A DNA stretch of 64,000 nucleotides, taken from the NCBI RefSeq assembly GCF_943181435.1, contig NZ_OW969598.1, positions 558,001 to 622,000 of the forward strand, read 5' to 3'. Of the stretch, positions 1 through 64,000 are shown in pieces. This DNA is from Neisseria sp. Marseille-Q6792 (GTDB lineage: Bacteria; Pseudomonadota; Gammaproteobacteria; Burkholderiales; Neisseriaceae). The notes under the pieces were generated by a model. It was not told where the DNA came from. It ran no database searches and was given only the letters and a program-made list of their open reading frames with translations. Made by a program: the position numbers and the translations under genes. The stretch's first letter is position 1, and each line of letters opens with the position of its first letter.

Positions 1-54
1 TTTTATGTAGCAGGAGAAGTGAAGAAATGGCTTGCAGAACAGGCAAGCCAATAG
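1..54 (+). CDS. C-terminal end of a possible AlpA-like excision/regulatory protein (partial)
   Basis: The first frame is open from the window edge to a TAG at 52-54 and encodes 17 residues containing GEVKKWLAEQ. AlpA-family regulators end in a similar segment (an EV-x-x-WL helix), and AlpA is the usual small regulator beside the integrase and primase in P4-like and PICI satellites. What is seen is only this short tail. The AlpA assignment is an inference from the tail and from the primase/helicase genes downstream. The rest of the gene lies left of the window. Confidence 0.3.
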   Translation, partial: FYVAGEVKKWLAEQASQ

Positions 55-171
55 GAAGTAAAACAGAGTTTTCGGAGCAATACGCGCGATAGATAAGCAG
101 GCAGATTAATTTACCGAGCAAAACAAAGCCGCCAAAACGGACATTCAGGCGGCGGAAAGGGGAAACCAACG

Positions 172-426
172 ATGAAATTAGATTGTACCAGCGGCAAACC
201 CAAAACACCAAACCAAAGACAGCGCATTTTAGCCCGATTGAGGCAGGGCAGCGTTACCTCATGGGAGCTTACCCAAATGGGGATACTTTGCTACAACACG
301 CGCATTATGGAGCTTCGCCAACAGGGGCATAACATCGTTACCACAATGGAGGAAATCCAAAACCAATTTGGCGAAACCGTGAAGCGTGGGCGGTTTTCGC
401 TGGTGTCGGAAAGGCATGACGCATGA
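172..426 (+). CDS. Small helix-turn-helix protein of the integrated element
   Basis: An 84-residue basic protein. Residues about 12-52 (TPNQRQRILARL, then VTSWELTQMG, then a recognition-helix-like TRIMELRQQGHNI) have the layout of the short winged-helix family found in phage genes (Pfam HTH_39 as I remember it). It is probably a DNA-binding accessory protein. A purine-rich AAAGGGG lies about 10 bases before the ATG. Its TGA overlaps the next ATG (ATGA), so it is translationally coupled to the terminase-like gene. The exact role is unknown. Confidence 0.6.
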   Translation: MKLDCTSGKPKTPNQRQRILARLRQGSVTSWELTQMGILCYNTRIMELRQQGHNIVTTMEEIQNQFGETVKRGRFSLVSERHDA

Positions 427-983
427 CCCCGAAACAAGAGCATTTCGCCCGCCTGTATGTAGAAACGGGCAATGCAAGCGAAGCATACCGCCAAGCCTAC
501 AACGCCGAAAACATGAAGCCCGAAACGGTAACGAACGAGGCTTATAAGCTGCTTCAATCCCCTGATATTTCCGCGATGGTGGACGACCTTAAGGCAGAGG
601 CGCGGCAACGGCACAGGGTAACGGTGGACGACTTATTGCACGAACTGGAGCAGGCACGGGCGGCGGCACTGGCAGCCCCCACGCCGCAAAGCAGCGCGGC
701 GGTATCGGCAACGATGGGCAAGGCAAAAATGCTTGGCTTGCTGGTGGATAAGGCGGAAATTAAGGCAGAGGCGGAAATACAGGAAAAGCCGCCAAGCCGT
801 ATTGAAGCCATTGTTGATTCACTCACAGAGGAAGAGAAGAAAGCAATCTTAGATTTAGCCCTTAAAACGGATGGGGGCAAATGGGAGGCGGTAACACTTG
901 CAGACATAGCCGCCGTTACGGGTAAAGACCCTGACAAGGTTTATTTTGCTGTTTTGCTTGTTACGGCACTGGACAAAATCTAA
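423..983 (+). CDS. Phage terminase small subunit-like protein
   Basis: 186 residues. The N-terminal 60 residues (MTPKQEHFARLYVETGNASE, then AYRQAY, then LLQSPDISAMVDDL) have the helix-turn-helix pattern of small terminases (Terminase_2 type), which recognise DNA for packaging. The remainder is Ala/Glu-rich and probably helical. No large terminase follows. A lone TerS-like gene is typical of satellites that redirect helper-phage packaging. It starts inside the stop codon of the previous gene and is followed by a terminator at 1139-1167. The family is fairly clear; the packaging role is inferred. Confidence 0.65.
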   Translation: MTPKQEHFARLYVETGNASEAYRQAYNAENMKPETVTNEAYKLLQSPDISAMVDDLKAEARQRHRVTVDDLLHELEQARAAALAAPTPQSSAAVSATMGKAKMLGLLVDKAEIKAEAEIQEKPPSRIEAIVDSLTEEEKKAILDLALKTDGGKWEAVTLADIAAVTGKDPDKVYFAVLLVTALDKI

Positions 984-1064
984 AGCCAAGCCGTCCGACA
1001 CGGCACGGCACGGCAACGCGGTATAACGCGATTTAATAGGCAATGGAATCAGCGGCTTGTAAAA

Positions 1065-1208
1065 ATGCCGTCTGAAAAGTATTTACAAATCGGGATTGAG
1101 AAATTAGATTGCAGTTTCTCTCTAAAATCGTATAGCCCAAAATCAGCAGGGTAAACGCTGATTTTTTCACGCCATAATTTCCCCTTATGCCGCGTTTCAG
1201 ACGGCATA
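1065..1208. other. Gene-free stretch with two inverted uptake sequences
   Basis: The 984-1324 gap holds an uptake sequence ATGCCGTCTGAA at 1065-1076, its reverse complement at 1197-1208, and a terminator hairpin between them. I see no gene here. Native-type uptake sequences inside the element suggest it has been in Neisseria for a long time. Confidence 0.8.
1139..1167 (+). terminator. Rho-independent terminator after the terminase-like gene
   Basis: AAAATCAGC at 1139-1147 pairs with GCTGATTTT at 1157-1165 across a 9-base loop and runs into six T residues. Confidence 0.65.
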
Positions 1209-1324
1209 TCCAAGTTATGGCGGTGTGTGGTAGCAGCAATGCCCACGCCTGACTATACGCAGGAGAGAGCACCGCCCCCCTTTTCGGGCATTTCTCAAAT
1301 CTCAAACGTATAGGAGCATTCCAA

Positions 1325-1672
1325 ATGCAATCTTCCATTTCTACCCAAATCCAAAACATTCAAAATCCAGCCCAAACGGTAACCATCCCCCGCGAGCTGG
1401 CAAACGACGCAGCAGACGCCTGCTTTTACGCAGACCGCGCGGCTGAAAACCTTGCCGCCATCCTTGAAGCGGTGGAAGCACTGATAGATATTTCCATTAC
1501 CACGCAAACAGAGCAGGCGCAACGGCACAATTTGCCGTTGATTGCCCGCAACCTCATCAAAACCGCCAAAAACGAAGTAGAGACACTGGCAGAGTTTCAC
1601 CCTTTCAGCCTGTTTGAAACCGCAACGGATTTAAACAACGAAATTTACAGCCAAACCCACGGCGCGAAATAA
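1325..1672 (+). CDS. Hypothetical protein of the integrated element
   Basis: 115 residues, acidic and predicted mostly helical (repeated Ala/Glu/Leu stretches at about 25-60), with no motif I recognise. A clear ribosome binding site (AGGAG) precedes the ATG by about 7 bases. No signal peptide or membrane segment is seen. Position between the terminase-like gene and the antirepressor suggests a phage accessory protein, but no function can be assigned. Confidence 0.5.
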   Translation: MQSSISTQIQNIQNPAQTVTIPRELANDAADACFYADRAAENLAAILEAVEALIDISITTQTEQAQRHNLPLIARNLIKTAKNEVETLAEFHPFSLFETATDLNNEIYSQTHGAK

Positions 1673-1825
1673 CCCCGAAACCCCGTAAAACCTAAACCGC
1701 CATGCCGCCCGAAAATGGGCGGTAGGGGCAGACTCAAACCTATGTTTTAGATAACACATTGATTTATATATGTTTGATGTTTCGGGTTTAGGCTTATTCC
1801 AAACATTGGCACAGGAGAAAAAGCC

Positions 1826-2047
1826 ATGAGACAAGACAACAGACCGCGCAAAACGCCATATGCAGGGGCGGCGGTTTTCCTGATTTTCGGTTTTGCCTTT
1901 GCAGGCATGACGCACCACGCCCCCGAAAACCACGCGGCGGATATTCCGCCCGCTGTTGAGACGCAGCCGCAAACGCCCGCGATATGGGAGACCGACCCGA
2001 TGGCTGGTGTTGTGTTAGAGCCTGTATCGGAGGAGGCAGAGCAATGA
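1826..2047 (+). CDS. Small single-pass membrane protein of the element
   Basis: 73 residues. A basic N-terminus (MRQDNRPRKTP) is followed by one hydrophobic segment at about residues 12-29 and a Pro/Glu-rich acidic tail, which suggests a membrane-anchored peptide. AGGAGA lies upstream of the ATG. Its TGA overlaps the ATG of the antirepressor gene (ATGA), so the two are coupled. Function unknown. Confidence 0.5.
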   Translation: MRQDNRPRKTPYAGAAVFLIFGFAFAGMTHHAPENHAADIPPAVETQPQTPAIWETDPMAGVVLEPVSEEAEQ

Positions 2048-2790
2048 CCGCACTAATTACACTAAACCAAGCCGCCATAGACGGTGCAGTGCAGCAAGCA
2101 GTAAATGCCCGTGAGCTTTATGCCTTTTTGGAATCAAAACAGGAATTTTCAAATTGGATAAAGAGACGTATTGAAGATTATAGCTTCATAGAGGGCAAGG
2201 ACTTTTTGACAAATTTATCAAAAACCCCCAACGGCCGGCCGCGCCTTGAATATGCCTTATCACTGGACATGGCTAAAGAGCTTTCAATGCTTGAACGGAG
2301 CGAGAAAGGCAAACAGGCAAGGCAATATTTCATTCAATGCGAGAAGCAGGCCAAACTTTCCGCTCTTCCTGATTTTACCGACCCCATAGCGGCAGCGAGG
2401 GCATGGGCTGATGAAAGAGAGAAAAACGCACAAGCGGCCGCATTGATTCAGGAACAGACAGCAAGACTTGCAACAGCAGAGCCAAAAGCCGCCGCGCTTG
2501 ATTTACTTTCCGATAGAACAGGAACACAAAACATCACATTGACCGCCAAAGAACTAAAAACCAAACGAAACGACCTGATAGCACTATTACAGGCGATTGG
2601 TTGGATATACAGGACATGCGGCAACATTACCGCTTCATGCTATGCAGAACAGCAAGGCTACATGATTCAAAACAGCGGCATATCAGACAGGAACGGCGCG
2701 GCTTATTCCCAGGCACTGATAACGCACAAAGGAAAAGCAAAACTGGCAGAAATTGTAGCGAAGCAGAAAATTAGAGGAGTAGCAAAATGA
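2044..2790 (+). CDS. Phage antirepressor, AntA/AntB N-terminus with KilAC C-terminus
   Basis: 248 residues from the ATG at 2044, chosen because it overlaps the previous stop; an in-frame ATG at 1984 would lie inside that gene. Residues about 19-90 (VNARELYAFLESKQEFSNWI, then the FIEGKDF and SLDMAKELSMLERSEKGKQAR blocks) are typical AntA/AntB. The last 100 residues (LTAKELKTKRNDLIALLQ, ending in LITHKGKAKLAEI) are the KilAC DNA-binding domain. Such proteins counter a repressor and switch on lytic or replication genes. It is directly upstream of, and overlaps, the primase gene. Confidence 0.85.
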   Translation: MTALITLNQAAIDGAVQQAVNARELYAFLESKQEFSNWIKRRIEDYSFIEGKDFLTNLSKTPNGRPRLEYALSLDMAKELSMLERSEKGKQARQYFIQCEKQAKLSALPDFTDPIAAARAWADEREKNAQAAALIQEQTARLATAEPKAAALDLLSDRTGTQNITLTAKELKTKRNDLIALLQAIGWIYRTCGNITASCYAEQQGYMIQNSGISDRNGAAYSQALITHKGKAKLAEIVAKQKIRGVAK

Positions 2791-3887
2791 AACCGACTTA
2801 CCAAGACATCAAAGCCGCCGCGCGTTACCGCTGGCAGGAGATACACGCCGCCATCGGCATAGACCCTAAGTTTTTACGCAACAAACACCAGCCTTGCCCC
2901 GCGTGTGGAGGCGAAGACCGCTTCAGATATGACGACAAGGACGGCAAAGGCACATTCATTTGCACCCATTGGGAGAATGGAGCGGGCGACGGTTTCGGCT
3001 TGGTTATGCACTTTCTAGGTTGCGATTTTCAGACGGCATTAAAGCAGGTTTCGGGCATTTTAGGCATGGACGGGGCAAACCCCTTGCCGATACCGACAAC
3101 GCGCCCACAACCTCAACCACGCCCCGAAAAAGACCATATCGGCAAACTTGCCGCATTGTGGAGAAGCACAGAACCTATCCGCCCCGATTCCCCTGTTATC
3201 CAGTATTTGAAATCACGCGGTTTGGATATGGCGCATTTGCCCGAAAACGTCCGTTTCCTACCTGAAAAAGACTATTGGACAACAGGCGAAGATAAGCCGC
3301 TCTTACTTGGTAGTTTCCCCTGTATGGTTTGCGCTATCCGCGACATGGACGAAGAACTACAAGGCTTACACCTAACCTATTTACAGCCTAGCTATGACAA
3401 ACCATGCGGAGAGAACGGACTACACGCCCCGCGCTATCAGAAACTGGCAATCAAACACCCTGAAACGGGCGAAGCATTACCAGCTAAGAAAATGAGAAGC
3501 CGTAAGAAAGGCAGCATATCGGGGCAAGCCGTCCACTTGTTCCCGATTCCTGAAAATGGCCGCCTTGTCATTGCAGAGGGCATAGAAACCGCCCTTGCCG
3601 CCCGTGAATTATGCAAGGCTTACGATTGGGGCTTATGCGCGGCCTTGAGCGCAAACAGCTTGGCAAATTTTCACTTTTTGAACGGTATAAAAGAAATTGC
3701 AATTATTGCCGATAACGACACGCCCCGCCCCGTTGGTTACAGAGCCGCTTATGACTTGGCAATGCGAGCCATTAAGCAGGGAATCAAGGCGAGCATATGG
3801 CAAAGCAAAACGCCAGGCTATGACGCACTGGACGAACTGAACGAGAAGAAGCAATCAGACAATCATTTCGGAGGACAGACAGCATGA
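2787..3887 (+). CDS. Satellite/phage primase with zinc ribbon and Toprim domain
   Basis: 366 residues. The N-terminus has a primase zinc ribbon (C37, C40, C59, H61 in CPACGGEDRFR and FICTHW) like the P4-type and D5-like primases. A middle domain of the phage-primase type follows, then a Toprim-like region with AEGIETALAA near residue 260 and IAIIADND near 306. It should make primers for autonomous replication of the element. It overlaps the antirepressor upstream and the helicase downstream by 4 bases each, so the three form one replication operon. Confidence 0.85.
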   Translation: MKPTYQDIKAAARYRWQEIHAAIGIDPKFLRNKHQPCPACGGEDRFRYDDKDGKGTFICTHWENGAGDGFGLVMHFLGCDFQTALKQVSGILGMDGANPLPIPTTRPQPQPRPEKDHIGKLAALWRSTEPIRPDSPVIQYLKSRGLDMAHLPENVRFLPEKDYWTTGEDKPLLLGSFPCMVCAIRDMDEELQGLHLTYLQPSYDKPCGENGLHAPRYQKLAIKHPETGEALPAKKMRSRKKGSISGQAVHLFPIPENGRLVIAEGIETALAARELCKAYDWGLCAALSANSLANFHFLNGIKEIAIIADNDTPRPVGYRAAYDLAMRAIKQGIKASIWQSKTPGYDALDELNEKKQSDNHFGGQTA

Positions 3888-5620
3888 AAAATACCGAAAC
3901 AGCGAAGCAGGAAAGCACCAAAGACTACAACCTTGAGAATATCGAGCCATTCCGCCCACACCCACGCTTTGAAATCGACAATCGGGGCGTATGGTGGATA
4001 AACGTTAGAACCGACAAAGACGGAGATATTATCGAAGCAGAGCCGCTATTACTTTCCGACCCTATCGACATTATTGGCACAGGGCAAGACAATGACGGCG
4101 CGTATTATCGGATTATCAAGTTCAAAGACAAAATCACACGCCAACAAAAGACCGCCGCCCTGCCACAAGCTGAAATTGCCGACGGGAAATGCTGGGGGCG
4201 TTTGGGGTTTTACGGCTTATCCATTGAGAGCAACCCAACAAAAAGGCGAAAACTGGCAGACTATTTGCAGAAAGAGGGAAGCCAGACAGCCTTTACCATT
4301 ACCGACCGCGCGGGCTGGCACAAAGACACCTACATCATGCCTAGCGGGGAAACCATCACGGCGACCGACAAAGACCCCGCCATTATCTATAACGGAGACA
4401 CCAGCCAAGCAAAGGCATATCAGCCAAACGGAAAGCTTACCGACTGGCAACAAAACATAGCCCGATACGCGGCAGGGAATAGCCGTCTATGCCTTGCTTT
4501 GGGGGCTTCATTTGCCGCCCCATTGCTTTCCCTGTTAAACGAAGAATCGGGGGGCTTCCACCTAATGGGCGATTCTTCAGACGGTAAAACCACAGCCGCA
4601 AAAGTAGCCTTGAGCGTATGGGGCAAACCATCAGGAAGCCTGTTGTCTTGGAGCGGTACGAAAATAGGCTTTTCCAACACAGCCGCCGCCCGTAATGATG
4701 GCTTGCTGGTGTTGGATGAAATAGGACAAGCAAGCCCACACGTTATCGGCGATACTGTTTATAGCGTTATGAACGGTATCAACAAAGTACAGGGCGCAAA
4801 ACAGGGTGGAAACCGCGCCTTGAGCCGCTGGAAAGTGATGATGTTTTCCACTGGAGAAAAGACCCCCGATTCCATCCTGAAACACCACAAAGGCGATTGG
4901 AACGCAGGACAAGCAGCCCGCTTACCCAGTATCAGAGCCGCCGCGCAATACGGCATTTATGACACCTTACACGGATTTGAAGACGGCGCATTGTTGAGTG
5001 AGCATATCGCCCAATCAGCAGAAAAATATCACGGAACGGCAGGAAGACTATTTATCCGACAGCTTTTAGACGACCTAGAACAAGCCAAGCAGCAGGCAAC
5101 AGAGCGCATAGCCGCATTTATGGCAACCATTCCCGAATTATCAGGACAGGCGCGAAGAGTAGCAAAACGCTTTGCCATTGCCGCCGCTGCTTTGGAGCTT
5201 GCCGCCCCTGTTACTGGTTTGCCCATAGGCGTAGGCATGGCAGGCGTGAAACAATGCTTTGATGAATGGCTGGAAGCCAACGGAGCAGGAAAACACGAAG
5301 ACCGCCGCATCATTGAGCAGGCAGAGGACTTTATCGACTTATACGCGCTAGGCATGAGGTTTATGGAATGGAGCGATAAAAGCACCAACAAAGACCATGC
5401 AGGCTATCGGAAACAGGAGGGGGAGAAATTAGAATTGTGGGTAATCCGCCGTGTCTTTGCCGATGAAATCGCCCAAAGTTTCGATGAACAAAAAGTCTGC
5501 CGCGTGTTGTTAGACGGGGGATTACTGAAATACAACCACAAAAACAAAGGCTACCAACACCAGCGCAAAGGTAGCGGCTGGTTTTATGTGCTGACCCCCG
5601 ATATGGAACTGGACGACTGA
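3884..5620 (+). CDS. DUF927 superfamily replicative helicase
   Basis: 578 residues. A DUF927 domain spans roughly residues 130-420, with a Walker A-like GDSSDGKTTAA at about 228-238, a Walker B-like GLLVLDEIGQA at about 272, and the family's RALSRWKVMMFSTGE block at about 315. DUF927 proteins are superfamily 3-like helicases that accompany primases in phages, plasmids and islands. With the overlapping primase and the iteron array about 380 bases downstream, this looks like the initiator/helicase of the element. It is followed by a strong terminator. Confidence 0.85.
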   Translation: MKNTETAKQESTKDYNLENIEPFRPHPRFEIDNRGVWWINVRTDKDGDIIEAEPLLLSDPIDIIGTGQDNDGAYYRIIKFKDKITRQQKTAALPQAEIADGKCWGRLGFYGLSIESNPTKRRKLADYLQKEGSQTAFTITDRAGWHKDTYIMPSGETITATDKDPAIIYNGDTSQAKAYQPNGKLTDWQQNIARYAAGNSRLCLALGASFAAPLLSLLNEESGGFHLMGDSSDGKTTAAKVALSVWGKPSGSLLSWSGTKIGFSNTAAARNDGLLVLDEIGQASPHVIGDTVYSVMNGINKVQGAKQGGNRALSRWKVMMFSTGEKTPDSILKHHKGDWNAGQAARLPSIRAAAQYGIYDTLHGFEDGALLSEHIAQSAEKYHGTAGRLFIRQLLDDLEQAKQQATERIAAFMATIPELSGQARRVAKRFAIAAAALELAAPVTGLPIGVGMAGVKQCFDEWLEANGAGKHEDRRIIEQAEDFIDLYALGMRFMEWSDKSTNKDHAGYRKQEGEKLELWVIRRVFADEIAQSFDEQKVCRVLLDGGLLKYNHKNKGYQHQRKGSGWFYVLTPDMELDD

Positions 5621-5654
5621 CCGTTTGCATGGGGTTAGTTCCAAAATACTAACC

Positions 5655-5689
5655 AAGCCCGCCATGATCGATACAGGCGGGCTTTTTTT
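5655..5689 (+). terminator. Terminator of the replication operon
   Basis: AAGCCCGCC at 5655-5663 pairs with GGCGGGCTT at 5676-5684 and continues into a T-run. It lies 35 bases after the helicase stop. Confidence 0.85.
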
Positions 5690-5994
5690 ACGTCCAAACA
5701 TCAAGCAGACCAACCAAGAAAGCATAAAATCGACAGGAAGCCCCTAAATCTCAAAAATTAGAGCCATTCACGCCCTACCCCATACCTACCACCCTACCCA
5801 AAAGCAAAACGCGCTTACAGCGCAATTACGCCCTATTTCCGCCATGACCAACAAAAACAGACGAGAGATAAATAATTTCGATACCAATACGCGCGCGCAC
5901 GTAATAATGTAGCCCTTGAATTTTTGGAGTCCATAAAAAGGAAAGAAGACCAAGACACGCGAAAAGATAAAACCCTATGCGCGAGGCAAAATCA

Positions 5995-6252
5995 TTTGTT
6001 ACCTTTGTTACCACAAAACTTAACATTTATAACCATATGAATATCAATATAAAAATAAAGAAAAAACGGTAACAAATGAACATAAATTTACTTGTTACCG
6101 ATTTGTTACCATTTGTTACCCCTTTATATTCATATGGTTACATCCAAAAAACAGAGGCGGTAACAAACGGTAACAAGGTTAAGATATGTGTCTTGTTACC
6201 ATGAAAGCCATGACTGACAAGGCTTTCAGCCATTGGTAACAAAGGTAACAAA
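5995..6252. repeat. Iteron array GGTAACAAA, candidate replication origin of the element
   Basis: Eleven copies of the 9-mer GGTAACAAA (or with final G) lie in both orientations: minus strand at 5995-6003, 6004-6012, 6091-6099, 6102-6110, 6112-6120 and 6192-6200; plus strand at 6068-6076, 6159-6167, 6169-6177, 6235-6243 and 6244-6252. The pairs at 5995, 6159 and 6235 are tandem. A perfect 15-base inverted repeat (6030-6044 and 6126-6140) encloses the central group, and a TGAAAGCC/GGCTTTCA hairpin sits at 6202-6228. The DNA around it is very AT-rich. P4-like satellites have origins of GGTGAACA-type iterons bound by their primase-helicase. The 5690-5994 part of the gap shows no gene. Confidence 0.7.
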
Positions 6253-6311
6253 CGATTTTTGCGTTTTTTTGTGTATATACGCTTTTTTATTCTTGCCCCT
6301 TGCTGCTATTT

Positions 6312-6327
6312 GTATAAAATTTGATAC
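6312..6327. promoter_or_regulatory. Palindrome GTAT-N8-ATAC, possible operator of the XRE regulator
   Basis: GTATAAAATTTGATAC matches its own reverse complement at 14 of 16 positions and includes a TATAAA -10-like box. It lies about 80 bases upstream of the XRE gene. Autoregulation through this site is an inference; a similar GTAT/ATAC motif overlaps the promoter of the toxin-antitoxin pair. Confidence 0.35.
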
Positions 6328-6406
6328 ATGAACAGGGAGAAGCCGCCCCGAAAGACACAGCAATCATCAAGAGCCAATATAGGGCATTGATACAGGAGAT
6401 AGCAAA

Positions 6407-6724
6407 ATGACATCAAAAACCACGCATATTACGCCTGTTGGTGGCAATGTTTTTGCTGATTTAGGATTTTCCGCCGATGAAGCCGCCAAACTTAAGGCAC
6501 ATAGCGATATGATTATCAGAACCAAGTTACAGCTTGCCGAAAGCATCAGCGAATGGATAAAAGAGCGGAATTTGAAACAGGAGCAGGCGGCGGAAATCTT
6601 CAACACCAGCCGCCCCCGTGTTTCCGACTTGGTAAGCGGAAAAATCAGCAAGTTCACGATAGACGCACTGTTAACCATGCTTGCCAAGACGGGGAAAACC
6701 GCCGAACTGAATATCAGAGCATAG
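6407..6724 (+). CDS. XRE-family helix-turn-helix regulator (HigA2/HTH_37 type)
   Basis: 105 residues. A helix-turn-helix at about 45-90 (LAESISEWIKERNLKQEQAA, then EIFNTSRPRVSDLVSGKISK) matches the XRE group often annotated as HTH_37 or HigA2-like. AGGAG stands before the ATG. It has no toxin partner next to it (about 310 bases of non-coding DNA follow), so it is more likely a regulator of the element than an antitoxin. An orphan antitoxin cannot be excluded. Confidence 0.75.
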   Translation: MTSKTTHITPVGGNVFADLGFSADEAAKLKAHSDMIIRTKLQLAESISEWIKERNLKQEQAAEIFNTSRPRVSDLVSGKISKFTIDALLTMLAKTGKTAELNIRA

Positions 6725-6978
6725 CGGAAAGCCGCCGAAAACATCCCCGTATGACCGACAGGAACGGGGATTTTTCACACCCACACAAAGCTAAAACGCA
6801 CGGAAACGCGCCAAATTTAAGCAGTAATGGCGGTTAAACCGCTTGGATATATCACGGCAAAACGCTCTAAAAACGCAAATTTGAGCCATTGGAAGCGATT
6901 GATTAAAAAATAATCAAGTTAGCCGCTGGTGTTTCAGACGGCACAAATGCAGAAATTGCGGTGCATAAAAAAGGCGGC

Positions 6979-7007
6979 TTGCCGTGTTTTGTTCTACTGT
7001 ATATAAT
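6979..7007 (+). promoter_or_regulatory. Promoter of the HigB/HigA-like operon
   Basis: TTGCCG at 6979-6984, a 17-base spacer and a perfect TATAAT at 7002-7007, 29 bases before the toxin ATG. The short palindrome GTAT-ATA-ATAC (6999-7009) overlaps the -10 box and would suit autorepression by the antitoxin complex. Confidence 0.6.
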
Positions 7008-7035
7008 ACTTAGCATGATACGAAAGCAGTAGAAA

Positions 7036-7404
7036 ATGAAGATTTACAAATACCGAGCTTTTGAAAAATTTGCCAAGAAACATAAAATCAGTGATTCCGA
7101 GCTGCTGGAAGCGGTAGAGCGGGCGGATAACGGGCTGATAGACGCAGACCTTGGCGGCGGCGTGATTAAGCAGCGCATAGCGCGGCAAGGGCAAGGCAGA
7201 CGCGGCGGATATAGGAGCATTATTCTATTCAAACGCGGGGATAAGGCTTTTTTTGCGCATGGCTTCGCAAAGTCAGAGCAAGAAAACATCAGCGTGCAAG
7301 AAACGATTTTCTTTAAAGCATTGGCAGCGGAAAGCCAGTCATTGAACGACGGGCAGATAGAGAGCCTGAAACAGAAAAAGCAATTAACGGAGATAGAATC
7401 ATGA
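7036..7404 (+). CDS. RelE/HigB-2-type toxin
   Basis: 122 residues. The pattern YKYRAFEKFAKKHKISDSEL, DLGGGVIKQRIARQGQGRRG, GYRSIILFKRGDKAFFAHGFAKSE matches the RelE-superfamily PF06296 group (HigB-2-like), ribosome-dependent mRNA interferases. Toxin-first order, the 4-base overlap with the antitoxin gene and a strong dedicated promoter support a type II pair. It sits at the attR end of the element, a usual place for cargo. Activity is inferred from the family. Confidence 0.8.
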   Translation: MKIYKYRAFEKFAKKHKISDSELLEAVERADNGLIDADLGGGVIKQRIARQGQGRRGGYRSIILFKRGDKAFFAHGFAKSEQENISVQETIFFKALAAESQSLNDGQIESLKQKKQLTEIES

Positions 7405-7712
7405 AATACAAAAGCCCCGTAAGTGAGAGCATCCACAGCATAGCAAGCGCATTACACGACATCGGCGTAATCGACAAAAAGACCATGCGCGATTTTGATA
7501 AATCATGTCTGACCGAAATCAAGCCGTTAAACGGCGAAGATATTAAGGCAATCAGAGAGAAAGAGGCACTATCACAAGCCGCCTTTGCTATCTACCTCAA
7601 CGTGGGAAAAAACCACGTTTCAGCATGGGAGCGGGGTGTTAAAAAGCCAAGCGGCGCGGCGTTGAAGCTGCTGACCATCGTCAAAAACAAGGGTATCGAA
7701 GCCATCGCATAG
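7401..7712 (+). CDS. HigA-type antitoxin
   Basis: 103 residues. An XRE helix-turn-helix occupies the C-terminal half (EDIKAIREKEALSQAAFAIY, NVGKNHVSAWERGVKKPSGA), and the N-terminal 45 residues would form the toxin-neutralising part. It starts within the toxin stop codon (ATGA) and is followed 34 bases later by a terminator, so the pair is a self-contained operon. Confidence 0.8.
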   Translation: MKYKSPVSESIHSIASALHDIGVIDKKTMRDFDKSCLTEIKPLNGEDIKAIREKEALSQAAFAIYLNVGKNHVSAWERGVKKPSGAALKLLTIVKNKGIEAIA

Positions 7713-7745
7713 CCGATTGTATAGGGTTAATCTTAAACCACGCAG

Positions 7746-7769
7746 AGCCGCCGAAATAAGGCGGCTTTT
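7746..7769 (+). terminator. Terminator of the toxin-antitoxin operon
   Basis: AGCCGCC (7746-7752) pairs with GGCGGCT (7760-7766), loop GAAATAA, followed by TTT. Between here and 8081 I see no gene. Confidence 0.65.
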
Positions 7770-8081
7770 CCATGCCGTGCAGAAACTGACCGGCACAAAA
7801 AACCGCTTGCCGTTTTTCAGATACCCCTTAAGGCAAACACCAGCCCACAAGACGGTGCGTAATTGCTGGTGTTGCAATCAAACCATATTTCACAGCTTGG
7901 CAGAAATACCAAAAAAATGTCTTTGCCCACGCCAAACAAACGGCTTAAACTGACAATCTGACAAAGGGTAAACAGTGCAAAAAATACCCCTACCTTTAAG
8001 TTATGGGGTAACTTTTGGGGTAACTTTTACCAGAAACAAAAACCTGATTATATTTAAATCAATAAGTTAAGTTTAAAGTAC

Positions 8082-8101
8082 GGTTGACCCCGCCTCCACC
8101 A
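8082..8101 (+). other. Right attachment site (attR): copy of a tmRNA or tRNA 3' end
   Basis: GGTTGACCCCGCCTCCACCA at 8082-8101 has the form of a T-arm/acceptor end with the CCA tail. It resembles the 3' end of the neisserial tmRNA gene (ssrA) as I remember it; tRNA-Ser is an alternative. No body of such a gene precedes it, so it is a duplicated 3' end as expected when a tyrosine integrase inserts at an RNA gene. The intact RNA gene, the integrase and attL should lie left of the window. Confidence 0.6.
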
Positions 8102-8135
8102 TACCCTATTTTCAACAGTATCCTGTAATACGCAT

Positions 8136-8170
8136 AAAGCCTTGAAATTCAACATTTCAAGGCTTTTTTA
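8136..8170 (+). terminator. Strong terminator directly after attR
   Basis: A perfect 12-base stem (AAAGCCTTGAAA at 8136-8147 with TTTCAAGGCTTT at 8155-8166) followed by T residues. It has no gene of its own upstream, so it is probably the original terminator of the RNA gene split off by the insertion. Confidence 0.8.
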
Positions 8171-8357
8171 TTGCCCTTACCGAGCCGGTGTATTTTTGAA
8201 TCTTCCCTGCCCTGCGAGATAACCTTCAAAAATTACGCCATCATCCGTCATTCTTTAAAATTCAATACAAACCTTCATCTGACTCCGACATTGATGATGC
8301 CTTAGCATGCCGTCTGAAAGCAACTGCACTTCAACGCCAACCCATACCCAATCATTA

Positions 8358-9785
8358 CTATCCGCAATAGCGGCAGTCCAATATATCTTTGCGGATGTCG
8401 TTCAGCAGAAAAGCTGCGGTGTCTTCGTGTTCCGCCTGTACGAAGACAAAGAGTCGGGCGATGATTTTGCCGATGAAGACTTTTTGCAGGGCGCAGGCAT
8501 CGGTCAGGGTGCGTTCCTGCAGGAAGCTGCGGATGTCTTCGGGTAAGGTGTAATCACGGGAGACGGCGGCAAAGCGGGCATCAGTTTGCAGGCGGTCGAG
8601 CAGGGTTTGGTTTTTGTCCAACTTAATGCCTGCTTCTTTTTCTTCGGCGGTGGCGCGGACAAACTGGTCGTAAATTTCAGCATAAAGCATATCGTTCGGG
8701 CCTTCAAAAATCGTGAAGGGACGGATGTCGATAGCGATATTGCCGGCGGTGTGTCCGCGTTCAAAACCCTTCGCGCCCAAGAGTTTTTGCAACATTTGCG
8801 CGGCGGCGTAAGTGTATTCCGTGGCGAGGGTTTTGACGATGTTTGCCTCCATTAATTGATGGGCGACAGGCGAGACGGGCGAAACGAAACGGCAGACGTA
8901 GCGGTAAAGGATTTCGGAAACCTGATGGCGGCGTTGGATTTCGCGGCGTTCGTAATCGACGAATTTGATGTCGTTGCGGACGTATCGGTCCAGGTTTTCA
9001 AGGATGTATTCCATAATGCCGTGCGTCATACCGACCAGTTGCAGGCGGCTGCGGATAAAGATGTTTTGGAACGCGCGCAAACCGGCAGCGTCGCCCTGCG
9101 AGAGTTTCATCACGGCGGTTGCAGGCATTTGATCATCAATACGGTTGACGGCGTAACGGACGGCGCGCAGCCCTTCGGATGCGAGGGTTTCGCAGCGGAT
9201 GTATGTTTTGGGGACGAGCAGCAGGTCGATGATTTTGGCGAGTTTGCCGTTTTTGCGCTCTTTGGCGGCAACGAGGAGGAAGTCGCTTTGCGAGTTGCCC
9301 TGCCAGTATTTCGCGGCGTTGACGTAAATGGTTTGTCCGTCGATATATTCGTAGTAGGACTGCATTTCGCGTGCAATCGCCGCGCCGGAGGTTTCGGGTT
9401 CGGTAACACCCAAACCGCCGCCCTCGCCTTTGAAAATCATCTCCAAACCTTGCGCGACTTGCGCTTCATCGCCGAACTCTTGCAGTGGCTGCAACACCAG
9501 CGCGCCTTCGATGCCGGTACGCAGCGTAACGGGCACGCCGTAATGCCCCGCAATCCGCAATACTTCCTGAATTTCAAACTGACTGCCCTTGCGGCCGCCG
9601 TGTTTTTTGTCGAGGAAGGGCAACAGCAAACCAGCCTGCTTCAAGGCAAGCCATTTGTCTTCGGGCAGGTATTGCATGAGATTGATGCCGTCTGAAAAAA
9701 TGCGGCGGAATGCGGATTCGATGTGCTTTAAAAAAGCAGCCGTGTCCATGGTTGACGGCTGCGCGCTCGGTTCGGTGTGTATCAT
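8358..9785 (-). CDS. Acyl-CoA dehydrogenase family protein
   Basis: 475 residues, a flavoprotein of the acyl-CoA dehydrogenase fold: an N-terminal helical domain, a middle beta domain with GLGVTEPETSGA (about 125-137) and YWQGNSQSDFLLVA, and a C-terminal helical domain with FEGPNDMLYAEIYDQF around residue 365, which carries the usual catalytic-glutamate region. A C-terminal extension of about 90 residues makes it longer than the roughly 380-residue norm. It should oxidise acyl-CoA thioesters in the cytoplasm, but neighbours do not identify the substrate. An in-frame uptake sequence lies near its 5' end. It is transcribed toward the satellite, away from the RiPP cluster. Confidence 0.85.
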   Translation of the reverse strand: MIHTEPSAQPSTMDTAAFLKHIESAFRRIFSDGINLMQYLPEDKWLALKQAGLLLPFLDKKHGGRKGSQFEIQEVLRIAGHYGVPVTLRTGIEGALVLQPLQEFGDEAQVAQGLEMIFKGEGGGLGVTEPETSGAAIAREMQSYYEYIDGQTIYVNAAKYWQGNSQSDFLLVAAKERKNGKLAKIIDLLLVPKTYIRCETLASEGLRAVRYAVNRIDDQMPATAVMKLSQGDAAGLRAFQNIFIRSRLQLVGMTHGIMEYILENLDRYVRNDIKFVDYERREIQRRHQVSEILYRYVCRFVSPVSPVAHQLMEANIVKTLATEYTYAAAQMLQKLLGAKGFERGHTAGNIAIDIRPFTIFEGPNDMLYAEIYDQFVRATAEEKEAGIKLDKNQTLLDRLQTDARFAAVSRDYTLPEDIRSFLQERTLTDACALQKVFIGKIIARLFVFVQAEHEDTAAFLLNDIRKDILDCRYCG

Positions 9786-9999
9786 CGGCTTTCTCTGTCG
9801 GTTCCCATTAATCGGCGGCCGGTCAAACCGCCTGCCACGGTTTAGAGTTAATTTTCTAAGTTTTATACCATAAACTTACCTAAGCAACAATGATTATCGG
9901 ACAGCTTTAATAACTCACAACGTAGCAGCTACAGCCATTTCCAAATTTAATTATGAAATATTAAAAGATAACATATTGATTTTTAATAAAAATTAATTA

Positions 10000-10036
10000 T
10001 TTACATTATATATATATATATATATATATATATAAT
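10000..10036 (+). promoter_or_regulatory. Candidate phase-variable promoter of the RiPP operon
   Basis: TTTACA at 10000-10005 differs from the consensus -35 box at one position. TATAAT at 10031-10036 is a perfect -10 box. The 25-base spacer consists almost entirely of TA repeats, so slippage would move the two boxes in 2-base steps; four fewer TA units would give the ideal 17 bases. It lies about 50 bases upstream of the precursor gene. A TATATA inside the tract could act as an alternative -10 box. Confidence 0.55.
10007..10034. repeat. Dinucleotide microsatellite (TA)14
   Basis: Fourteen uninterrupted TA units between a -35-like box and a -10 box. Tracts of this kind mutate by slipped-strand mispairing. 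The 9786-10088 gap otherwise holds only AT-rich sequence. Confidence 0.95.
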
Positions 10037-10088
10037 GGGATTCTTAATGCTTTATTGAATCTTTCTAACCAATACTATGGAGTCTTAA

Positions 10089-10238
10089 ATGCTGAATAAA
10101 AATCACTCAGTTGACCAAAAAATGCCTATTAACCACCCATTACTTTCTCGATTGATTAAAGAAGTTGAGAATGAGCAGAAAACAGCGATGATGTTCAAAT
10201 ATGACCGCACGCACAACCGTCATAATCGTGGTCAGTAA
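10089..10238 (+). CDS. RiPP precursor peptide, triceptide/YhhA-like core YDR-T-HNR-HNR
   Basis: A 49-residue peptide from ATG 10089, with GGAG at 10079-10082 six bases upstream. The N-terminal part is a leader (HPLLSRLIKEVENEQKTAM at about 16-34, amphipathic and charged). The C-terminus carries three aromatic-X-Arg motifs: Y38-D-R40, H42-N-R44 and H45-N-R47, then GQ. This is the substrate pattern of cyclophane-forming radical SAM enzymes, which join an aromatic ring to the beta-carbon of the third residue. The maturase gene starts 9 bases after its stop. Three motifs led by Y, H, H fit the name YhhA that I recall for such precursors; that match is from memory. Mature activity is unknown. Confidence 0.8.
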   Translation: MLNKNHSVDQKMPINHPLLSRLIKEVENEQKTAMMFKYDRTHNRHNRGQ

Positions 10239-10247
10239 TATCAGATT

Positions 10248-11357
10248 ATGATTGATACTGTTTTATTGAAAGTCGCCAGTAGGTGCAATCTGAATTGCAC
10301 CTACTGTTATGTGTACCATTTAGGCGATGACGGTTGGAAAGATAATCCAAAACTGCTTAGTGAAAAGAGCATTGACGATATTGAAAAATCTTTGTTTGAC
10401 TTATACTCTTTTCAAGGAAAAAGTTTTGCAATTGTTCTTCATGGAGGCGAACCCTTTTTATTGCCAAAACATCGGCTTGAATATTTATTGAAAAAATTGC
10501 GGCATCGATTACCTGAATACACTACTGTTTCAATTCAAACTAACGGGCTTCTTCTTACAGAAGAATTGATTACACTTTGTTATACATATAACGTAACCAT
10601 TTCTATCAGCTTGGATGGTCCGCAAAACATCAATGATGAAATGAGGCTGGATCATTTAGGACGTGGTTCATTTTACCGCATTATGGATAGTCTTCGCCTA
10701 ATAAAAAATCATCCATTTTCAAATCAAGTTTTTACTGGTTGCTTGGCTGTTATTAACCCTTTAAGCAACCCTAAAGAGGTTTATAATTTTTTTAAAAAAT
10801 TAAATATTCCAAGTGTTAATTTCTTAATGAGAGACGGCAATCATGACCGATACCCTTTTGGAAAATCAAGTTTTGAATCATTAGAATATGGAAAATGGCT
10901 GGAATCTTTATGGAATTTATATTTTTATGACCCCAACCCTATCCCTATAGCATTTTTTGATAACTACGTCAAACTGCTGATTGGAGGATTTAGTTCGAAA
11001 GAAGGGACGGGAACTGAAACTTCAGGCATTTTGATTATTGATACAAATGGAGATATTACCAAGAACGATACCCTAAAGAGTACAAAAAATCGGGCAGACA
11101 GATTCGAGTTTTCGTGGAATGTATCCAAGAATAATTTAATTGAACTAATCCAATCTAATGAATTTAAAGATTACCTGAAACTTCAAAATCCGATATCAAA
11201 AGAATGTAAAAATTGTCGATATTTATCAATCTGTGGCGGTGGGATGCCCCTATATCGTTGGAGTGATAAAAACGGATTTGATAATCCATCCGTATTCTGC
11301 CAAGATCATATACATATCATTGAAACCATATCAAACACATTAGAAAAATACCTATGA
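10248..11357 (+). CDS. Radical SAM/SPASM peptide maturase, cyclophane-forming (YhhB-like)
   Basis: 369 residues. The radical SAM cluster motif is C13-x3-C17-x2-C20, followed by YVYH and the family's LHGGEPFLLP segment near residue 75. A SPASM-type C-terminus has C320, C323, C329 (CKNCRYLSICGGG) and C351 for auxiliary iron-sulfur clusters. Maturases of this kind form aromatic-to-aliphatic C-C crosslinks in precursor peptides (triceptides). The precursor with three matching motifs lies immediately upstream and the oxygenase overlaps downstream, making one operon. GC content is well below that of the neighbouring core genes, suggesting horizontal acquisition. The RiPP maturase role is well supported; the exact crosslink is inferred. 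Confidence 0.85.
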   Translation: MIDTVLLKVASRCNLNCTYCYVYHLGDDGWKDNPKLLSEKSIDDIEKSLFDLYSFQGKSFAIVLHGGEPFLLPKHRLEYLLKKLRHRLPEYTTVSIQTNGLLLTEELITLCYTYNVTISISLDGPQNINDEMRLDHLGRGSFYRIMDSLRLIKNHPFSNQVFTGCLAVINPLSNPKEVYNFFKKLNIPSVNFLMRDGNHDRYPFGKSSFESLEYGKWLESLWNLYFYDPNPIPIAFFDNYVKLLIGGFSSKEGTGTETSGILIIDTNGDITKNDTLKSTKNRADRFEFSWNVSKNNLIELIQSNEFKDYLKLQNPISKECKNCRYLSICGGGMPLYRWSDKNGFDNPSVFCQDHIHIIETISNTLEKYL

Positions 11358-11941
11358 AGATAAATACAAATAATATTCAATGCAATAAAATACCTTTTCC
11401 TCATGCTTTTTCTAAAAATTTTTTAGACGGGCAACAAGCAAAAGATATTTTAGAATGGTTGGAAATTGCCCCTTGGCATTTAACTGTTACAGATTTCTAC
11501 AGCCAGTACGAATTTTTACTTGATATACAGAATGTACCAAAAAATCTACAATTTTTGATTAGTGATGAAACAAAACAAAGATTAAAGAATTTAATGGAGA
11601 ATTTATTTTCATGCCGACTAAAGGATACTGTCGAGATAGTTGCCCATCGCTTATTAGACAATCAAATCATCAAAATTCACAATGATTACATTGAAGAGGC
11701 TGATTTCGAAGCCGAATCGCATCGCCTGCTTATTCAACTAAATCACGGCTGGTCTGCTGATAATGGAGGATATTTAATGATTTTTAACAGCAAAAATCCA
11801 CAGGATATAGCCAATATAATTTTACCGGAGCATCGAAGTATGTTTGCATTTGAAATATCAAAAGAATCTCATCACGCCGTTAGCAAAATTTATTCCGGTT
11901 GCCGCTACACCCTGATTTTTAATTTCTACAGAATTATTTGA
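11354..11941 (+). CDS. 2OG-Fe(II) oxygenase of the RiPP operon (YhhC-like)
   Basis: 195 residues. The metal-binding set typical of 2-oxoglutarate/iron oxygenases is visible: H109-x-D111 (KIHNDY), a distal His at 174 (SHHAVSKI) and R184 (GCRYTLIF) for 2-oxoglutarate. In between, the HRLLIQLNHGW and GGYLMIF strands fit the double-stranded beta-helix fold. It overlaps the maturase stop by 4 bases (ATGA). It probably hydroxylates the crosslinked peptide, as in related clusters that pair these two enzymes. No peptidase or exporter is encoded next to it. Confidence 0.8.
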   Translation: MKINTNNIQCNKIPFPHAFSKNFLDGQQAKDILEWLEIAPWHLTVTDFYSQYEFLLDIQNVPKNLQFLISDETKQRLKNLMENLFSCRLKDTVEIVAHRLLDNQIIKIHNDYIEEADFEAESHRLLIQLNHGWSADNGGYLMIFNSKNPQDIANIILPEHRSMFAFEISKESHHAVSKIYSGCRYTLIFNFYRII

Positions 11942-11960
11942 TAAGACATGTTTCAACAAA

Positions 11961-11999
11961 CATGACGACATATAAAGCATCGCTCTATGTGTCGTCATG
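11961..11999 (+). terminator. Hairpin after the RiPP operon
   Basis: CATGACGACA (11961-11970) pairs perfectly with TGTCGTCATG (11990-11999). It is placed 20 bases after the oxygenase stop but lacks a T-run, so it may be an mRNA-stabilising or weak terminating stem. The rest of the 11942-12401 gap shows no gene I can support. Confidence 0.45.
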
Positions 12000-12401
12000 A
12001 ACAGGGGGCGGTTACTTCTGTATCCGATTAGATTCTATCGCCCTGAATAGCAAGGTTTTAATCAAAAAGAAAAGCAATGCGCCCCTTACAGCGGGATGCA
12101 ATGAGATAAAGATTCTCTTCTCCTTGATACTAAATAATGCCGATATGTCTTATATTTTCATTTCGTAACCTCACTTTGCCTTGCCATTTGAAAAGCTGAA
12201 ACTTACTATCCGGTAGCAAAGGTAGCGTTTTACACATCCTTTTTTCCCATAAAATCAAGTTTTCTCCGTCATACAAAAGCCGTTTAAAAAACCAAGCAAG
12301 TATCCTATTCTTAATCTGTTAAAATTCCATCTATACAACCTGACTAACCCCGAAGCGGCTCGAAATTTTTTCCAGCTGCCGCAAACCATTATCCCTACGC
12401 C

Positions 12402-15400
12402 ATGACCTACCCCATCCCCAAACCCCGTGAAAAATCCCGTTGGTTCAACCTTTCGCAAGGCTCGCTGCCCTTGGCTTTGGCGCGTTATCTGCCGCACAAG
12501 CGGCTTAAAGTCGTGCTGACCCAAGATGCGGAACAGGCGTTGCGCCTTCAGACGGCGTGGCGGTTTTTCCGTCCGCACGATACGGCGGTGTTCCTGCCGG
12601 ACTGGGAAACGCTGCCTTACGAGCGTTTTTCGCCGCATCAGGACTTGGTGTCGGAGCGGCTGTCGGCGTTGTGGCAGATTAAAAGCGGCGCGGCGGATGT
12701 GTTGTTTGTGCCGGTTGCCACGGCGATGCAGAAGCTGCCGCCTGTGCCGTTTCTGGCAGGGCGCACGTTTTGGCTGAAAACGGGGCAGACTTTGGATATA
12801 GGCCGTCTGAAAAGCGATTTAGTGGATGCGGGCTACAACCATGTGTCCCACGTTGTTGCGGCAGGCGAGTTTGCCGTGCGTGGCGGTATTGTCGATTTGT
12901 TCCCGATGGGCAGCGAAATGCCGTACCGCATCGATTTGTTCGACGATGAAATCGACAGCATCAAAACCTTTGACACCGAGACGCAGCGCACCATCTCCCC
13001 CGTTTCCGAAATCCGCCTGCTGCCGGCACACGAGTTCCCCACCGACAGCGAGGCGCAAAAGATTTTCCGCAGCCGCTTCCGAGAAGAAGTCGACGGTAAT
13101 CCGAACGATGCGGCCGTGTACAAAGCCGTCAGCAACGGCCATTTCGGTGCAGGCGTAGAATATTATCTGCCGCTGTTTTTTGAAAACGAGCTGGAAACGC
13201 TGTTTGACTATATCGGCGAAGATGCGCTCTTTGTCTCTTTGGGCGATGTTCACGCCGAGGCAAACCGTTTTTGGAGCGACGTTAAATCGCGTTACGCCAT
13301 GGCGCAGGGCGACGAAACCTATCCGCCTTTGCTTCCACAGCATTTGTATCTCTCTGCCGACGTATTCGCAGGCCGTCTGAAAAACTACGGACAAGTTCTG
13401 CCCGATGTTTCTGGCAAGGAACACACCCTGCCCGACCTTGCCGTCAACCGCCAATCCGACGAGCCTTTGCAGGCATTGAAGGACTTTCAGACGGCGTTTG
13501 AAGGACGGATTTTGCTGTGCGCCGAAAGTTTGGGACGGCGCGAAACCATGCTCGGTTTCTTGCAGCAAAACGGTTTGAAAGCCAAACCCGTGTCCGACTG
13601 GCAGGGCTTTTTATCGGCACACGAGCCGCTGATGATTGCAGTCGCGCCGTTGGCATACGGGTTCAAACTGGGCGGACTGCAATCGCCGAACCAACAGCAA
13701 GCTGATCCCGCCTCCGAAGGAGAAGGCGATGCGATTACCGACCAAACCGAATTTTCCGCATCCGCAACAAACCCTCTCCCTAGCCCTCTCCCACAGGAGA
13801 GGGAACAAAGTGCCGCCGCCGTTTCAGACAGTCTGAAAACCAAAAGCAGCCTGTACCCCATCGAAAATAGTCTGCACGGGCAGATCCGACAGCAACCTGC
13901 CCCCTCCCCTGTGGGGGAGGGTTGGGGAGAGGGCAAAGCGGTTGCCGCTCAAAGCACCATCGCCGTTATCACCGAATCCGACCTCTACCAATACGTCGCC
14001 CGTTCGCGCGTCCACAACCGCCGCAAGAAACACGCCGCCGTTTCAGACGGCCTGTTGCGCGACCTTGCCGAAATCAATATCGGCGACCCCGTCGTGCACG
14101 AAGAACACGGCATCGGGCGGTATATGGGCTTGGTCACAATGGACTTGGGCGGCGAAACCAACGAAATGATGTTGCTCGAATACGCAGGCGAAGCGCAACT
14201 TTATGTGCCTGTTTCGCAACTGCATTTAATCAGCCGCTACTCCGGTCAGGCGCATGAAAACGTCGCCCTGCACAAGCTCGGCAGCGGCGCGTGGAACAAG
14301 GCGAAGCGCAAAGCCGCCGAAAAAGCGCGCGATACCGCCGCCGAGTTGCTCAACCTCTACGCCCAACGCGCCGCCCAATCGGGACACAAGTTTGAAATCA
14401 ACGAGTTGGACTATCAGGCGTTTGCCGACGGTTTCGGCTACGAAGAAACCGAAGACCAGGCAGCCGCCATTGCCGCCGTGATTAAAGACTTGACACAGGC
14501 GAAGCCGATGGACCGCCTTGTGTGCGGCGATGTCGGTTTCGGCAAAACCGAAGTCGCCCTACGCGCCGCGTTTGTGGCGGTAATGGGTGGCAAACAGGTC
14601 GCCGTACTCGCCCCGACTACGCTTTTGGTCGAGCAGCACGCGCAAAACTTCGCCGACCGCTTCGCCGATTTCCCCGTGAAAGTCGCCGGCCTTTCGCGTT
14701 TCAATAACAGCAAAGCCACCAAAGCCGCACTGGAAGGTATGGCGGACGGCACGGTCGATATTGTTATCGGTACGCACAAATTGGTGCAGGACGACATCAA
14801 ATTCAAAAACTTAGGTTTAGTGATTATCGATGAAGAACACCGCTTCGGCGTGCGCCAGAAAGAACAGCTCAAGCGCCTGCGCGCCAATGTCGATATCCTT
14901 ACCATGACCGCCACGCCGATTCCGCGTACTTTAAGTATGGCGTTGGAAGGACTGCGCGACTTTTCGCTGATTACCACCGCGCCCAGCCGCCGCCTTGCCG
15001 TGAAAACGTTTGTCAAACCCTTTAGTGAAGGCAGCGTGCGCGAAGCCGTGTTGCGCGAACTCAAACGCGGCGGGCAGGTATTTTTCCTGCACAATGAAGT
15101 GGATACCATCGAAAACATGCGCGAGCGGCTGGAAACCCTGCTGCCCGAAGCCCGCATCGGCGTGGCGCACGGGCAACTGCGCGAGCGCGAGCTGGAGCAA
15201 GTGATGCGCGACTTTTTGCAACAAAGATTTAACGTGTTGCTCTGTTCCACCATCATCGAAACCGGTATCGACATCCCCAACGCCAACACCATCATCATCA
15301 ACCGTGCCGACAAATTCGGACTGGCGCAACTGCACCAGCTTCGCGGGCGTGTCGGCCGCAGCCATCACCAAGCCTACGCCTACCTGCTCACGCCCGAATA

Positions 15401-16085
15401 CATCACCAAAGACGCAGAAAAACGCCTCGATGCCATTGCGGCGGCAGACGAACTCGGCGCAGGCTTCACCCTCGCCATGCAGGATTTGGAAATCCGCGGC
15501 GCAGGCGAAATCCTTGGCGAAGGTCAGTCCGGCGAAATGATGCAGATCGGCTTCACGCTCTACACCGAAATGCTCAAACAGGCCGTGCGCGACCTCAAAA
15601 AAGGCCGCCAGCCCGACCTCGACGCACCGTTGGGCATTACCACCGAAATCAAACTGCACAGCCCGGCATTACTGCCCGAAAGCTACTGCCCCGACATCCA
15701 CGAACGGCTCGTCCTCTACAAACGCCTCGCCGTCTGCGAAACCGTGCAGCAAATCAACGCCATACACGAAGAACTCGTCGACCGCTTCGGCCTGCCCGAA
15801 CAACCCGTCAAAACCCTCATAGAAAGCCACCACTTACGGCTTATGGCAAAAGAATTGGGTATCGATGCCATTGATGCGGCCGGCGAAGCCGTAACCGTTA
15901 CCTTCGGCAAACACCACTGTATCGACCCGACGGAGATTATCCTGCTGATTCAGACAGATAAAAAATACCGGCTAGCTGGAGCGGATAAGTTAAGATTTAC
16001 AGCCGAGATGGAAAATATCGAAGTCAGGATTAACACCGTGAAGAATGTATTGAAGACTTTGAAAGACAGGGTGATAGTTAAGTAA
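12402..16085 (+). CDS. mfd: Transcription-repair coupling factor Mfd
   Basis: 1227 residues (E. coli Mfd is 1148). It releases stalled RNA polymerase and recruits UvrA for transcription-coupled repair. Visible are the UvrB-like N-terminus (LSQGSLPLALARYLPHKRLK), the RNA polymerase-interaction domain at about 560-620 (GDPVVHEEHGIGRYMGL, LYVPVSQLHLISRYSG), the Walker A motif GDVGFGKTEVA near 709, DEEH near 810, and motif VI region LRGRVGRSHHQAYAYLL near 985. The extra length is a low-complexity insert at about residues 430-515 in a loop before the ITESDLYQYV segment. The reading frame stays open. The gene runs toward the accessory patch. Confidence 0.97.
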   Translation: MTYPIPKPREKSRWFNLSQGSLPLALARYLPHKRLKVVLTQDAEQALRLQTAWRFFRPHDTAVFLPDWETLPYERFSPHQDLVSERLSALWQIKSGAADVLFVPVATAMQKLPPVPFLAGRTFWLKTGQTLDIGRLKSDLVDAGYNHVSHVVAAGEFAVRGGIVDLFPMGSEMPYRIDLFDDEIDSIKTFDTETQRTISPVSEIRLLPAHEFPTDSEAQKIFRSRFREEVDGNPNDAAVYKAVSNGHFGAGVEYYLPLFFENELETLFDYIGEDALFVSLGDVHAEANRFWSDVKSRYAMAQGDETYPPLLPQHLYLSADVFAGRLKNYGQVLPDVSGKEHTLPDLAVNRQSDEPLQALKDFQTAFEGRILLCAESLGRRETMLGFLQQNGLKAKPVSDWQGFLSAHEPLMIAVAPLAYGFKLGGLQSPNQQQADPASEGEGDAITDQTEFSASATNPLPSPLPQEREQSAAAVSDSLKTKSSLYPIENSLHGQIRQQPAPSPVGEGWGEGKAVAAQSTIAVITESDLYQYVARSRVHNRRKKHAAVSDGLLRDLAEINIGDPVVHEEHGIGRYMGLVTMDLGGETNEMMLLEYAGEAQLYVPVSQLHLISRYSGQAHENVALHKLGSGAWNKAKRKAAEKARDTAAELLNLYAQRAAQSGHKFEINELDYQAFADGFGYEETEDQAAAIAAVIKDLTQAKPMDRLVCGDVGFGKTEVALRAAFVAVMGGKQVAVLAPTTLLVEQHAQNFADRFADFPVKVAGLSRFNNSKATKAALEGMADGTVDIVIGTHKLVQDDIKFKNLGLVIIDEEHRFGVRQKEQLKRLRANVDILTMTATPIPRTLSMALEGLRDFSLITTAPSRRLAVKTFVKPFSEGSVREAVLRELKRGGQVFFLHNEVDTIENMRERLETLLPEARIGVAHGQLRERELEQVMRDFLQQRFNVLLCSTIIETGIDIPNANTIIINRADKFGLAQLHQLRGRVGRSHHQAYAYLLTPEYITKDAEKRLDAIAAADELGAGFTLAMQDLEIRGAGEILGEGQSGEMMQIGFTLYTEMLKQAVRDLKKGRQPDLDAPLGITTEIKLHSPALLPESYCPDIHERLVLYKRLAVCETVQQINAIHEELVDRFGLPEQPVKTLIESHHLRLMAKELGIDAIDAAGEAVTVTFGKHHCIDPTEIILLIQTDKKYRLAGADKLRFTAEMENIEVRINTVKNVLKTLKDRVIVK
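13771..13935. repeat. In-frame insert in mfd bounded by inverted palindromic repeats
   Basis: Two related repeat units face each other: one at 13771-13805 (CCCTCTCCC, then CCCTCTCCCACAGGAGAGGG) and its inverted relative at about 13900-13935 (CCCTCCCCTGTGGGGGAGGG, then GGGGAGAGGGC). Each can fold on itself and the two can pair with each other. Together with the DNA between them they encode low-complexity protein within Mfd. The motif is of a small palindromic repeat class I have seen in intergenic regions of many proteobacteria. Confidence 0.75.
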
Positions 16086-16215
16086 GGATGGAGGAAAAAA
16101 GGCCGTCTGAAAAAGGTGTAGGCTGCTTTTAAAGGCATTGAAACAGCAAAAAAGTAGTCTGCACTAGGCTGTATTACTAATTATTTTCTTATAATTTATG
16201 CATAAGGGGTGTAGT

Positions 16216-17196
16216 ATGGATAATTTACTATTTAATTTATTATTTTCTTTTTTATTATTCTTTATATCAAATTGGTTTGGTAAGAGATCAATAAATTTTG
16301 GATATTATCAATTGTCATTTGATAGTAGTGAAGAACAACCTATATTTAATATATTATATCGATCTTTTACTCCTGTTGCTTTTATATTAGTATTGTCAGT
16401 TTTCCTAGATAAAATAAATCTTTTTTATTTAACAAAAAATATTTATACAACAACAATATTTTATTTCTTAATAAGATTTATTTTTATCTTAATTATAGGT
16501 AGATTAAAAATTACAAACTGGATAAAGCATATTCTAATAGCTTTTATTTCTATATTTGTATCATACATTATTTATAAAAATTTTATTGAAAAAAGATACT
16601 TTCCCTTACCGACGGAACAAGAAATTACAACGGCATTGTGGTTTGCGGTTATTGGTTACATATATAAAGTTATTAAAGATATTTCAATATCATCTTTAGA
16701 TAATAATAGAAAATTAAATTATGTAAAGCATAAGCACAATCGTTTTTCTCATAAATATGGTTCTATTATTGAGGAAGCGATTGGGACTGGTATAGATAAT
16801 AGCACTGTTGAAAAGCAAAAAGCATTAATATATTCGATTTTAATTTATGAAGACTTTAATAGACATATATTGTGTAGGTTTATGGAAAGATTATTTTTTT
16901 GGACTGGTAGAATTAAAACATCCGGCATCATGCAGGTAACTTCAGACGTATATTTATCTAATCAAGATAGCGTAAAAAAAGGGGCATGTATCTTAATTGA
17001 AAAATATAACGAAGTATACAAAGATAAATATAATAATACCCAAGATAAAAATCATAGCCTATATACGGCTAGAAGAGAGAGTATTAAATATTATAATTCT
17101 GATATATCATATATTAATGAAGTTGAATCTATTTATAATTTATTAGAAGTTATATATCCGAAATCTTCAGATATATATGGATGTGATGGTGAGTAA
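16216..17196 (+). CDS. Multi-pass membrane protein with lysozyme/transglycosylase-like C-terminal domain
   Basis: 326 residues from the ATG at 16216 (AAGGGG eight bases upstream; another in-frame ATG at 16198 lacks one). About five hydrophobic segments fill residues 1-160 (among them FNLLFSFLLFFISNWF, FTPVAFILVLSVFL, and FYFLIRFIFILIIG). The C-terminal half resembles the SLT/lysozyme fold: ALIYSILIYEDFNR with a candidate catalytic Glu, then SGIMQVTSDVYL matching the S-x-G-(L/I)-M-Q-V motif, and a late KYYNSDISYINEV like the usual YN motif. Very low GC and AT-rich codons differ sharply from mfd, indicating transfer. Family name unknown to me; a peptidoglycan-cleaving role is inference. Confidence 0.55.
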   Translation: MDNLLFNLLFSFLLFFISNWFGKRSINFGYYQLSFDSSEEQPIFNILYRSFTPVAFILVLSVFLDKINLFYLTKNIYTTTIFYFLIRFIFILIIGRLKITNWIKHILIAFISIFVSYIIYKNFIEKRYFPLPTEQEITTALWFAVIGYIYKVIKDISISSLDNNRKLNYVKHKHNRFSHKYGSIIEEAIGTGIDNSTVEKQKALIYSILIYEDFNRHILCRFMERLFFWTGRIKTSGIMQVTSDVYLSNQDSVKKGACILIEKYNEVYKDKYNNTQDKNHSLYTARRESIKYYNSDISYINEVESIYNLLEVIYPKSSDIYGCDGE

Positions 17197-17205
17197 TTAG
17201 CAAGC

Positions 17206-17263
17206 GTAGGTTGGGTTGGCAAACCCAACAAAAACCTGAATGTTGGGTCACGACCCAACCTAC
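17206..17263. repeat. Inverted repeat GTAGGTTGGGT / ACCCAACCTAC
   Basis: An 11-base perfect inverted repeat (17206-17216 and 17253-17263), with a further TGGCAAACCCAAC/GTTGGGTC complementarity inside, placed just after the membrane protein gene. It may act as a transcription end and looks like a mobile small repeat. Confidence 0.6.
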
Positions 17264-17278
17264 ATCTGCTTTAAGTAT

Positions 17279-17332
17279 AAATACAGAAACAGTATAAAAA
17301 GGTCATCTGAAAATACCAAAAATGTCAGATTC
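17279..17332. repeat. Direct repeat copy 1 (pairs with 18461-18515)
   Basis: A 54-base segment that begins AAATACAGAA, contains GTATAAAAA and TCTGAAAATACCAAAA, and ends CTGTCAGATTC-like. A near-identical copy sits 1.18 kb away. The two copies bracket the unknown membrane protein gene at 17428-18252. Each contains a decayed uptake-sequence-like core (GTCATCTGAA here, GGCGTCTGAA in copy 2). Confidence 0.7.
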
Positions 17333-17427
17333 GAGTACTGAATCTACGGCTGCTTTAATGTACCTATCAATGTAATCTGTTTTAAGCCTAAGAGATTTAT
17401 TGGGAAAAATATCCAACAGATCGTTCC

Positions 17428-18252
17428 TCAATGACTCAAATTAAAACGAAGCAGTTCGGCAGCCTCATGCTTAGGCTGTTCTAATATCACCTGCATTGTA
17501 TCGATTGTAAAACGGCACATCAAAGCCTGCTCTTCAGCTGTATATTGCTTTATTTCATCCTCATTGTCGTTATTGATTAACGCCAACTCCTGTTCACTAT
17601 ATTTCTTCCATAAAATCTGATTTACTTTATCTTGTGTTTGCGCTATTTCAGTTTCGTCCGGCATTTTTCGATGAATATCGGCAGATTGCAAAGCTCGTAC
17701 TCTAGCTTGTTTTATAGAGACGAAATACGGCTTCATTTGCTTTGAGAAAAGCGAAATATCAGGAGCTAAATGAGGATACTCCAAATAAAAGCAGTTTACC
17801 GCGTCGTTTTCGTTCAAGAGTTTGGTACGCAACTGCATATCTTCCTGAAACATAGCAATTAAGCTGTCATCATCTGCATAAGGCAATTTTCTTAACATGA
17901 TGTCTATTGTTTCTGAGAGAAAAAAACGCATATCTTGTTCATGATTTTTTGATTTCATAAAATCTTCGGCTTTCGCCACGATTTGGGCATAATCTTGCGG
18001 AAACTTGTCTTTGAATATCAAGAATATCATTCGGTTTCCCGGATCTTCCATCATCAATTCCTCTGCTGTACGAGTCGAAAACAGAGCTTTGTCTACGAGA
18101 TGGTAAACAGGATTTATCCCAAGAAAAAGACAGAATAAAACAGGTACACCCAAAAATTTAGTCAGTCTGCTTTTACAATATTTTTTCACACAAATATAAG
18201 TTAACCACGCTGAGAATAATAAGCAGAGTAAATAAAGAATAAGAGGCATCAC
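17428..18252 (-). CDS. Unknown protein with two N-terminal membrane segments
   Basis: 274 residues. Two hydrophobic helices at about 3-21 (LILYLLCLLFSAWLTYICV) and 33-50 (FLGVPVLFCLFLGINPVY) are followed by a 220-residue hydrophilic, mostly helical domain rich in Glu, Gln, Lys and Met. No motif I recognise. It is transcribed opposite to its neighbours and is bracketed by the two direct repeats. I cannot assign a function. Confidence 0.6.
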   Translation of the reverse strand: MMPLILYLLCLLFSAWLTYICVKKYCKSRLTKFLGVPVLFCLFLGINPVYHLVDKALFSTRTAEELMMEDPGNRMIFLIFKDKFPQDYAQIVAKAEDFMKSKNHEQDMRFFLSETIDIMLRKLPYADDDSLIAMFQEDMQLRTKLLNENDAVNCFYLEYPHLAPDISLFSKQMKPYFVSIKQARVRALQSADIHRKMPDETEIAQTQDKVNQILWKKYSEQELALINNDNEDEIKQYTAEEQALMCRFTIDTMQVILEQPKHEAAELLRFNLSH

Positions 18253-18460
18253 ATGTGTCCTTAATAAAAAGCAAAATTTATATTTTGGGATGTTGGATGT
18301 TGGATGTGCAGATATCTAAATACAATACCCAAATACAGTATAATAAAACTTTTAGATCGCATTTTATATTATACAGACTGCATTAAGAAATGCGTAACTT
18401 ATACTAATTAGCGTAGCCTGTATAAACCCCGCAGCTAGGTTGCGTAAAGAATTCATGTGC

Positions 18461-18515
18461 AAATACAGAAGTAGTATAAAAAAGGGCGTCTGAAAATACC
18501 AAAACTGTCAGATTC
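18461..18515. repeat. Direct repeat copy 2 (pairs with 17279-17332)
   Basis: 55 bases, near-identical to copy 1, ending GTCAGATTC. The 18253-18557 gap also has a short tandem GTTGGATGT at about 18291-18310. I see no gene in it. Confidence 0.7.
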
Positions 18516-18557
18516 AATAATCCACCCTACGGCTAATAAATTGATCAGGAAATGATG

Positions 18558-18899
18558 ATGAAAATTAAGGCAACCATGCTGAGTATTACCGGCTTGATAT
18601 TGTCCGGCTGCTTTTTCGCCAATGATGAAATCAAGTTGGATGATATTGGGAATTTCAAAATTACTGTCAATGAGGCTAAGGATAATAGGCAGGCGCACTT
18701 AACAGGCTTGTTACATAACAGCGCAATGGGCATTTCAGATATAAAAACAACTTCCCACAATGATGAGTTGAACATTACTTTATTTCAAAAATTAGCAGGT
18801 TCAGAATATTCAGGAAAGCTAGATAAAGAAATAGCTCTGGAACACAATATCAAGAAGATTACTTATGGTTCTAAACACGAGATTATTTGGCAGGAGTAA
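18558..18899 (+). CDS. Small lipoprotein, function unknown
   Basis: 113 residues from the third of three consecutive ATGs (18552, 18555, 18558); CAGGAA at 18546-18551 is best spaced for the last. A lipoprotein signal peptide is clear: basic MKIK, hydrophobic core, then the lipobox LSGC with the acylated Cys at 18. The mature part (about 95 residues) has alternating strands (FKITVNEAKD, ELNITLFQKL, KKITYGSKHEIIW) and no motif I know. The neighbouring IS element begins 45 bases after its stop. Confidence 0.6.
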   Translation: MKIKATMLSITGLILSGCFFANDEIKLDDIGNFKITVNEAKDNRQAHLTGLLHNSAMGISDIKTTSHNDELNITLFQKLAGSEYSGKLDKEIALEHNIKKITYGSKHEIIWQE

Positions 18900-18943
18900 A
18901 TGGGGTTCTATGTCAGTATCTCTATTGCCTTTTAAAATACTAT

Positions 18944-20163
18944 TGAGACCTTTGCAAAATTCCCCAAAATCCCCTAAATTCCCACCAAGACATTTAGGGG
19001 ATTTCTCATGGGCACCTTCTTTCAACAAACCGCCCAAGCCATGATTGCCAAACACATCGACCGCTTCCCACTATTGAAGTTGGACCAGGTGATTGATTGG
19101 CAACCGATCGAACAATACCTGAATCGTCAAAAAACCCGTTACCTTCGAGACCACCGCGGCCGTCCCGCCTATCCCCTGTTGTCCATGTTCAAAGCCGTCC
19201 TGCTCGGACAATGGCACAGCCTCTCCGATCCCGAACTCGAACACAGCCTCATTACCCGCATCGACTTCAACCTGTTTTGCCGTTTTGACGAACTGAGCAT
19301 CCCCGATTACAGCACCTTATGCCGCTACCGCAATTGGCTGGCGCAAGACGATACCCTGTCTGAATTGCTGGAACTGATTAACCGCCAACTGACCGAAAAA
19401 GGTTTAAAAATAGAGAAAGCATCCGCTGCTGTCGTTGATGCCACCATTATTCAAACCGACGGCAGCAAACAACGCCAGGCCATAGAAGTTGATGAGGAAG
19501 GACAAGTCAGCGGCCAAACCACACCGAGTAAGGACAAAGATGCCCGTTGGATAAAGAAAAACGGCCTCTACAAACTCGGTTACAAACAACATACCCGTAC
19601 CGATGCGGAAGGCTATATCGAGAAACTGCACATTACCCCCGCCAATGCCCATGAGTGCAAACACCTGTCGCCTTTGTTGGAAGGACTGCCCGAAGGTACG
19701 ACCGTCTATGCCGACAAAGGCTATGACAGCGAGGAAAACCGGCAACATCTGGAAGAGCATCAGTTGTTAGACGGTATTATGCGCAAAGCCCACCGCAACC
19801 GTCCGCTGACGGAAACGCAAACCAAACGCAACCGGTATTTATCGAAGACCCGTTATGTGGTCGAACAAAGCTTCGGTACGCTGCACCGTAAATTCCGCTA
19901 TGCGCGGGCAGCCTATTTTGGGCTGATTAAAGTGAGTGCGCAAAGCCATCTGAAGGCGATGTGTTTGAACCTGTTGAAAGCCGCCAACAGGCTAAGTGTG
20001 CCTGTTGCTGCCTAAAAGGCGGTTGGATGCCTGATTATCGGGTATCTGGGGAGGATTAAGGGGGTATTTGGGTAGAATCAGGAGTGATTTTTGGGGGGAA
20101 ATAGCCGAAAACCTGTGTTTGGGTTCCGGCTGTCGGGGGAAGGGCTTTTTTACAAAGGTCTCA
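18944..20163 (+). mobile_element. IS5-family insertion sequence, IS1106-like
   Basis: About 1.22 kb with imperfect terminal inverted repeats: TGAGACCTTTGCAAAA at the left end and its counterpart TTTTTTACAAAGGTCTCA at the right end. One complete transposase gene fills it. The right end lies about 125 bases upstream of panD. No clear target duplication is visible (TAT left, CAT right). The IS1106 name rests on memory of the ends and of the transposase. Confidence 0.88.
19008..20015 (+). CDS. IS5-family transposase
   Basis: 335 residues, intact. DDE catalytic features are visible: VVDATIIQTD near residue 143, VYADKGYDSEENR near 233, and the C-terminal YVVEQSFGTLHRKFRYARAA, which matches the Y-R-E-K signature of IS4/IS5 enzymes. 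An N-terminal DUF772-type domain (RGRPAYPLLSMFKAVLLGQW) precedes it. Since the frame and both ends are intact, the element could still be active. Confidence 0.93.
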   Translation: MGTFFQQTAQAMIAKHIDRFPLLKLDQVIDWQPIEQYLNRQKTRYLRDHRGRPAYPLLSMFKAVLLGQWHSLSDPELEHSLITRIDFNLFCRFDELSIPDYSTLCRYRNWLAQDDTLSELLELINRQLTEKGLKIEKASAAVVDATIIQTDGSKQRQAIEVDEEGQVSGQTTPSKDKDARWIKKNGLYKLGYKQHTRTDAEGYIEKLHITPANAHECKHLSPLLEGLPEGTTVYADKGYDSEENRQHLEEHQLLDGIMRKAHRNRPLTETQTKRNRYLSKTRYVVEQSFGTLHRKFRYARAAYFGLIKVSAQSHLKAMCLNLLKAANRLSVPVAA

Positions 20164-20287
20164 CATTGTTTTCCTTGTCTGAAAGCTGCCATTATGAATT
20201 TGAAGGAAACTCCACTATAATACGGCATTCAGATTTTCAGACGGCATCCTGTCCGTCAGACCGCACCAAAACAACAAAAGGAAATAC

Positions 20288-20671
20288 ATGTTCCGTACTA
20301 TGCTTGGCGGAAAAATCCACCGCGCCACCGTTACCGAAGCTGATTTGAACTATGTCGGCAGTATTACCGTCGATCAGAACCTGTTAGACGCGGCAGGCAT
20401 CTGCCCCAACGAAAAAGTCGCCATCGTCAACAACAACAACGGCGAACGTTTTGAAACCTATACCATTGCAGGCAAACGCGGCAGCGGCGTGGTCTGTCTG
20501 AACGGTGCTGCGGCCAGGCTGGTACAGAAAGGCGATATCGTCATCATCATGTCTTATATCCAACTTTCCGAACCGGAAATCGCCGCACACGAACCCAAAG
20601 TCGTCTTGGTAGACGGAAACAACAAAATCCGCGACATCATCTCCTATGAGCCGCCGCACACCGTGCTGTAA
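20288..20671 (+). CDS. panD: Aspartate 1-decarboxylase PanD
   Basis: 127 residues. It converts L-aspartate to beta-alanine for pantothenate and coenzyme A. The self-cleavage site that forms the pyruvoyl cofactor is at G24-S25 (YVGSITVD). The conserved [11 protein letters not shown] and [10 protein letters not shown] segments are present and the length is normal. AAAGGAAA precedes the ATG. The IS1106-like element ends just upstream, and a TATAAT at 20216-20221 in the remaining spacer could serve as a -10 box. Confidence 0.97.
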
Positions 20672-20677
20672 CCCTGA

Positions 20678-21535
<858 letters not shown>

Positions 21536-21556
21536 TACGGACAAACTGCATCCATC

Positions 21557-23295
<1,739 letters not shown>

Positions 23296-23308
23296 AAAAG
23301 GTTAACGT

Positions 23309-23587
23309 ATGAAGTGGGTAACTGTCGTTTTATCCGTCTCACTTGTCTGCTGCCAGTACAGCCTCTGGTTCGGCAAAGGCAGTATCGGACGCAACAACGA
23401 CCTGAAAGATCAAATTGCCGTTCAGGAAGAAAAAAACCAGACACTCGCTTTACGCAATAATTCTCTGGCCGCCGAAGTCTATGATTTAGAAAACGGCCAA
23501 GAAGCCATTTCAGAAATTGCCAGAGTAGAATTAGGTTACATCCAAGACGGTGAAACTTTTTACCGACTCATCAGGCATAACCAGTAA
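23309..23587 (+). CDS. ftsB: Cell division protein FtsB
   Basis: 92 residues: one N-terminal membrane segment (VTVVLSVSLVCCQYSLWFG), then a coiled coil (LKDQIAVQEEKNQTLALRNN) and the conserved AISEIARVELGYIQDGETFY. FtsB bridges FtsL and FtsQ at the division site in the inner membrane. AAAGG lies upstream. Confidence 0.93.
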   Translation: MKWVTVVLSVSLVCCQYSLWFGKGSIGRNNDLKDQIAVQEEKNQTLALRNNSLAAEVYDLENGQEAISEIARVELGYIQDGETFYRLIRHNQ

Positions 23588-23595
23588 TGCTGTAC

Positions 23596-23630
23596 AAAAG
23601 CCGTCTGAATCCGTTTCAGACGGCTTTTAT
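23596..23630. terminator. Bidirectional terminator made of inverted uptake sequences
   Basis: AAAAGCCGTCTGAA at 23596-23609 and its inverse from 23615 form a hairpin flanked by A and T runs between the convergent ftsB and ferredoxin genes. Confidence 0.85.
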
Positions 23631-23917
23631 TTCAAGAAACCCTCAGGTTTCTGCCCGACCTCTCCCTCCAATCCGCAATCCAAACTGATATTTTCTTCAA
23701 CGCAACAGCAACAAGGCAATATTTCATCCCTACCCAAAAAAGCCAACGGCGGCTCCCGATAAGTAACACTCCCCTCCAAAATCTTCAACCGGCAAGATCC
23801 GCAATATCCACTGCGACACTGATACTCCACCTTATGACCGGTCCGTTCCAGCCCTTCTAACAAAGTTTCCCCCTCCAACAACTCAAAAACCCTATCTCTC
23901 GTACTAATGAGTGCCAT
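23627..23917 (-). CDS. 2Fe-2S ferredoxin (YfaE-like, ribonucleotide reductase associated)
   Basis: 96 residues from the ATG at 23917 (MALISTRDRV); an upstream extension in the same frame does not look coding. The plant-type 2Fe-2S motif is clear: C-x4-C-x2-C in CRSGYCGSCR, with a distal Cys in LPCCCCVEE. In E. coli the homologous YfaE lies beside nrdB and helps rebuild its diferric-tyrosyl cofactor. Here it is likewise downstream of nrdB and on the same strand. Confidence 0.85.
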   Translation of the reverse strand: MALISTRDRVFELLEGETLLEGLERTGHKVEYQCRSGYCGSCRLKILEGSVTYREPPLAFLGRDEILPCCCCVEENISLDCGLEGEVGQKPEGFLK

Positions 23918-23988
23918 CTCTAACCAATCATAAAAATACAAAACCGATAACAAGCCTAACCCGCTATTTTTCATTCCTTATTGAAAAA

Positions 23989-24020
23989 ATGCCGTCTGAA
24001 AAACAAGGTTCAGACGGCAT
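23989..24020. terminator. Inverted uptake-sequence pair between nrdB and the ferredoxin gene
   Basis: ATGCCGTCTGAA at 23989-24000 and TTCAGACGGCAT at 24009-24020 form a stem with an 8-base loop. Confidence 0.75.
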
Positions 24021-24051
24021 TCCTCCATAAAAAACACATACAGTAAAAAAT

Positions 24052-25206
24052 TTACAGCTCAAAGTCGCCCAAATCGTCCGTACTCACTTCGGAATCAATC
24101 TGTCCGATAAGGTAAGAAGAGATTTCCACTTCCTGAGGTGCAACCTGGACGTTATCCGATGAGAGCCACGCATTAATCCAAGGAATCGGATTCTGATTCG
24201 CTCCTTCAAATCCGATTGGCAATCCCACCGCCTGCATACGAAGATTGGTAATATATTCGACGTATTGGGATAAGATTTCTTTGTTTAAGCCGATCATCGA
24301 ACCGTCTTTAAACAAATATGCCGCCCATTCTTTTTCCTGCTCCGCCGCTTTTTTGAAGAGTTTGAAACACTCTTCCTGCAATTCCTCAGCAATTTCCGCC
24401 ATTTCCGGATCATCGACACCCGAACGCATCAAATTAAGCATATGCTGCGTACTGGTCAGATGCAGCGCTTCGTCACGGGCAATCAGTTTGATGATTTTGG
24501 CGTTGCCTTCCATCAACTCGCGCTCGGCAAAAGCAAACGAGCAGGCAAATGAAACGTAGAAACGGATGGCTTCCAACACATTAACGCACATCAGGCAGAG
24601 ATAGAGCTTTTTCTTTAACTCGCGCAAAGACACGTTAACGAGCTTGCCGCCAACATTGTGCACCCCTTCGCCCAACAGGTTGTAATACTGGGTGTATTCG
24701 ATTAAATCATCATAATAGCAGGCAATGTCTTCGGCGCGGGCGATGATGTATTCGTTTTCGACAATATCATCAAACACGATCGACGGATCATTCACGATAT
24801 TGCGGATGATGTGGGTATAGCTGCGCGAGTGGATGGTTTCGCTAAAGCTCCACGTTTCAATCCAAGTTTCCAGCTCGGGAATCGATACCAACGGCAGCAA
24901 GGCAACATTCGGGCTGCGACCTTGAATCGAATCGAGCAAGGTTTGGTATTTCAGATTGCTGATGAAAATATGTTTTTCATGTTCGGGCAGGTTGGCGTAG
25001 TCGATACGGTCGCGCGAGACATCGATTTCTTCAGGCCGCCAGAAGAAAGACAATTGTTTTTCAATCAGTTTTTCAAATACTTCGTATTTCTGCTGGTCAT
25101 AACGTGCAACATTCACCGGCTGACCGAAAAACATCGGCTCTTTCAGCGCATCGTTTTTGGTTTTGGGAAAGGTGCTGTATGACATGACTAGGTGTTCGCA
25201 GGACAT
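24052..25206 (-). CDS. nrdB: Class Ia ribonucleotide reductase beta subunit
   Basis: 384 residues from the first ATG, which has AAGAG upstream; the second ATG (25185) aligns better with the E. coli start (S/AYSTF-x-KTKND) and would give 377. It holds the diiron-tyrosyl radical cofactor. Metal-ligand helices are visible in [31 protein letters not shown] and RDEALHL. The C-terminal tail ([16 protein letters not shown]) is the peptide that docks on NrdA. The gene lies downstream of nrdA but is separated from it by the NYN gene. Confidence 0.96.
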
Positions 25207-25331
25207 GGTGTTTCTCTTTTTTAAAAAATAATATTTAGTTTTCAGAGTACCTTTTGATATTCAAAACAAGACCATCTAAAAATTATGCACAAACCTCTAT
25301 CACAAGCCATTATTTAAATAACTTTCAATTT

Positions 25332-26072
25332 TTACGTTGCTCTTTTATTTCGGATATACATTTGTGAACGATTTTCTGACAACCTAGTTTCAAAAATATC
25401 AATTACACGCACTAAATCTCCCAACTTCGTATAACCATAATTTTTACTATCAAAAGATGATTGGTTATTGATAATCTTCCCAACATTACTTAATAATGCC
25501 CAACCGTCTTCATCACAACTATTGGCAATGGCTTCTCTTAATAAATTCATTAATGTGGTATCACATTTAAGTTCATTAGCAGTTCTCTTCCGAATTTCAG
25601 CTGGTTGAGCATTTGTCCCACTACTTTTATCAAAACTTGCATCTAAAAATAAAAATTTGCTACATGCAGCAACTAACGACTTAGGTGTTTTATGTTCGCC
25701 AAAACCAATGACTTGTTTCCCTTCCATTTTTATTCTCATTGCTAACGGTGTGAAATCACAATCGGAAGAAACAATGCAGAAAACGTCTATTTTATCTTGA
25801 AATAATAAATCCATTACATCTATGGTCATCGCCATATCCGTTGCATTCTTACCCTTTGTATAATCAAACTGTTGAACAGGTGCTAGAGCATAATCCAATA
25901 AGACAGCTTCCCAACCTTTTAATTGTTCACTTTTCCAATTCCCATAAATTTTTCTTATCATTACTGAACCATAATTTGCAAGCTCATTAAGAATAAAATC
26001 AATTTTCCCAAAAGGTGCGTTATCTGCATCTATAAAAAGAGCGACAATAGATTGTTCAGGTATATTCTTCAA
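25332..26072 (-). CDS. NYN-domain putative RNase with OST-HTH/LOTUS C-terminus
   Basis: 246 residues. The N-terminal NYN/LabA-type PIN-like nuclease domain shows VALFIDADNAPFGKIDFIL, then KGKNATDMAMTIDVMDLLF and FCIVSSDCDFTPLAMRIK, giving the acidic residues of the active site, then GKQVIGFGE. The C-terminal 80 residues (LMNLLREAIANSCDEDGWAL, then GYTKLGDLVRVIDIFE) fit an OST-HTH/LOTUS RNA-binding domain. Low GC contrasts with the flanking nrd genes. Its terminator carries uptake sequences of another dialect, implying acquisition from a different Neisseria lineage. Substrate unknown. Confidence 0.85.
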   Translation of the reverse strand: MKNIPEQSIVALFIDADNAPFGKIDFILNELANYGSVMIRKIYGNWKSEQLKGWEAVLLDYALAPVQQFDYTKGKNATDMAMTIDVMDLLFQDKIDVFCIVSSDCDFTPLAMRIKMEGKQVIGFGEHKTPKSLVAACSKFLFLDASFDKSSGTNAQPAEIRKRTANELKCDTTLMNLLREAIANSCDEDGWALLSNVGKIINNQSSFDSKNYGYTKLGDLVRVIDIFETRLSENRSQMYIRNKRAT

Positions 26073-26098
26073 TTTGTTTTCCCCCTATGTTATTTATT

Positions 26099-26130
26099 AT
26101 TTCAGACGACCTCGTGAGGTCGTCTGAAAT
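26099..26130. terminator. Perfect palindrome of variant uptake sequences AGGTCGTCTGAA
   Basis: Arms at 26099-26113 and 26116-26130 are perfectly complementary around a 2-base centre. Each arm contains AGGTCGTCTGAA rather than the ATGCCGTCTGAA used elsewhere in this window. It lies between nrdA and the NYN gene and can end transcription. Confidence 0.85.
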
Positions 26131-26138
26131 TCCCCTTA

Positions 26139-28418
26139 TCAAATCTTACAAGCCCCACCAGCGCAGCCGTCATCTTGAATATCAGCCTGCGTATCGTCCG
26201 CGCCGTCACGGGTGTTGTGGTAGTACAGGGTTTTGACGCCGTATTTGTAAGCGGTCAATAAGTCTTTGAGCATTTGTTTCATGGAAACTTTGTTGCCCTC
26301 AAATTTGCCCGGGTCGTAGGCGGTATTGGCGGAAATCGATTGATCGACAAATTTTTGCATTACGCCGACAAGTTTCAGGTAGCCTTCGTTACCCGGAAGC
26401 TGCCACAGGGTTTCGTAGGCATCTTTCAGGGTTTCAAATTCCGGTACGACTTGCTTCAGGATTCCGTCTTTCGACGCTTTGACCGTTACCAGTCCGCGAG
26501 GCGGCTCGATACCGTTGGTGGCGTTGGCGATTTGCGAACTGGTTTCAGACGGCATGAGCGCGGTCAGGGTAGAGTTACGCAGGCCGTATTTGACGATATC
26601 GGCACGCAGGCTTTCCCAGTCGTAGTGCAAAGGCTCGTTGCACACGGCATCCAAGTCTTTTTTGTAGGTGTCGATGGGCAATTTACCCTGCGAATAAACG
26701 GTTTGGTTGAAGAGCGGACACGCTCCGTATTCTTTGGCAAGGTTTACTGACGCTTTGAGCAGGTAATACTGCATAGCTTCAAAGGTACGGTGTGTCAGAC
26801 CGAGGGCGGAGTCGTCGCTGTAGCGTACGCCGTTTTTTGCCAGATAGTAGGCGTAGTTGATGACGCCGATGCCGAGCGAACGGCGGCCCATAGTAGAGGT
26901 ACGCGCGGCTTCTACCGGATATCCCTGATAATCTAAAAGTGCATCGAGTGCGCGAACGGTCAAATCGGCAAGCTCTTCCAACTCGTCCAAGTTGTTCAAT
27001 GCGCCCAAATTGAAGGCGGACAGTGTACACAGGGCGATTTCGCCGTTCGGATCGTTGATATTGTCCAGAGGTTTGGTCGGCAGTGCGATTTCCATGCACA
27101 GGTTGGACTGGTGCACGGGGGCGACACGCGGATCAAACGGGCTGTGCGTATTGCAATGGTCGACGTTTTGAATGTAAATGCGCCCTGTTCCGGCACGCTC
27201 CTGCATCAGTGTGGAAAACAGATCGGCAGCCGGAATAATGCGCTTGCGTATGTTCGGGTCTTGCTCGTATTTCGTATAGAGCCGTTCAAATTCGTCCTGA
27301 TCGGCAAAGAATGCCTCGTACAATCCTGGAACCTCGTTGGGCGAAAACAGCGTAATATTGCCGCCCTTAATCAGGCGGGTGTACAGCAGGCGGTTGATTT
27401 GCACGCCGTAATCAAGCTGGCGGATACGGTTGTCTTCCACACCACGGTTGTTTTTCAACACCAGCAGGCTTTCGGCTTCGATATGCCACAAGGGGTAGAA
27501 CAAGGTTGCCGCGCCGCCGCGTACGCCGCCTTGCGAGCAGGATTTAACGGCCGCTTGAAACATTTTGAAAAACGGGATGCAGCCGGTATGCCGTGCTTCG
27601 CCGCCCCGGATTTCGCTGTCCAGCCCGCGGATACGTCCGGCATTGATGCCGATGCCCGCACGCTGGGAAACGTATTTCACAATCGCGCTGGTGGTGGCGT
27701 TGATGGAATCCAGGCTGTCGTCACATTCGATCAATACGCAGCTTGAGAACTGGCGCGTAGGTGTACGCACGCCGCTCATAATCGGCGTGGGCAGCGATAC
27801 TTTAAATGTGGAAACGGCATCGTAAAACCGTTTGACGTAACCCAAGCGCGTCTCTTTCGGGTATTTGCTGAAAAGGCACATCGCCACCAAAACATATAAA
27901 AACTGCGGCGTTTCGTAAATCTGGCGGGTAACGCGGTTCTGTACCAGATATTTGCCTTCGAGCTGCTTGACGGCGGCATAAGAGAAAGCCATATCGCGAC
28001 CGTGGTCGATATAGGCGTTAAGTTCATCAAACTCTTCACGACTGTAGTCTTCGATGATGTGGCGGTCGTATTTGCCCGCATCGGTGAGTTTTTTAACGTG
28101 GTCGTAGAGATGTGGCGGTTCAAAATCGCCATAGGCTATTTTACGAAGATGGAAAATGGCCAACCGCGCGGCGAGATATTGATAATCGGGCGTATCCTGC
28201 GAAATCAGGTCGGCAGCCGCCTTGATGATGGTTTCGTGGATGTCGTCGGTGCGGATGCCGTTGTAAAACTGAATATGTGATTTCAACTCGACCTGCGATA
28301 CGGATACATTTTTCAATCCGTCTGCCGCCCAAGTGACGACACGATGAATCTTATCCAAATAAATGGGTTCCAATCTGCCGTCCCGTTTAGTTACTTTTAA
28401 ATCAGTCGGTGTATTCAT
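26139..28418 (-). CDS. nrdA: Class Ia ribonucleotide reductase alpha subunit
   Basis: 759 residues from the ATG at 28418 (GAGGAAG just upstream; the GTG one codon earlier is less likely). It reduces ribonucleoside diphosphates in the cytoplasm. An N-terminal ATP cone (VTKRDGRLEPIYLDKIHRV) senses dATP/ATP; the catalytic core contains FSSCVLIECDDS, NLCMEI and the FNLGAL segments; the C-terminal pair of Cys in CAGGAC shuttles electrons. Transcription continues toward the NYN gene and nrdB. Confidence 0.96.
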   Translation of the reverse strand: MNTPTDLKVTKRDGRLEPIYLDKIHRVVTWAADGLKNVSVSQVELKSHIQFYNGIRTDDIHETIIKAAADLISQDTPDYQYLAARLAIFHLRKIAYGDFEPPHLYDHVKKLTDAGKYDRHIIEDYSREEFDELNAYIDHGRDMAFSYAAVKQLEGKYLVQNRVTRQIYETPQFLYVLVAMCLFSKYPKETRLGYVKRFYDAVSTFKVSLPTPIMSGVRTPTRQFSSCVLIECDDSLDSINATTSAIVKYVSQRAGIGINAGRIRGLDSEIRGGEARHTGCIPFFKMFQAAVKSCSQGGVRGGAATLFYPLWHIEAESLLVLKNNRGVEDNRIRQLDYGVQINRLLYTRLIKGGNITLFSPNEVPGLYEAFFADQDEFERLYTKYEQDPNIRKRIIPAADLFSTLMQERAGTGRIYIQNVDHCNTHSPFDPRVAPVHQSNLCMEIALPTKPLDNINDPNGEIALCTLSAFNLGALNNLDELEELADLTVRALDALLDYQGYPVEAARTSTMGRRSLGIGVINYAYYLAKNGVRYSDDSALGLTHRTFEAMQYYLLKASVNLAKEYGACPLFNQTVYSQGKLPIDTYKKDLDAVCNEPLHYDWESLRADIVKYGLRNSTLTALMPSETSSQIANATNGIEPPRGLVTVKASKDGILKQVVPEFETLKDAYETLWQLPGNEGYLKLVGVMQKFVDQSISANTAYDPGKFEGNKVSMKQMLKDLLTAYKYGVKTLYYHNTRDGADDTQADIQDDGCAGGACKI

Positions 28419-28421
28419 CAC

Positions 28422-28890
28422 TTCCTCTTTAACTCTTGATGCGTAAGACAGGGTCTTATCAAATGAATCAATTTGGACAATATAGTGGATTTTTTATGTT
28501 TTCTCCAGTCTTGACAATGCCTGTATTTTTAAATCTCAATAAATGAAAGATAAAACCTGCCTACCGTATTTTTCTATAATATTTGTTTTATCTGATAATT
28601 CTTTTTTGACAGAAATCAGGTAAAAAATCCTCCTGAATTCTGACTCCTGCTACATGGCGATGAAATAAGGGTTTTTTAAAGAAAGAGGAAATCCTTCAAA
28701 ATTTCCGCACTATAAATTGTTAAATTTTGCAAATTACCATTTTTGCCACACTCGACCATGTACAAAATTCTCCTGCCGAGAATATTATGAATTTGAATTT
28801 GTACGTTCGCTAAAACGTTTAATTAAGTTGAACGGCTGCCCCTCCCAGCTGCAACCCTATATTATGAAGCCATGATAGGAAGGAACCATC
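28422..28890. other. AT-rich intergenic region between divergent nrdA and a secreted-protein gene
   Basis: About 470 bases without an open frame I believe. It should hold the nrdA promoter (leftward) and that of the next gene (rightward). A TATAGTGGATT fragment near 28482 looks like a Correia end, but no matching second end is nearby. I could not identify a clear NrdR box. Confidence 0.5.
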
Positions 28891-29217
28891 ATGACTATAC
28901 AGAAGATAATTACCATACTGTTATCTGCAATATTAGCTGCAGGAACCATGACTGCCGTTGCCGATACTTCCAAACCTTTACACCATCATATAAGACACAC
29001 CGGCAAACCGGACAAACAGACCTTGCATCCGGAATGTAGAAAATATTTGGAACGTCGTGCCGCATGGTACCGGCTGAAGGGCGACAGGCAAGAATTGCGT
29101 GAAAACAGAAAGGCAAGCAAAGCATTTCGCACCCTGCCTTACGCGGAACAAAAAATCCAATGTCAGGCTGCTTATGAGGCTTTCGATGATTTTGACAAAG
29201 GCAGATTCAGACGCTGA
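28891..29217 (+). CDS. Small secreted basic protein, function unknown
   Basis: 108 residues. The N-terminus (IITILLSAILAAGTMTAVAD) is a Sec signal peptide with likely cleavage after AVA. The mature part is His/Arg/Lys-rich and helical, with two Cys (HPEC and KIQC) that could form a disulfide. A strong GGAAGGAA precedes the ATG. I do not recognise a family. Confidence 0.65.
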   Translation: MTIQKIITILLSAILAAGTMTAVADTSKPLHHHIRHTGKPDKQTLHPECRKYLERRAAWYRLKGDRQELRENRKASKAFRTLPYAEQKIQCQAAYEAFDDFDKGRFRR

Positions 29218-29247
29218 CCTGTATAAAGTATATTCCTTATCATGATT

Positions 29248-30015
29248 TCAGACGGCATCATCCAAGTCGCTGACAATGATTGTACGGATACTTTCTTCGA
29301 TTTTATCTTTTAATGCATAACGGTCTTCACTTTCCGCCGCGTCCGATACACAAATAAAATCAACTTTTATCGTCAGTTTTTTCATAGACACAATGCGCCA
29401 AAGGCAGGTCAGCAAACCGACATCGGCATATGACGGACGATCCGTCCTTTTTCCTGCTTCGTCATAATAACGCAGTGCGACCGCCAAAACCTTTGCCCCC
29501 GCATCAATGGCAGATTGGAACAGTGCGGCCTTAAAAGACAGAAGCTCCAAGCCCGAAGAAGTCCGTGCTTCAGGAAAAAAACTGACGTTTTGACCTCGTT
29601 GCAATGTTGCACAGATGGCACGGTTAATCGGTTCGATGTCGCGTCGTGAATTGCGGTTGATAAACACCGTTCCCGCGTTCTGCCCCATCTTGCCCAACAC
29701 AGGCCAGCTTTTGATTTCCTGCTTGGCGATAAAGCTGCTCGGATAAACCGCGCTCATGGCAAAAATATCCAGCCAAGATACATGATTGGCGGCCACCAAG
29801 ACTCCGTCCAAATGTTCGGGTGCAGGCTTACCTACCACCAATCCGATATCCAAAGCCGCCAAAGCACCTTTGCCCAACGCTATAACCGCCCGATTGCGCG
29901 ACTCCGGGCAATCGCCATCGATACTGCGCAGGTTTTTCCCTGTTTTAAACAGCCAAACCGCCAAACGGTACAACCGATGCAGACGTGTAAAAATTGAAGC
30001 TCTGCTTGCCGACAT
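29248..30015 (-). CDS. 1-acyl-sn-glycerol-3-phosphate acyltransferase family protein
   Basis: 255 residues from the ATG at 30015. The PlsC-family catalytic motif NHVSWLD (H-x4-D), the FINR segment and [10 protein letters not shown] (substrate-binding EGT-like block) are in order, with an N-terminal hydrophobic region for membrane attachment. It should acylate lysophosphatidic acid during phospholipid synthesis. Meningococci have two such enzymes, NlaA and NlaB; this may be NlaB but I cannot prove it from sequence. Confidence 0.85.
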
Positions 30016-30110
30016 AATCAATTCTTTTCCAAAAATAAATACTTGATGTTGGAACACCCGGACAGCATGCCGATAAAATTTAAAATGCCGTCTGAAACCG
30101 TTCTTCTGTT

Positions 30111-30938
30111 TTATTTCTGACAGTTCGGACAATAAAACGTTCCGCGCTGTCCCAAAATTTCTTTCACAATCAAACCGCCGCATCTTACACACTGCAGATT
30201 GTGCCGCCCATATACGGTATATTCTTGCTGAAAGTAGCCGCTTTTACCGTTACTGTCCACAAAATCCTTTAATGTGCTGCCGCCCGTTTCAATGGCGCGC
30301 CTCAAAACTGCTTTAACCGCATCAACCAAAACCGCGCACTCTTTCTTTTTTACCCGGCAGGCAGGGCGTTTTGGCGAAACAGCCGCCCTAAATAGACTTT
30401 CATTGGCATAAATATTGCCTACACCGACCACGACGGCATTGTCCATCAGGGCCAGCTTGACTGCCCGTTTCTGGGTTTTCAGCCTTGCATACAGATAATC
30501 AGCACAAAATACTTCCGACAGAGGTTCAGGCCCCAGCTTTTCCAGCAGCGGATGATGCTCTTCGATACCTTCATACCAAAGTATTGCGCCGAACCTCCTC
30601 GGATCATGGTAACGTAAAACCGTGCCGTCCGAAAAGACAAAATCCGTATGGTCATGCTTACCCGGCTTGCCGATACGTTCGTCCGAAGGCGTGAAAATCC
30701 GCAAACTTCCCGACATTCCCAAGTGAATCAGTAAAATTCCCATTGGGAAACGAACAATCAGATATTTTGCCCGCCTGCCGCAAGACAAAACCTGCTGACC
30801 GGACAAAATATCCCCCAATGCAGGATTAACCTGCCAGCGCAACTTCGGCTGGCGCAATATCACGGTTTCCACCGTTTTACCTTCGATATGGGGCGCGATA
30901 CCGCGCAACGTCGTTTCTACTTCCGGTAATTCCGGCAT
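30111..30938 (-). CDS. mutM: Formamidopyrimidine-DNA glycosylase MutM/Fpg
   Basis: 275 residues starting MPELPEVE at 30938; the catalytic Pro2 and Glu3 require this start rather than the upstream in-frame ATG. It removes 8-oxoguanine and opens the strand. The H2TH region ([16 protein letters not shown]) and the C-terminal zinc finger (CVRCGG and FYCPNC) are intact. Confidence 0.96.
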
Positions 30939-30988
30939 AATTCCTCCCAAAGTCTTCTTCAGCCCATGCCGTCTGAAACAAAGCTAAC

Positions 30989-31654
30989 CTAATCCGCAAC
31001 CCTTGCCGCACCTGCAGCAACCGTTTTGTCGTCCCAAAATCCTTCCTGCGTCCGCAGGGGCGTTACACCCGCCACATTCTTAATCAAAACCAAACCGTAT
31101 ACTGCGGCACACTGCGGCCACCAACGGTCGCCCGCCTTTTCCATAAACTGCCAAAACCGTATTTTTCCGAGCGAAGAAACCGTCGGCAGATACACCATAA
31201 ATTTTCCATATTCAATGTCGAAACCGGCATCGGCAAGCTGTTTCTTCAACTCATGAAGCGGCAGGCAAAACCGTTTTTCCGGCAGACGGACACCGTCAAA
31301 CCATGAACCCAGCCCCCAGAGCGAATACGGATTAAAACCCGTCAGCATCAAGCGTCCGGACGGTTTTAATATTCGATGCGCCTCGGACAGGATTTGCGAA
31401 GGGATACCACATTCCAGCGTATGCGGCAAAAGCAGCATATCTGCAGAAATATCTGCCAAAGCCATCTCTTCTGCCGACATCGACATATCACGCGGTACGC
31501 AGACAATATCTTCAGACAGCCTCAACCACGGACCGCCCACCTGAAGTGCACACATTCCCCCAAAACGGTATGACGTTACATACCGATTAAAGAAATCCTG
31601 TTCCAATTTTGCAACATACCGCCCCATCGCCTCATATTCAAACCATGAATCCAT
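30989..31654 (-). CDS. Class I SAM-dependent methyltransferase
   Basis: 221 residues. A Methyltransf_11-like core is seen in ADMLLLPHTLECGIPSQILS, EAHRILKPSGRLMLTGFNP and the following helix. The usual glycine-rich SAM loop is weak (MCALQVGGPWLRL). The substrate is not apparent. An uptake sequence lies between it and mutM. Confidence 0.75.
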   Translation of the reverse strand: MDSWFEYEAMGRYVAKLEQDFFNRYVTSYRFGGMCALQVGGPWLRLSEDIVCVPRDMSMSAEEMALADISADMLLLPHTLECGIPSQILSEAHRILKPSGRLMLTGFNPYSLWGLGSWFDGVRLPEKRFCLPLHELKKQLADAGFDIEYGKFMVYLPTVSSLGKIRFWQFMEKAGDRWWPQCAAVYGLVLIKNVAGVTPLRTQEGFWDDKTVAAGAARVAD

Positions 31655-31839
31655 ATCACATCCGTTTCTGCGACATTTCCCACTGGTATTCTATTCTAAA
31701 CACAAACTCTGTCAAAAACACATTTTCCATCCCAAACCACTCCCTACCAATCCGTACAAATGTTTTATAAAACTTGACGCTTTTTCAAGCAAACAGTACC
31801 ATCGGACGATAAAATATGTTTATCCCCCCAATATAAATC

Positions 31840-33828
31840 ATGTCCAAACTCAAAACCATCGTACTGACCGCTTCGAGTCTGTCCGTTTGTCCGGGTTTCC
31901 TATATGCCCAAAACACCTCATCACACCAAGTCGGTTTAGCGATTATGCGGTTAAACTCTTCAATACTTGACCAAGCCCCAAAACAATATTTCCAATCCGG
32001 CAGCCTGTGGGCTGCACTGCGCCAAGACTTCCGCATGTCCGAAGTCAATCCCGAACTGGTACGCCGCCACGAAAGCAAATTCATCGAAAGCCGCGGCTAT
32101 TTCGACAGAATTATCGCCCGCAGCAAACCCTATATGTACCATATTGCCAATGAAGTCAAAAAGCGCAATATGCCCGCCGAGGCTGCCCTGCTTCCCTTTA
32201 TCGAAAGCGCGTTTGTTACAAAAGCCAAATCACACGTCGGCGCATCGGGCTTATGGCAGTTCATGCCCGCTACCGGCAGACATTACGGCTTGGAAAAGAC
32301 ACCGGTTTATGACGGCAGGCACGACGTTTACGCCGCCACAGATGCCGCACTCAACTACCTGCAATACCTATACGGACTATTCGGCGACTGGCCGCTTGCA
32401 TTTTCTGCCTACAACTGGGGGGAAGGCAATGTCGGACGCGCCATCAACCGCGCACGGGCGCAAGGTCTCGAACCGACCTACGAAAACCTGCGTATGCCCA
32501 ATGAAACGCGTAACTACGTCCCCAAACTCCTTGCCGTACGCAACATTATCGCCAACCCCCAATCCTTCGGCATCAGCATCAGCGATATAGACAACAAACC
32601 GTATTTTCAGGCAATCGAACTGGACCACCCCATCGATAACGAAGCCATTACCCGGCTTGCCGGCATTACACAAAGTGAGCTGCTCGCCCTAAACCCGGCA
32701 TTCAACGTCCCTGCGTTCATTCCTAAAAGCAAACGCAAGCTGCTGCTCCCCGTTGGGTCCGTACAAACCTTCCAAAGCAACTATCTGAACTCAAGCCCTG
32801 ACAGCCTGTTTTCTTGGGAAACCTACACCCCCGCATCGAAAACTGCTCTGTCTGACATTGCTTCTGCAACCGGTATGAGCATTGCCGACATCAAACGCCT
32901 CAACAACCTGAACGGCAACCTGGTTAACGCAGGACGCAGTATCCTCGTTACCAAAAACAGTCCTACCCTTCAGACGGCATTCGGATCCGTCGCCTCCATC
33001 GACATTGACAATACGCCCGACACCTATCGTTCCAACATGCCGGCGGAACCTGTCAACATTACCCTTTCAGCCGTCCAAGCTCAACCCATACAGGCTGCAG
33101 ATATTGCCGTTACACCCATACAGCCGGCAACTTCCGCTCCCAAAAACGATTCACTCATCGTACAAAATCAAACCGGCATAGAAGACATCGCACAGGTTCT
33201 GTCCCTGAAACAAACGCCCATGCCGTCTGAAACACCCATGCCGTCTGAAGTTAAGGTTACCGAACCTGCACAAAACATCACTCAAAACGATGTACAGGCA
33301 GAAGACGAACTTATGCAGCTTATCGCACAAAATAATTTGCGCAGGCTGGCAGAAGAAAGTGTTTCCAACGTTATCAACGTACCTGATTCTGTTGCCGAAC
33401 ATAAAATTTCCGCACCCTCCCAGCATATTATTGTTGCCAACAACAAACGGCAAACCCGTTTGGAAACACGTATAGCCAAAGCTGCCGACGGCGAAGCCGA
33501 AACCTCCCCACTCCATACCAGCATCCACCGTGTTGTAGAAGGCGACACCCTATTCAACATTGCCAAACGCTACAACGTCAGCGTAGCCGACCTGATTGTC
33601 GCCAACAACATCAAAGGCAACACCATCCAAAAAGGGCAAGTACTCCGTCTGGCACAGGCAGCCCCTGCCCAAACCCGTATTGAAAAAGTATCCTACACAG
33701 CGCGCAAAGGCGACACCTTCAAAAGTATCGCCGCGCGCTTCAATATCCATATCGACGACATCCGCCGGCTCAATCCCAACCTGGACACCATCAATCCGGG
33801 ACAGAGGGTCAAACTGATTGGGAGCTGA
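31840..33828 (+). CDS. mltD: Membrane-bound lytic murein transglycosylase D with LysM repeats
   Basis: 662 residues. An N-terminal signal peptide (LKTIVLTASSLSVCPGFLYA) is followed by the SLT domain with LPFIESAF (catalytic Glu), SGLWQFMPATGRHYGL and FSAYNWGEGNV. Three LysM modules follow (around residues 325-375, about 565-610, and the C-terminal KGDTFKSIAARFNIHIDDI). It cleaves peptidoglycan in the periplasm. A linker rich in Gln, Pro and Thr between the first and second LysM contains MPSETPMPSE, encoded by two in-frame uptake sequences. Confidence 0.93.
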   Translation: MSKLKTIVLTASSLSVCPGFLYAQNTSSHQVGLAIMRLNSSILDQAPKQYFQSGSLWAALRQDFRMSEVNPELVRRHESKFIESRGYFDRIIARSKPYMYHIANEVKKRNMPAEAALLPFIESAFVTKAKSHVGASGLWQFMPATGRHYGLEKTPVYDGRHDVYAATDAALNYLQYLYGLFGDWPLAFSAYNWGEGNVGRAINRARAQGLEPTYENLRMPNETRNYVPKLLAVRNIIANPQSFGISISDIDNKPYFQAIELDHPIDNEAITRLAGITQSELLALNPAFNVPAFIPKSKRKLLLPVGSVQTFQSNYLNSSPDSLFSWETYTPASKTALSDIASATGMSIADIKRLNNLNGNLVNAGRSILVTKNSPTLQTAFGSVASIDIDNTPDTYRSNMPAEPVNITLSAVQAQPIQAADIAVTPIQPATSAPKNDSLIVQNQTGIEDIAQVLSLKQTPMPSETPMPSEVKVTEPAQNITQNDVQAEDELMQLIAQNNLRRLAEESVSNVINVPDSVAEHKISAPSQHIIVANNKRQTRLETRIAKAADGEAETSPLHTSIHRVVEGDTLFNIAKRYNVSVADLIVANNIKGNTIQKGQVLRLAQAAPAQTRIEKVSYTARKGDTFKSIAARFNIHIDDIRRLNPNLDTINPGQRVKLIGS

Positions 33829-33891
33829 TTCAAGCGAAGTGCATGACAGGGTTTAATAACCCTGTCATCATCTACATTTTCAAATACCGTC

Positions 33892-34584
33892 ATGAAACTT
33901 ATCAAATACCTTCAATATCAAGGCATAGGGAGCAGAAAACAATGCCAGTGGCTGATTGTCGGCGGTTATGTTTTCATCAACGGCACTTGTATAGATGATG
34001 CCGATACGGACATTGATTCTGCATCCGTCCATACCTTAGACGTAGACAGCAAAGCAGTAACCGTTATTCCCGAACCTTATTTCTATATCCTGCTCAACAA
34101 ACCCGCAGATTACGAAACTTCACACAAACCGAAGCACTACCGCAGCATATTCAGCCTGTTCCCCGACAATATGCGCAATATTGACATGCAGGCAGTCGGC
34201 AGGCTAGATGCAGATACGACCGGCGTATTACTGATTACCAACGATGGCAAACTGAATCACAACCTTACCTCTCCGAGCCGTAAGATTCCCAAATTATACG
34301 AGGTAACACTCAAGCATCCTGCTGACGGAATGCTCTGTGAAACGCTAAAAAGCGGCGTCCTGCTTCATGATGAAAATGAAACCGTTTGCGCCGCTGATGC
34401 CGTTTTGGAAAACCCGACCACCCTGCTACTGACCATTACCGAAGGAAAATACCACCAAGTTAAACGCATGATCGCCGCCGCCGGCAACCGCGTGCAGCAT
34501 CTTCACCGCAGACAATTCGCACATCTGGAAACAGAAAACCTCAAACCCGGGGAATGGAAATTTATCGAATACCCCAAATTCTGA
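33892..34584 (+). CDS. rsuA: 16S rRNA pseudouridine synthase, RsuA family
   Basis: 230 residues. An N-terminal S4 RNA-binding domain (MKLIKYLQYQGIGSRKQCQW) precedes the catalytic domain with GRLDADTTGVLLITNDG (catalytic Asp) and the late GKYHQVKRMIAAAGNRV motif. RsuA makes pseudouridine 516 in 16S rRNA; the paralogue RluE-like activity cannot be fully excluded. Confidence 0.88.
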   Translation: MKLIKYLQYQGIGSRKQCQWLIVGGYVFINGTCIDDADTDIDSASVHTLDVDSKAVTVIPEPYFYILLNKPADYETSHKPKHYRSIFSLFPDNMRNIDMQAVGRLDADTTGVLLITNDGKLNHNLTSPSRKIPKLYEVTLKHPADGMLCETLKSGVLLHDENETVCAADAVLENPTTLLLTITEGKYHQVKRMIAAAGNRVQHLHRRQFAHLETENLKPGEWKFIEYPKF

Positions 34585-34672
34585 AAAAAATCCATTATTT
34601 CCTTATATTCAAATACATACATTTAAAATGAATAATTTAACCAAAATTAACTCAAAAACAGCCGGTTTGCGA

Positions 34673-34678
34673 TATAAT
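34673..34678 (+). promoter_or_regulatory. TATAAT -10 box ahead of the putative small RNA
   Basis: A perfect TATAAT in an AT-rich stretch. The -35 side is weak (TTAACT with a 20-base spacer). Confidence 0.45.
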
Positions 34679-34683
34679 CCGCT

Positions 34684-34783
34684 CGTCTGAGTAACGCCTG
34701 TTCAAGCAGGCTTATGAGTAAGACGTTTTCCCCGTAATGTGTTTGGCCATCTATACTTTCCCCTTGTATAGATGGTTTTTTTT
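34684..34783 (+). ncRNA. Putative small RNA or regulated leader
   Basis: About 100 bases beginning just after the TATAAT box. The first part folds as CGTCT (34684) with AGACG (34721-34725), enclosing GCCTG (34696-34700) paired with CAGGC (34707-34711); the inner loop repeats GAGTAA on both sides. It ends with a strong terminator: CCATCTATAC (34747-34756) with GTATAGATGG (34766-34775) and eight T. It lies 280 bases before the SNF transporter gene. It may be an independent RNA or an attenuated leader. I do not recognise an Rfam class. Confidence 0.5.
34747..34783 (+). terminator. Strong intrinsic terminator in the rsuA-SNF transporter gap
   Basis: A 10-base perfect stem with a 9-base loop and eight T residues. 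It is 160 bases after rsuA, with the small RNA unit in between. Bases 34784-35063 show no gene. Confidence 0.9.
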
Positions 34784-35063
34784 ATCTTCGTTTACTACAC
34801 ATACTACATATGTTACTGACGCAGCATTCCCAATCATATGACATATGAAATTTCATTTCACCGTCCCAGTGTAGAAAAATAAACGATTAATCTATCTATA
34901 AAATCTGATTCAATCCTTGTTGATTTATGCAAATTAGCAATATCCACTATAAAATACAACTCCATCAGTGAAAATAACTATACACTTAAAAAACAATCAG
35001 TCAGTTCCTGTTAAAAAACGCGTGTAGAATTTCCATCTCATCTTAATCAAACACTGTTGCAAT

Positions 35064-36428
35064 ATGTCTTCCAACACCAATCGTCAAACCTGGTCCAGCC
35101 GATTAACCTATATCCTGACTGTTGCCGGAGCAACTGTCGGCTTCGGTGCGACGTGGCGTTTTCCCTACCTTGTCGGCGAAAACGGCGGCGGCGCGTATGT
35201 ATTTTTATTCTGTATCGCCATGCTCGTTATCGGCATACCGATGATTTTAGTAGAAAACGTCATCGGACGGCGCAAAGGCGTGAACGCGCTGGACGCGTTC
35301 GGCGGCTCTATGAACGGCAAACCCGTTGCCAAAATTTGGAAGCTGGTCGGCTGGATGGGCTTGGTCGGTGCGTTCGGCATTATGGCGTATTACATGGTGC
35401 TCGGTGGCTGGGTAATCAGCTATATCGTTAATATTATTAGCGGAAACCTGAATATTTCCAGCCCTGTCAACGGCGAACTGACAAAAAGCTTCTTTACCGA
35501 ACATATCGAAAACAGTCCTTGGGAAATTGCGTTCTACACGTTCTTATTTGTCGTTGTGAACCAATGGATTTTGGTCAAAGGCGTTATCGGCGGTATTGAA
35601 AAAGCAGCGAAATACCTGATGCCGCTGTTGTTTTTGTTCCTGATTGCCATGGTCGTGCGCAACGTTACCCTGCCTGGCGCAATGGAAGGGATTACTTTCT
35701 ATCTGAAGCCTGATTTCAGCAAGATTACCACCGAACTTTTCGTCTTCGTTTTGGGACAAGTATTTTTCGCCTTGAGCTTGGGTTTCGGCGTGATGATTAC
35801 CTTATCCAGCTATCTGGATAAAAACGAAAATCTGGTTCAGACGGCAGTTATCACGGCAATTACCAATACCATCATCGCCGTACTTGCGGGCTTTATGATT
35901 TTCCCGTCGCTCTTCAGCTTCGGCGTCGCGCCCAATTCCGGCCCGACTTTGGTATTCCAAAGTTTGCCGATTGTGTTCTCACATATGTGGGCAGGACCCG
36001 TGTTTGCCGTCATTTTCTTCTCGCTGCTCCTGATTGCCGCGTTGACAACTTCGCTGACGATTTATGAAGTGTTGATTACGACCATTCAGGAAAAAACCAA
36101 AATCCGCCGTACCGCCGCGATTACAATTGTATTGGCCGCCATCTTCGTTTTCGGCAACATCCCATCTATTTTGAGCTATGGCCCATGGAAAGATGTTTCC
36201 ATATTTGGCAAAAATATTTTTGACGCTTTTGACTACATCAGCGGCAACATCTTGTTTATGCTGACCGCGCTCGGCTCCGCGCTGTTTGTCGGTTTCGTGA
36301 TGAAGGACGAAGCGAAGGAAGAATTACTTTATAAAGGCAATCATACGACGGTCAATATTTGGTTTGCCTATGTGAAATACCTCGTGCCCCTCGTAATCCT
36401 GCTGATTTTTGTCAGCAACCTTTTCTGA
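35064..36428 (+). CDS. Sodium-dependent transporter, SNF/NSS (LeuT-like) family
   Basis: 454 residues with about eleven membrane segments. The N-terminal signature WSSRLTYILTVAGATVGFGA followed by TWRFPYLVGENGGGAY matches sodium:neurotransmitter symporters, where unwound TM1 binds sodium and an amino acid. The substrate is unknown. A structured leader with its own terminator lies upstream. An inverted uptake pair follows the stop. Confidence 0.9.
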   Translation: MSSNTNRQTWSSRLTYILTVAGATVGFGATWRFPYLVGENGGGAYVFLFCIAMLVIGIPMILVENVIGRRKGVNALDAFGGSMNGKPVAKIWKLVGWMGLVGAFGIMAYYMVLGGWVISYIVNIISGNLNISSPVNGELTKSFFTEHIENSPWEIAFYTFLFVVVNQWILVKGVIGGIEKAAKYLMPLLFLFLIAMVVRNVTLPGAMEGITFYLKPDFSKITTELFVFVLGQVFFALSLGFGVMITLSSYLDKNENLVQTAVITAITNTIIAVLAGFMIFPSLFSFGVAPNSGPTLVFQSLPIVFSHMWAGPVFAVIFFSLLLIAALTTSLTIYEVLITTIQEKTKIRRTAAITIVLAAIFVFGNIPSILSYGPWKDVSIFGKNIFDAFDYISGNILFMLTALGSALFVGFVMKDEAKEELLYKGNHTTVNIWFAYVKYLVPLVILLIFVSNLF

Positions 36429-36440
36429 TTCACACCGATT

Positions 36441-36478
36441 AATGCCGTCTGAAAGCCATACTGACTTCAGACGGCATT
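36441..36478. terminator. Uptake-sequence terminator after the SNF transporter
   Basis: AATGCCGTCTGAA (36441) and TTCAGACGGCATT (ending 36478) form a hairpin 13 bases after the stop, followed by TTTT. Confidence 0.85.
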
Positions 36479-36692
36479 GCTTTTATTTCCACTTCAATAT
36501 CCGAAATGCTAAAATCCGAACAAATTTATCAGGTTCTTAAGTTCGATTAAAATTTCCTGAGTAACCGGTAATTCGCTCGCTTAGACAATAATCCTTTGAA
36601 ACAGGTAGAATCAGCCCCTCAACGGGAAACACCCTTTAGGACGGCATGTAAAATTAAAAATCCCACATGCCGAATTATCAGGAATACCTTTT

Positions 36693-37349
36693 ATGAACAG
36701 ACAAAAAGTAATTGCTATCGACGGTCCGGGAGCATCAGGCAAGGGAACGGTAGCCTCCCGAGTCGCAGCCGCATTGGGATATGACTATCTCGATTCTGGA
36801 GCACTTTACCGTCTGACCGCACTGTATGCACAAAAACAAGGCGTGGAATGGCACGATGAAGAAAATGTTTCCGCACTTGCCGAAAAACTACCCGCCGTAT
36901 TTTCAGGTAGCTGCATCCTGCTCGACAGCGAAGATGTTTCAGACGGCATCCGGACAGAAGCCATAGGCATGGGGGCATCCGCCGTTGCGCAATTGCCTAA
37001 AGTCCGCACCGCACTGCTGCAACGCCAACGCGATTTTCTGACCGAAAAAGGACTGGTCGCCGACGGACGGGACATCGGATCAGTCGTTTTCCCCCAAGCC
37101 GAACTCAAAATCTTCCTGACGGCAGAATCCAAAATCAGAGCCGAACGCCGCGCCAAACAAATCGGCATCCCCTGCGAAGGTTTGGCATTCGAGCGCATCC
37201 TGTCCGACATCGAAGCCAGAGACGAGGCAGACCGAAACCGCACGCTCGCCCCCCTGAAACAACAGCCCGATGCCCTGCTTTTGGATACGAGCCGCCTGAC
37301 TATAGAAGAAACTGTAAAAAAAGTGCTTGATTGGTATCGTAAAGTTTAA
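36693..37349 (+). CDS. cmk: Cytidylate kinase
   Basis: 218 residues. It phosphorylates CMP and dCMP. The P-loop GPGASGKGT (about 10-18), LDSGALYRLTAL and GRDIGSVVFP motifs are complete. It precedes rpsA, an arrangement conserved across proteobacteria. Confidence 0.96.
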   Translation: MNRQKVIAIDGPGASGKGTVASRVAAALGYDYLDSGALYRLTALYAQKQGVEWHDEENVSALAEKLPAVFSGSCILLDSEDVSDGIRTEAIGMGASAVAQLPKVRTALLQRQRDFLTEKGLVADGRDIGSVVFPQAELKIFLTAESKIRAERRAKQIGIPCEGLAFERILSDIEARDEADRNRTLAPLKQQPDALLLDTSRLTIEETVKKVLDWYRKV

Positions 37350-37377
37350 ATTTTCAGGTATAATTGCCCACATTACG

Positions 37378-37416
37378 TTTCAGACGGCATAAAAATCCCC
37401 CATATGCCGTCTGAAA
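37378..37416. terminator. Inverted uptake-sequence pair between cmk and rpsA
   Basis: TTTCAGACGGCAT at 37378-37390 and ATGCCGTCTGAAA at 37404-37416. Confidence 0.75.
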
Positions 37417-37504
37417 CCTTATTTACCCGTCTGCCCTGCCAAGGACGGCAGACATCCACCAACCCACCCCGCACCCCTTGGCGGTGTACCGAAAAGAGTT
37501 ATAT

Positions 37505-39190
37505 ATGTCTATGGAAAATTTTGCTCAGCTGTTGGAAGAAAGCTTTACCCTGCAAGAAATGAACCCGGGTGAGGTGATTACCGCTGAAGTAGTGGCAATC
37601 GACCAAAACTTCGTTACCGTAAACGCAGGTCTGAAATCAGAATCCCTGATCGATGTAGCTGAATTCAAAAACGCTCAAGGCGAAATTGAAGTCAAAGTCG
37701 GCGACTTCGTTACCGTTACCATCGAATCCGTTGAAAACGGCTTCGGCGAAACCAAACTGTCCCGCGAAAAAGCCAAACGCGCAGCCGATTGGATTGCCCT
37801 GGAAGAAGCGATGGAAAACGGCGACATCCTGTCCGGCGTTATCAATGGCAAAGTCAAAGGCGGCCTGACTGTTATGATCAACAGCATCCGCGCATTCCTG
37901 CCGGGTTCTTTAGTTGACGTACGTCCCGTTAAAGACACTTCTCACTTCGAAGGTAAAGAAATTGAATTCAAAGTGATCAAACTGGACAAAAAACGCAACA
38001 ACGTTGTTGTGTCCCGCCGCGCTGTTCTGGAAGCCACTTTGGGCGAAGAGCGCAAAGCCTTGCTGGAAAACCTGCAAGAAGGCTCTATCATCAAAGGTAT
38101 CGTTAAAAACATTACCGATTACGGTGCATTCGTTGACTTGGGCGGCATCGACGGTCTGCTGCACATCACCGACTTGGCATGGCGCCGTGTGAAACACCCG
38201 AGCGAAGTTCTGGAAGTCGGTCAAGAAGTAGAAGCTAAAGTCCTGAAATTCGACCAAGACAAACAACGCGTTTCTCTGGGTATGAAACAACTGGGCGAAG
38301 ATCCTTGGAGCGGCCTGACCCGCCGTTACCCGCAAGGCACCCGCCTGTTCGGTAAAGTATCCAACCTGACTGACTACGGTGCATTCGTTGAAATCGAACA
38401 AGGCATTGAAGGTTTGGTACACGTTTCCGAAATGGATTGGACCAACAAAAACGTACATCCGAGCAAAGTTGTACAATTGGGCGACGAAGTCGAAGTAATG
38501 ATCCTCGAAATCGATGAAAGCCGCCGCCGTATCTCTTTGGGTATGAAACAATGCCAAGCGAATCCTTGGGAAGAGTTTGCCGCCAACCACAACAAAGGCG
38601 ATAAGATTTCCGGTGCCGTTAAATCCATTACCGATTTCGGTATCTTCGTCGGTCTGCCCGGCGGCATCGACGGTCTGGTTCACTTGTCTGACCTCTCTTG
38701 GACCGAAGCCGGAGAAGAAGCCGTGCGCAAATACAAAAAAGGCGAAGAAGTTGAAGCCGTTGTATTGGCAATCGATGTTGAAAAAGAACGTATCTCTTTG
38801 GGTATCAAACAACTGGAAGGCGATCCGTTCGGCAACTTCATCAGCGTAAACGACAAAGGCTCTCTGGTTAAAGGTTCTGTAAAATCTGTTGACGCTAAAG
38901 GCGCAGTAGTTTCCCTGTCTGAAGAAGTTGAAGGTTACCTGCCTGCTTCCGAATTCGCCGCCGACCGCGTTGAAGACCTGACTACCAAACTGAAAGAAGG
39001 CGACGAAGTTGAAGCCGTTATCGTTACCGTTGACCGCAAAAACCGCAGCATCCGTCTGTCTGTAAAAGCGAAAGACGCTAAAGAAAACCGCGAAGCACTG
39101 AATTCAGTTAATGCTGCTGCAACTGCCAATGCCGGTACCACCAGCTTAGGCGACCTGTTGAAAGCCAAACTGTCCGGCGAACAAGAATAA
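37505..39190 (+). CDS. rpsA: 30S ribosomal protein S1
   Basis: 561 residues from ATG 37505 (AAGAG upstream); an in-frame codon further upstream is less likely. Six S1 (OB-fold) repeats are visible by recurring GAFVDLGG / GAFVEIEQ / GIFVGLPGG and RRISLGMKQ blocks. It binds mRNA for translation initiation. ihfB follows 10 bases after the stop. Confidence 0.98.
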
Positions 39191-39200
39191 GGTTGCAGAC

Positions 39201-39515
39201 ATGACAAAGTCTGAGTTAATGATTCGTTTGGCAGAAGTGTTTGCCGCTAAAAACGGTACCCATCTTCTGGCAAAAGACGTAGAGTACAGCGTAAAAGTCT
39301 TGGTCGATACCATGACCCGATCGCTTGCCCGAGGTCAACGCATCGAAATTCGAGGTTTCGGCAGCTTCGATTTGAACCATCGTCCTGCCCGTATCGGTCG
39401 CAACCCTAAAACCGGGGAACGAGTGGAGGTACCTGAAAAATATGTACCCCATTTCAAACCCGGTAAGGAGTTGCGTGAACGGGTCGATTTGGCTTTAAAA
39501 GAAAATGCCAACTGA
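39201..39515 (+). CDS. ihfB: Integration host factor subunit beta
   Basis: 104 residues, HU/IHF fold: [19 protein letters not shown], the [17 protein letters not shown] block, and [20 protein letters not shown] with the DNA-intercalating Pro. It bends DNA with IhfA. Close spacing to rpsA indicates co-transcription. Confidence 0.97.
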
Positions 39516-39527
39516 ACTTTAGCATTA

Positions 39528-39555
39528 AAAACGCCGCGTTACAGCGGCGTTTTTC
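39528..39555 (+). terminator. Terminator of the rpsA-ihfB operon
   Basis: AAAAACGCCGC (39528-39538) pairs with GCGGCGTTTTT (39545-39555). Confidence 0.92.
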
Positions 39556-39679
39556 TTATTCAGCCTGTCTATGTCCCTTTCCTTTCTATAGAAAGCTCCA
39601 AGCCCATGGAAAATCATTTATAATACCAATCCCTGTTAACATATTCCTCACAACTGCTAAAATTATAACAAGGTTAAAC

Positions 39680-40822
39680 ATGAGTAATAGAGACCAACTT
39701 TTTCAGGCTCCTCCATTTGAAAACCACAGTCCGCTGACCTGGTATCAGGCTGCTTCCCAATCGCCTAATTTTATCCATGATCAGGCACAGGCAAACGCCA
39801 TTGAATACCTCGACAGACTCTGGACCGAGCTGATGATGTTCAAACGCAAAAGAAACCGTTTTTTAGGTAGGAGTTTGCGTTCTCCGCAAGTCCCCAAAGG
39901 GCTTTATTTCTATGGTGGTGTCGGCCGGGGTAAAAGCTTTTTGATGGATGCTTTTTTCGGTTGTCTTCCTTACCGCCGCAAACGCCGCGTTCACTTTCAT
40001 GCTTTTATGGCGGAAATCCATCAGCGCCTGAAAGTACTAAAGAGCGAAGCCAATCCGTTGAAATCCGTTGCCGCCGAGATTGCCAAAGAAACCCGCGTAT
40101 TGTGCTTTGACGAATTCCATGTAAGCGATATTGCAGACGCAATGATTTTAGGCCGTCTGCTGGAAAACCTACTAAACGAAGGTGTCGTTTTGGTGGCAAC
40201 TTCAAACTACGCCCCTTCCGAACTCTACCCACAAGGTCAAAACCGAAGCAGTTTTCTTCCCACAATTGCACTCATCGAATCCAGCCTGACAGTCTTAAAT
40301 GTTGACGGAGGGGAAGACTACCGACTGCGAACCCTTCGCCCTGCCGAGATTTTCTTTACGCCTGCCGATGAAGAAAATGAGGCGAAACTGGCAAAACTGT
40401 TCAAAGAAATGGCAGGTATTACCGATTTAAATCCCGGCATCAGCACTATCCACGGTCGGGAAATTCCCCACAAAGCCGAGTCCAGTCGCGCCATATGGTT
40501 TGATTTCCGCGCACTGTGCTTTGGCCCCCGTTCACAGTCCGACTATCTATATTTAGCAGAACATTATGAAATGGTTTTTCTCTCAGGTTTGGAAAAACTC
40601 TCTCCCCAAGAAAAAGCAGAAGCACGACGTCTAACTTGGCTGATTGATGTCCTTTATGATTTCCGAGTCAAACTGTGTGCCACCAGCGCGGTAGATGTCA
40701 ACCATATCTATACAGAAGGTGATTTTGCCGAAGAATTTACCCGTACTGCCAGCCGGATGGTTGAAATGCAGTCCGAAGTTTATTTGGAACAACCTCACTT
40801 GACCTTATCCCCAAAGGATTAG
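39680..40822 (+). CDS. zapE: Cell division ATPase ZapE (AFG1-like)
   Basis: 380 residues. Walker A GGVGRGKSFLMD (about 79-90), Walker B VLCFDEFHVSDIADAM and the family block NYAPSELYPQG are present. AFG1/ZapE ATPases act at the inner membrane; in E. coli ZapE modulates the division ring under low oxygen. AAGG precedes the ATG. Confidence 0.92.
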   Translation: MSNRDQLFQAPPFENHSPLTWYQAASQSPNFIHDQAQANAIEYLDRLWTELMMFKRKRNRFLGRSLRSPQVPKGLYFYGGVGRGKSFLMDAFFGCLPYRRKRRVHFHAFMAEIHQRLKVLKSEANPLKSVAAEIAKETRVLCFDEFHVSDIADAMILGRLLENLLNEGVVLVATSNYAPSELYPQGQNRSSFLPTIALIESSLTVLNVDGGEDYRLRTLRPAEIFFTPADEENEAKLAKLFKEMAGITDLNPGISTIHGREIPHKAESSRAIWFDFRALCFGPRSQSDYLYLAEHYEMVFLSGLEKLSPQEKAEARRLTWLIDVLYDFRVKLCATSAVDVNHIYTEGDFAEEFTRTASRMVEMQSEVYLEQPHLTLSPKD

Positions 40823-40891
40823 GTTAGATAAATTTTTCTCGATAAAATAATACTGTCTCTAACTTTAATAAATAAAAAATAAGGATATAGC

Positions 40892-41317
40892 ATGGCGATT
40901 GAACGCACCGTTTCCATTATCAAACCCGATGCCGTCGGCAAAAACGTTATCGGTAAAATATACAGCCGTTTTGAAGAAAACGGTTTGAAAATCGTTGCGG
41001 CCAAAATGAAACAGCTTACCCTCAAAGAGGCTCAGGAATTCTATGCGATTCACAAAGAGCGTCCCTTCTATGCCAAATTGGTTGAATTTATGACCAGTGG
41101 TCCTGTAATGATTCAGATTTTGGAAGGGGAAAATGCCGTTCTGAAAAACCGGGAGCTGATGGGGGCAACCAATCCTGCCGAGGCAGCCGAAGGTACGATA
41201 CGGGCAGACTTTGCCACCTCTGTCAGTATTAACGCCGTACACGGTTCTGACAGTACGGAAAACGCCGCCTTGGAAATTGCCTACTTCTTCAGCCAAACCG
41301 AAATCTGCCCACGTTAA
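40892..41317 (+). CDS. ndk: Nucleoside diphosphate kinase
   Basis: 141 residues, the standard length. The catalytic His117 lies in NAVHGSDS, and [12 protein letters not shown] marks the start. It balances nucleoside triphosphates. AAGGA lies upstream. Confidence 0.98.
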
Positions 41318-41343
41318 TATAATACACCTACACAGACCCATTA

Positions 41344-41376
41344 TCAGACGGCATGAAACCTGTCCATGCCGTCTGA
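41344..41376. terminator. Inverted uptake-sequence pair after ndk
   Basis: TCAGACGGCATG (41344-41355) and CATGCCGTCTGA (41365-41376). Confidence 0.8.
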
Positions 41377-41456
41377 AAGTTCTGTTACAAAGGCTTTCAA
41401 TCAAATTTATCTAACCAACCATTTTGTGAAAAGCCTAATTTAAGAAATATAACCAC

Positions 41457-42557
41457 ATGAAAACCAATCTGCTCAACTACGACCTCCAAGGGCTGACCCG
41501 GCACTTTGCCGATATGGGCGAAAAACCTTTCCGCGCCAAACAAGTTATGCGTTGGATACACCAATCTGGCGCGCAAAATTTTGATGAAATGACCGACTTG
41601 GCAAAATCGTTGCGCTATAAATTAAATGAACAGGCAAGCATCGATATTCCTAAGCTTATGATGTCGCAAGAATCTTCAGACGGCACCCGCAAATGGCTTT
41701 TAGATGTCGGAACGGGAAACGGAGTAGAAACCGTCTTTATCCCTGAATCCGAACGCGGCACACTCTGCATTTCATCTCAGGTCGGCTGCGCGTTGGAATG
41801 CACATTTTGTTCGACCGGCAGACAAGGTTTCAACCGCAATCTGAGTGCAGCCGAGATTATCGGCCAATTGTGGTGGGCAAACAAAGCCATGGGGGTTACT
41901 CCGAAAAATGAGCGCGTAATTTCCAACGTCGTCATGATGGGTATGGGAGAGCCAATGGCAAATTTTGAAAATGTCGTTACCGCCCTGAGTATTATGTTAG
42001 ATGATCATGGCTATGGTCTAAGCCGCCGCCGCGTAACGGTTTCCACCTCGGGTATGGTTCCCCAGATGGATAAACTGCGTGATACCATGCCTGTAGCTTT
42101 GGCTGTTTCTCTCCATGCTTCCAATGACGAAGTCCGTAACAAAATCGTACCACTAAATAAAAAATACCCGCTAAAAGAATTAATGGCAGCATGCCAGCGC
42201 TATTTAGTCAAAGCACCCAGGGATTTTATTACTTTCGAGTATGTGATGCTGGACGGTGTCAACGATAAGGCACAACATGCATACGAACTTATTGAACTGG
42301 TCAAAGATGTTCCCTGCAAATTCAATTTAATCCCGTTTAATCCTTTCCCTAATTCGGGATATGAACGTTCAAGTAACGAAAACATCCGTATTTTTAGAGA
42401 TATCCTGCAACAAGCCGGATTTGTCGTTACCGTTCGAAAAACTCGTGGCGACGATATCGATGCCGCTTGCGGACAATTAGCAGGCCAGGTTCAGGATAAA
42501 ACACGCCGTCAGCAAAAATGGCAACAGATTTTAATCGAACAACAGGGGGAATTATGA
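41457..42557 (+). CDS. rlmN: Dual-specificity rRNA/tRNA adenine-C2 methyltransferase RlmN
   Basis: 366 residues, radical SAM. The cluster motif CALECTFC is followed by [16 protein letters not shown] and [15 protein letters not shown]; late Cys in DAACGQLAG is the methyl-carrying residue region. It methylates A2503 of 23S rRNA and A37 of some tRNAs. pilW starts inside its stop codon. Confidence 0.97.
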
Positions 42558-43318
42558 TGCCCTTTCATATATCCAAAAAATTGTTCTTCTTAGCTGTGAT
42601 TGCTCTAAGCGCATGCAGCACCTCTTATCAACCCTCAAGCGCAGAAAAAGCCAATCAGGTTTCCAACATTAAAACCCAATTGGCCATGGAGTATATGCGC
42701 GGACAAGACTACCGCCAGGCAACGGCAAGTATTGAAGATGCACTGAAAACAGACAGCAAAAACGAACTTGCCTGGCTTGTCCGTGCCGAAATCTATCAAT
42801 ATCTGAAAGTAAATGATAAAGCTCAGGAGAGTTTTCTGCAGGCACTCTCCCTAAAACCCGACAACGCTGAAATCAACAATAACTACGGCTGGTTCTTATG
42901 CGGCACGCTCAACCGGCCTGCAGAAGCGATGCCCCACTTTGATAAAGCATTGGCAGATCCTACCTACCCGACTCCGTTTGTCGCCAATTTGAATAAAGGC
43001 ATATGCAGTGCAAAACAGGGGCAGCTTGGATTGGCAGAAGCCTACTTAGAACGTTCACTTGCCGCACAGCCGCAGTTTCCTCCTGCATTTAAAGAGCTGG
43101 CACGTACTAAAATGCTTGCCGGCCAATTGAATGACGCGGACTATTATTTTAAAAAATACCAAAGTAAGGTTGAAGTCCTACAGGCGGATGATTTGCTGCT
43201 TGGTTGGAAAATTGCCAAATCTCTCGGAAACTTACAGGCAGCATACGAATATGAAGCACAGTTGCAGGCAAACTTCCCTTACTCAGAAGAATTACAGACT
43301 GTTATCACAGGTCAATAA
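42557..43318 (+). CDS. pilW: Type IV pilus biogenesis lipoprotein PilW (PilF-like)
   Basis: 253 residues from ATG 42557, chosen over the ATG three bases earlier because GGGGGA is better spaced. A lipoprotein signal peptide ends in LSAC. Tetratricopeptide repeats follow (AMEYMRGQDYRQATASIEDA, LVRAEIYQYLKVNDKAQESF, NNNYGWFLCGTLNRPAEAMP). It is an outer-membrane lipoprotein needed for PilQ secretin stability and pilus function in meningococcus. The rlmN-pilW-ispG order is typical. Confidence 0.95.
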   Translation: MPFHISKKLFFLAVIALSACSTSYQPSSAEKANQVSNIKTQLAMEYMRGQDYRQATASIEDALKTDSKNELAWLVRAEIYQYLKVNDKAQESFLQALSLKPDNAEINNNYGWFLCGTLNRPAEAMPHFDKALADPTYPTPFVANLNKGICSAKQGQLGLAEAYLERSLAAQPQFPPAFKELARTKMLAGQLNDADYYFKKYQSKVEVLQADDLLLGWKIAKSLGNLQAAYEYEAQLQANFPYSEELQTVITGQ

Positions 43319-43333
43319 ACAGATTCGAACCTT

Positions 43334-44599
43334 ATGAACACACTCCAACGCCGTAAGACACACCAAGTCCATATCGATCACCTCATTGTCGGTTCAGAAG
43401 CACCCGTCATCATCCAATCCATGACCAACACCGACACCGCAGATGCCCAAGCCACTGCATTGCAGGTCAAAGAATTAAGCGATGCAGGATCAGAAATGGT
43501 GCGTATTACTGTTAACAGTCCCGAAGCAGCATCTAAAGTTGCAGAAATCCGCCAACGCTTAGACGATATGGGCTATCCCACCCCCCTTATTGGCGATTTC
43601 CATTTCAACGGTGAACGCCTTTTGGCCGAATTTCCCGATTGCGGCAAAGCCCTGTCTAAATACCGCATCAATCCCGGCAATGTCGGTAAAGGTGCAAAAG
43701 GCGATGAAAAGTTTGCCTTTATGATTCGGACGGCTGCAGAAAACAACAAAGCTGTCCGCATCGGCGTAAACTGGGGTTCTTTGGATCAAAGCCTTGCCAA
43801 GCGCATGATGGATGCCAATCAGGCATCTGCCTCTCCAAAACCTCCTCAGGAAATTATGAAAGAAGCCCTGATTGTTTCCGCCTTGGAATCTGCCGAAAAA
43901 GCCGTTCGGCTAGGATTACCCGAAGACAAAATTATCCTTTCGTGTAAAGTCAGCTCCGTCCAAGACCTGATTCAAGTCTACCGAGAATTGGGTAGGCGCT
44001 GCGCCTATCCCCTTCATTTGGGATTAACCGAAGCAGGGATGGGCAGCAAAGGCATTGTCGCATCTACGGCAGCCCTTTCCGTCTTATTACAGGAAGGAAT
44101 CGGGGATACAATCCGCATTTCACTGACTCCGGAACCGGGAAGTTCTCGAACACAGGAAGTTATCGTCGGACAAGAAATTTTACAGACCATGGGGCTGCGT
44201 TCATTTACACCTATGGTAACTGCCTGTCCGGGCTGCGGGCGTACAACCAGTACCGTATTTCAAGAGCTGGCACAAAATGTTCAAAATTACCTGCGCCAAA
44301 AAATGTCTATATGGCGTACCCTTTATCCTGGGGTTGAATCCCTGAACGTTGCCGTAATGGGCTGCGTTGTCAATGGGCCTGGAGAAAGCAAATTGGCCGA
44401 CATCGGAATCAGCCTTCCCGGTACAGGGGAAACACCCGTCGCACCTGTTTATGTAGATGGGGAGCGCAAAATAACACTGAAAGGTGATAATATTGCAACT
44501 GAATTCCTAGCTATTGTAGAGGAATATGTTAAAACCAATTATGGCGAAAACAGTTCTAAACGCGATAAAGGAAAAGTCATCCCGATACAGTCTCTATAA
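43334..44599 (+). CDS. ispG: 4-hydroxy-3-methylbut-2-enyl-diphosphate synthase IspG
   Basis: 421 residues (gcpE). It makes HMBPP in the non-mevalonate isoprenoid pathway. The 4Fe-4S ligands lie in [11 protein letters not shown] and [13 protein letters not shown], and [15 protein letters not shown] marks the TIM barrel start. It is preceded by pilW by 15 bases. Confidence 0.97.
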
Positions 44600-44602
44600 A
44601 AT

Positions 44603-44637
44603 AAATGCCGTCTGAACATTTCAGACGGCATTTGTTT
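44603..44637. terminator. Uptake-sequence terminator between convergent ispG and clpP
   Basis: AAATGCCGTCTGAA (44603-44616) and TTCAGACGGCATTT (44620-44633) with a 3-base loop and T-run. Confidence 0.9.
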
Positions 44638-44651
44638 TCTCTCCCAATTAA

Positions 44652-45272
44652 TCAAAGCTGTAAAGAAGCACGGTTCTCCAAGATTTGATCAATCAGACCA
44701 TATTCTTTAGCCTCTTCGGCGGACATGAAGTTGTCGCGGTCAGTGTCACGTTCCAAATCTGCCAAGTCTCGGCCACAGTGTTTGGCCATCAGGCGATTGA
44801 GTTTTTCTTTGATTTTCAACAGTTCGCGTGCGTGAATCTCAATATCAGATGCCTGACCGCCCAAACCGCCGCTGATTAAAGGCTGGTGAATCATGATACG
44901 GCTGTTGGGCAAGGCGAAACGTTTGCCTTTCTCGCCTGCCGACAGCAGGAATGCACCCATGCTTGCCGCTTGCCCCAAGCACAAAGTAGAGACATTAGGT
45001 TTGATGAAATTCATAGTATCGTAAATCGACATACCTGCTGTTACCGAACCGCCGGGCGAATTGATGTAAAAGAAAATATCTTTGTCAGGATTTTCACTTT
45101 CCAAAAACAACAGCTGGGCGACCACCAAATTGGCGGACTCATCGGTTACCGGACCGACTAAAAATACGATGCGTTCTTTTAAAAGGCGCGAGTAAATATC
45201 AAATGCGCGCTCACCACGACCGCTTTGTTCGATAACGGTAGGAACGAGGTAATTATTGAAATCGAAGGACAT
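44652..45272 (-). CDS. clpP: ATP-dependent Clp protease proteolytic subunit
   Basis: 206 residues. Catalytic Ser104 in GQAASMGAF and His129 in RIMIHQP; the third-residue Asp lies in the ERDTDRD stretch at 174-180. It forms the 14-subunit protease with Clp ATPases. It is downstream of tig on the same strand, as in many bacteria. Confidence 0.97.
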
Positions 45273-45294
45273 TCTTGTCTCCTGTCAATGTTAC

Positions 45295-45325
45295 GAAAGC
45301 ACCAAAGGGACGCTTTGGTGCTTTC
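45295..45325. terminator. Hairpin between tig and clpP
   Basis: A perfect 13-base stem, GAAAGCACCAAAG (45295-45307) with CTTTGGTGCTTTC (45313-45325). It lacks a T-run, so it probably attenuates or protects the tig-clpP transcript rather than ending it fully. Confidence 0.6.
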
Positions 45326-45359
45326 AAGTTGCCTGTTTCAGACAAACCTTTGAAGATGA

Positions 45360-46670
45360 TTAGGCTTGTGCACCCATCACTTCGTCAAAAGACAAAGCTT
45401 TTTCGCTTACTTTGGCTTTGCCCAAAACGAAATCAACAACGTTGCTTTCTACTGCCAAAGAAGTTGGGCCTTGCAAGCGGGAAGGCTCTGCGTAGTACCA
45501 GTCAATCACTTCTTGAGGATCTTCGTAGCTTTCTGCGAAGTTGGCAACAACGGCTTTGATTTGCTCTTCAGTCGGTTCCAGTTTGTTTTCATCAACCAGT
45601 TTGGCTAAAATCAGACCCAAAGATACGCGGCGTTCGGCTTGTTCTTTGAACATATCCAAAGGCAGATCCAACTTGGCAGCATCAGCCATGCCTTGGTTAA
45701 CAAAATTTTGTTTCATTTCATTTGCCAAGCGTGCGGCTTCTTCATTTACCAAAGCAACAGGTGCTTTCAGCTCTACGGCTTTGAGCAGCGCGTTCATGAC
45801 AGATTCTTTGGTTTGTTCGTTTACGCGGCGTTCCACTTCGCGACCGACGTTTTTCTTCACTTCTTCGCGCATTTTGGCCACGTCGCCGTCGGCAATACCC
45901 AATGCTTTAGCAAAATCGGCATCAACTTCAGGCAAAGTAGCTTCAGATACGTTGTTCAATGTGATGGTGAAGACAGCGGATTTACCGGCAACGTCTTTAC
46001 CGTGGTAGTCTTCAGGGAAATTGACGGTAACGTCTTTGCTTTCGCCAGCCTTCATACCAACTACGCCGGCTTCAAATTCAGGCAACATTTGACCTGTGCC
46101 CAATAAGAAGGCGTAGTTTTTGGATGCGCCGCCGGCAAAAGGTTCGCCGTCGATTTTGCCTTCGAAGTCGATGATGACACGGTCGCCGTTTTGGGCTTCG
46201 CGTTCAACATGGTTGAAGCGGGTACGTTGTTTGCGCAGGATTTCTACGGTTTGGTCCACTTCGGCATCACCGACGGAAGCGGTTACTTTTTCAACTTCTT
46301 GTGCAGACAAATCGCCGATAACGACTTCAGGGAATACTTCGAAAATCGCAGCGATTTTCAGGGATTCTTTATCATCTTGTTCTTCAACGCCTTCGAAACG
46401 CGGATAGCCTGCAACTTTCAATTCTTGGGCAACGGCAACATCGTAGAAGCAGCGTTGAACCATTTCATTGATGACATCATTTTGCGCGCTTGCACCGTAC
46501 ATTTGGGCAATCATTTTTAAAGGTGCTTTACCCGGGCGGAAACCGTCGATTCTTGCACGGCGCTGGGTTTGTTTCAGTTTTTTATCGGTTTCTGCGTTGA
46601 TTTCGGACCAAGGCAGAGACAACACTACTTTGCGTTCCAGATTTTCTAAAGTTTCAACAGTTACGCTCAT
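45360..46670 (-). CDS. tig: Trigger factor
   Basis: 436 residues from the ATG at 46670, which aligns with the E. coli start (M-x-V-x-VET); an ATG one codon upstream is possible. Ribosome-binding signature GFRPGKAPLKMI at about 44-55, an FKBP-type isomerase domain (GDRVIIDFEGKIDGEPF) and the helical chaperone C-terminus are in order. Confidence 0.97.
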   Translation of the reverse strand: MSVTVETLENLERKVVLSLPWSEINAETDKKLKQTQRRARIDGFRPGKAPLKMIAQMYGASAQNDVINEMVQRCFYDVAVAQELKVAGYPRFEGVEEQDDKESLKIAAIFEVFPEVVIGDLSAQEVEKVTASVGDAEVDQTVEILRKQRTRFNHVEREAQNGDRVIIDFEGKIDGEPFAGGASKNYAFLLGTGQMLPEFEAGVVGMKAGESKDVTVNFPEDYHGKDVAGKSAVFTITLNNVSEATLPEVDADFAKALGIADGDVAKMREEVKKNVGREVERRVNEQTKESVMNALLKAVELKAPVALVNEEAARLANEMKQNFVNQGMADAAKLDLPLDMFKEQAERRVSLGLILAKLVDENKLEPTEEQIKAVVANFAESYEDPQEVIDWYYAEPSRLQGPTSLAVESNVVDFVLGKAKVSEKALSFDEVMGAQA

Positions 46671-46826
46671 CATAAGCCCTTAAATTTGTTGTGTTGATAA
46701 AATGATAAACCTTCTTCCCTGCATGGGGAAGCAAACAGCGCAACGGTACGGATATTTGAACCGCATTGCCGCAAAGGGGAAATTTTAGCTGGCAAGTATA
46801 TCACAATGTTCCGCCTGAAACATAAT

Positions 46827-46865
46827 ATGCCGTCTGAAACGCCAATTCCGCCGTTCAGACGGCAT
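46827..46865. terminator. Inverted uptake-sequence pair between ftsK and tig
   Basis: ATGCCGTCTGAA at 46827-46838 and TTCAGACGGCAT at 46854-46865. Confidence 0.8.
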
Positions 46866-46878
46866 TTTGCGATATGGG

Positions 46879-49311
46879 CTATAAATGGTCCTTGTGCGCC
46901 AAAATCTTACGGCTGCCATTCATATCGGCAGGGGAAACGACACCTGCATTTTCGAGTGCTTCCATCAAGTTTGCTGCGCGGTTATAGCCGATGCGCAACT
47001 GACGTTGCAGGGAAGAGATGGAAGTTTTTTTGCTTTCCAAAATGTAAGCAACGGCTTGGTCAAACAATTCGTCGCTTCCCGCATTCGGATTGACGATATT
47101 GGTGGTTTCCAGTGCAGCTTCGCCGCTGAGCAAGCCTTCGATATAGTCGGCGTGGGCTTGGGATTTGACGTAGTTGACGACTTGATGAACTTCGTCATCT
47201 GAAACAAACGCGCCTTGCAGTCGGGTTGGTTCTGCACTTCCCGGCTGCAGGAATAATGAGTCGCCGTATTTCAACAGCTCGTCCGCACCCATCTGGTCAA
47301 GGATGGTACGGCTGTCGATTTTGCTTTGTACGGTAAACGCCATACGCGTCGGGATGTTCGCCTTAATCAAGCCGGTGACGACATCGACGCTCGGACGTTG
47401 GGTCGCGACAATCATGTGAATACCTGCCGCGCGCGCTTTTTGGGCAAGGCGTGCGATTTGCTGCTCGACGGATTTGCGTTCGGTCATCATCAGGTCTGCC
47501 AACTCGTCGATAACGACCACAATCAATGGTAATTTTTCCAAGGGTTCCGGATTATCCGGGGACAGGCTGAAAGGATTCAACAGCGGCTTACCGGCCGCTT
47601 TGGCAGCCTCGACTTTTTGATTGAAGCCCTCCAAGTTGCGCACACCTGCATGCGAGAGCAGGCGGTAACGTTTTTCCATTTCGGCGACGCACCAGTTCAA
47701 CGCCTGCCCTGCTTCGCGCATATCGGTAACGACCGGGCAAAGCAGGTGCGGAATACCGTCGTAAATGCTCAATTCGAGCATTTTCGGATCAATCATGATG
47801 AAGCGGACTTCTTCCGGCGTAGCTTTGAAAAGCATGGACATAATCATGCCGTTCACGCCGACGGATTTGCCCGAACCGGTCATACCGGCGACCAAAAGGT
47901 GCGGCATTTTCGCCAAGTCGCCGACGACGGGCGTACCGGCGATGTCTTTGCCCAATGCAACGGTCAGTTTGGATTTGGCTTCGGTAAACACGGGCGAAGA
48001 CAAGATTTCGCTCAACATCACGTCTTGGCGTTTATCGTTGGGCAACTCGATGCCCATCGTGTTTTTGCCTGCGATGGTTTCTACGATACGTACGGATTGC
48101 AGCGACATGGAACGCGCCAAATCTTTAGATAAAGCAACGATTTGGCTGCCTTTTATGCCTTGCGCGGGTTCAATTTCATAACGCGTAATTACAGGGCCGG
48201 AAGTGGCAGAAACGACTTGCACGCCGATGCCGAATTCTGCCAACTTGGATTCAATCAGTTCGGCAGTGCGCTCCAATTCGGCAGGATTGATGCTGACCGG
48301 CTCGTTGTCGGGAAGGCGCAACAGATTCAACGCAGGCTTGTGATATTCTCCATTGCTCTGGACTTCGTTATCTTCAAACAGCGAAGCTTGGATTTTAGGA
48401 GGCGGCGCAACAGAGACTGCTACAGATTTGCGGTTGCTGGTACTGCCTTCGAGTGAGATAACGGGCTTGGAGGTAATATTTTTAGCTTCTTTTACCATAC
48501 GGCGGGTGTTTAGGGTATCGACACTGTCTTTTTTGGTATGAGGACGGCGTTTTCCCAGTGATGATATTTTTCTACCCGATACGGCCAGACAATTTTGAAT
48601 CGTCCTACTTGTACCGTTCAACACTTCCAACCATGAAACCTGTACTAGCAAAGACACTGATAACAACAAAACAACCAAAATAATCAAGAGACTGCCCGAT
48701 TTTCCCAATAACCACGCAAATATAGCACCGACACGTATACCTACCATACCGCCCGCACCGACCGGCAAGGATTCACTGTATTTTCCGCCCAGCACAAAAT
48801 ATTCCAAAACAGGGCTGAATACCGTCAAGATAAAAAGTGCGGCGACGGCGATTTTGTGGTTGTACGAACCGGGTAGCACCGGTTTGGCATGCAGACGGAA
48901 ATTTTTATACAACATCACGCAGGCAGCAACTATCCACCACCAGAACGACCAGCCGAAAAGATAATAACCGACATCGGCAATGTATGCTCCGAACAAACCT
49001 CCCCAATTGGCGGCATCTTCCACAATCGGCGAACTGCGCGACCAAGACGGATCCCCCATATCGAAACTAATCAGGGAAATCGTCAGATACAGGGTTGCCG
49101 CCAAGCCCATCAGCCACAATGCGTCGGCGATTAGATTGACGACATGTTCGGGACGCGCCTTCTTTGCTTCGGTTTTTTGCAATTCTTTAGCAGCTTTGAG
49201 CTGTTCGGAAACCTTATTGCCCCTTGCCCCGTTGTCTTTCTTGCGGGAAGAATTTTGAGACTGGTTTGCCGCCCTGCCTTTTGTGATTTTCTTATTGGAT
49301 TTTTCTGTCAT
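46879..49311 (-). CDS. ftsK: DNA translocase FtsK
   Basis: 810 residues. Four N-terminal membrane segments (residues about 65-220), a linker, and the motor with Walker [13 protein letters not shown] near 480 and Walker [16 protein letters not shown]-terminal winged-helix gamma domain ([20 protein letters not shown]) reads orientation sequences. It segregates chromosome termini at the septum. It is shorter than E. coli FtsK, the difference lying in the linker. Confidence 0.95.
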
Positions 49312-49526
49312 GCCGTATTACCGGAAAATGCCGTCTGAAAACACCGGACGGCTTGCGGATTAAATATGAAATGTCGGATTATACTCCATTTCGCCCATTT
49401 TCATGCCCCTATGGACCGCTGCCGCATACCGAAGCTTATACTTGATGCGCAAAATATGTATTTTTACGCAGGATTACGGCAAACCAGTATAATCCGTGCC
49501 GTTTGAACCGACTGAAAGAAGATAGT

Positions 49527-50738
49527 ATGAACCAATTGAAACTTGCCGTTTCCGGTGCTCAGATTTTATTCGTTGCATTCGGCGCAATGGTGCTGGTTCC
49601 CCTGCTGACGGGACTGAACCCGGCACTTGCTCTTTTAGGGGCAGGCATAGGAACCTTATTGTTCCAAATTACCACCAAACGCAAAGTGCCTATTTTTCTA
49701 GGCTCTTCTTTTGCGTTTATCGCGCCGATTATCTACGCTATCGGCGAATGGGGCCTGCCCTCCACCATGTTCGGATTGTTTGCTGCGGGATTTATGTATT
49801 TTGTATTTGCCGCACTAATCCGCTGGCGCGGACTTGCTGCCGTTCATAGGCTGCTGCCGCCGGTCGTCATCGGTCCGGTCATTATGGTTATCGGCTTGTC
49901 GGTCGCTGTAGCGGCAAGCAGTATGGCAATGGGACAGACAGACGGAAAACAGGTCATTGACTATACCGATTCCCTGATTCTTTCCGGCTTTACCTTTGCC
50001 GTTACCGCCATCGTATCAGTTTTCGGCAGCAGGATGATGAAGCTGATCCCCATTTTAATCGGCGTTGCCTCCGGTTATGCCCTTGCACTGCTGATGGGGT
50101 TGGTCGACACGGCCAGCATGACACATGCACCTTGGTTTACCGTCCCGCATTTTGAAACACCACAAGTCAACTGGCAGGCTGCTCTGTTTATGTTGCCGGT
50201 CGCAATTGCCCCGGCCATCGAACACATCGGCGGCATCATGGCAATCGGCAATGTAACGGGAAAAGACTACACAAAAGACCCCGGCTTGGACAAAACCCTT
50301 ACAGGCGATGGTTTGGGCGTATGCATTGCCGGCTTGATCGGCGGCCCGCCGGTTACAACTTACGGTGAAGTAACGGGTGCTGTGATGATTACTAAAAACA
50401 GCAACCCCGTCATTATGACTTGGGCTGCAGTTTTTGCCATCTGTATGGCATTCTTCGGCAAATTCAATGCATTCTTGGCCTCCATCCCGATGCCTGTTAT
50501 GGGCGGCATCATGCTGCTGCTTTTCGGTACGATTGCCTCTTTGGGCATCAAAACCCTGATTGATGCCAAAGTCGATTTGATGCTGCCGAAAAACCTGGTT
50601 ATCGTCAGCTCGGTACTGACGACGGGCATCGGTGGTATGACGCTCAAACTGGGCAGCTTCAGCTTTGCCGGGGTCGGTTTGTGCGCCGTACTTGCCATTG
50701 TGCTGAACCGCCTGCTCCCCGACTCCGAAGAGGGCTGA
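49527..50738 (+). CDS. uraA: Uracil permease, NCS2 (UraA) family
   Basis: 403 residues from ATG 49527 (AAAGAAG upstream). About 14 membrane segments. NCS2 features include the SSFAFIAPI block, the APAIEHIGGIMAIG motif of TM8 with the key Glu, and the PPVTTYGEVTGAV motif of TM10. It imports uracil with protons. Inverted uptake sequences follow the stop. Confidence 0.9.
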   Translation: MNQLKLAVSGAQILFVAFGAMVLVPLLTGLNPALALLGAGIGTLLFQITTKRKVPIFLGSSFAFIAPIIYAIGEWGLPSTMFGLFAAGFMYFVFAALIRWRGLAAVHRLLPPVVIGPVIMVIGLSVAVAASSMAMGQTDGKQVIDYTDSLILSGFTFAVTAIVSVFGSRMMKLIPILIGVASGYALALLMGLVDTASMTHAPWFTVPHFETPQVNWQAALFMLPVAIAPAIEHIGGIMAIGNVTGKDYTKDPGLDKTLTGDGLGVCIAGLIGGPPVTTYGEVTGAVMITKNSNPVIMTWAAVFAICMAFFGKFNAFLASIPMPVMGGIMLLLFGTIASLGIKTLIDAKVDLMLPKNLVIVSSVLTTGIGGMTLKLGSFSFAGVGLCAVLAIVLNRLLPDSEEG

Positions 50739-50748
50739 TTGATGATAT

Positions 50749-50780
50749 AAATGCCGTCTGAACATTCTTCAGACGGCATT
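50749..50780. terminator. Uptake-sequence terminator between convergent uraA and a secreted-protein gene
   Basis: AAATGCCGTCTGAA (50749-50762) and TTCAGACGGCATT (50768-50780). Confidence 0.85.
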
Positions 50781-50784
50781 CTGT

Positions 50785-51267
50785 TTACTTCAAATGCTGG
50801 ATTAAAGAACTGACCGTTCCGCCATAATAGGCAGATGATGTGCAATAAACCGTCTCCAAACTGCACTGCCCCTGCGCACCATATTTTTTGATGCACTGGT
50901 TGAGGGCAATCTGATGGACACTAGTAAAGCGTGGCGAAGTAATCACAACAGCATTACCGGTACGTACTCCGCCCTCTGCTTTCGGATACGCCAATGCAAC
51001 GCAAGTATTTTTCAACGGCACAACAGAACGGCATCCAGTTGCCTGATCTTCACCTATCCCCGCAAGCGTATCCTGTCCTTTGCAAAAAGCCTCCAACTCG
51101 GCAAGCGATTCATTTTGTGTCGAATCCTCTTTAGTGGTTTTAATCTGCAAAACGTCGTTCTCATCCTGCGGATTCTGCCAAACAGCAAGATACCCGTAAG
51201 TATCGGCAGCCTGTGCCGGCGCAATAATCAGGCAGAGTGCAGATACTGCCAATATTTTTTTTATCAT
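50785..51267 (-). CDS. Secreted DUF4189-type protein
   Basis: 160 residues. A Sec signal peptide (KKILAVSALCLIIAPAQA, cleavage after AQA) precedes a mature domain with six Cys likely forming disulfides. The pattern of an -ALNQC-x-KK-x-G-x5-C- segment (IALNQCIKKYGAQGQCSLE) resembles DUF4189. Periplasmic or secreted; function unknown. Confidence 0.7.
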   Translation of the reverse strand: MIKKILAVSALCLIIAPAQAADTYGYLAVWQNPQDENDVLQIKTTKEDSTQNESLAELEAFCKGQDTLAGIGEDQATGCRSVVPLKNTCVALAYPKAEGGVRTGNAVVITSPRFTSVHQIALNQCIKKYGAQGQCSLETVYCTSSAYYGGTVSSLIQHLK

Positions 51268-51634
51268 GATAGATTCCTGACGGTTCGTCCATGTCCTACC
51301 GCATTATAAACAAAAAACAGGATAATTCCCGCCTTATCATTTTATTCCTCTAGAAAAATTACACTGTGAAGCATCGGCAACCCGCTTTGACAACACAAAT
51401 TAACGCATCGCCAACCTTTGCCGAATAAACAATCTATTAAGACGACAATTGCGCGCAAACCTTCCAACGCACGAAAAAGCTATATTTTACAATGTACCCT
51501 GCGGCATACGTTTGTGAATGGGGAAATTATTTTAATATCATCACTCCTTTCCAATCATCCAATCACCCCTGCCCAGCATCAACAAAATAAATACTTTCCC
51601 AACAGCTATATCTTACAGGGCGTATTGTTCGATA

Positions 51635-51661
51635 ACTGTTTGGGTTATAATCTCCCTATCG
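51635..51661 (+). promoter_or_regulatory. Candidate pssA promoter
   Basis: TTGTTC at 51635-51640, a 15-base spacer and TATAAT at 51656-51661, 29 bases before the pssA ATG. The rest of the 51268-51690 gap shows no gene; an open frame that extends pssA upstream lacks coding character. Confidence 0.5.
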
Positions 51662-51690
51662 ATTTTCCGTGTCCGAAAGATACTTTATCT

Positions 51691-52437
51691 ATGGAAACCC
51701 AGCCAAACACCTCCCAACGTTCCCTGCGTCAAAACAGTATCTACCTCCTGCCCAACTCCTTTACCGTTGCCGCACTATTTTCCGCCTTTTACGCTATTAC
51801 CCAATCTATGCACGGACATTACGAAACAGCCGCTATTGCTGTTTTTATCTCCATGCTGCTGGACGGCATGGACGGACGTGTGGCACGGCTGACCAACAGC
51901 CAGAGCGCATTCGGAGAACAACTTGACAGCCTTGCAGACATGGTCAGCTTTGGTGTCGCCCCGGCCCTGATTGCCTACAAATGGCAACTTTGGCAATTCG
52001 GGAAAATCGGTTATTCCGTTGCATTTATCTACTGCGCCTGCGCCGCCTTACGCCTGGCACTTTTCAACACGCTTATCGGAAAAGTCGATAAACGCTGGTT
52101 TATCGGTGTTCCCAGTCCGACCGCAGCCGCACTGATTGTCGGGCTGATTTGGGTCAACCACAGCGTTGAAAAATTCCCCGCCGTCCACTGGTGGGCATTG
52201 GGCATCACACTGTTTGCCGGTCTGTCGATGATTGTCCAGATTCCGTTTTGGAGCTTTAAGGAAATCAATATCCGCAGACAAGTCCCCTTTGTCGGCATGC
52301 TGCTTGCCGTTTTGCTGCTGCTGCTGATTACTTGGGAGCCGTCGCTTGTCCTCTTCCTGTTCTTCTTCGGATACAGCCTATCCGGCTACATTATGGCGGC
52401 ACGCCGCTTTTTGAAAAAACGCAGAAAGGCCGATTGA
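51691..52437 (+). CDS. pssA: CDP-diacylglycerol-serine O-phosphatidyltransferase
   Basis: 248 residues from ATG 51691. The CDP-alcohol phosphotransferase motif D-G-x2-A-R-x8-G-x3-D-x3-D is fully present (from LDGMDGRVARL to LDSLADM). About seven membrane segments. It makes phosphatidylserine, the precursor of phosphatidylethanolamine. The frame is open upstream, but this start gives the family length. The permease gene begins right after its stop. Confidence 0.93.
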   Translation: METQPNTSQRSLRQNSIYLLPNSFTVAALFSAFYAITQSMHGHYETAAIAVFISMLLDGMDGRVARLTNSQSAFGEQLDSLADMVSFGVAPALIAYKWQLWQFGKIGYSVAFIYCACAALRLALFNTLIGKVDKRWFIGVPSPTAAALIVGLIWVNHSVEKFPAVHWWALGITLFAGLSMIVQIPFWSFKEINIRRQVPFVGMLLAVLLLLLITWEPSLVLFLFFFGYSLSGYIMAARRFLKKRRKAD

Positions 52438-53244
52438 ATGTGGCATTGGGAAATTATCCTGCTCCTGCTTTTCGTAGGCAGTGCGTCAGGTTTTATTGCC
52501 GGTCTGTTCGGCGTCGGGGGCGGCGCACTGATTGTTCCTGTCGTTTTATGGGTACTCGGTTACCAAGGATTGGCTCAGCATCCCTATGCCCAACACCTCG
52601 CTGTCGGAACATCCTTTGCCGTTATGGTCTTTACCTCCTTCTCCAGTATGTTGGGACAGCACAAAAAACAGGCGGTTGACTGGAAAACGGTATTCATGAT
52701 GATGCCGGGCATGATATTCGGCGTATTCTTGGGTTCGCTCTCCGCAAAATATATCCCCACATTCTGGCTTCAAATTTTCTTTATCCTGTTTTTTACAGCC
52801 GTCGCATTCAGAACATTGCATACCGGTCATCAGACTACATCGCATTCGCTGCCAAAACTGCCGGGACTGACTGCTGTTTCCACATTATTCGGCACAATGT
52901 CAAGCTGGGTCGGCATAGGAGGCGGCTCACTTTCTGTTCCTTTCTTAATCCGCTGCGGATTTCCCACCCACAAAGCCATCGGTACATCATCCGGCCTCGC
53001 CTGGCCAATTGCGTTGGCAGGTGCGGTATCTTATCTTTTAAACGGCCTGAAAGTTGGGGGGCTGCCTGAAGGCTCGCTGGGCTTCCTCTATCTGCCCGCT
53101 ATCGGCGTACTCAGTGTAGCAACCATTACCTTTGCCCCCTTGGGCGTCAAAGCCGCCCACAAACTCTCTTCCACCAAACTAAAAAAATCCTTCGGCATCA
53201 TGCTGCTTCTGATTGCTGGGAAAATGCTGTACAACCTGTTTTAA
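52438..53244 (+). CDS. TSUP (TauE/SafE) family permease
   Basis: 268 residues with about eight membrane segments and two internally similar halves: FIAGLFGVGGGALIVPVVL near the start and SSWVGIGGGSLSVPFLIRCG in the middle are the paired TSUP signatures. Family members export sulfite, sulfoacetate or related anions. The start directly adjoins the pssA stop, so it is co-transcribed. Confidence 0.88.
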   Translation: MWHWEIILLLLFVGSASGFIAGLFGVGGGALIVPVVLWVLGYQGLAQHPYAQHLAVGTSFAVMVFTSFSSMLGQHKKQAVDWKTVFMMMPGMIFGVFLGSLSAKYIPTFWLQIFFILFFTAVAFRTLHTGHQTTSHSLPKLPGLTAVSTLFGTMSSWVGIGGGSLSVPFLIRCGFPTHKAIGTSSGLAWPIALAGAVSYLLNGLKVGGLPEGSLGFLYLPAIGVLSVATITFAPLGVKAAHKLSSTKLKKSFGIMLLLIAGKMLYNLF

Positions 53245-53339
53245 GACACAATGCCCCCTCTTATTTCAAGCCCTTCCCTCCTATAATAGAAATGTAAGCA
53301 TTCACGTGAAAATATACCCGACATACAAACAACCAAAAC

Positions 53340-53375
53340 AAATGCCGTCTGAAACATTTTCAGACGGCATTTTTA
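53340..53375. terminator. Uptake-sequence terminator between convergent TSUP and lutB genes
   Basis: AAATGCCGTCTGAAA and TTTCAGACGGCATTT form a stem with a 2-3 base loop. Confidence 0.85.
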
Positions 53376-53387
53376 TAAACAGATTGC

Positions 53388-54842
53388 TTATACTTTTTCT
53401 TTTTTACGGTTTTTCTCCGCCATCATTTCATGCAGTGTTTTCTTGGCAGGTTTCATCGGAACGCGGTTGTCCGTCCAGCCCAACTGCTTACTCGGCGTCA
53501 ATGCACGGAATTTGGTGGCTGCCCAACCGAATGCTCGGTAGGTTTTGCTACCGCTGAAAATACCGTTGAATGTGCGCCATGCCATTTGTTCGCCGAAGGT
53601 ATGCGATGCGCCTTGTCCGCGGATAGGATGCGGTACGACTTCGCTCGGCGAACGTTGCGCTTCAACGCGCAGACGTTGCATTTGTTCGGTAATAGGGATG
53701 CGTACCGGGCAGACTTCCACACACGCACCGCACATGGTGCAGGCGGTTGGCAGGTCGCGGGTGGCATCCAAACCCAACAAGTGCGGAGAAATAATTTCGC
53801 CAATCGGGCCGGGGTAGGTGGTACCGTATGCCGCGCCACCGATACGGGTATAAACCGGACAATGGTTCATACACGCGCCACAACGGATACATTGCAAGGT
53901 GCGGCGCATTTGGTCTTCGGCATAGGCTTGGCTGCGACCGTTGTCGAGCAGGACCAAGTGCATTTCTTGAGGACCGTCCAGCTCTTCGCTACGGCGCGGA
54001 CCGGTAATCATGTTGAAATAAGTGGTAATGTTCTGACCGATGGCAGAACGCGGCAGCAGGCTGTATAAGGGTGGAATATCCGACAGCTTAGCAACTACTT
54101 TTTCAATACCGGTAATGGCGATATGCACAGGCGGAACGGTGGTACTCAAGCGACCGTTGCCTTCGTTTTCCACCAGACACAGCGTACCTGTTTCAGCAAC
54201 GGCAAAGTTTACGCCGCTCAAGCCGACATCGGCAGTGCTGTAAATATCGCGCAGTGCTTTACGGGCGAAGCCGGTCAGTTGGTCTACATCATCTGTCAGC
54301 GGCGTGCCGAGGTTTTGGTGGAAAAGTTCGCTAACCTGTTCTTTGGTTTTGTGAATGGCGGGCATCACGATATGGGTCGGTTTTTCGCCTGCCATTTGGA
54401 CGATGAACTCGCCCAAGTCGCTTTCCACCGCTTTAATGCCTTTTGCTTCAAGATAATGGTTCAGCTCAATTTCCTCGCTGACCATCGATTTGCCTTTGAC
54501 CATCAGCTTGCCGTTTTTGGCAGTAATGATGTCGTGGATGATTTCGCAGGCTTCGGCCGGTGTTTCCGCCCAGTGTACTTTCACGCCCAGCTTAGTTAGG
54601 TTTTCTTCCAGCTGCTCCAGCAGGGCAGGTAATTTAGACAATGAACGCTGACGGACGTGTTCGCACAAATCGCGCAAGCTTTGCAGCTCTTCTTCGTCGG
54701 TCAAAACGGCTTTGCGTTTGGTCATCAGCATATCCATCGCGGTACGCAGGCTTTTGCGCAAAGGCTTGTCTTGAAGGGAAATTGCAGCGTTTTGTTTGAA
54801 AGTTTCCGGCTTCATGTGGAACTTGATGGTTTGCGTAGTCAT
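53388..54842 (-). CDS. lutB: Lactate utilization protein B (iron-sulfur subunit)
   Basis: 484 residues. Two 4Fe-4S motifs: CIRCGACMNHCPVY near residue 316 and CTMCGACVEVCPV near 367. The N-terminal half is the LutB/LUD domain shared with LutC (GVNFAVAETGTLCLVENEGN). Part of the non-flavin L-lactate dehydrogenase complex. Its start overlaps the lutC stop by 4 bases; last gene of the operon. Confidence 0.95.
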   Translation of the reverse strand: MTTQTIKFHMKPETFKQNAAISLQDKPLRKSLRTAMDMLMTKRKAVLTDEEELQSLRDLCEHVRQRSLSKLPALLEQLEENLTKLGVKVHWAETPAEACEIIHDIITAKNGKLMVKGKSMVSEEIELNHYLEAKGIKAVESDLGEFIVQMAGEKPTHIVMPAIHKTKEQVSELFHQNLGTPLTDDVDQLTGFARKALRDIYSTADVGLSGVNFAVAETGTLCLVENEGNGRLSTTVPPVHIAITGIEKVVAKLSDIPPLYSLLPRSAIGQNITTYFNMITGPRRSEELDGPQEMHLVLLDNGRSQAYAEDQMRRTLQCIRCGACMNHCPVYTRIGGAAYGTTYPGPIGEIISPHLLGLDATRDLPTACTMCGACVEVCPVRIPITEQMQRLRVEAQRSPSEVVPHPIRGQGASHTFGEQMAWRTFNGIFSGSKTYRAFGWAATKFRALTPSKQLGWTDNRVPMKPAKKTLHEMMAEKNRKKEKV

Positions 54843-55540
54843 GCGTTTTCCTCCAAATCGGCAGGGGAAATGTGGTCAGGCAGGATGGCGAGGATAACCA
54901 AATCACGCGGACCGTGTGCACCGTAAGCAAGCGTCAGCTGGATATCTGCGGTTTTGGACGGGCCGGAAATCAGGAAAACATTGGTCGGCATACCGTTTTC
55001 CACCAGTTTTTCACCTTCAACGGCGTTGTGAAATTCGTTATACATTTTTGCCGTATCAAACAGGCAGAAATGCACGGGAGGAACGAGACTTAAAGTACGC
55101 GGCTCTTCGGGGCTGGAAAACAGCATCAGCGTACCGGTACGGGCGATGCCGCATTGCGAGCTGCTAAAGCCTGCATCGATGTTCGCGAAGAACTCGGTTT
55201 TCCAAGTATCGATTTCGCGCTCGAAAGCAATCGGTTCGATATTGCTGCCCGCCAATGCGGCACGGGCGATTTGTCCGTGTTCGGTCGCCAACGGCAGCAG
55301 GATGTTTTTCAAACCTTTGCCTTCGGCTGCTTGACGGAATACTTGCGGCCAGCCGGTTTTGGTCACCCAATAAATTTCGGTTTTGACCGCACGCATAGCG
55401 GCAGCCCAATGTTTCAGACGCTCAACTTCGCTGCCCCAAGAAACACCCATTTCACGGTAATAATCAAAAACCGCAGGCTCTTCCATCGGCAATGCGTCGG
55501 CTTTTTTCAGTTTTGCCAAAATATTTTCGCGCGCGCTCAT
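54839..55540 (-). CDS. lutC: Lactate utilization protein C (LUD domain)
   Basis: 233 residues, LUD domain: GFSSSQCGIARTGTLMLFSS and EPRTLSLVPPVHFCLFD match the family. It overlaps both neighbours by 4 bases (ATGA), so lutA, lutC and lutB are translationally coupled. Confidence 0.93.
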   Translation of the reverse strand: MSARENILAKLKKADALPMEEPAVFDYYREMGVSWGSEVERLKHWAAAMRAVKTEIYWVTKTGWPQVFRQAAEGKGLKNILLPLATEHGQIARAALAGSNIEPIAFEREIDTWKTEFFANIDAGFSSSQCGIARTGTLMLFSSPEEPRTLSLVPPVHFCLFDTAKMYNEFHNAVEGEKLVENGMPTNVFLISGPSKTADIQLTLAYGAHGPRDLVILAILPDHISPADLEENA

Positions 55541-56316
55541 GCTTTGCCTCCGGTACGTTCCAACAAGAAGGATGCGATGTGTTTCGGACGCGGCATATTC
55601 GGCTCGTCCTTAGCGATTTTGCCGCCGATGTTCATCATGCAGCCGCAGTCCGCGCTGATGATTTCGGTCGCACCGGTTTCTTTCAGCGCGGCAACTTTAT
55701 CGGTTACCATCGCACCGGAAATATCGCTTTGCTTGACAGAGAACGTCCCACCGAAGCCGCAACACTCGCTTTCGTGGTCGTGAACGACGCGCTCGACATT
55801 TTCCATACCGTCAATCAGCTGCCAGCCTGAAAGATGGACATTCATTTCGCGGCGGGCGGCGCAGGAAGTGTGAACGGCGACTTTGACCGGTTCGCCCTTG
55901 TCTTCAGGCTTGTAGCCGATAGCCAGCAGAAAATGGGTAAACTCTATGATGCGGTCGGCACAATCAATGGCTTTTTGCTCGTACTCGGAGCCTTTAAACA
56001 AAGTCGGCCAGTGGTGTTTCATCATGCCGCCGCACGAGCCGGACGGTACGACAATCGGCCAGTTTTCGGGGAAAAGGTCGAGTTGCGCCTTGGCGACATC
56101 AAACGCCTCGGCCGGATGACCGGAAGAGTAGGCAGGTTGGCCGCAGCAGCTTTGCGCCATCGGGTAATGAACCCGTATGCCTTGTTGCTCGATTAAAGTA
56201 ATGGCATCCATGCCTGCTTCGGGCATGAAAATATCGAGGACGCAGGTACCGAAGAAATAAACATCCGTCGGCTTGCTGTCGAATGTGGTGATTTTTGGAG
56301 GAGTGATTGCGCTCAT
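55537..56316 (-). CDS. lutA: Lactate utilization protein A (CCG-domain subunit)
   Basis: 259 residues. Two Cys-rich CCG domains typical of heterodisulfide-reductase-like electron carriers: QSCCGQPAYSSG (with an earlier Cys in GTCVLDIF) and HESECCGFGGTFSVKQ (with C in HTSCAARREM). First gene of lutACB. Its own promoter and a Fur-box-like site lie upstream. Confidence 0.94.
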   Translation of the reverse strand: MSAITPPKITTFDSKPTDVYFFGTCVLDIFMPEAGMDAITLIEQQGIRVHYPMAQSCCGQPAYSSGHPAEAFDVAKAQLDLFPENWPIVVPSGSCGGMMKHHWPTLFKGSEYEQKAIDCADRIIEFTHFLLAIGYKPEDKGEPVKVAVHTSCAARREMNVHLSGWQLIDGMENVERVVHDHESECCGFGGTFSVKQSDISGAMVTDKVAALKETGATEIISADCGCMMNIGGKIAKDEPNMPRPKHIASFLLERTGGKA

Positions 56317-56364
56317 TTTTTTGTTAACGGGGATACCCGTTTTCTCTGTCGAAAATTAAGCGTT

Positions 56365-56393
56365 TACTTTAAGTAATTGACTGTTGTGGGTCA
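56365..56393 (-). promoter_or_regulatory. lutACB promoter
   Basis: On the minus strand TTGACC (56388-56393), a 17-base spacer and TAAAGT (56365-56370), about 48 bases upstream of lutA. Confidence 0.5.
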
Positions 56394-56470
56394 AGTATAA
56401 TTTTAAAAAATAATCTGATTTTTCTTACAAACTGCTATCTATTGCTTGCTGCATCTTACATTATTAATTA

Positions 56471-56485
56471 AGATAATCGTTATCA
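56471..56485. promoter_or_regulatory. Fur-box-like palindrome
   Basis: AGATAATCGTTATCA matches the 7-1-7 Fur motif TGATAAT-n-ATTATCA at 12 of 14 positions. It is about 80 bases upstream of the lutACB -35 box and about 110 bases before the MFS gene. Position suits activation of lut or control of the MFS gene; I recall the meningococcal lut operon being listed as iron/Fur responsive. Confidence 0.55.
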
Positions 56486-56596
56486 TTACAAAAAGACGAT
56501 GCCTTTATTCATTTATGAATGTAATCGCGTCTGAACCAATACCGTCTAGGTCGCATTTAAGAACGACAACAGACTGGTATGGAGTACAATCGCTTT

Positions 56597-58003
56597 ATGG
56601 AAAAAAGCACCCTCCCCTCCCATACGACCTCCACCTGGTTACCATTTCTGCTTGCAATTGCCATTTTCATGCAGATGTTGGATGCCACTATTTTAAATAC
56701 CGCCCTGCCTGAAATTGCCGCCGACCTGAATGAGTCGCCATTGAACATGCAGCTGGCGGTTATTTCCTACACGCTAACCGTTGCCTTGCTGATTCCCTTA
56801 AGCGGTTATCTGGCAGACAAATTCGGAACCAAGAAGGTTTTTTTCGGCTCAATTGCCCTCTTCATGCTAGGGTCGGCATTGTGTGCCGCATCCGACTCGC
56901 TGCTTGGGTTGGCATTCTCACGCATCATTCAGGGTATAGGCGGTTCGATGCTGGTTCCAATACCGCGCCTGACTATCCTGCGCGTGTATGAAAAATCAAA
57001 GCTTCTCAATGCCATTAATTATGCGGTCATGCCTGCATTAATCGGGCCTGTTCTGGGACCTTTGGCGGGAGGTTATCTGGTCGAATATGCTTCATGGCAC
57101 TGGATTTTCCTGCTCAATCTGCCTATCGGCCTGCTGGGCTTTATATTAGGAAGAAACATTATGCCCGATATTAAAGGCAGCAATACCTCTTTAGACTTCA
57201 AAGGTTATCTGATTTTTTCTGCCGCCGCGTGCCTCTTGTTACTTTCAGCAGAAAGCCTGTCTCACGCACTGCCTCCGTATATTTCCCTATGCCTGCTGGG
57301 TATGGGTCTGTTGTTTGCACACCGTTATTTCAGACACATGAAAACAGCACTCCATCCTATTTATTCTGCCGATTTATTCCTGATACGCACTTTCCGTCTG
57401 GGATTGGCAGGCAACCTGTTCAGCCGTATCGGCATCAGCTCGATTCCCTTCCTGATGCCGTTGATGTTTCAAATCGCTTTCGGTTTCAGTGCAAGCCTGT
57501 CAGGCTGGCTGGTTGCACCCGTCGCCCTGTCTTCGCTATTGGTCAAGCCGTTAATCTCCACCTTGATGAAACGTTTCGGCTACCGCAAGGTGCTGCTTTG
57601 GAATACCAAACTGCTTGCCGCCTTCATCATGCTGCTGGCACTGCCTGACGGACACTCTCCGTTATGGATATGGGTTTTGCTCTCGCTGGCAATCGGCACA
57701 TGCAATTCTTTACAGTTTTCGGCTATGAATACACTGACACTTGCAGATTTACGTCCACAACAAACAGGCAGCGGCAACAGCCTGATGGCGGTTAACCAGC
57801 AACTTGCCATCAGTATGGGGGTTGTTTCCGGTGCGCTGATACTTAAAAACTGGACATTCCTGATGCCTGCCGCCACCAACCTGCATCCGGCCTTCCGCAT
57901 GACGCTGCTCAGCATCGGCGGCATTACCCTTGCATCATCGCTGGTTTTCAAACGGCTGCATATATCAGACGGTGCCAACCTGACAAGAGGTACGCGGCCT
58001 TAA
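56597..58003 (+). CDS. MFS multidrug exporter, DHA2 (EmrB/QacA-like) type
   Basis: 468 residues from ATG 56597 (MEKSTLPS); an ATG 18 bases upstream is in frame but has no ribosome binding site. About 14 membrane segments. Visible are LDATILNTALPEIA (TM1 family motif), motif A GYLADKFGTKKVFFGS and motif C region ALIGPVLGPLAGGYL. It should export drugs or metabolites by proton antiport. A Fur-box-like site lies in the shared upstream region. Confidence 0.85.
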   Translation: MEKSTLPSHTTSTWLPFLLAIAIFMQMLDATILNTALPEIAADLNESPLNMQLAVISYTLTVALLIPLSGYLADKFGTKKVFFGSIALFMLGSALCAASDSLLGLAFSRIIQGIGGSMLVPIPRLTILRVYEKSKLLNAINYAVMPALIGPVLGPLAGGYLVEYASWHWIFLLNLPIGLLGFILGRNIMPDIKGSNTSLDFKGYLIFSAAACLLLLSAESLSHALPPYISLCLLGMGLLFAHRYFRHMKTALHPIYSADLFLIRTFRLGLAGNLFSRIGISSIPFLMPLMFQIAFGFSASLSGWLVAPVALSSLLVKPLISTLMKRFGYRKVLLWNTKLLAAFIMLLALPDGHSPLWIWVLLSLAIGTCNSLQFSAMNTLTLADLRPQQTGSGNSLMAVNQQLAISMGVVSGALILKNWTFLMPAATNLHPAFRMTLLSIGGITLASSLVFKRLHISDGANLTRGTRP

Positions 58004-58114
58004 TCCTGCATCCCGACAAAACTTTTACCCGTTCCGGCCTTTAGATTATGATGCTTCATTTCAATGCGTACAAACCACAAAATACAGGCAATGCCGTCTG
58101 AAACCCTATCCCCG

Positions 58115-59641
58115 ATGAAAACACGCAGCCTCATTTCCCTTTTATGCCTCCTTCTCTGTTCATGTTCTTCATGGTTGCCCCCACTGGAAGAACGGACGGA
58201 AAGCCGTCATTTCAACACTTCCAAACCTGTCCGCCTGGACAACATCCTGCAAATCCGGCACACCCCTCGCAACAACGGGCTATCCGATATCTATTTGCTG
58301 AACGATCCCCACGAAGCCTTTGCCGCGCGCGCAGCCCTCATCGAATCCGCCGAACACAGCCTCGATTTGCAATACTATATCTGGCGCAACGACATTTCCG
58401 GCAGACTTCTGTTCAACCTCATATACCTTGCCGCAGAACGCGGCGTACGCGTACGGCTGCTGCTGGACGACAACAACACGCGCGGATTGGACGACCTCTT
58501 GCTTGCCCTCGACAGCCATCCCAATATCGAAGTACGCCTGTTCAACCCCTTCGTCTTACGAAAATGGCGCGCACTCGGCTACCTGACCGACTTTGCCCGC
58601 CTCAACCGCCGCATGCACAACAAATCCTTTACCGCCGACAACCGCGCCACCATACTCGGCGGACGCAATATCGGCGACGAATATTTCAAAGTCAGGAACG
58701 ATACCGTTTTTGCCGACCTGGACATCCTCGCTACCGGCAGCGTCGTTAGCGAAGTATCGCACGACTTTGACCGCTACTGGGCAAGCCATTCCGCCTACAA
58801 TGCCACTCATATCATCCGTCGTGGAGATATTCCGCACGGACTTCAAGAACTCGGCTACGACGACGAAACCGCCAGACAAGCACTTCTCCGTTACCGTGAA
58901 ACCATCGAACAATCCCCGCTCTACAAAAAAATACAAAACCGGCAGATTGACTGGCAAAGCGTCCAAACCCGTCTAATCAGCGACGATCCCGACAAAGGGC
59001 TGGACCGGGACAGCCGCAAACCGCCGATTGCAGGGCGGCTGCAAGACGCGCTCAAACAGCCCGAAAAAAGCGTCTATCTGGTTTCACCCTATTTCGTCCC
59101 TACAAAATCCGGCACAGACGCACTGGCAAAACTGGTGCAGGACGGCATAGACGTTACCGTCCTGACCAACTCGCTGCAGGCAACCGACGTTGCCGCCGTC
59201 CATTCCGGCTACGTCAAATACCGAAAACCGCTGCTCAAAGCCGGCATCAAACTCTACGAGCTGCAACCCAACCATGCCGTCCCCGCCACAAAAGACAAAG
59301 GCCTGACTGGCAGCTCCGTAACCAGCCTGCATGCCAAAACCTTCATTGTGGACGGCAAACGCATCTTCATCGGCTCATTCAACCTCGACCCCCGTTCCGC
59401 ACGGCTCAATACTGAAATGGGCGTCGTCATCGAAAGCCCCAAAATCGCTGAACAGATGGAGCGCACCCTTGCCGATACCACACCCGAATACGCCTACCGC
59501 GTTACCCTCGACAGGCACAACCGCCTGCAATGGCACGATCCCGCCACCCGAAAAACCTACCCGAACGAACCCGAAGCCAAACTTTGGAAACGCATCGCCG
59601 CAAAAATCCTATCCCTGCTGCCCATAGAAGGTTTATTATAG
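58115..59641 (+). CDS. Phospholipase D family lipoprotein (cardiolipin synthase-like)
   Basis: 508 residues from ATG 58115 (MKTRSLIS), which gives a lipoprotein signal ending in LCSC; the open frame upstream includes an uptake sequence and is probably untranslated. Two HKD motifs are present: HNKSFTAD near residue 181 and HAKTFIVD near 418, each followed by the family's GGRNIGDEY and GSFNLDPRS blocks. It transfers or hydrolyses phosphatidyl groups. A homologous gonococcal phospholipase D is described as secreted. Confidence 0.88.
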   Translation: MKTRSLISLLCLLLCSCSSWLPPLEERTESRHFNTSKPVRLDNILQIRHTPRNNGLSDIYLLNDPHEAFAARAALIESAEHSLDLQYYIWRNDISGRLLFNLIYLAAERGVRVRLLLDDNNTRGLDDLLLALDSHPNIEVRLFNPFVLRKWRALGYLTDFARLNRRMHNKSFTADNRATILGGRNIGDEYFKVRNDTVFADLDILATGSVVSEVSHDFDRYWASHSAYNATHIIRRGDIPHGLQELGYDDETARQALLRYRETIEQSPLYKKIQNRQIDWQSVQTRLISDDPDKGLDRDSRKPPIAGRLQDALKQPEKSVYLVSPYFVPTKSGTDALAKLVQDGIDVTVLTNSLQATDVAAVHSGYVKYRKPLLKAGIKLYELQPNHAVPATKDKGLTGSSVTSLHAKTFIVDGKRIFIGSFNLDPRSARLNTEMGVVIESPKIAEQMERTLADTTPEYAYRVTLDRHNRLQWHDPATRKTYPNEPEAKLWKRIAAKILSLLPIEGLL

Positions 59642-59644
59642 AAA

Positions 59645-59800
59645 TATAGTGGATTAACAAAAACCAGTACGACGTTGCCTCGCCTTAGCTCAAAGAGAAC
59701 GATTCTCTAAGGTGCTGAAGCACCAAGTGAATCGGTTCCGTACTATTTGTACTGTCTGCGGCTTCGTCGCCTTGTCCTGATTTAAATTTAATCCACTATA
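59645..59800. mobile_element. Correia repeat enclosed element (full length)
   Basis: 156 bases bounded by the inverted repeat TATAGTGGATTAA at the left and its counterpart TTAATCCACTATA at the right, with the usual internal AACGATTCTCTAAGGTGCTGA segment. It lies between the PLD and NlpC genes; some Correia elements provide promoters or RNase III sites. Confidence 0.95.
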
Positions 59801-59826
59801 CCGTCTGAAACACCTTCAGACGGCAT
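59801..59826. terminator. Inverted uptake-sequence pair adjoining the Correia element
   Basis: CCGTCTGAA (59801-59809) and TTCAGACGGCAT (59815-59826) form a hairpin. Confidence 0.7.
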
Positions 59827-59850
59827 ATCCGAACCCGCAAAGGAAAAACC

Positions 59851-60384
59851 ATGTTTCCCCTCAACAAAACCCTTTTCCTCTGTCTCAGCGCACTGCTCCT
59901 CGCCTCATGCGGCACGACCTCCGGCAAACACCGCCAACCGAAACCCAAACAGACAGTCCGGCAAATCCAAGCCGTCCGCATCAGCCACATCGACCGCACA
60001 CAAGGCTCTCAAGAACTCATGCTCCACAGCCTCGGACTCATCGGCACGCCCTACAAATGGGGCGGCAGCAGCACCGCAACCGGCTTCGACTGCAGCGGCA
60101 TGATTCAATTCGTTTACAAAAACGCCCTTAACGTCAACCTTCCCCGCACCGCCCGCGACATGGCGGCAGCCAGCCGCAAAATCCCCGACAGCCGCCTCAA
60201 AGCGGGCGACCTCGTATTCTTCAACACCGGCGGCGCACACCGCTACTCCCATGTCGGGCTCTATATCGGCAACGGTGAATTCATCCATGCCCCCAGCAGC
60301 GGTAAAACCATCAAAACCGAAAAACTCTCCACACCGTTTTACGCCAAAAACTACCTTGGAGCACATACGTTTTTTACAGAATAA
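59851..60384 (+). CDS. NlpC/P60 family lipoprotein peptidase
   Basis: 177 residues. A lipoprotein signal peptide (LFLCLSALLLASC) precedes the NlpC/P60 domain with catalytic Cys in TGFDCSGMIQFV, His in HRYSHVGLYIG and the third His in GEFIHAPSSG. It should cleave peptidoglycan stem peptides in the periplasm (Spr/MepS-like). AAAGGAAA precedes the ATG. Confidence 0.93.
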   Translation: MFPLNKTLFLCLSALLLASCGTTSGKHRQPKPKQTVRQIQAVRISHIDRTQGSQELMLHSLGLIGTPYKWGGSSTATGFDCSGMIQFVYKNALNVNLPRTARDMAAASRKIPDSRLKAGDLVFFNTGGAHRYSHVGLYIGNGEFIHAPSSGKTIKTEKLSTPFYAKNYLGAHTFFTE

Positions 60385-60417
60385 ACAAAACCGTCATCCA
60401 AAAGGTCAGCAGCAAAA

Positions 60418-60453
60418 ATGCCGTCTGAAACGCAACAGCATTTCAGACGGCAT
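60418..60453. terminator. Uptake-sequence terminator between convergent lipoprotein genes
   Basis: ATGCCGTCTGAAA (60418-60430) and TTTCAGACGGCAT (60441-60453). Confidence 0.85.
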
Positions 60454-60467
60454 CTTCAAATCGAAGG

Positions 60468-61670
60468 TCAGTTAATCAGATACCCTTGGATTTCCTTGGT
60501 TTTTGCATTGATTTCTTTAGTACGGCAGTCAGATTGCGCCAAACCGTATTCGTCGCCGTCGGCGCATTTGGCATTCAAACCATTCTGCCAGTTTCGGTAT
60601 TCGGGCATAACGGTTTCGGCAATATCGGCGGGCAATGCCTGAACCGCACCATCCAATGCCGCCTTGGCAGTCCTTTCTTTTTTGTCTGCTTCCCTGATAA
60701 TTTCGTCAATCACTGCTTTCTTGCGGTTGTGCAGCTCTTCCAAGCGTGCTTCGGTTTCCGCCGTTTTGCATGCCAGTTCGCTGATTTTTATGCCGTTTGG
60801 CGTTTCACTTTCGGCTTTTGCCTTGCTGGCACAGATTTTATCCATCCCGCTTTTCCATGTTTTCTGTGAGGCTTGCAGCTTGTTTTGGACGGTTTGCGGC
60901 AGACCTTTCCAAAATTGTTCAAACTCGCCGCGCGACAATTTGTAGCGCTCCTCCCATTCTGATACGCGGGCTGCCTCCTGTTCTTGGCTCAATGCCTCCT
61001 GCGCCGCTGCTTCTTCTGCCTCGCGTGCTTCCTGTGCCGCCGCTTCCGCCACTTCAAGTTCTTCGTTCCTTTGTTTCGCTTTGTCCAGCGGCTCTTTAAT
61101 CAGTGCCATAGACACCAGCTCGCTGAGCGGATGGATGATATCGTGTGCCTGATTCAGTTCGGCAAAGATTTTGCTTTTGTCGTCTGTCGGCTGGACGCTG
61201 TAAGAAATAGTTTTGATGTAATACGCGCCTTCTTTGCGGTAGTAGCGTTCAAAAAAGTCGGGCGTTTTCTTATAGCTGTTGCCTATGGATTGGTTGGCGG
61301 CGACGGCATAATCGACAACATCGTCGGGCACGTCCAGTTTCAACGTGGCTTCACATTTGAGTTTGCTGGACGTGTCGGTTTTTTCGGTGGTTCGGACTTC
61401 ATCGACGGTTATGCCCAAACGTTCGACCATGCTGCGGATATGCGATATGCCGATATCGGCAAATGCCTGGTCTTTGAATGCGTCGTCGTCAAAGGTTTTG
61501 ACGGTTTCACCCTCGATATTTTCGCGGACAAGTTTGACCAAAATCTCTTTAGACTCTTCGCTTCCGCAGGAAACCTCCTTCTCGAAAAACGGATTGCTTA
61601 TACCCAAACGGTCGCAGCCCGACAAAATCAGCATACTTGCCAATGCCAGTGCGGATAAATTTTTTCCCAT
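60468..61670 (-). CDS. Lipoprotein with coiled coil and two LprI-like (DUF1311) repeats
   Basis: 400 residues. The lipobox LSGC gives an acylated Cys at 19. Residues 30-190 form an unassigned domain. A Glu/Ala-rich coiled coil spans about 200-240. The C-terminal half has two similar units, WKSGMDKICASKAKAES with LACKTAETEARLEELHN, and YRNWQNGLNAKCADGDEYG with LAQSDCRTKEINAKT, each with the W..C...C spacing of lysozyme-inhibitor LprI domains. A role against host lysozyme is inferred. Confidence 0.7.
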   Translation of the reverse strand: MGKNLSALALASMLILSGCDRLGISNPFFEKEVSCGSEESKEILVKLVRENIEGETVKTFDDDAFKDQAFADIGISHIRSMVERLGITVDEVRTTEKTDTSSKLKCEATLKLDVPDDVVDYAVAANQSIGNSYKKTPDFFERYYRKEGAYYIKTISYSVQPTDDKSKIFAELNQAHDIIHPLSELVSMALIKEPLDKAKQRNEELEVAEAAAQEAREAEEAAAQEALSQEQEAARVSEWEERYKLSRGEFEQFWKGLPQTVQNKLQASQKTWKSGMDKICASKAKAESETPNGIKISELACKTAETEARLEELHNRKKAVIDEIIREADKKERTAKAALDGAVQALPADIAETVMPEYRNWQNGLNAKCADGDEYGLAQSDCRTKEINAKTKEIQGYLIN

Positions 61671-61986
61671 CAGTTTTCCTTTTCATTTAGACAGGCCGTA
61701 CGTTTATCTGTGTATTCCGGTACACATACAATACTGTAAAGTACAAGTCTTTAAATTCATGCGAATTATCATATCGGGATTACAGGATACCGACAAGCCT
61801 TTATTTGACTTGCTCTTTCCTTATATTTCCTTGCGGCTTGGCGCATTTCCCGCCAAGGCAACATAGGCGGTTGCGATATTGATAACTTACCCGCCTGATG
61901 AGCATCTTTTTCCAAAGTCCGTACCAAACCGCCCGACGGTTTTTAGCCGGCGTTTCAGACGGCATTTGCGGAATGCTGTCTTGATA
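61671..61986. other. Gene-free stretch with one uptake sequence
   Basis: Holds the upstream region of the LprI-like lipoprotein gene and, at 61954-61965, a single inverse uptake sequence TTCAGACGGCAT. No convincing gene is seen. Confidence 0.7.
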
Positions 61987-62835
61987 TCAATCCTTGTCGT
62001 AAACGATATGCTTGTTATGTATGCTTTTTTTACTTTTTTGCAGTTGCAGGCTGGCAGCATCGCCCAAACGCAGGGCTAGCCCGATGGCGAGGATGTCGAT
62101 AACGGCAAGTTGCAGCAGGCGTGAAACCATGGGCGTGTAAAGTTCCGCATTTTCCTGAGTAGCTATGCTCAATACGCAATCGGCCATTTGTGCCAAAGGA
62201 GATTCGTTGCGCGTCAACGCAATAATGGACGCACCGTTTTCTTTGGCGATACTGACTGCATCCAGAAGCTCGATTGACGAACCGGTATTGGAAATGGCGA
62301 TAAGGACGTCTTCACTAGAAAGGACGGAAGCCGCCATCAATTGCGTATGGGTATCGACATAAGCAACGGTCGACATACCGAAACGGAAGAATTTATGCTG
62401 CGCGTCTTGGGCGACAATACCTGAATTGCCAACTCCGTAAAACTCGACACGGCGGGCATGCATCAATGTGGCAATGGCATTTTCAAGTTCGGATTCTTTC
62501 AGAAAGCGACGCTCGCCCAAGAGGGAGGCTGCGGCATTGCCCAATACTTTTTCGACCACGCTTGACATGTCGTCATCCGCATTGAGTTCTTCATGAACAT
62601 AAGGCATACCTTCATGACCGATACTGGCGGATAATGCAAGTTTGAACTCGGGCAGCCCTTTGTAGCCCAGGCTGCGGCAAAACCGGATGACGGTCGGTTG
62701 GCTGACGGAGGAGTGTTCGGCAATCTCGGCAACAGCCGCATGAACAAACCATTTGGGTTTTGCCAATGCACATTCGGCTACTTTACGTTCCGCGCCGGAA
62801 AGGTCTGCCAGTGATTCGCTGATTTTGCTTAACAT
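61987..62835 (-). CDS. hexR: RpiR-family regulator HexR
   Basis: 282 residues. The N-terminal helix-turn-helix (AEIAEHSSVSQPTVIRFCRS) is followed by a SIS sugar-phosphate-binding domain (RVEFYGVGNSGIVAQDAQHK, ISNTGSSIELLDAV). HexR controls central sugar metabolism in response to 2-keto-3-deoxy-6-phosphogluconate. It lies 47 bases downstream of glk, on the same strand. Confidence 0.92.
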   Translation of the reverse strand: MLSKISESLADLSGAERKVAECALAKPKWFVHAAVAEIAEHSSVSQPTVIRFCRSLGYKGLPEFKLALSASIGHEGMPYVHEELNADDDMSSVVEKVLGNAAASLLGERRFLKESELENAIATLMHARRVEFYGVGNSGIVAQDAQHKFFRFGMSTVAYVDTHTQLMAASVLSSEDVLIAISNTGSSIELLDAVSIAKENGASIIALTRNESPLAQMADCVLSIATQENAELYTPMVSRLLQLAVIDILAIGLALRLGDAASLQLQKSKKSIHNKHIVYDKD

Positions 62836-62882
62836 AATGATATACCCTTCGATAATCCAGCCCGCCGTAAAAGGCGATATGG

Positions 62883-63863
62883 TTAAACGTTTCTCAAATG
62901 GTTGTCGAGAGCCACAGCCGCACCGGAAATTCCGGGAAACTCGCTCAATACGACATAGACGGGAATCGCAGCAAGATATGCTTCAAACCTGCCCTTATTC
63001 TCAAAACGGCTGCGGAACGGGGAGGTTTTAAAGTATTCCAGCACGCGGGGAATAATGCCGCCGCACAAGTATACACCGCCGCGTGCGCCCAGCATCAATG
63101 CATGGTTGGAGGCGACGGTACCGAGCATGGCGCAAAAGATGTCTAAAGTCTGACGGCACAAAGGGGACGAACCGCCCAATGCTTTTTCCGTAATTTCAGA
63201 AGGCGGCAATTTTACCGATTTGACTTTCTGCTTCACCGCCAACGCTTCATAAATCAGGCTTAAGCCTGCACCGCTGAGGAAGCGTTCTGCAGAAACATGA
63301 CCATATTTGTTTTTGGCATATTGCCAAATCAAAACCTCCATATCGTCAAACGGAGGAAAAGTCCCATGTCCGCCCTCGCCTGCCAAAGCTACCCAGCCTG
63401 CCGCACTGTGTACCAGTCCGCTTACGCCCAAGCCTGTTCCCGGACCGATAACTGCTTTCGGTGCAAACTCGACCGGTTTTTGTCCGCCGATTTGCAAGAG
63501 ATCACAATCGTCCGTCAAGGTAACCGCCAAAGCCTGCGCAGTAAAATCATTCAGTAGAATCAAGGTTTCCAGACCCAAAGCCTGACGGGTCGTTTCGATG
63601 GAGAAGGCCCAATGATGGTTGGTCATCTGCACCCAATCGCCCAATATCGGGTTGGCAATGGCAAAAGCCGCATGTTTCACATTTTCCGCACTGCTTTGAT
63701 TCAAATAGGCGCGTGCGGCATCTGTAAGCGTATCATAATCACTACATGGAAAAACAGCTGCTTTTTCAATCACACGCGGAGCGGTTTCCAATGCGAAGCG
63801 TGCATTCGTACCGCCGATATCGGCAACCAAACGAGGATAAGCTTCAGTGTGCATAGTAGACAT
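62883..63863 (-). CDS. glk: Glucokinase
   Basis: 326 residues. Phosphorylates glucose with ATP. The phosphate-1 motif [26 protein letters not shown] (catalytic Asp) and [13 protein letters not shown] are present. It starts 20 bases inside the end of pgl, so the two overlap in different frames. Confidence 0.96.
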
Positions 63864-64000
63864 GGCAGTGAATTCCTTGGTGATTGAGAATCAGACTGGT
63901 CGGATATTCGGTGTCAGCCCTTGCAGCAGCCTTATCGAATACCGTTTTTTTCTCTGCGCCTTGAATGGCCAAAAATACATTCGGCGTTTTGGCAATCGTA
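63844..64000 (-). CDS. pgl: 6-phosphogluconolactonase, C-terminal end (partial)
   Basis: The minus strand is open from the window edge to a TGA at 63846-63844. The 51 visible residues include [17 protein letters not shown] and [18 protein letters not shown], matching the end of Pgl proteins. It hydrolyses 6-phosphogluconolactone in the Entner-Doudoroff/pentose route. It overlaps the start of glk by 20 bases. The 5' part lies outside the window. Confidence 0.85.

Follow-up and report, generated by a model that had tools for sequence, protein, structure and literature searches.

A TA repeat of differing length in the candidate promoter of a yhhABC triceptide operon in Neisseria

A TA dinucleotide repeat of differing length lies between the candidate promoter hexamers of a yhhABC operon in Neisseria, and it is this repeat – rather than the operon itself – that is newly found here. 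The operon stands in a stretch of 64,000 nucleotides that was analysed as a whole (hereafter the window). Judging from sequence, we consider it probable that an acquired YhhABC operon specifies a three-ring peptide and that a repeat prone to slippage, located in the promoter spacer, controls how far it is transcribed. With slightly less assurance we lean towards the narrower claim that this RiPP is produced in a phase-variable manner, the TA or T repeat of the spacer causing each Neisseria population to mix makers and non-makers.

The operon as such was already known: on its profile matches it is a member of the YhhABC triceptide family. Family calls were made by hmmscan against NCBIfam with curated equivalog cut-offs, and three neighbouring ORFs each above such a cut-off (Table 1) are far more than chance would provide. 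The genes are tightly packed, with a gap of 9 bases between yhhA and yhhB and an overlap of 4 bases between yhhB and yhhC. An earlier, sequence-only reading of this DNA had given the gene positions, the gap and the overlap exactly; the name YhhABC, which it offered, was right for three of three proteins, and the profile search against RiPP families that it proposed placed YhhA, YhhB and YhhC above cut-off. It had also noted that exporter and peptidase are missing, and among the ORFs between the acyl-CoA dehydrogenase-like gene and mfd we found no exporter, immunity gene or peptidase. What it overlooked was the promoter repeat upstream of yhhA. The closest named YhhA is from Neisseria bergeri (92% identity) and the closest named YhhC from N. 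lactamica (99% identity), so that the window probably derives from N. lactamica or a near relative; the characterised YhhB, WP_013448981.1, may well be from N. lactamica too, an assumption that we base on accession ranges. Comparison with the described YhhABC system (NF041705, NF041707, NF041706; YhhB WP_013448981.1, PMC11002830) revealed the same Tyr-X-Arg and His-X-Arg motif types and no protein difference from the window set; a repeat promoter is absent from the portion of that text available.

Table 1. Promoter elements and genes of the yhh operon, numbered from the first letter of the window; L001, L002 and L003 are the yhh loci of genomes G040, G006 and G033
Feature	Position	Strand	Basis and remarks
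TTTACA, candidate -35	10000-10005	+	identical hexamer in window, L001 and L002; TTGACA in L003
(TA)14 tract	10007-10034	+	Tandem Repeats Finder; occupies the 25-bp spacer 10006-10030 and extends into the -10
TATAAT, candidate -10	10031-10036	+	identical in window, L001 and L002; TACAAT in L003
yhhA, precursor peptide	10089-10238	+	49 aa; NF041705 56.1 bits vs cut-off 36; alignment
yhhB, cyclophane-forming radical SAM/SPASM maturase	10248-11357	+	369 aa; NF041707 524.4 bits vs cut-off 445; invariant Cys
yhhC, 2OG-Fe(II) oxygenase	11354-11941	+	195 aa; NF041706 261.4 bits vs cut-off 150

YhhA comprises a leader with the motif LxRLIxEV and a core YDR-T-HNR-HNR, its C-terminal end reading KYDRTHNRHNRGQ. 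The three aromatic-X-Arg motifs that had been noticed at the C-terminus are indeed present (Y38-D-R40, H42-N-R44 and H45-N-R47). Their loss from homologous precursors had been named beforehand as what would speak against the sequence-only reading; homologues keep them. We aligned 12 precursors from Neisseria, Paucibacter, Methylomicrobium, an acidobacterium, a Hymenobacter and Xanthomonas cucurbitae, together with one genome of the same order and two further proteins, several rows being near-identical Neisseria sequences. R40, N43, H45, N46 and R47 are invariant across this set; the first core aromatic is Tyr in 11 and Phe in one, the second His in 10, Tyr in one and Phe in one, and R44 is replaced by Lys in a single precursor. 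The common pattern consists of L-x-R-L, an E-V that hardly varies, and Y/F-x-R-x-[HYF]-N-[RK]-H-N-R. All nine precursors scanned at related loci, one of them identical to that of the window, score above the YhhA cut-off (46.5-62.5 bits against 36). Across 369 genomes of the class the YhhA model had a single match (22.3 bits against 36, with an internal stop), which was discarded.

The enzymes bear the residues ascribed to them at the outset. In YhhB the CX3CX2C motif (C13, C17 and C20) and the further cysteines C320, C323, C329 and C351 are invariant in 18 of 18 aligned proteins; the Pfam SPASM model reaches 13.1 bits, under its cut-off of 21.5, so that the label 'SPASM' rests on the conserved cysteines and the NCBIfam family name. 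YhhB falls in the same radical SAM/SPASM group as the cyclophane maturases of the FxsB, XyeB and ChlB type, but remains under the curated cut-offs of the FxsB/XyeB-type models (TIGR04269, 279.8 bits against 370; TIGR04496, 178.3 against 450); its nearest solved relative by sequence is the ChlB radical SAM domain (PDB 9gm3). The HxD...H...R set of YhhC (H109, D111, H174 and R184) is invariant in 21 of 21 aligned proteins, and an AlphaFold2 model (pLDDT 95.0) predicts a 2OG-Fe(II) oxygenase fold with OGFOD1, PolD and PasI as best PDB matches. Family name and confident fold lend support to the earlier idea of hydroxylation, and Sugiyama et al. 2022 are said to have shown the YhhABC hydroxylase acting on ring residues.

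The expected product is a small peptide carrying three cyclophane rings of three residues each. YhhB would link the side-chain rings of Tyr and of both His to Cβ of the Arg that stands two positions further on, at a cost of 2 Da each, and YhhC would hydroxylate ring residues after cross-linking. We infer these steps from the family to which the proteins belong. For that family the cross-links have been published, Tyr C3 and His C2 being the atoms bound to Arg Cβ (PMC11002830), and the Tyr/His-to-Arg linkage first proposed from sequence agrees with that chemistry.

Evidence that the repeat belongs to the promoter comes from comparison of four Neisseria yhh loci: the window, L001, L002 and L003. 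In all four a long repeat sits between the -35 and -10 hexamers, these being called as consensus matches only. The spacer measures 25 bp in the window (14 TA units), 19 bp in L001 (11) and 9 bp in L002 (6), counts that draft assemblies can get wrong; tract length therefore differs between close relatives, each a different genome, while the two hexamers are retained and the distance from the -10 element to ATG stays at 52 bp. Between the window and L001 the 303-bp intergenic region shows one mismatch and a single indel – 6 bp of the repeat – and the 1853-bp operon 34 mismatches and no indel. Against L002 there are 23 mismatches, a one-base indel and a 16-bp indel of the repeat; the 1853-bp operon is free of indels among all three. 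In the divergent L003 the promoter (TTGACA and TACAAT, 11 of 12 consensus matches) has a 16-bp spacer ending in T, with a T12 run that continues into the -10 element. Six non-Neisseria yhh loci, inspected over as much as 300 bp upstream (for L109, 185 bp), contain no TA run of at least 4 and no homopolymer longer than 8; shorter runs (T7, A8 and C6) occur upstream of yhh in L027, L030 and L109. No near match to the promoter was found in plasmids or phages. A pattern match in a viral contig (L175), lacking yhh genes, was set aside as a chance match.

In sigma-70 promoters the optimal distance between the hexamers is 16-18 bp. A slippage-prone TA repeat filling this spacer would set transcription, each gain or loss of a unit shifting the spacing by 2 bp; TA steps give 15, 17 and 19 bp, and so the promoter should be ON near 17 bp (10 units, the expected optimum), weaker at 19 and OFF far away. 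On this scheme the window is predicted to be OFF or weak, G040 weak, G006 OFF and G033, with its T12 run and 16-bp spacer, ON; the predicted 17-bp optimum is found at none of the three TA loci. A TATATA 17 bp from TTTACA has 4 of 6 -10 consensus matches and might furnish a constant weak promoter. Since the block from the upstream region to yhhB is near-identical in window and L001 though its flanks are 92-95% identical, the tract would have changed by three units very recently. If the promoter is phase-variable, the poly-T that replaces TA in the operon at another site would point to selection for switchability as such and not for one particular promoter sequence.

What the peptide does is a separate matter. 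Its likeliest role – and we put this forward tentatively – is that of a released peptide, produced by only some of the cells and directed at neighbouring bacteria; we rank competition first since it would suit both this class of peptide and a switch at population level. A somewhat unlikely alternative is that the peptide serves internally, as a signal, metal ligand or cofactor and not as a weapon, with tract length tuning dose and no switch involved. The island's want of exporter, immunity gene and peptidase favours such a role, but the extreme spacers of 9 and 25 bp resemble OFF states more than fine tuning.

Phase variation has also to be weighed against a plainer account, which we regard as a little less probable still than the internal role: that this is an ordinary YhhABC operon driven by some other promoter or by read-in, the TA tract being neutral AT-rich DNA that slips without effect. 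The intergenic DNA upstream of yhhA is 30% G+C, and TA runs arise easily there; spacers of 25 and 9 bp make poor promoters; and shuffled sequence yields as many promoter-like sites, with 12 in the window against 11.0 expected (a scan from which the yhhA promoter is missing because its spacer falls outside the scan range) and 3 in L003 against 1.9, no enrichment in either. Yet both hexamers are kept while the tract changes, and in the divergent L003, whose promoter is close to consensus, the spacer holds a repeat of another kind. TA tracts of such length are, moreover, rare in the genus: (TA)9, a pattern too long for the 6-unit tract of G006, occurs in 2 of 46 Neisseria genomes, at the yhh promoter in G040 and at a single unrelated site between genes in G009. 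The latter (L167, G009:C1:1762109-1762132) lies in a genome in which no yhh operon was found. Within the window the tract is the sole period-2 row in Tandem Repeats Finder and the sole match among the repeat classes searched (T or A of at least 11, G or C of at least 9, TA or GC of 6 units, tetra- and pentanucleotides of 5 units).

The neutral account draws further strength from published work on Neisseria, in which dinucleotide tracts are reported invariant. A 2018 survey of 118 genomes, N. lactamica included, found the repeat number of dinucleotide tracts unchanged throughout its alignments and stated that none had yet been demonstrated to cause phase variation in Neisseria; a gonococcal study saw neither of its dinucleotide tracts differ, and a meningococcal study reported little copy-number variability for di- and trinucleotides. 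These are priors against phase variation at yhh, although the parts consulted do not name this locus. A precedent is the divergent hifA/hifB promoter of Haemophilus influenzae, where, according to the excerpts available, (TA)9-11 is proposed to alter the -10/-35 spacing and A12-A17 stands instead at other hifA loci. That promoter drives fimbriae and has 9-11 units, whereas the repeat described here precedes a RiPP operon and has 14 units (11 in G040); at the yhh promoter, switching is a prediction. Within Neisseria, porA has a repeat located in the promoter spacer. This repeat, (T)11C(G)6, is marked p in a published table; like other Neisseria promoter repeats it resembles the yhh tract in lying within a promoter, and differs in that these are homopolymers at surface proteins. 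Further sources are PMC2651432, PMC10885120, PMC5231331, PMC1097732 and PMC5953494. Among titles and abstract openings of the open-access literature we found no report that combines phase variation with RiPPs, or with simple sequence repeats or radical SAM enzymes in this connection.

The operon is patchily distributed. YhhB exceeds its cut-off in 3 of 46 Neisseria genomes, with weak matches in 20 more, and YhhC in 3 of 83 genomes of the family and 1 of 399 sampled in the order. Of the weak YhhB matches three were scanned: L004 and L005 proved to be anaerobic sulfatase maturases and were dropped, as was L006 (G009:C1:1410932-1411468), which belongs to the viperin family of antiviral radical SAM proteins (NF038283, 331.7 bits; cut-off 180). 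G+C content is 34% in the operon and 55% and 57% in the flanking genes. The gene mfd was matched in 43 of the 46 genomes and 30 mfd loci were fetched: two have yhhBC before mfd, 24 have neither yhhBC nor the dehydrogenase-like gene within 1.5 kb, and four are empty sites with an acyl-CoA dehydrogenase-like gene ~184-208 bp from mfd. The G033 operon occupies another chromosomal site, between different genes. Patchy occurrence, low G+C, empty sites and this second site together indicate an acquired island, and on these genomic grounds the YhhABC operon is horizontally acquired. Identity between window and L001 is 99.5% upstream, 100% in yhhA and 99.5% in yhhB, compared with 95.0% in the dehydrogenase-like gene, 95.9% in yhhC, 87% downstream and 92-94% in mfd; the mosaic between window positions 9786-11357 and G040 (L177) suggests recent recombination of the promoter-yhhA-yhhB block.

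Relatives lie well outside the genus. Among the matches listed (80 of 487) in a contig scan, none is named Neisseria; a tblastn search of plasmids with YhhB yielded 20 records, none of which reached 60% identity, and a viral-contig scan with YhhB found nothing. A 72-kb Vibrio echinoideorum plasmid (NZ_AP025485.1) encodes a yhhB-annotated maturase of 45.8% identity at 12297-13391, and is a possible vehicle for yhh-type operons. In the Xanthomonas cucurbitae locus L030 the yhhB frame (~4027-5115) looks broken, CX3CX2C and the remainder standing in different frames. Non-Neisseria operons (L026, L027, L029 and G175) share precursor, maturase and oxygenase with the window, and differ in lacking a long repeat upstream and in having an αKG-HExxH peptide hydroxylase adjoining yhhC: it follows yhhC in L026, L027 and L029 (TIGR04267 above cut-off), with a homologue beside yhhC in G175; L028 and L030 end too early to judge a fourth gene. 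The protein upstream in L027 matched nothing in a profile scan. The hydroxylase was not found in G040, G006 or G033 (the last 85% complete), and the Neisseria form is a minimal three-gene YhhABC. That this form is a decaying cluster, which lost the hydroxylase and drifts, its patchy occurrence and its repeat being symptoms of relaxed selection, is very improbable given three open ORFs in the window, L001, L002 and L003, an operon without indels in the first three, and a promoter-to-yhhB block exchanged so recently.

Some features of the neighbouring DNA deserve record. The codons of the yhhB CX3CX2C motif form a hairpin of 12-13 pairs at 10277-10306. Watson-Crick pairs number 12 of 12 in the window, L003 and L030, 9 in L026 and L109, 8 in L029 and 6 in L027 and L028; in a test designed after the window hairpin had been noticed, their sum over the eight loci (74) was reached by none of 20000 synonymous recodings (mean ~48), and p = 0.0004 without window and L003. 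At 39 other radical SAM loci pairs summed to 237 against 218 expected (p = 0.021), none above 9. A family-wide RNA element is ruled out by the 6 of 12 pairs in L027 and L028; our guess is that the hairpin may set the precursor-to-enzyme ratio. Just past yhhC, at 11961-11999, an inverted repeat with 14-base arms and one G-T pair (found by eye) may mark the end of the transcript, although it is not followed by a run of T. An in-frame insert of palindromic repeat-like DNA in mfd (13668-13957) is absent in G006, where the alignment has a gap, and present in at least 2 copies in L139, L141, L146 and L142/L177.

The significance of these observations depends on the repeat. If it does switch the promoter, Neisseria would have its first case of phase variation driven by a dinucleotide tract, and the operon would be, within the open-access literature searched, the first to encode a RiPP switched by a repeat; such a finding would amend the published view that Neisseria dinucleotide tracts stay constant, and one PCR product would tell whether an isolate makes the peptide. 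According to a 2022 review, no Neisseria bacteriocin had been genetically and biochemically characterised, and carriage of N. lactamica lowered meningococcal carriage in trials (PMC9263626). With a triceptide operon in this group, the part that such peptides play in a human niche could be tested directly.
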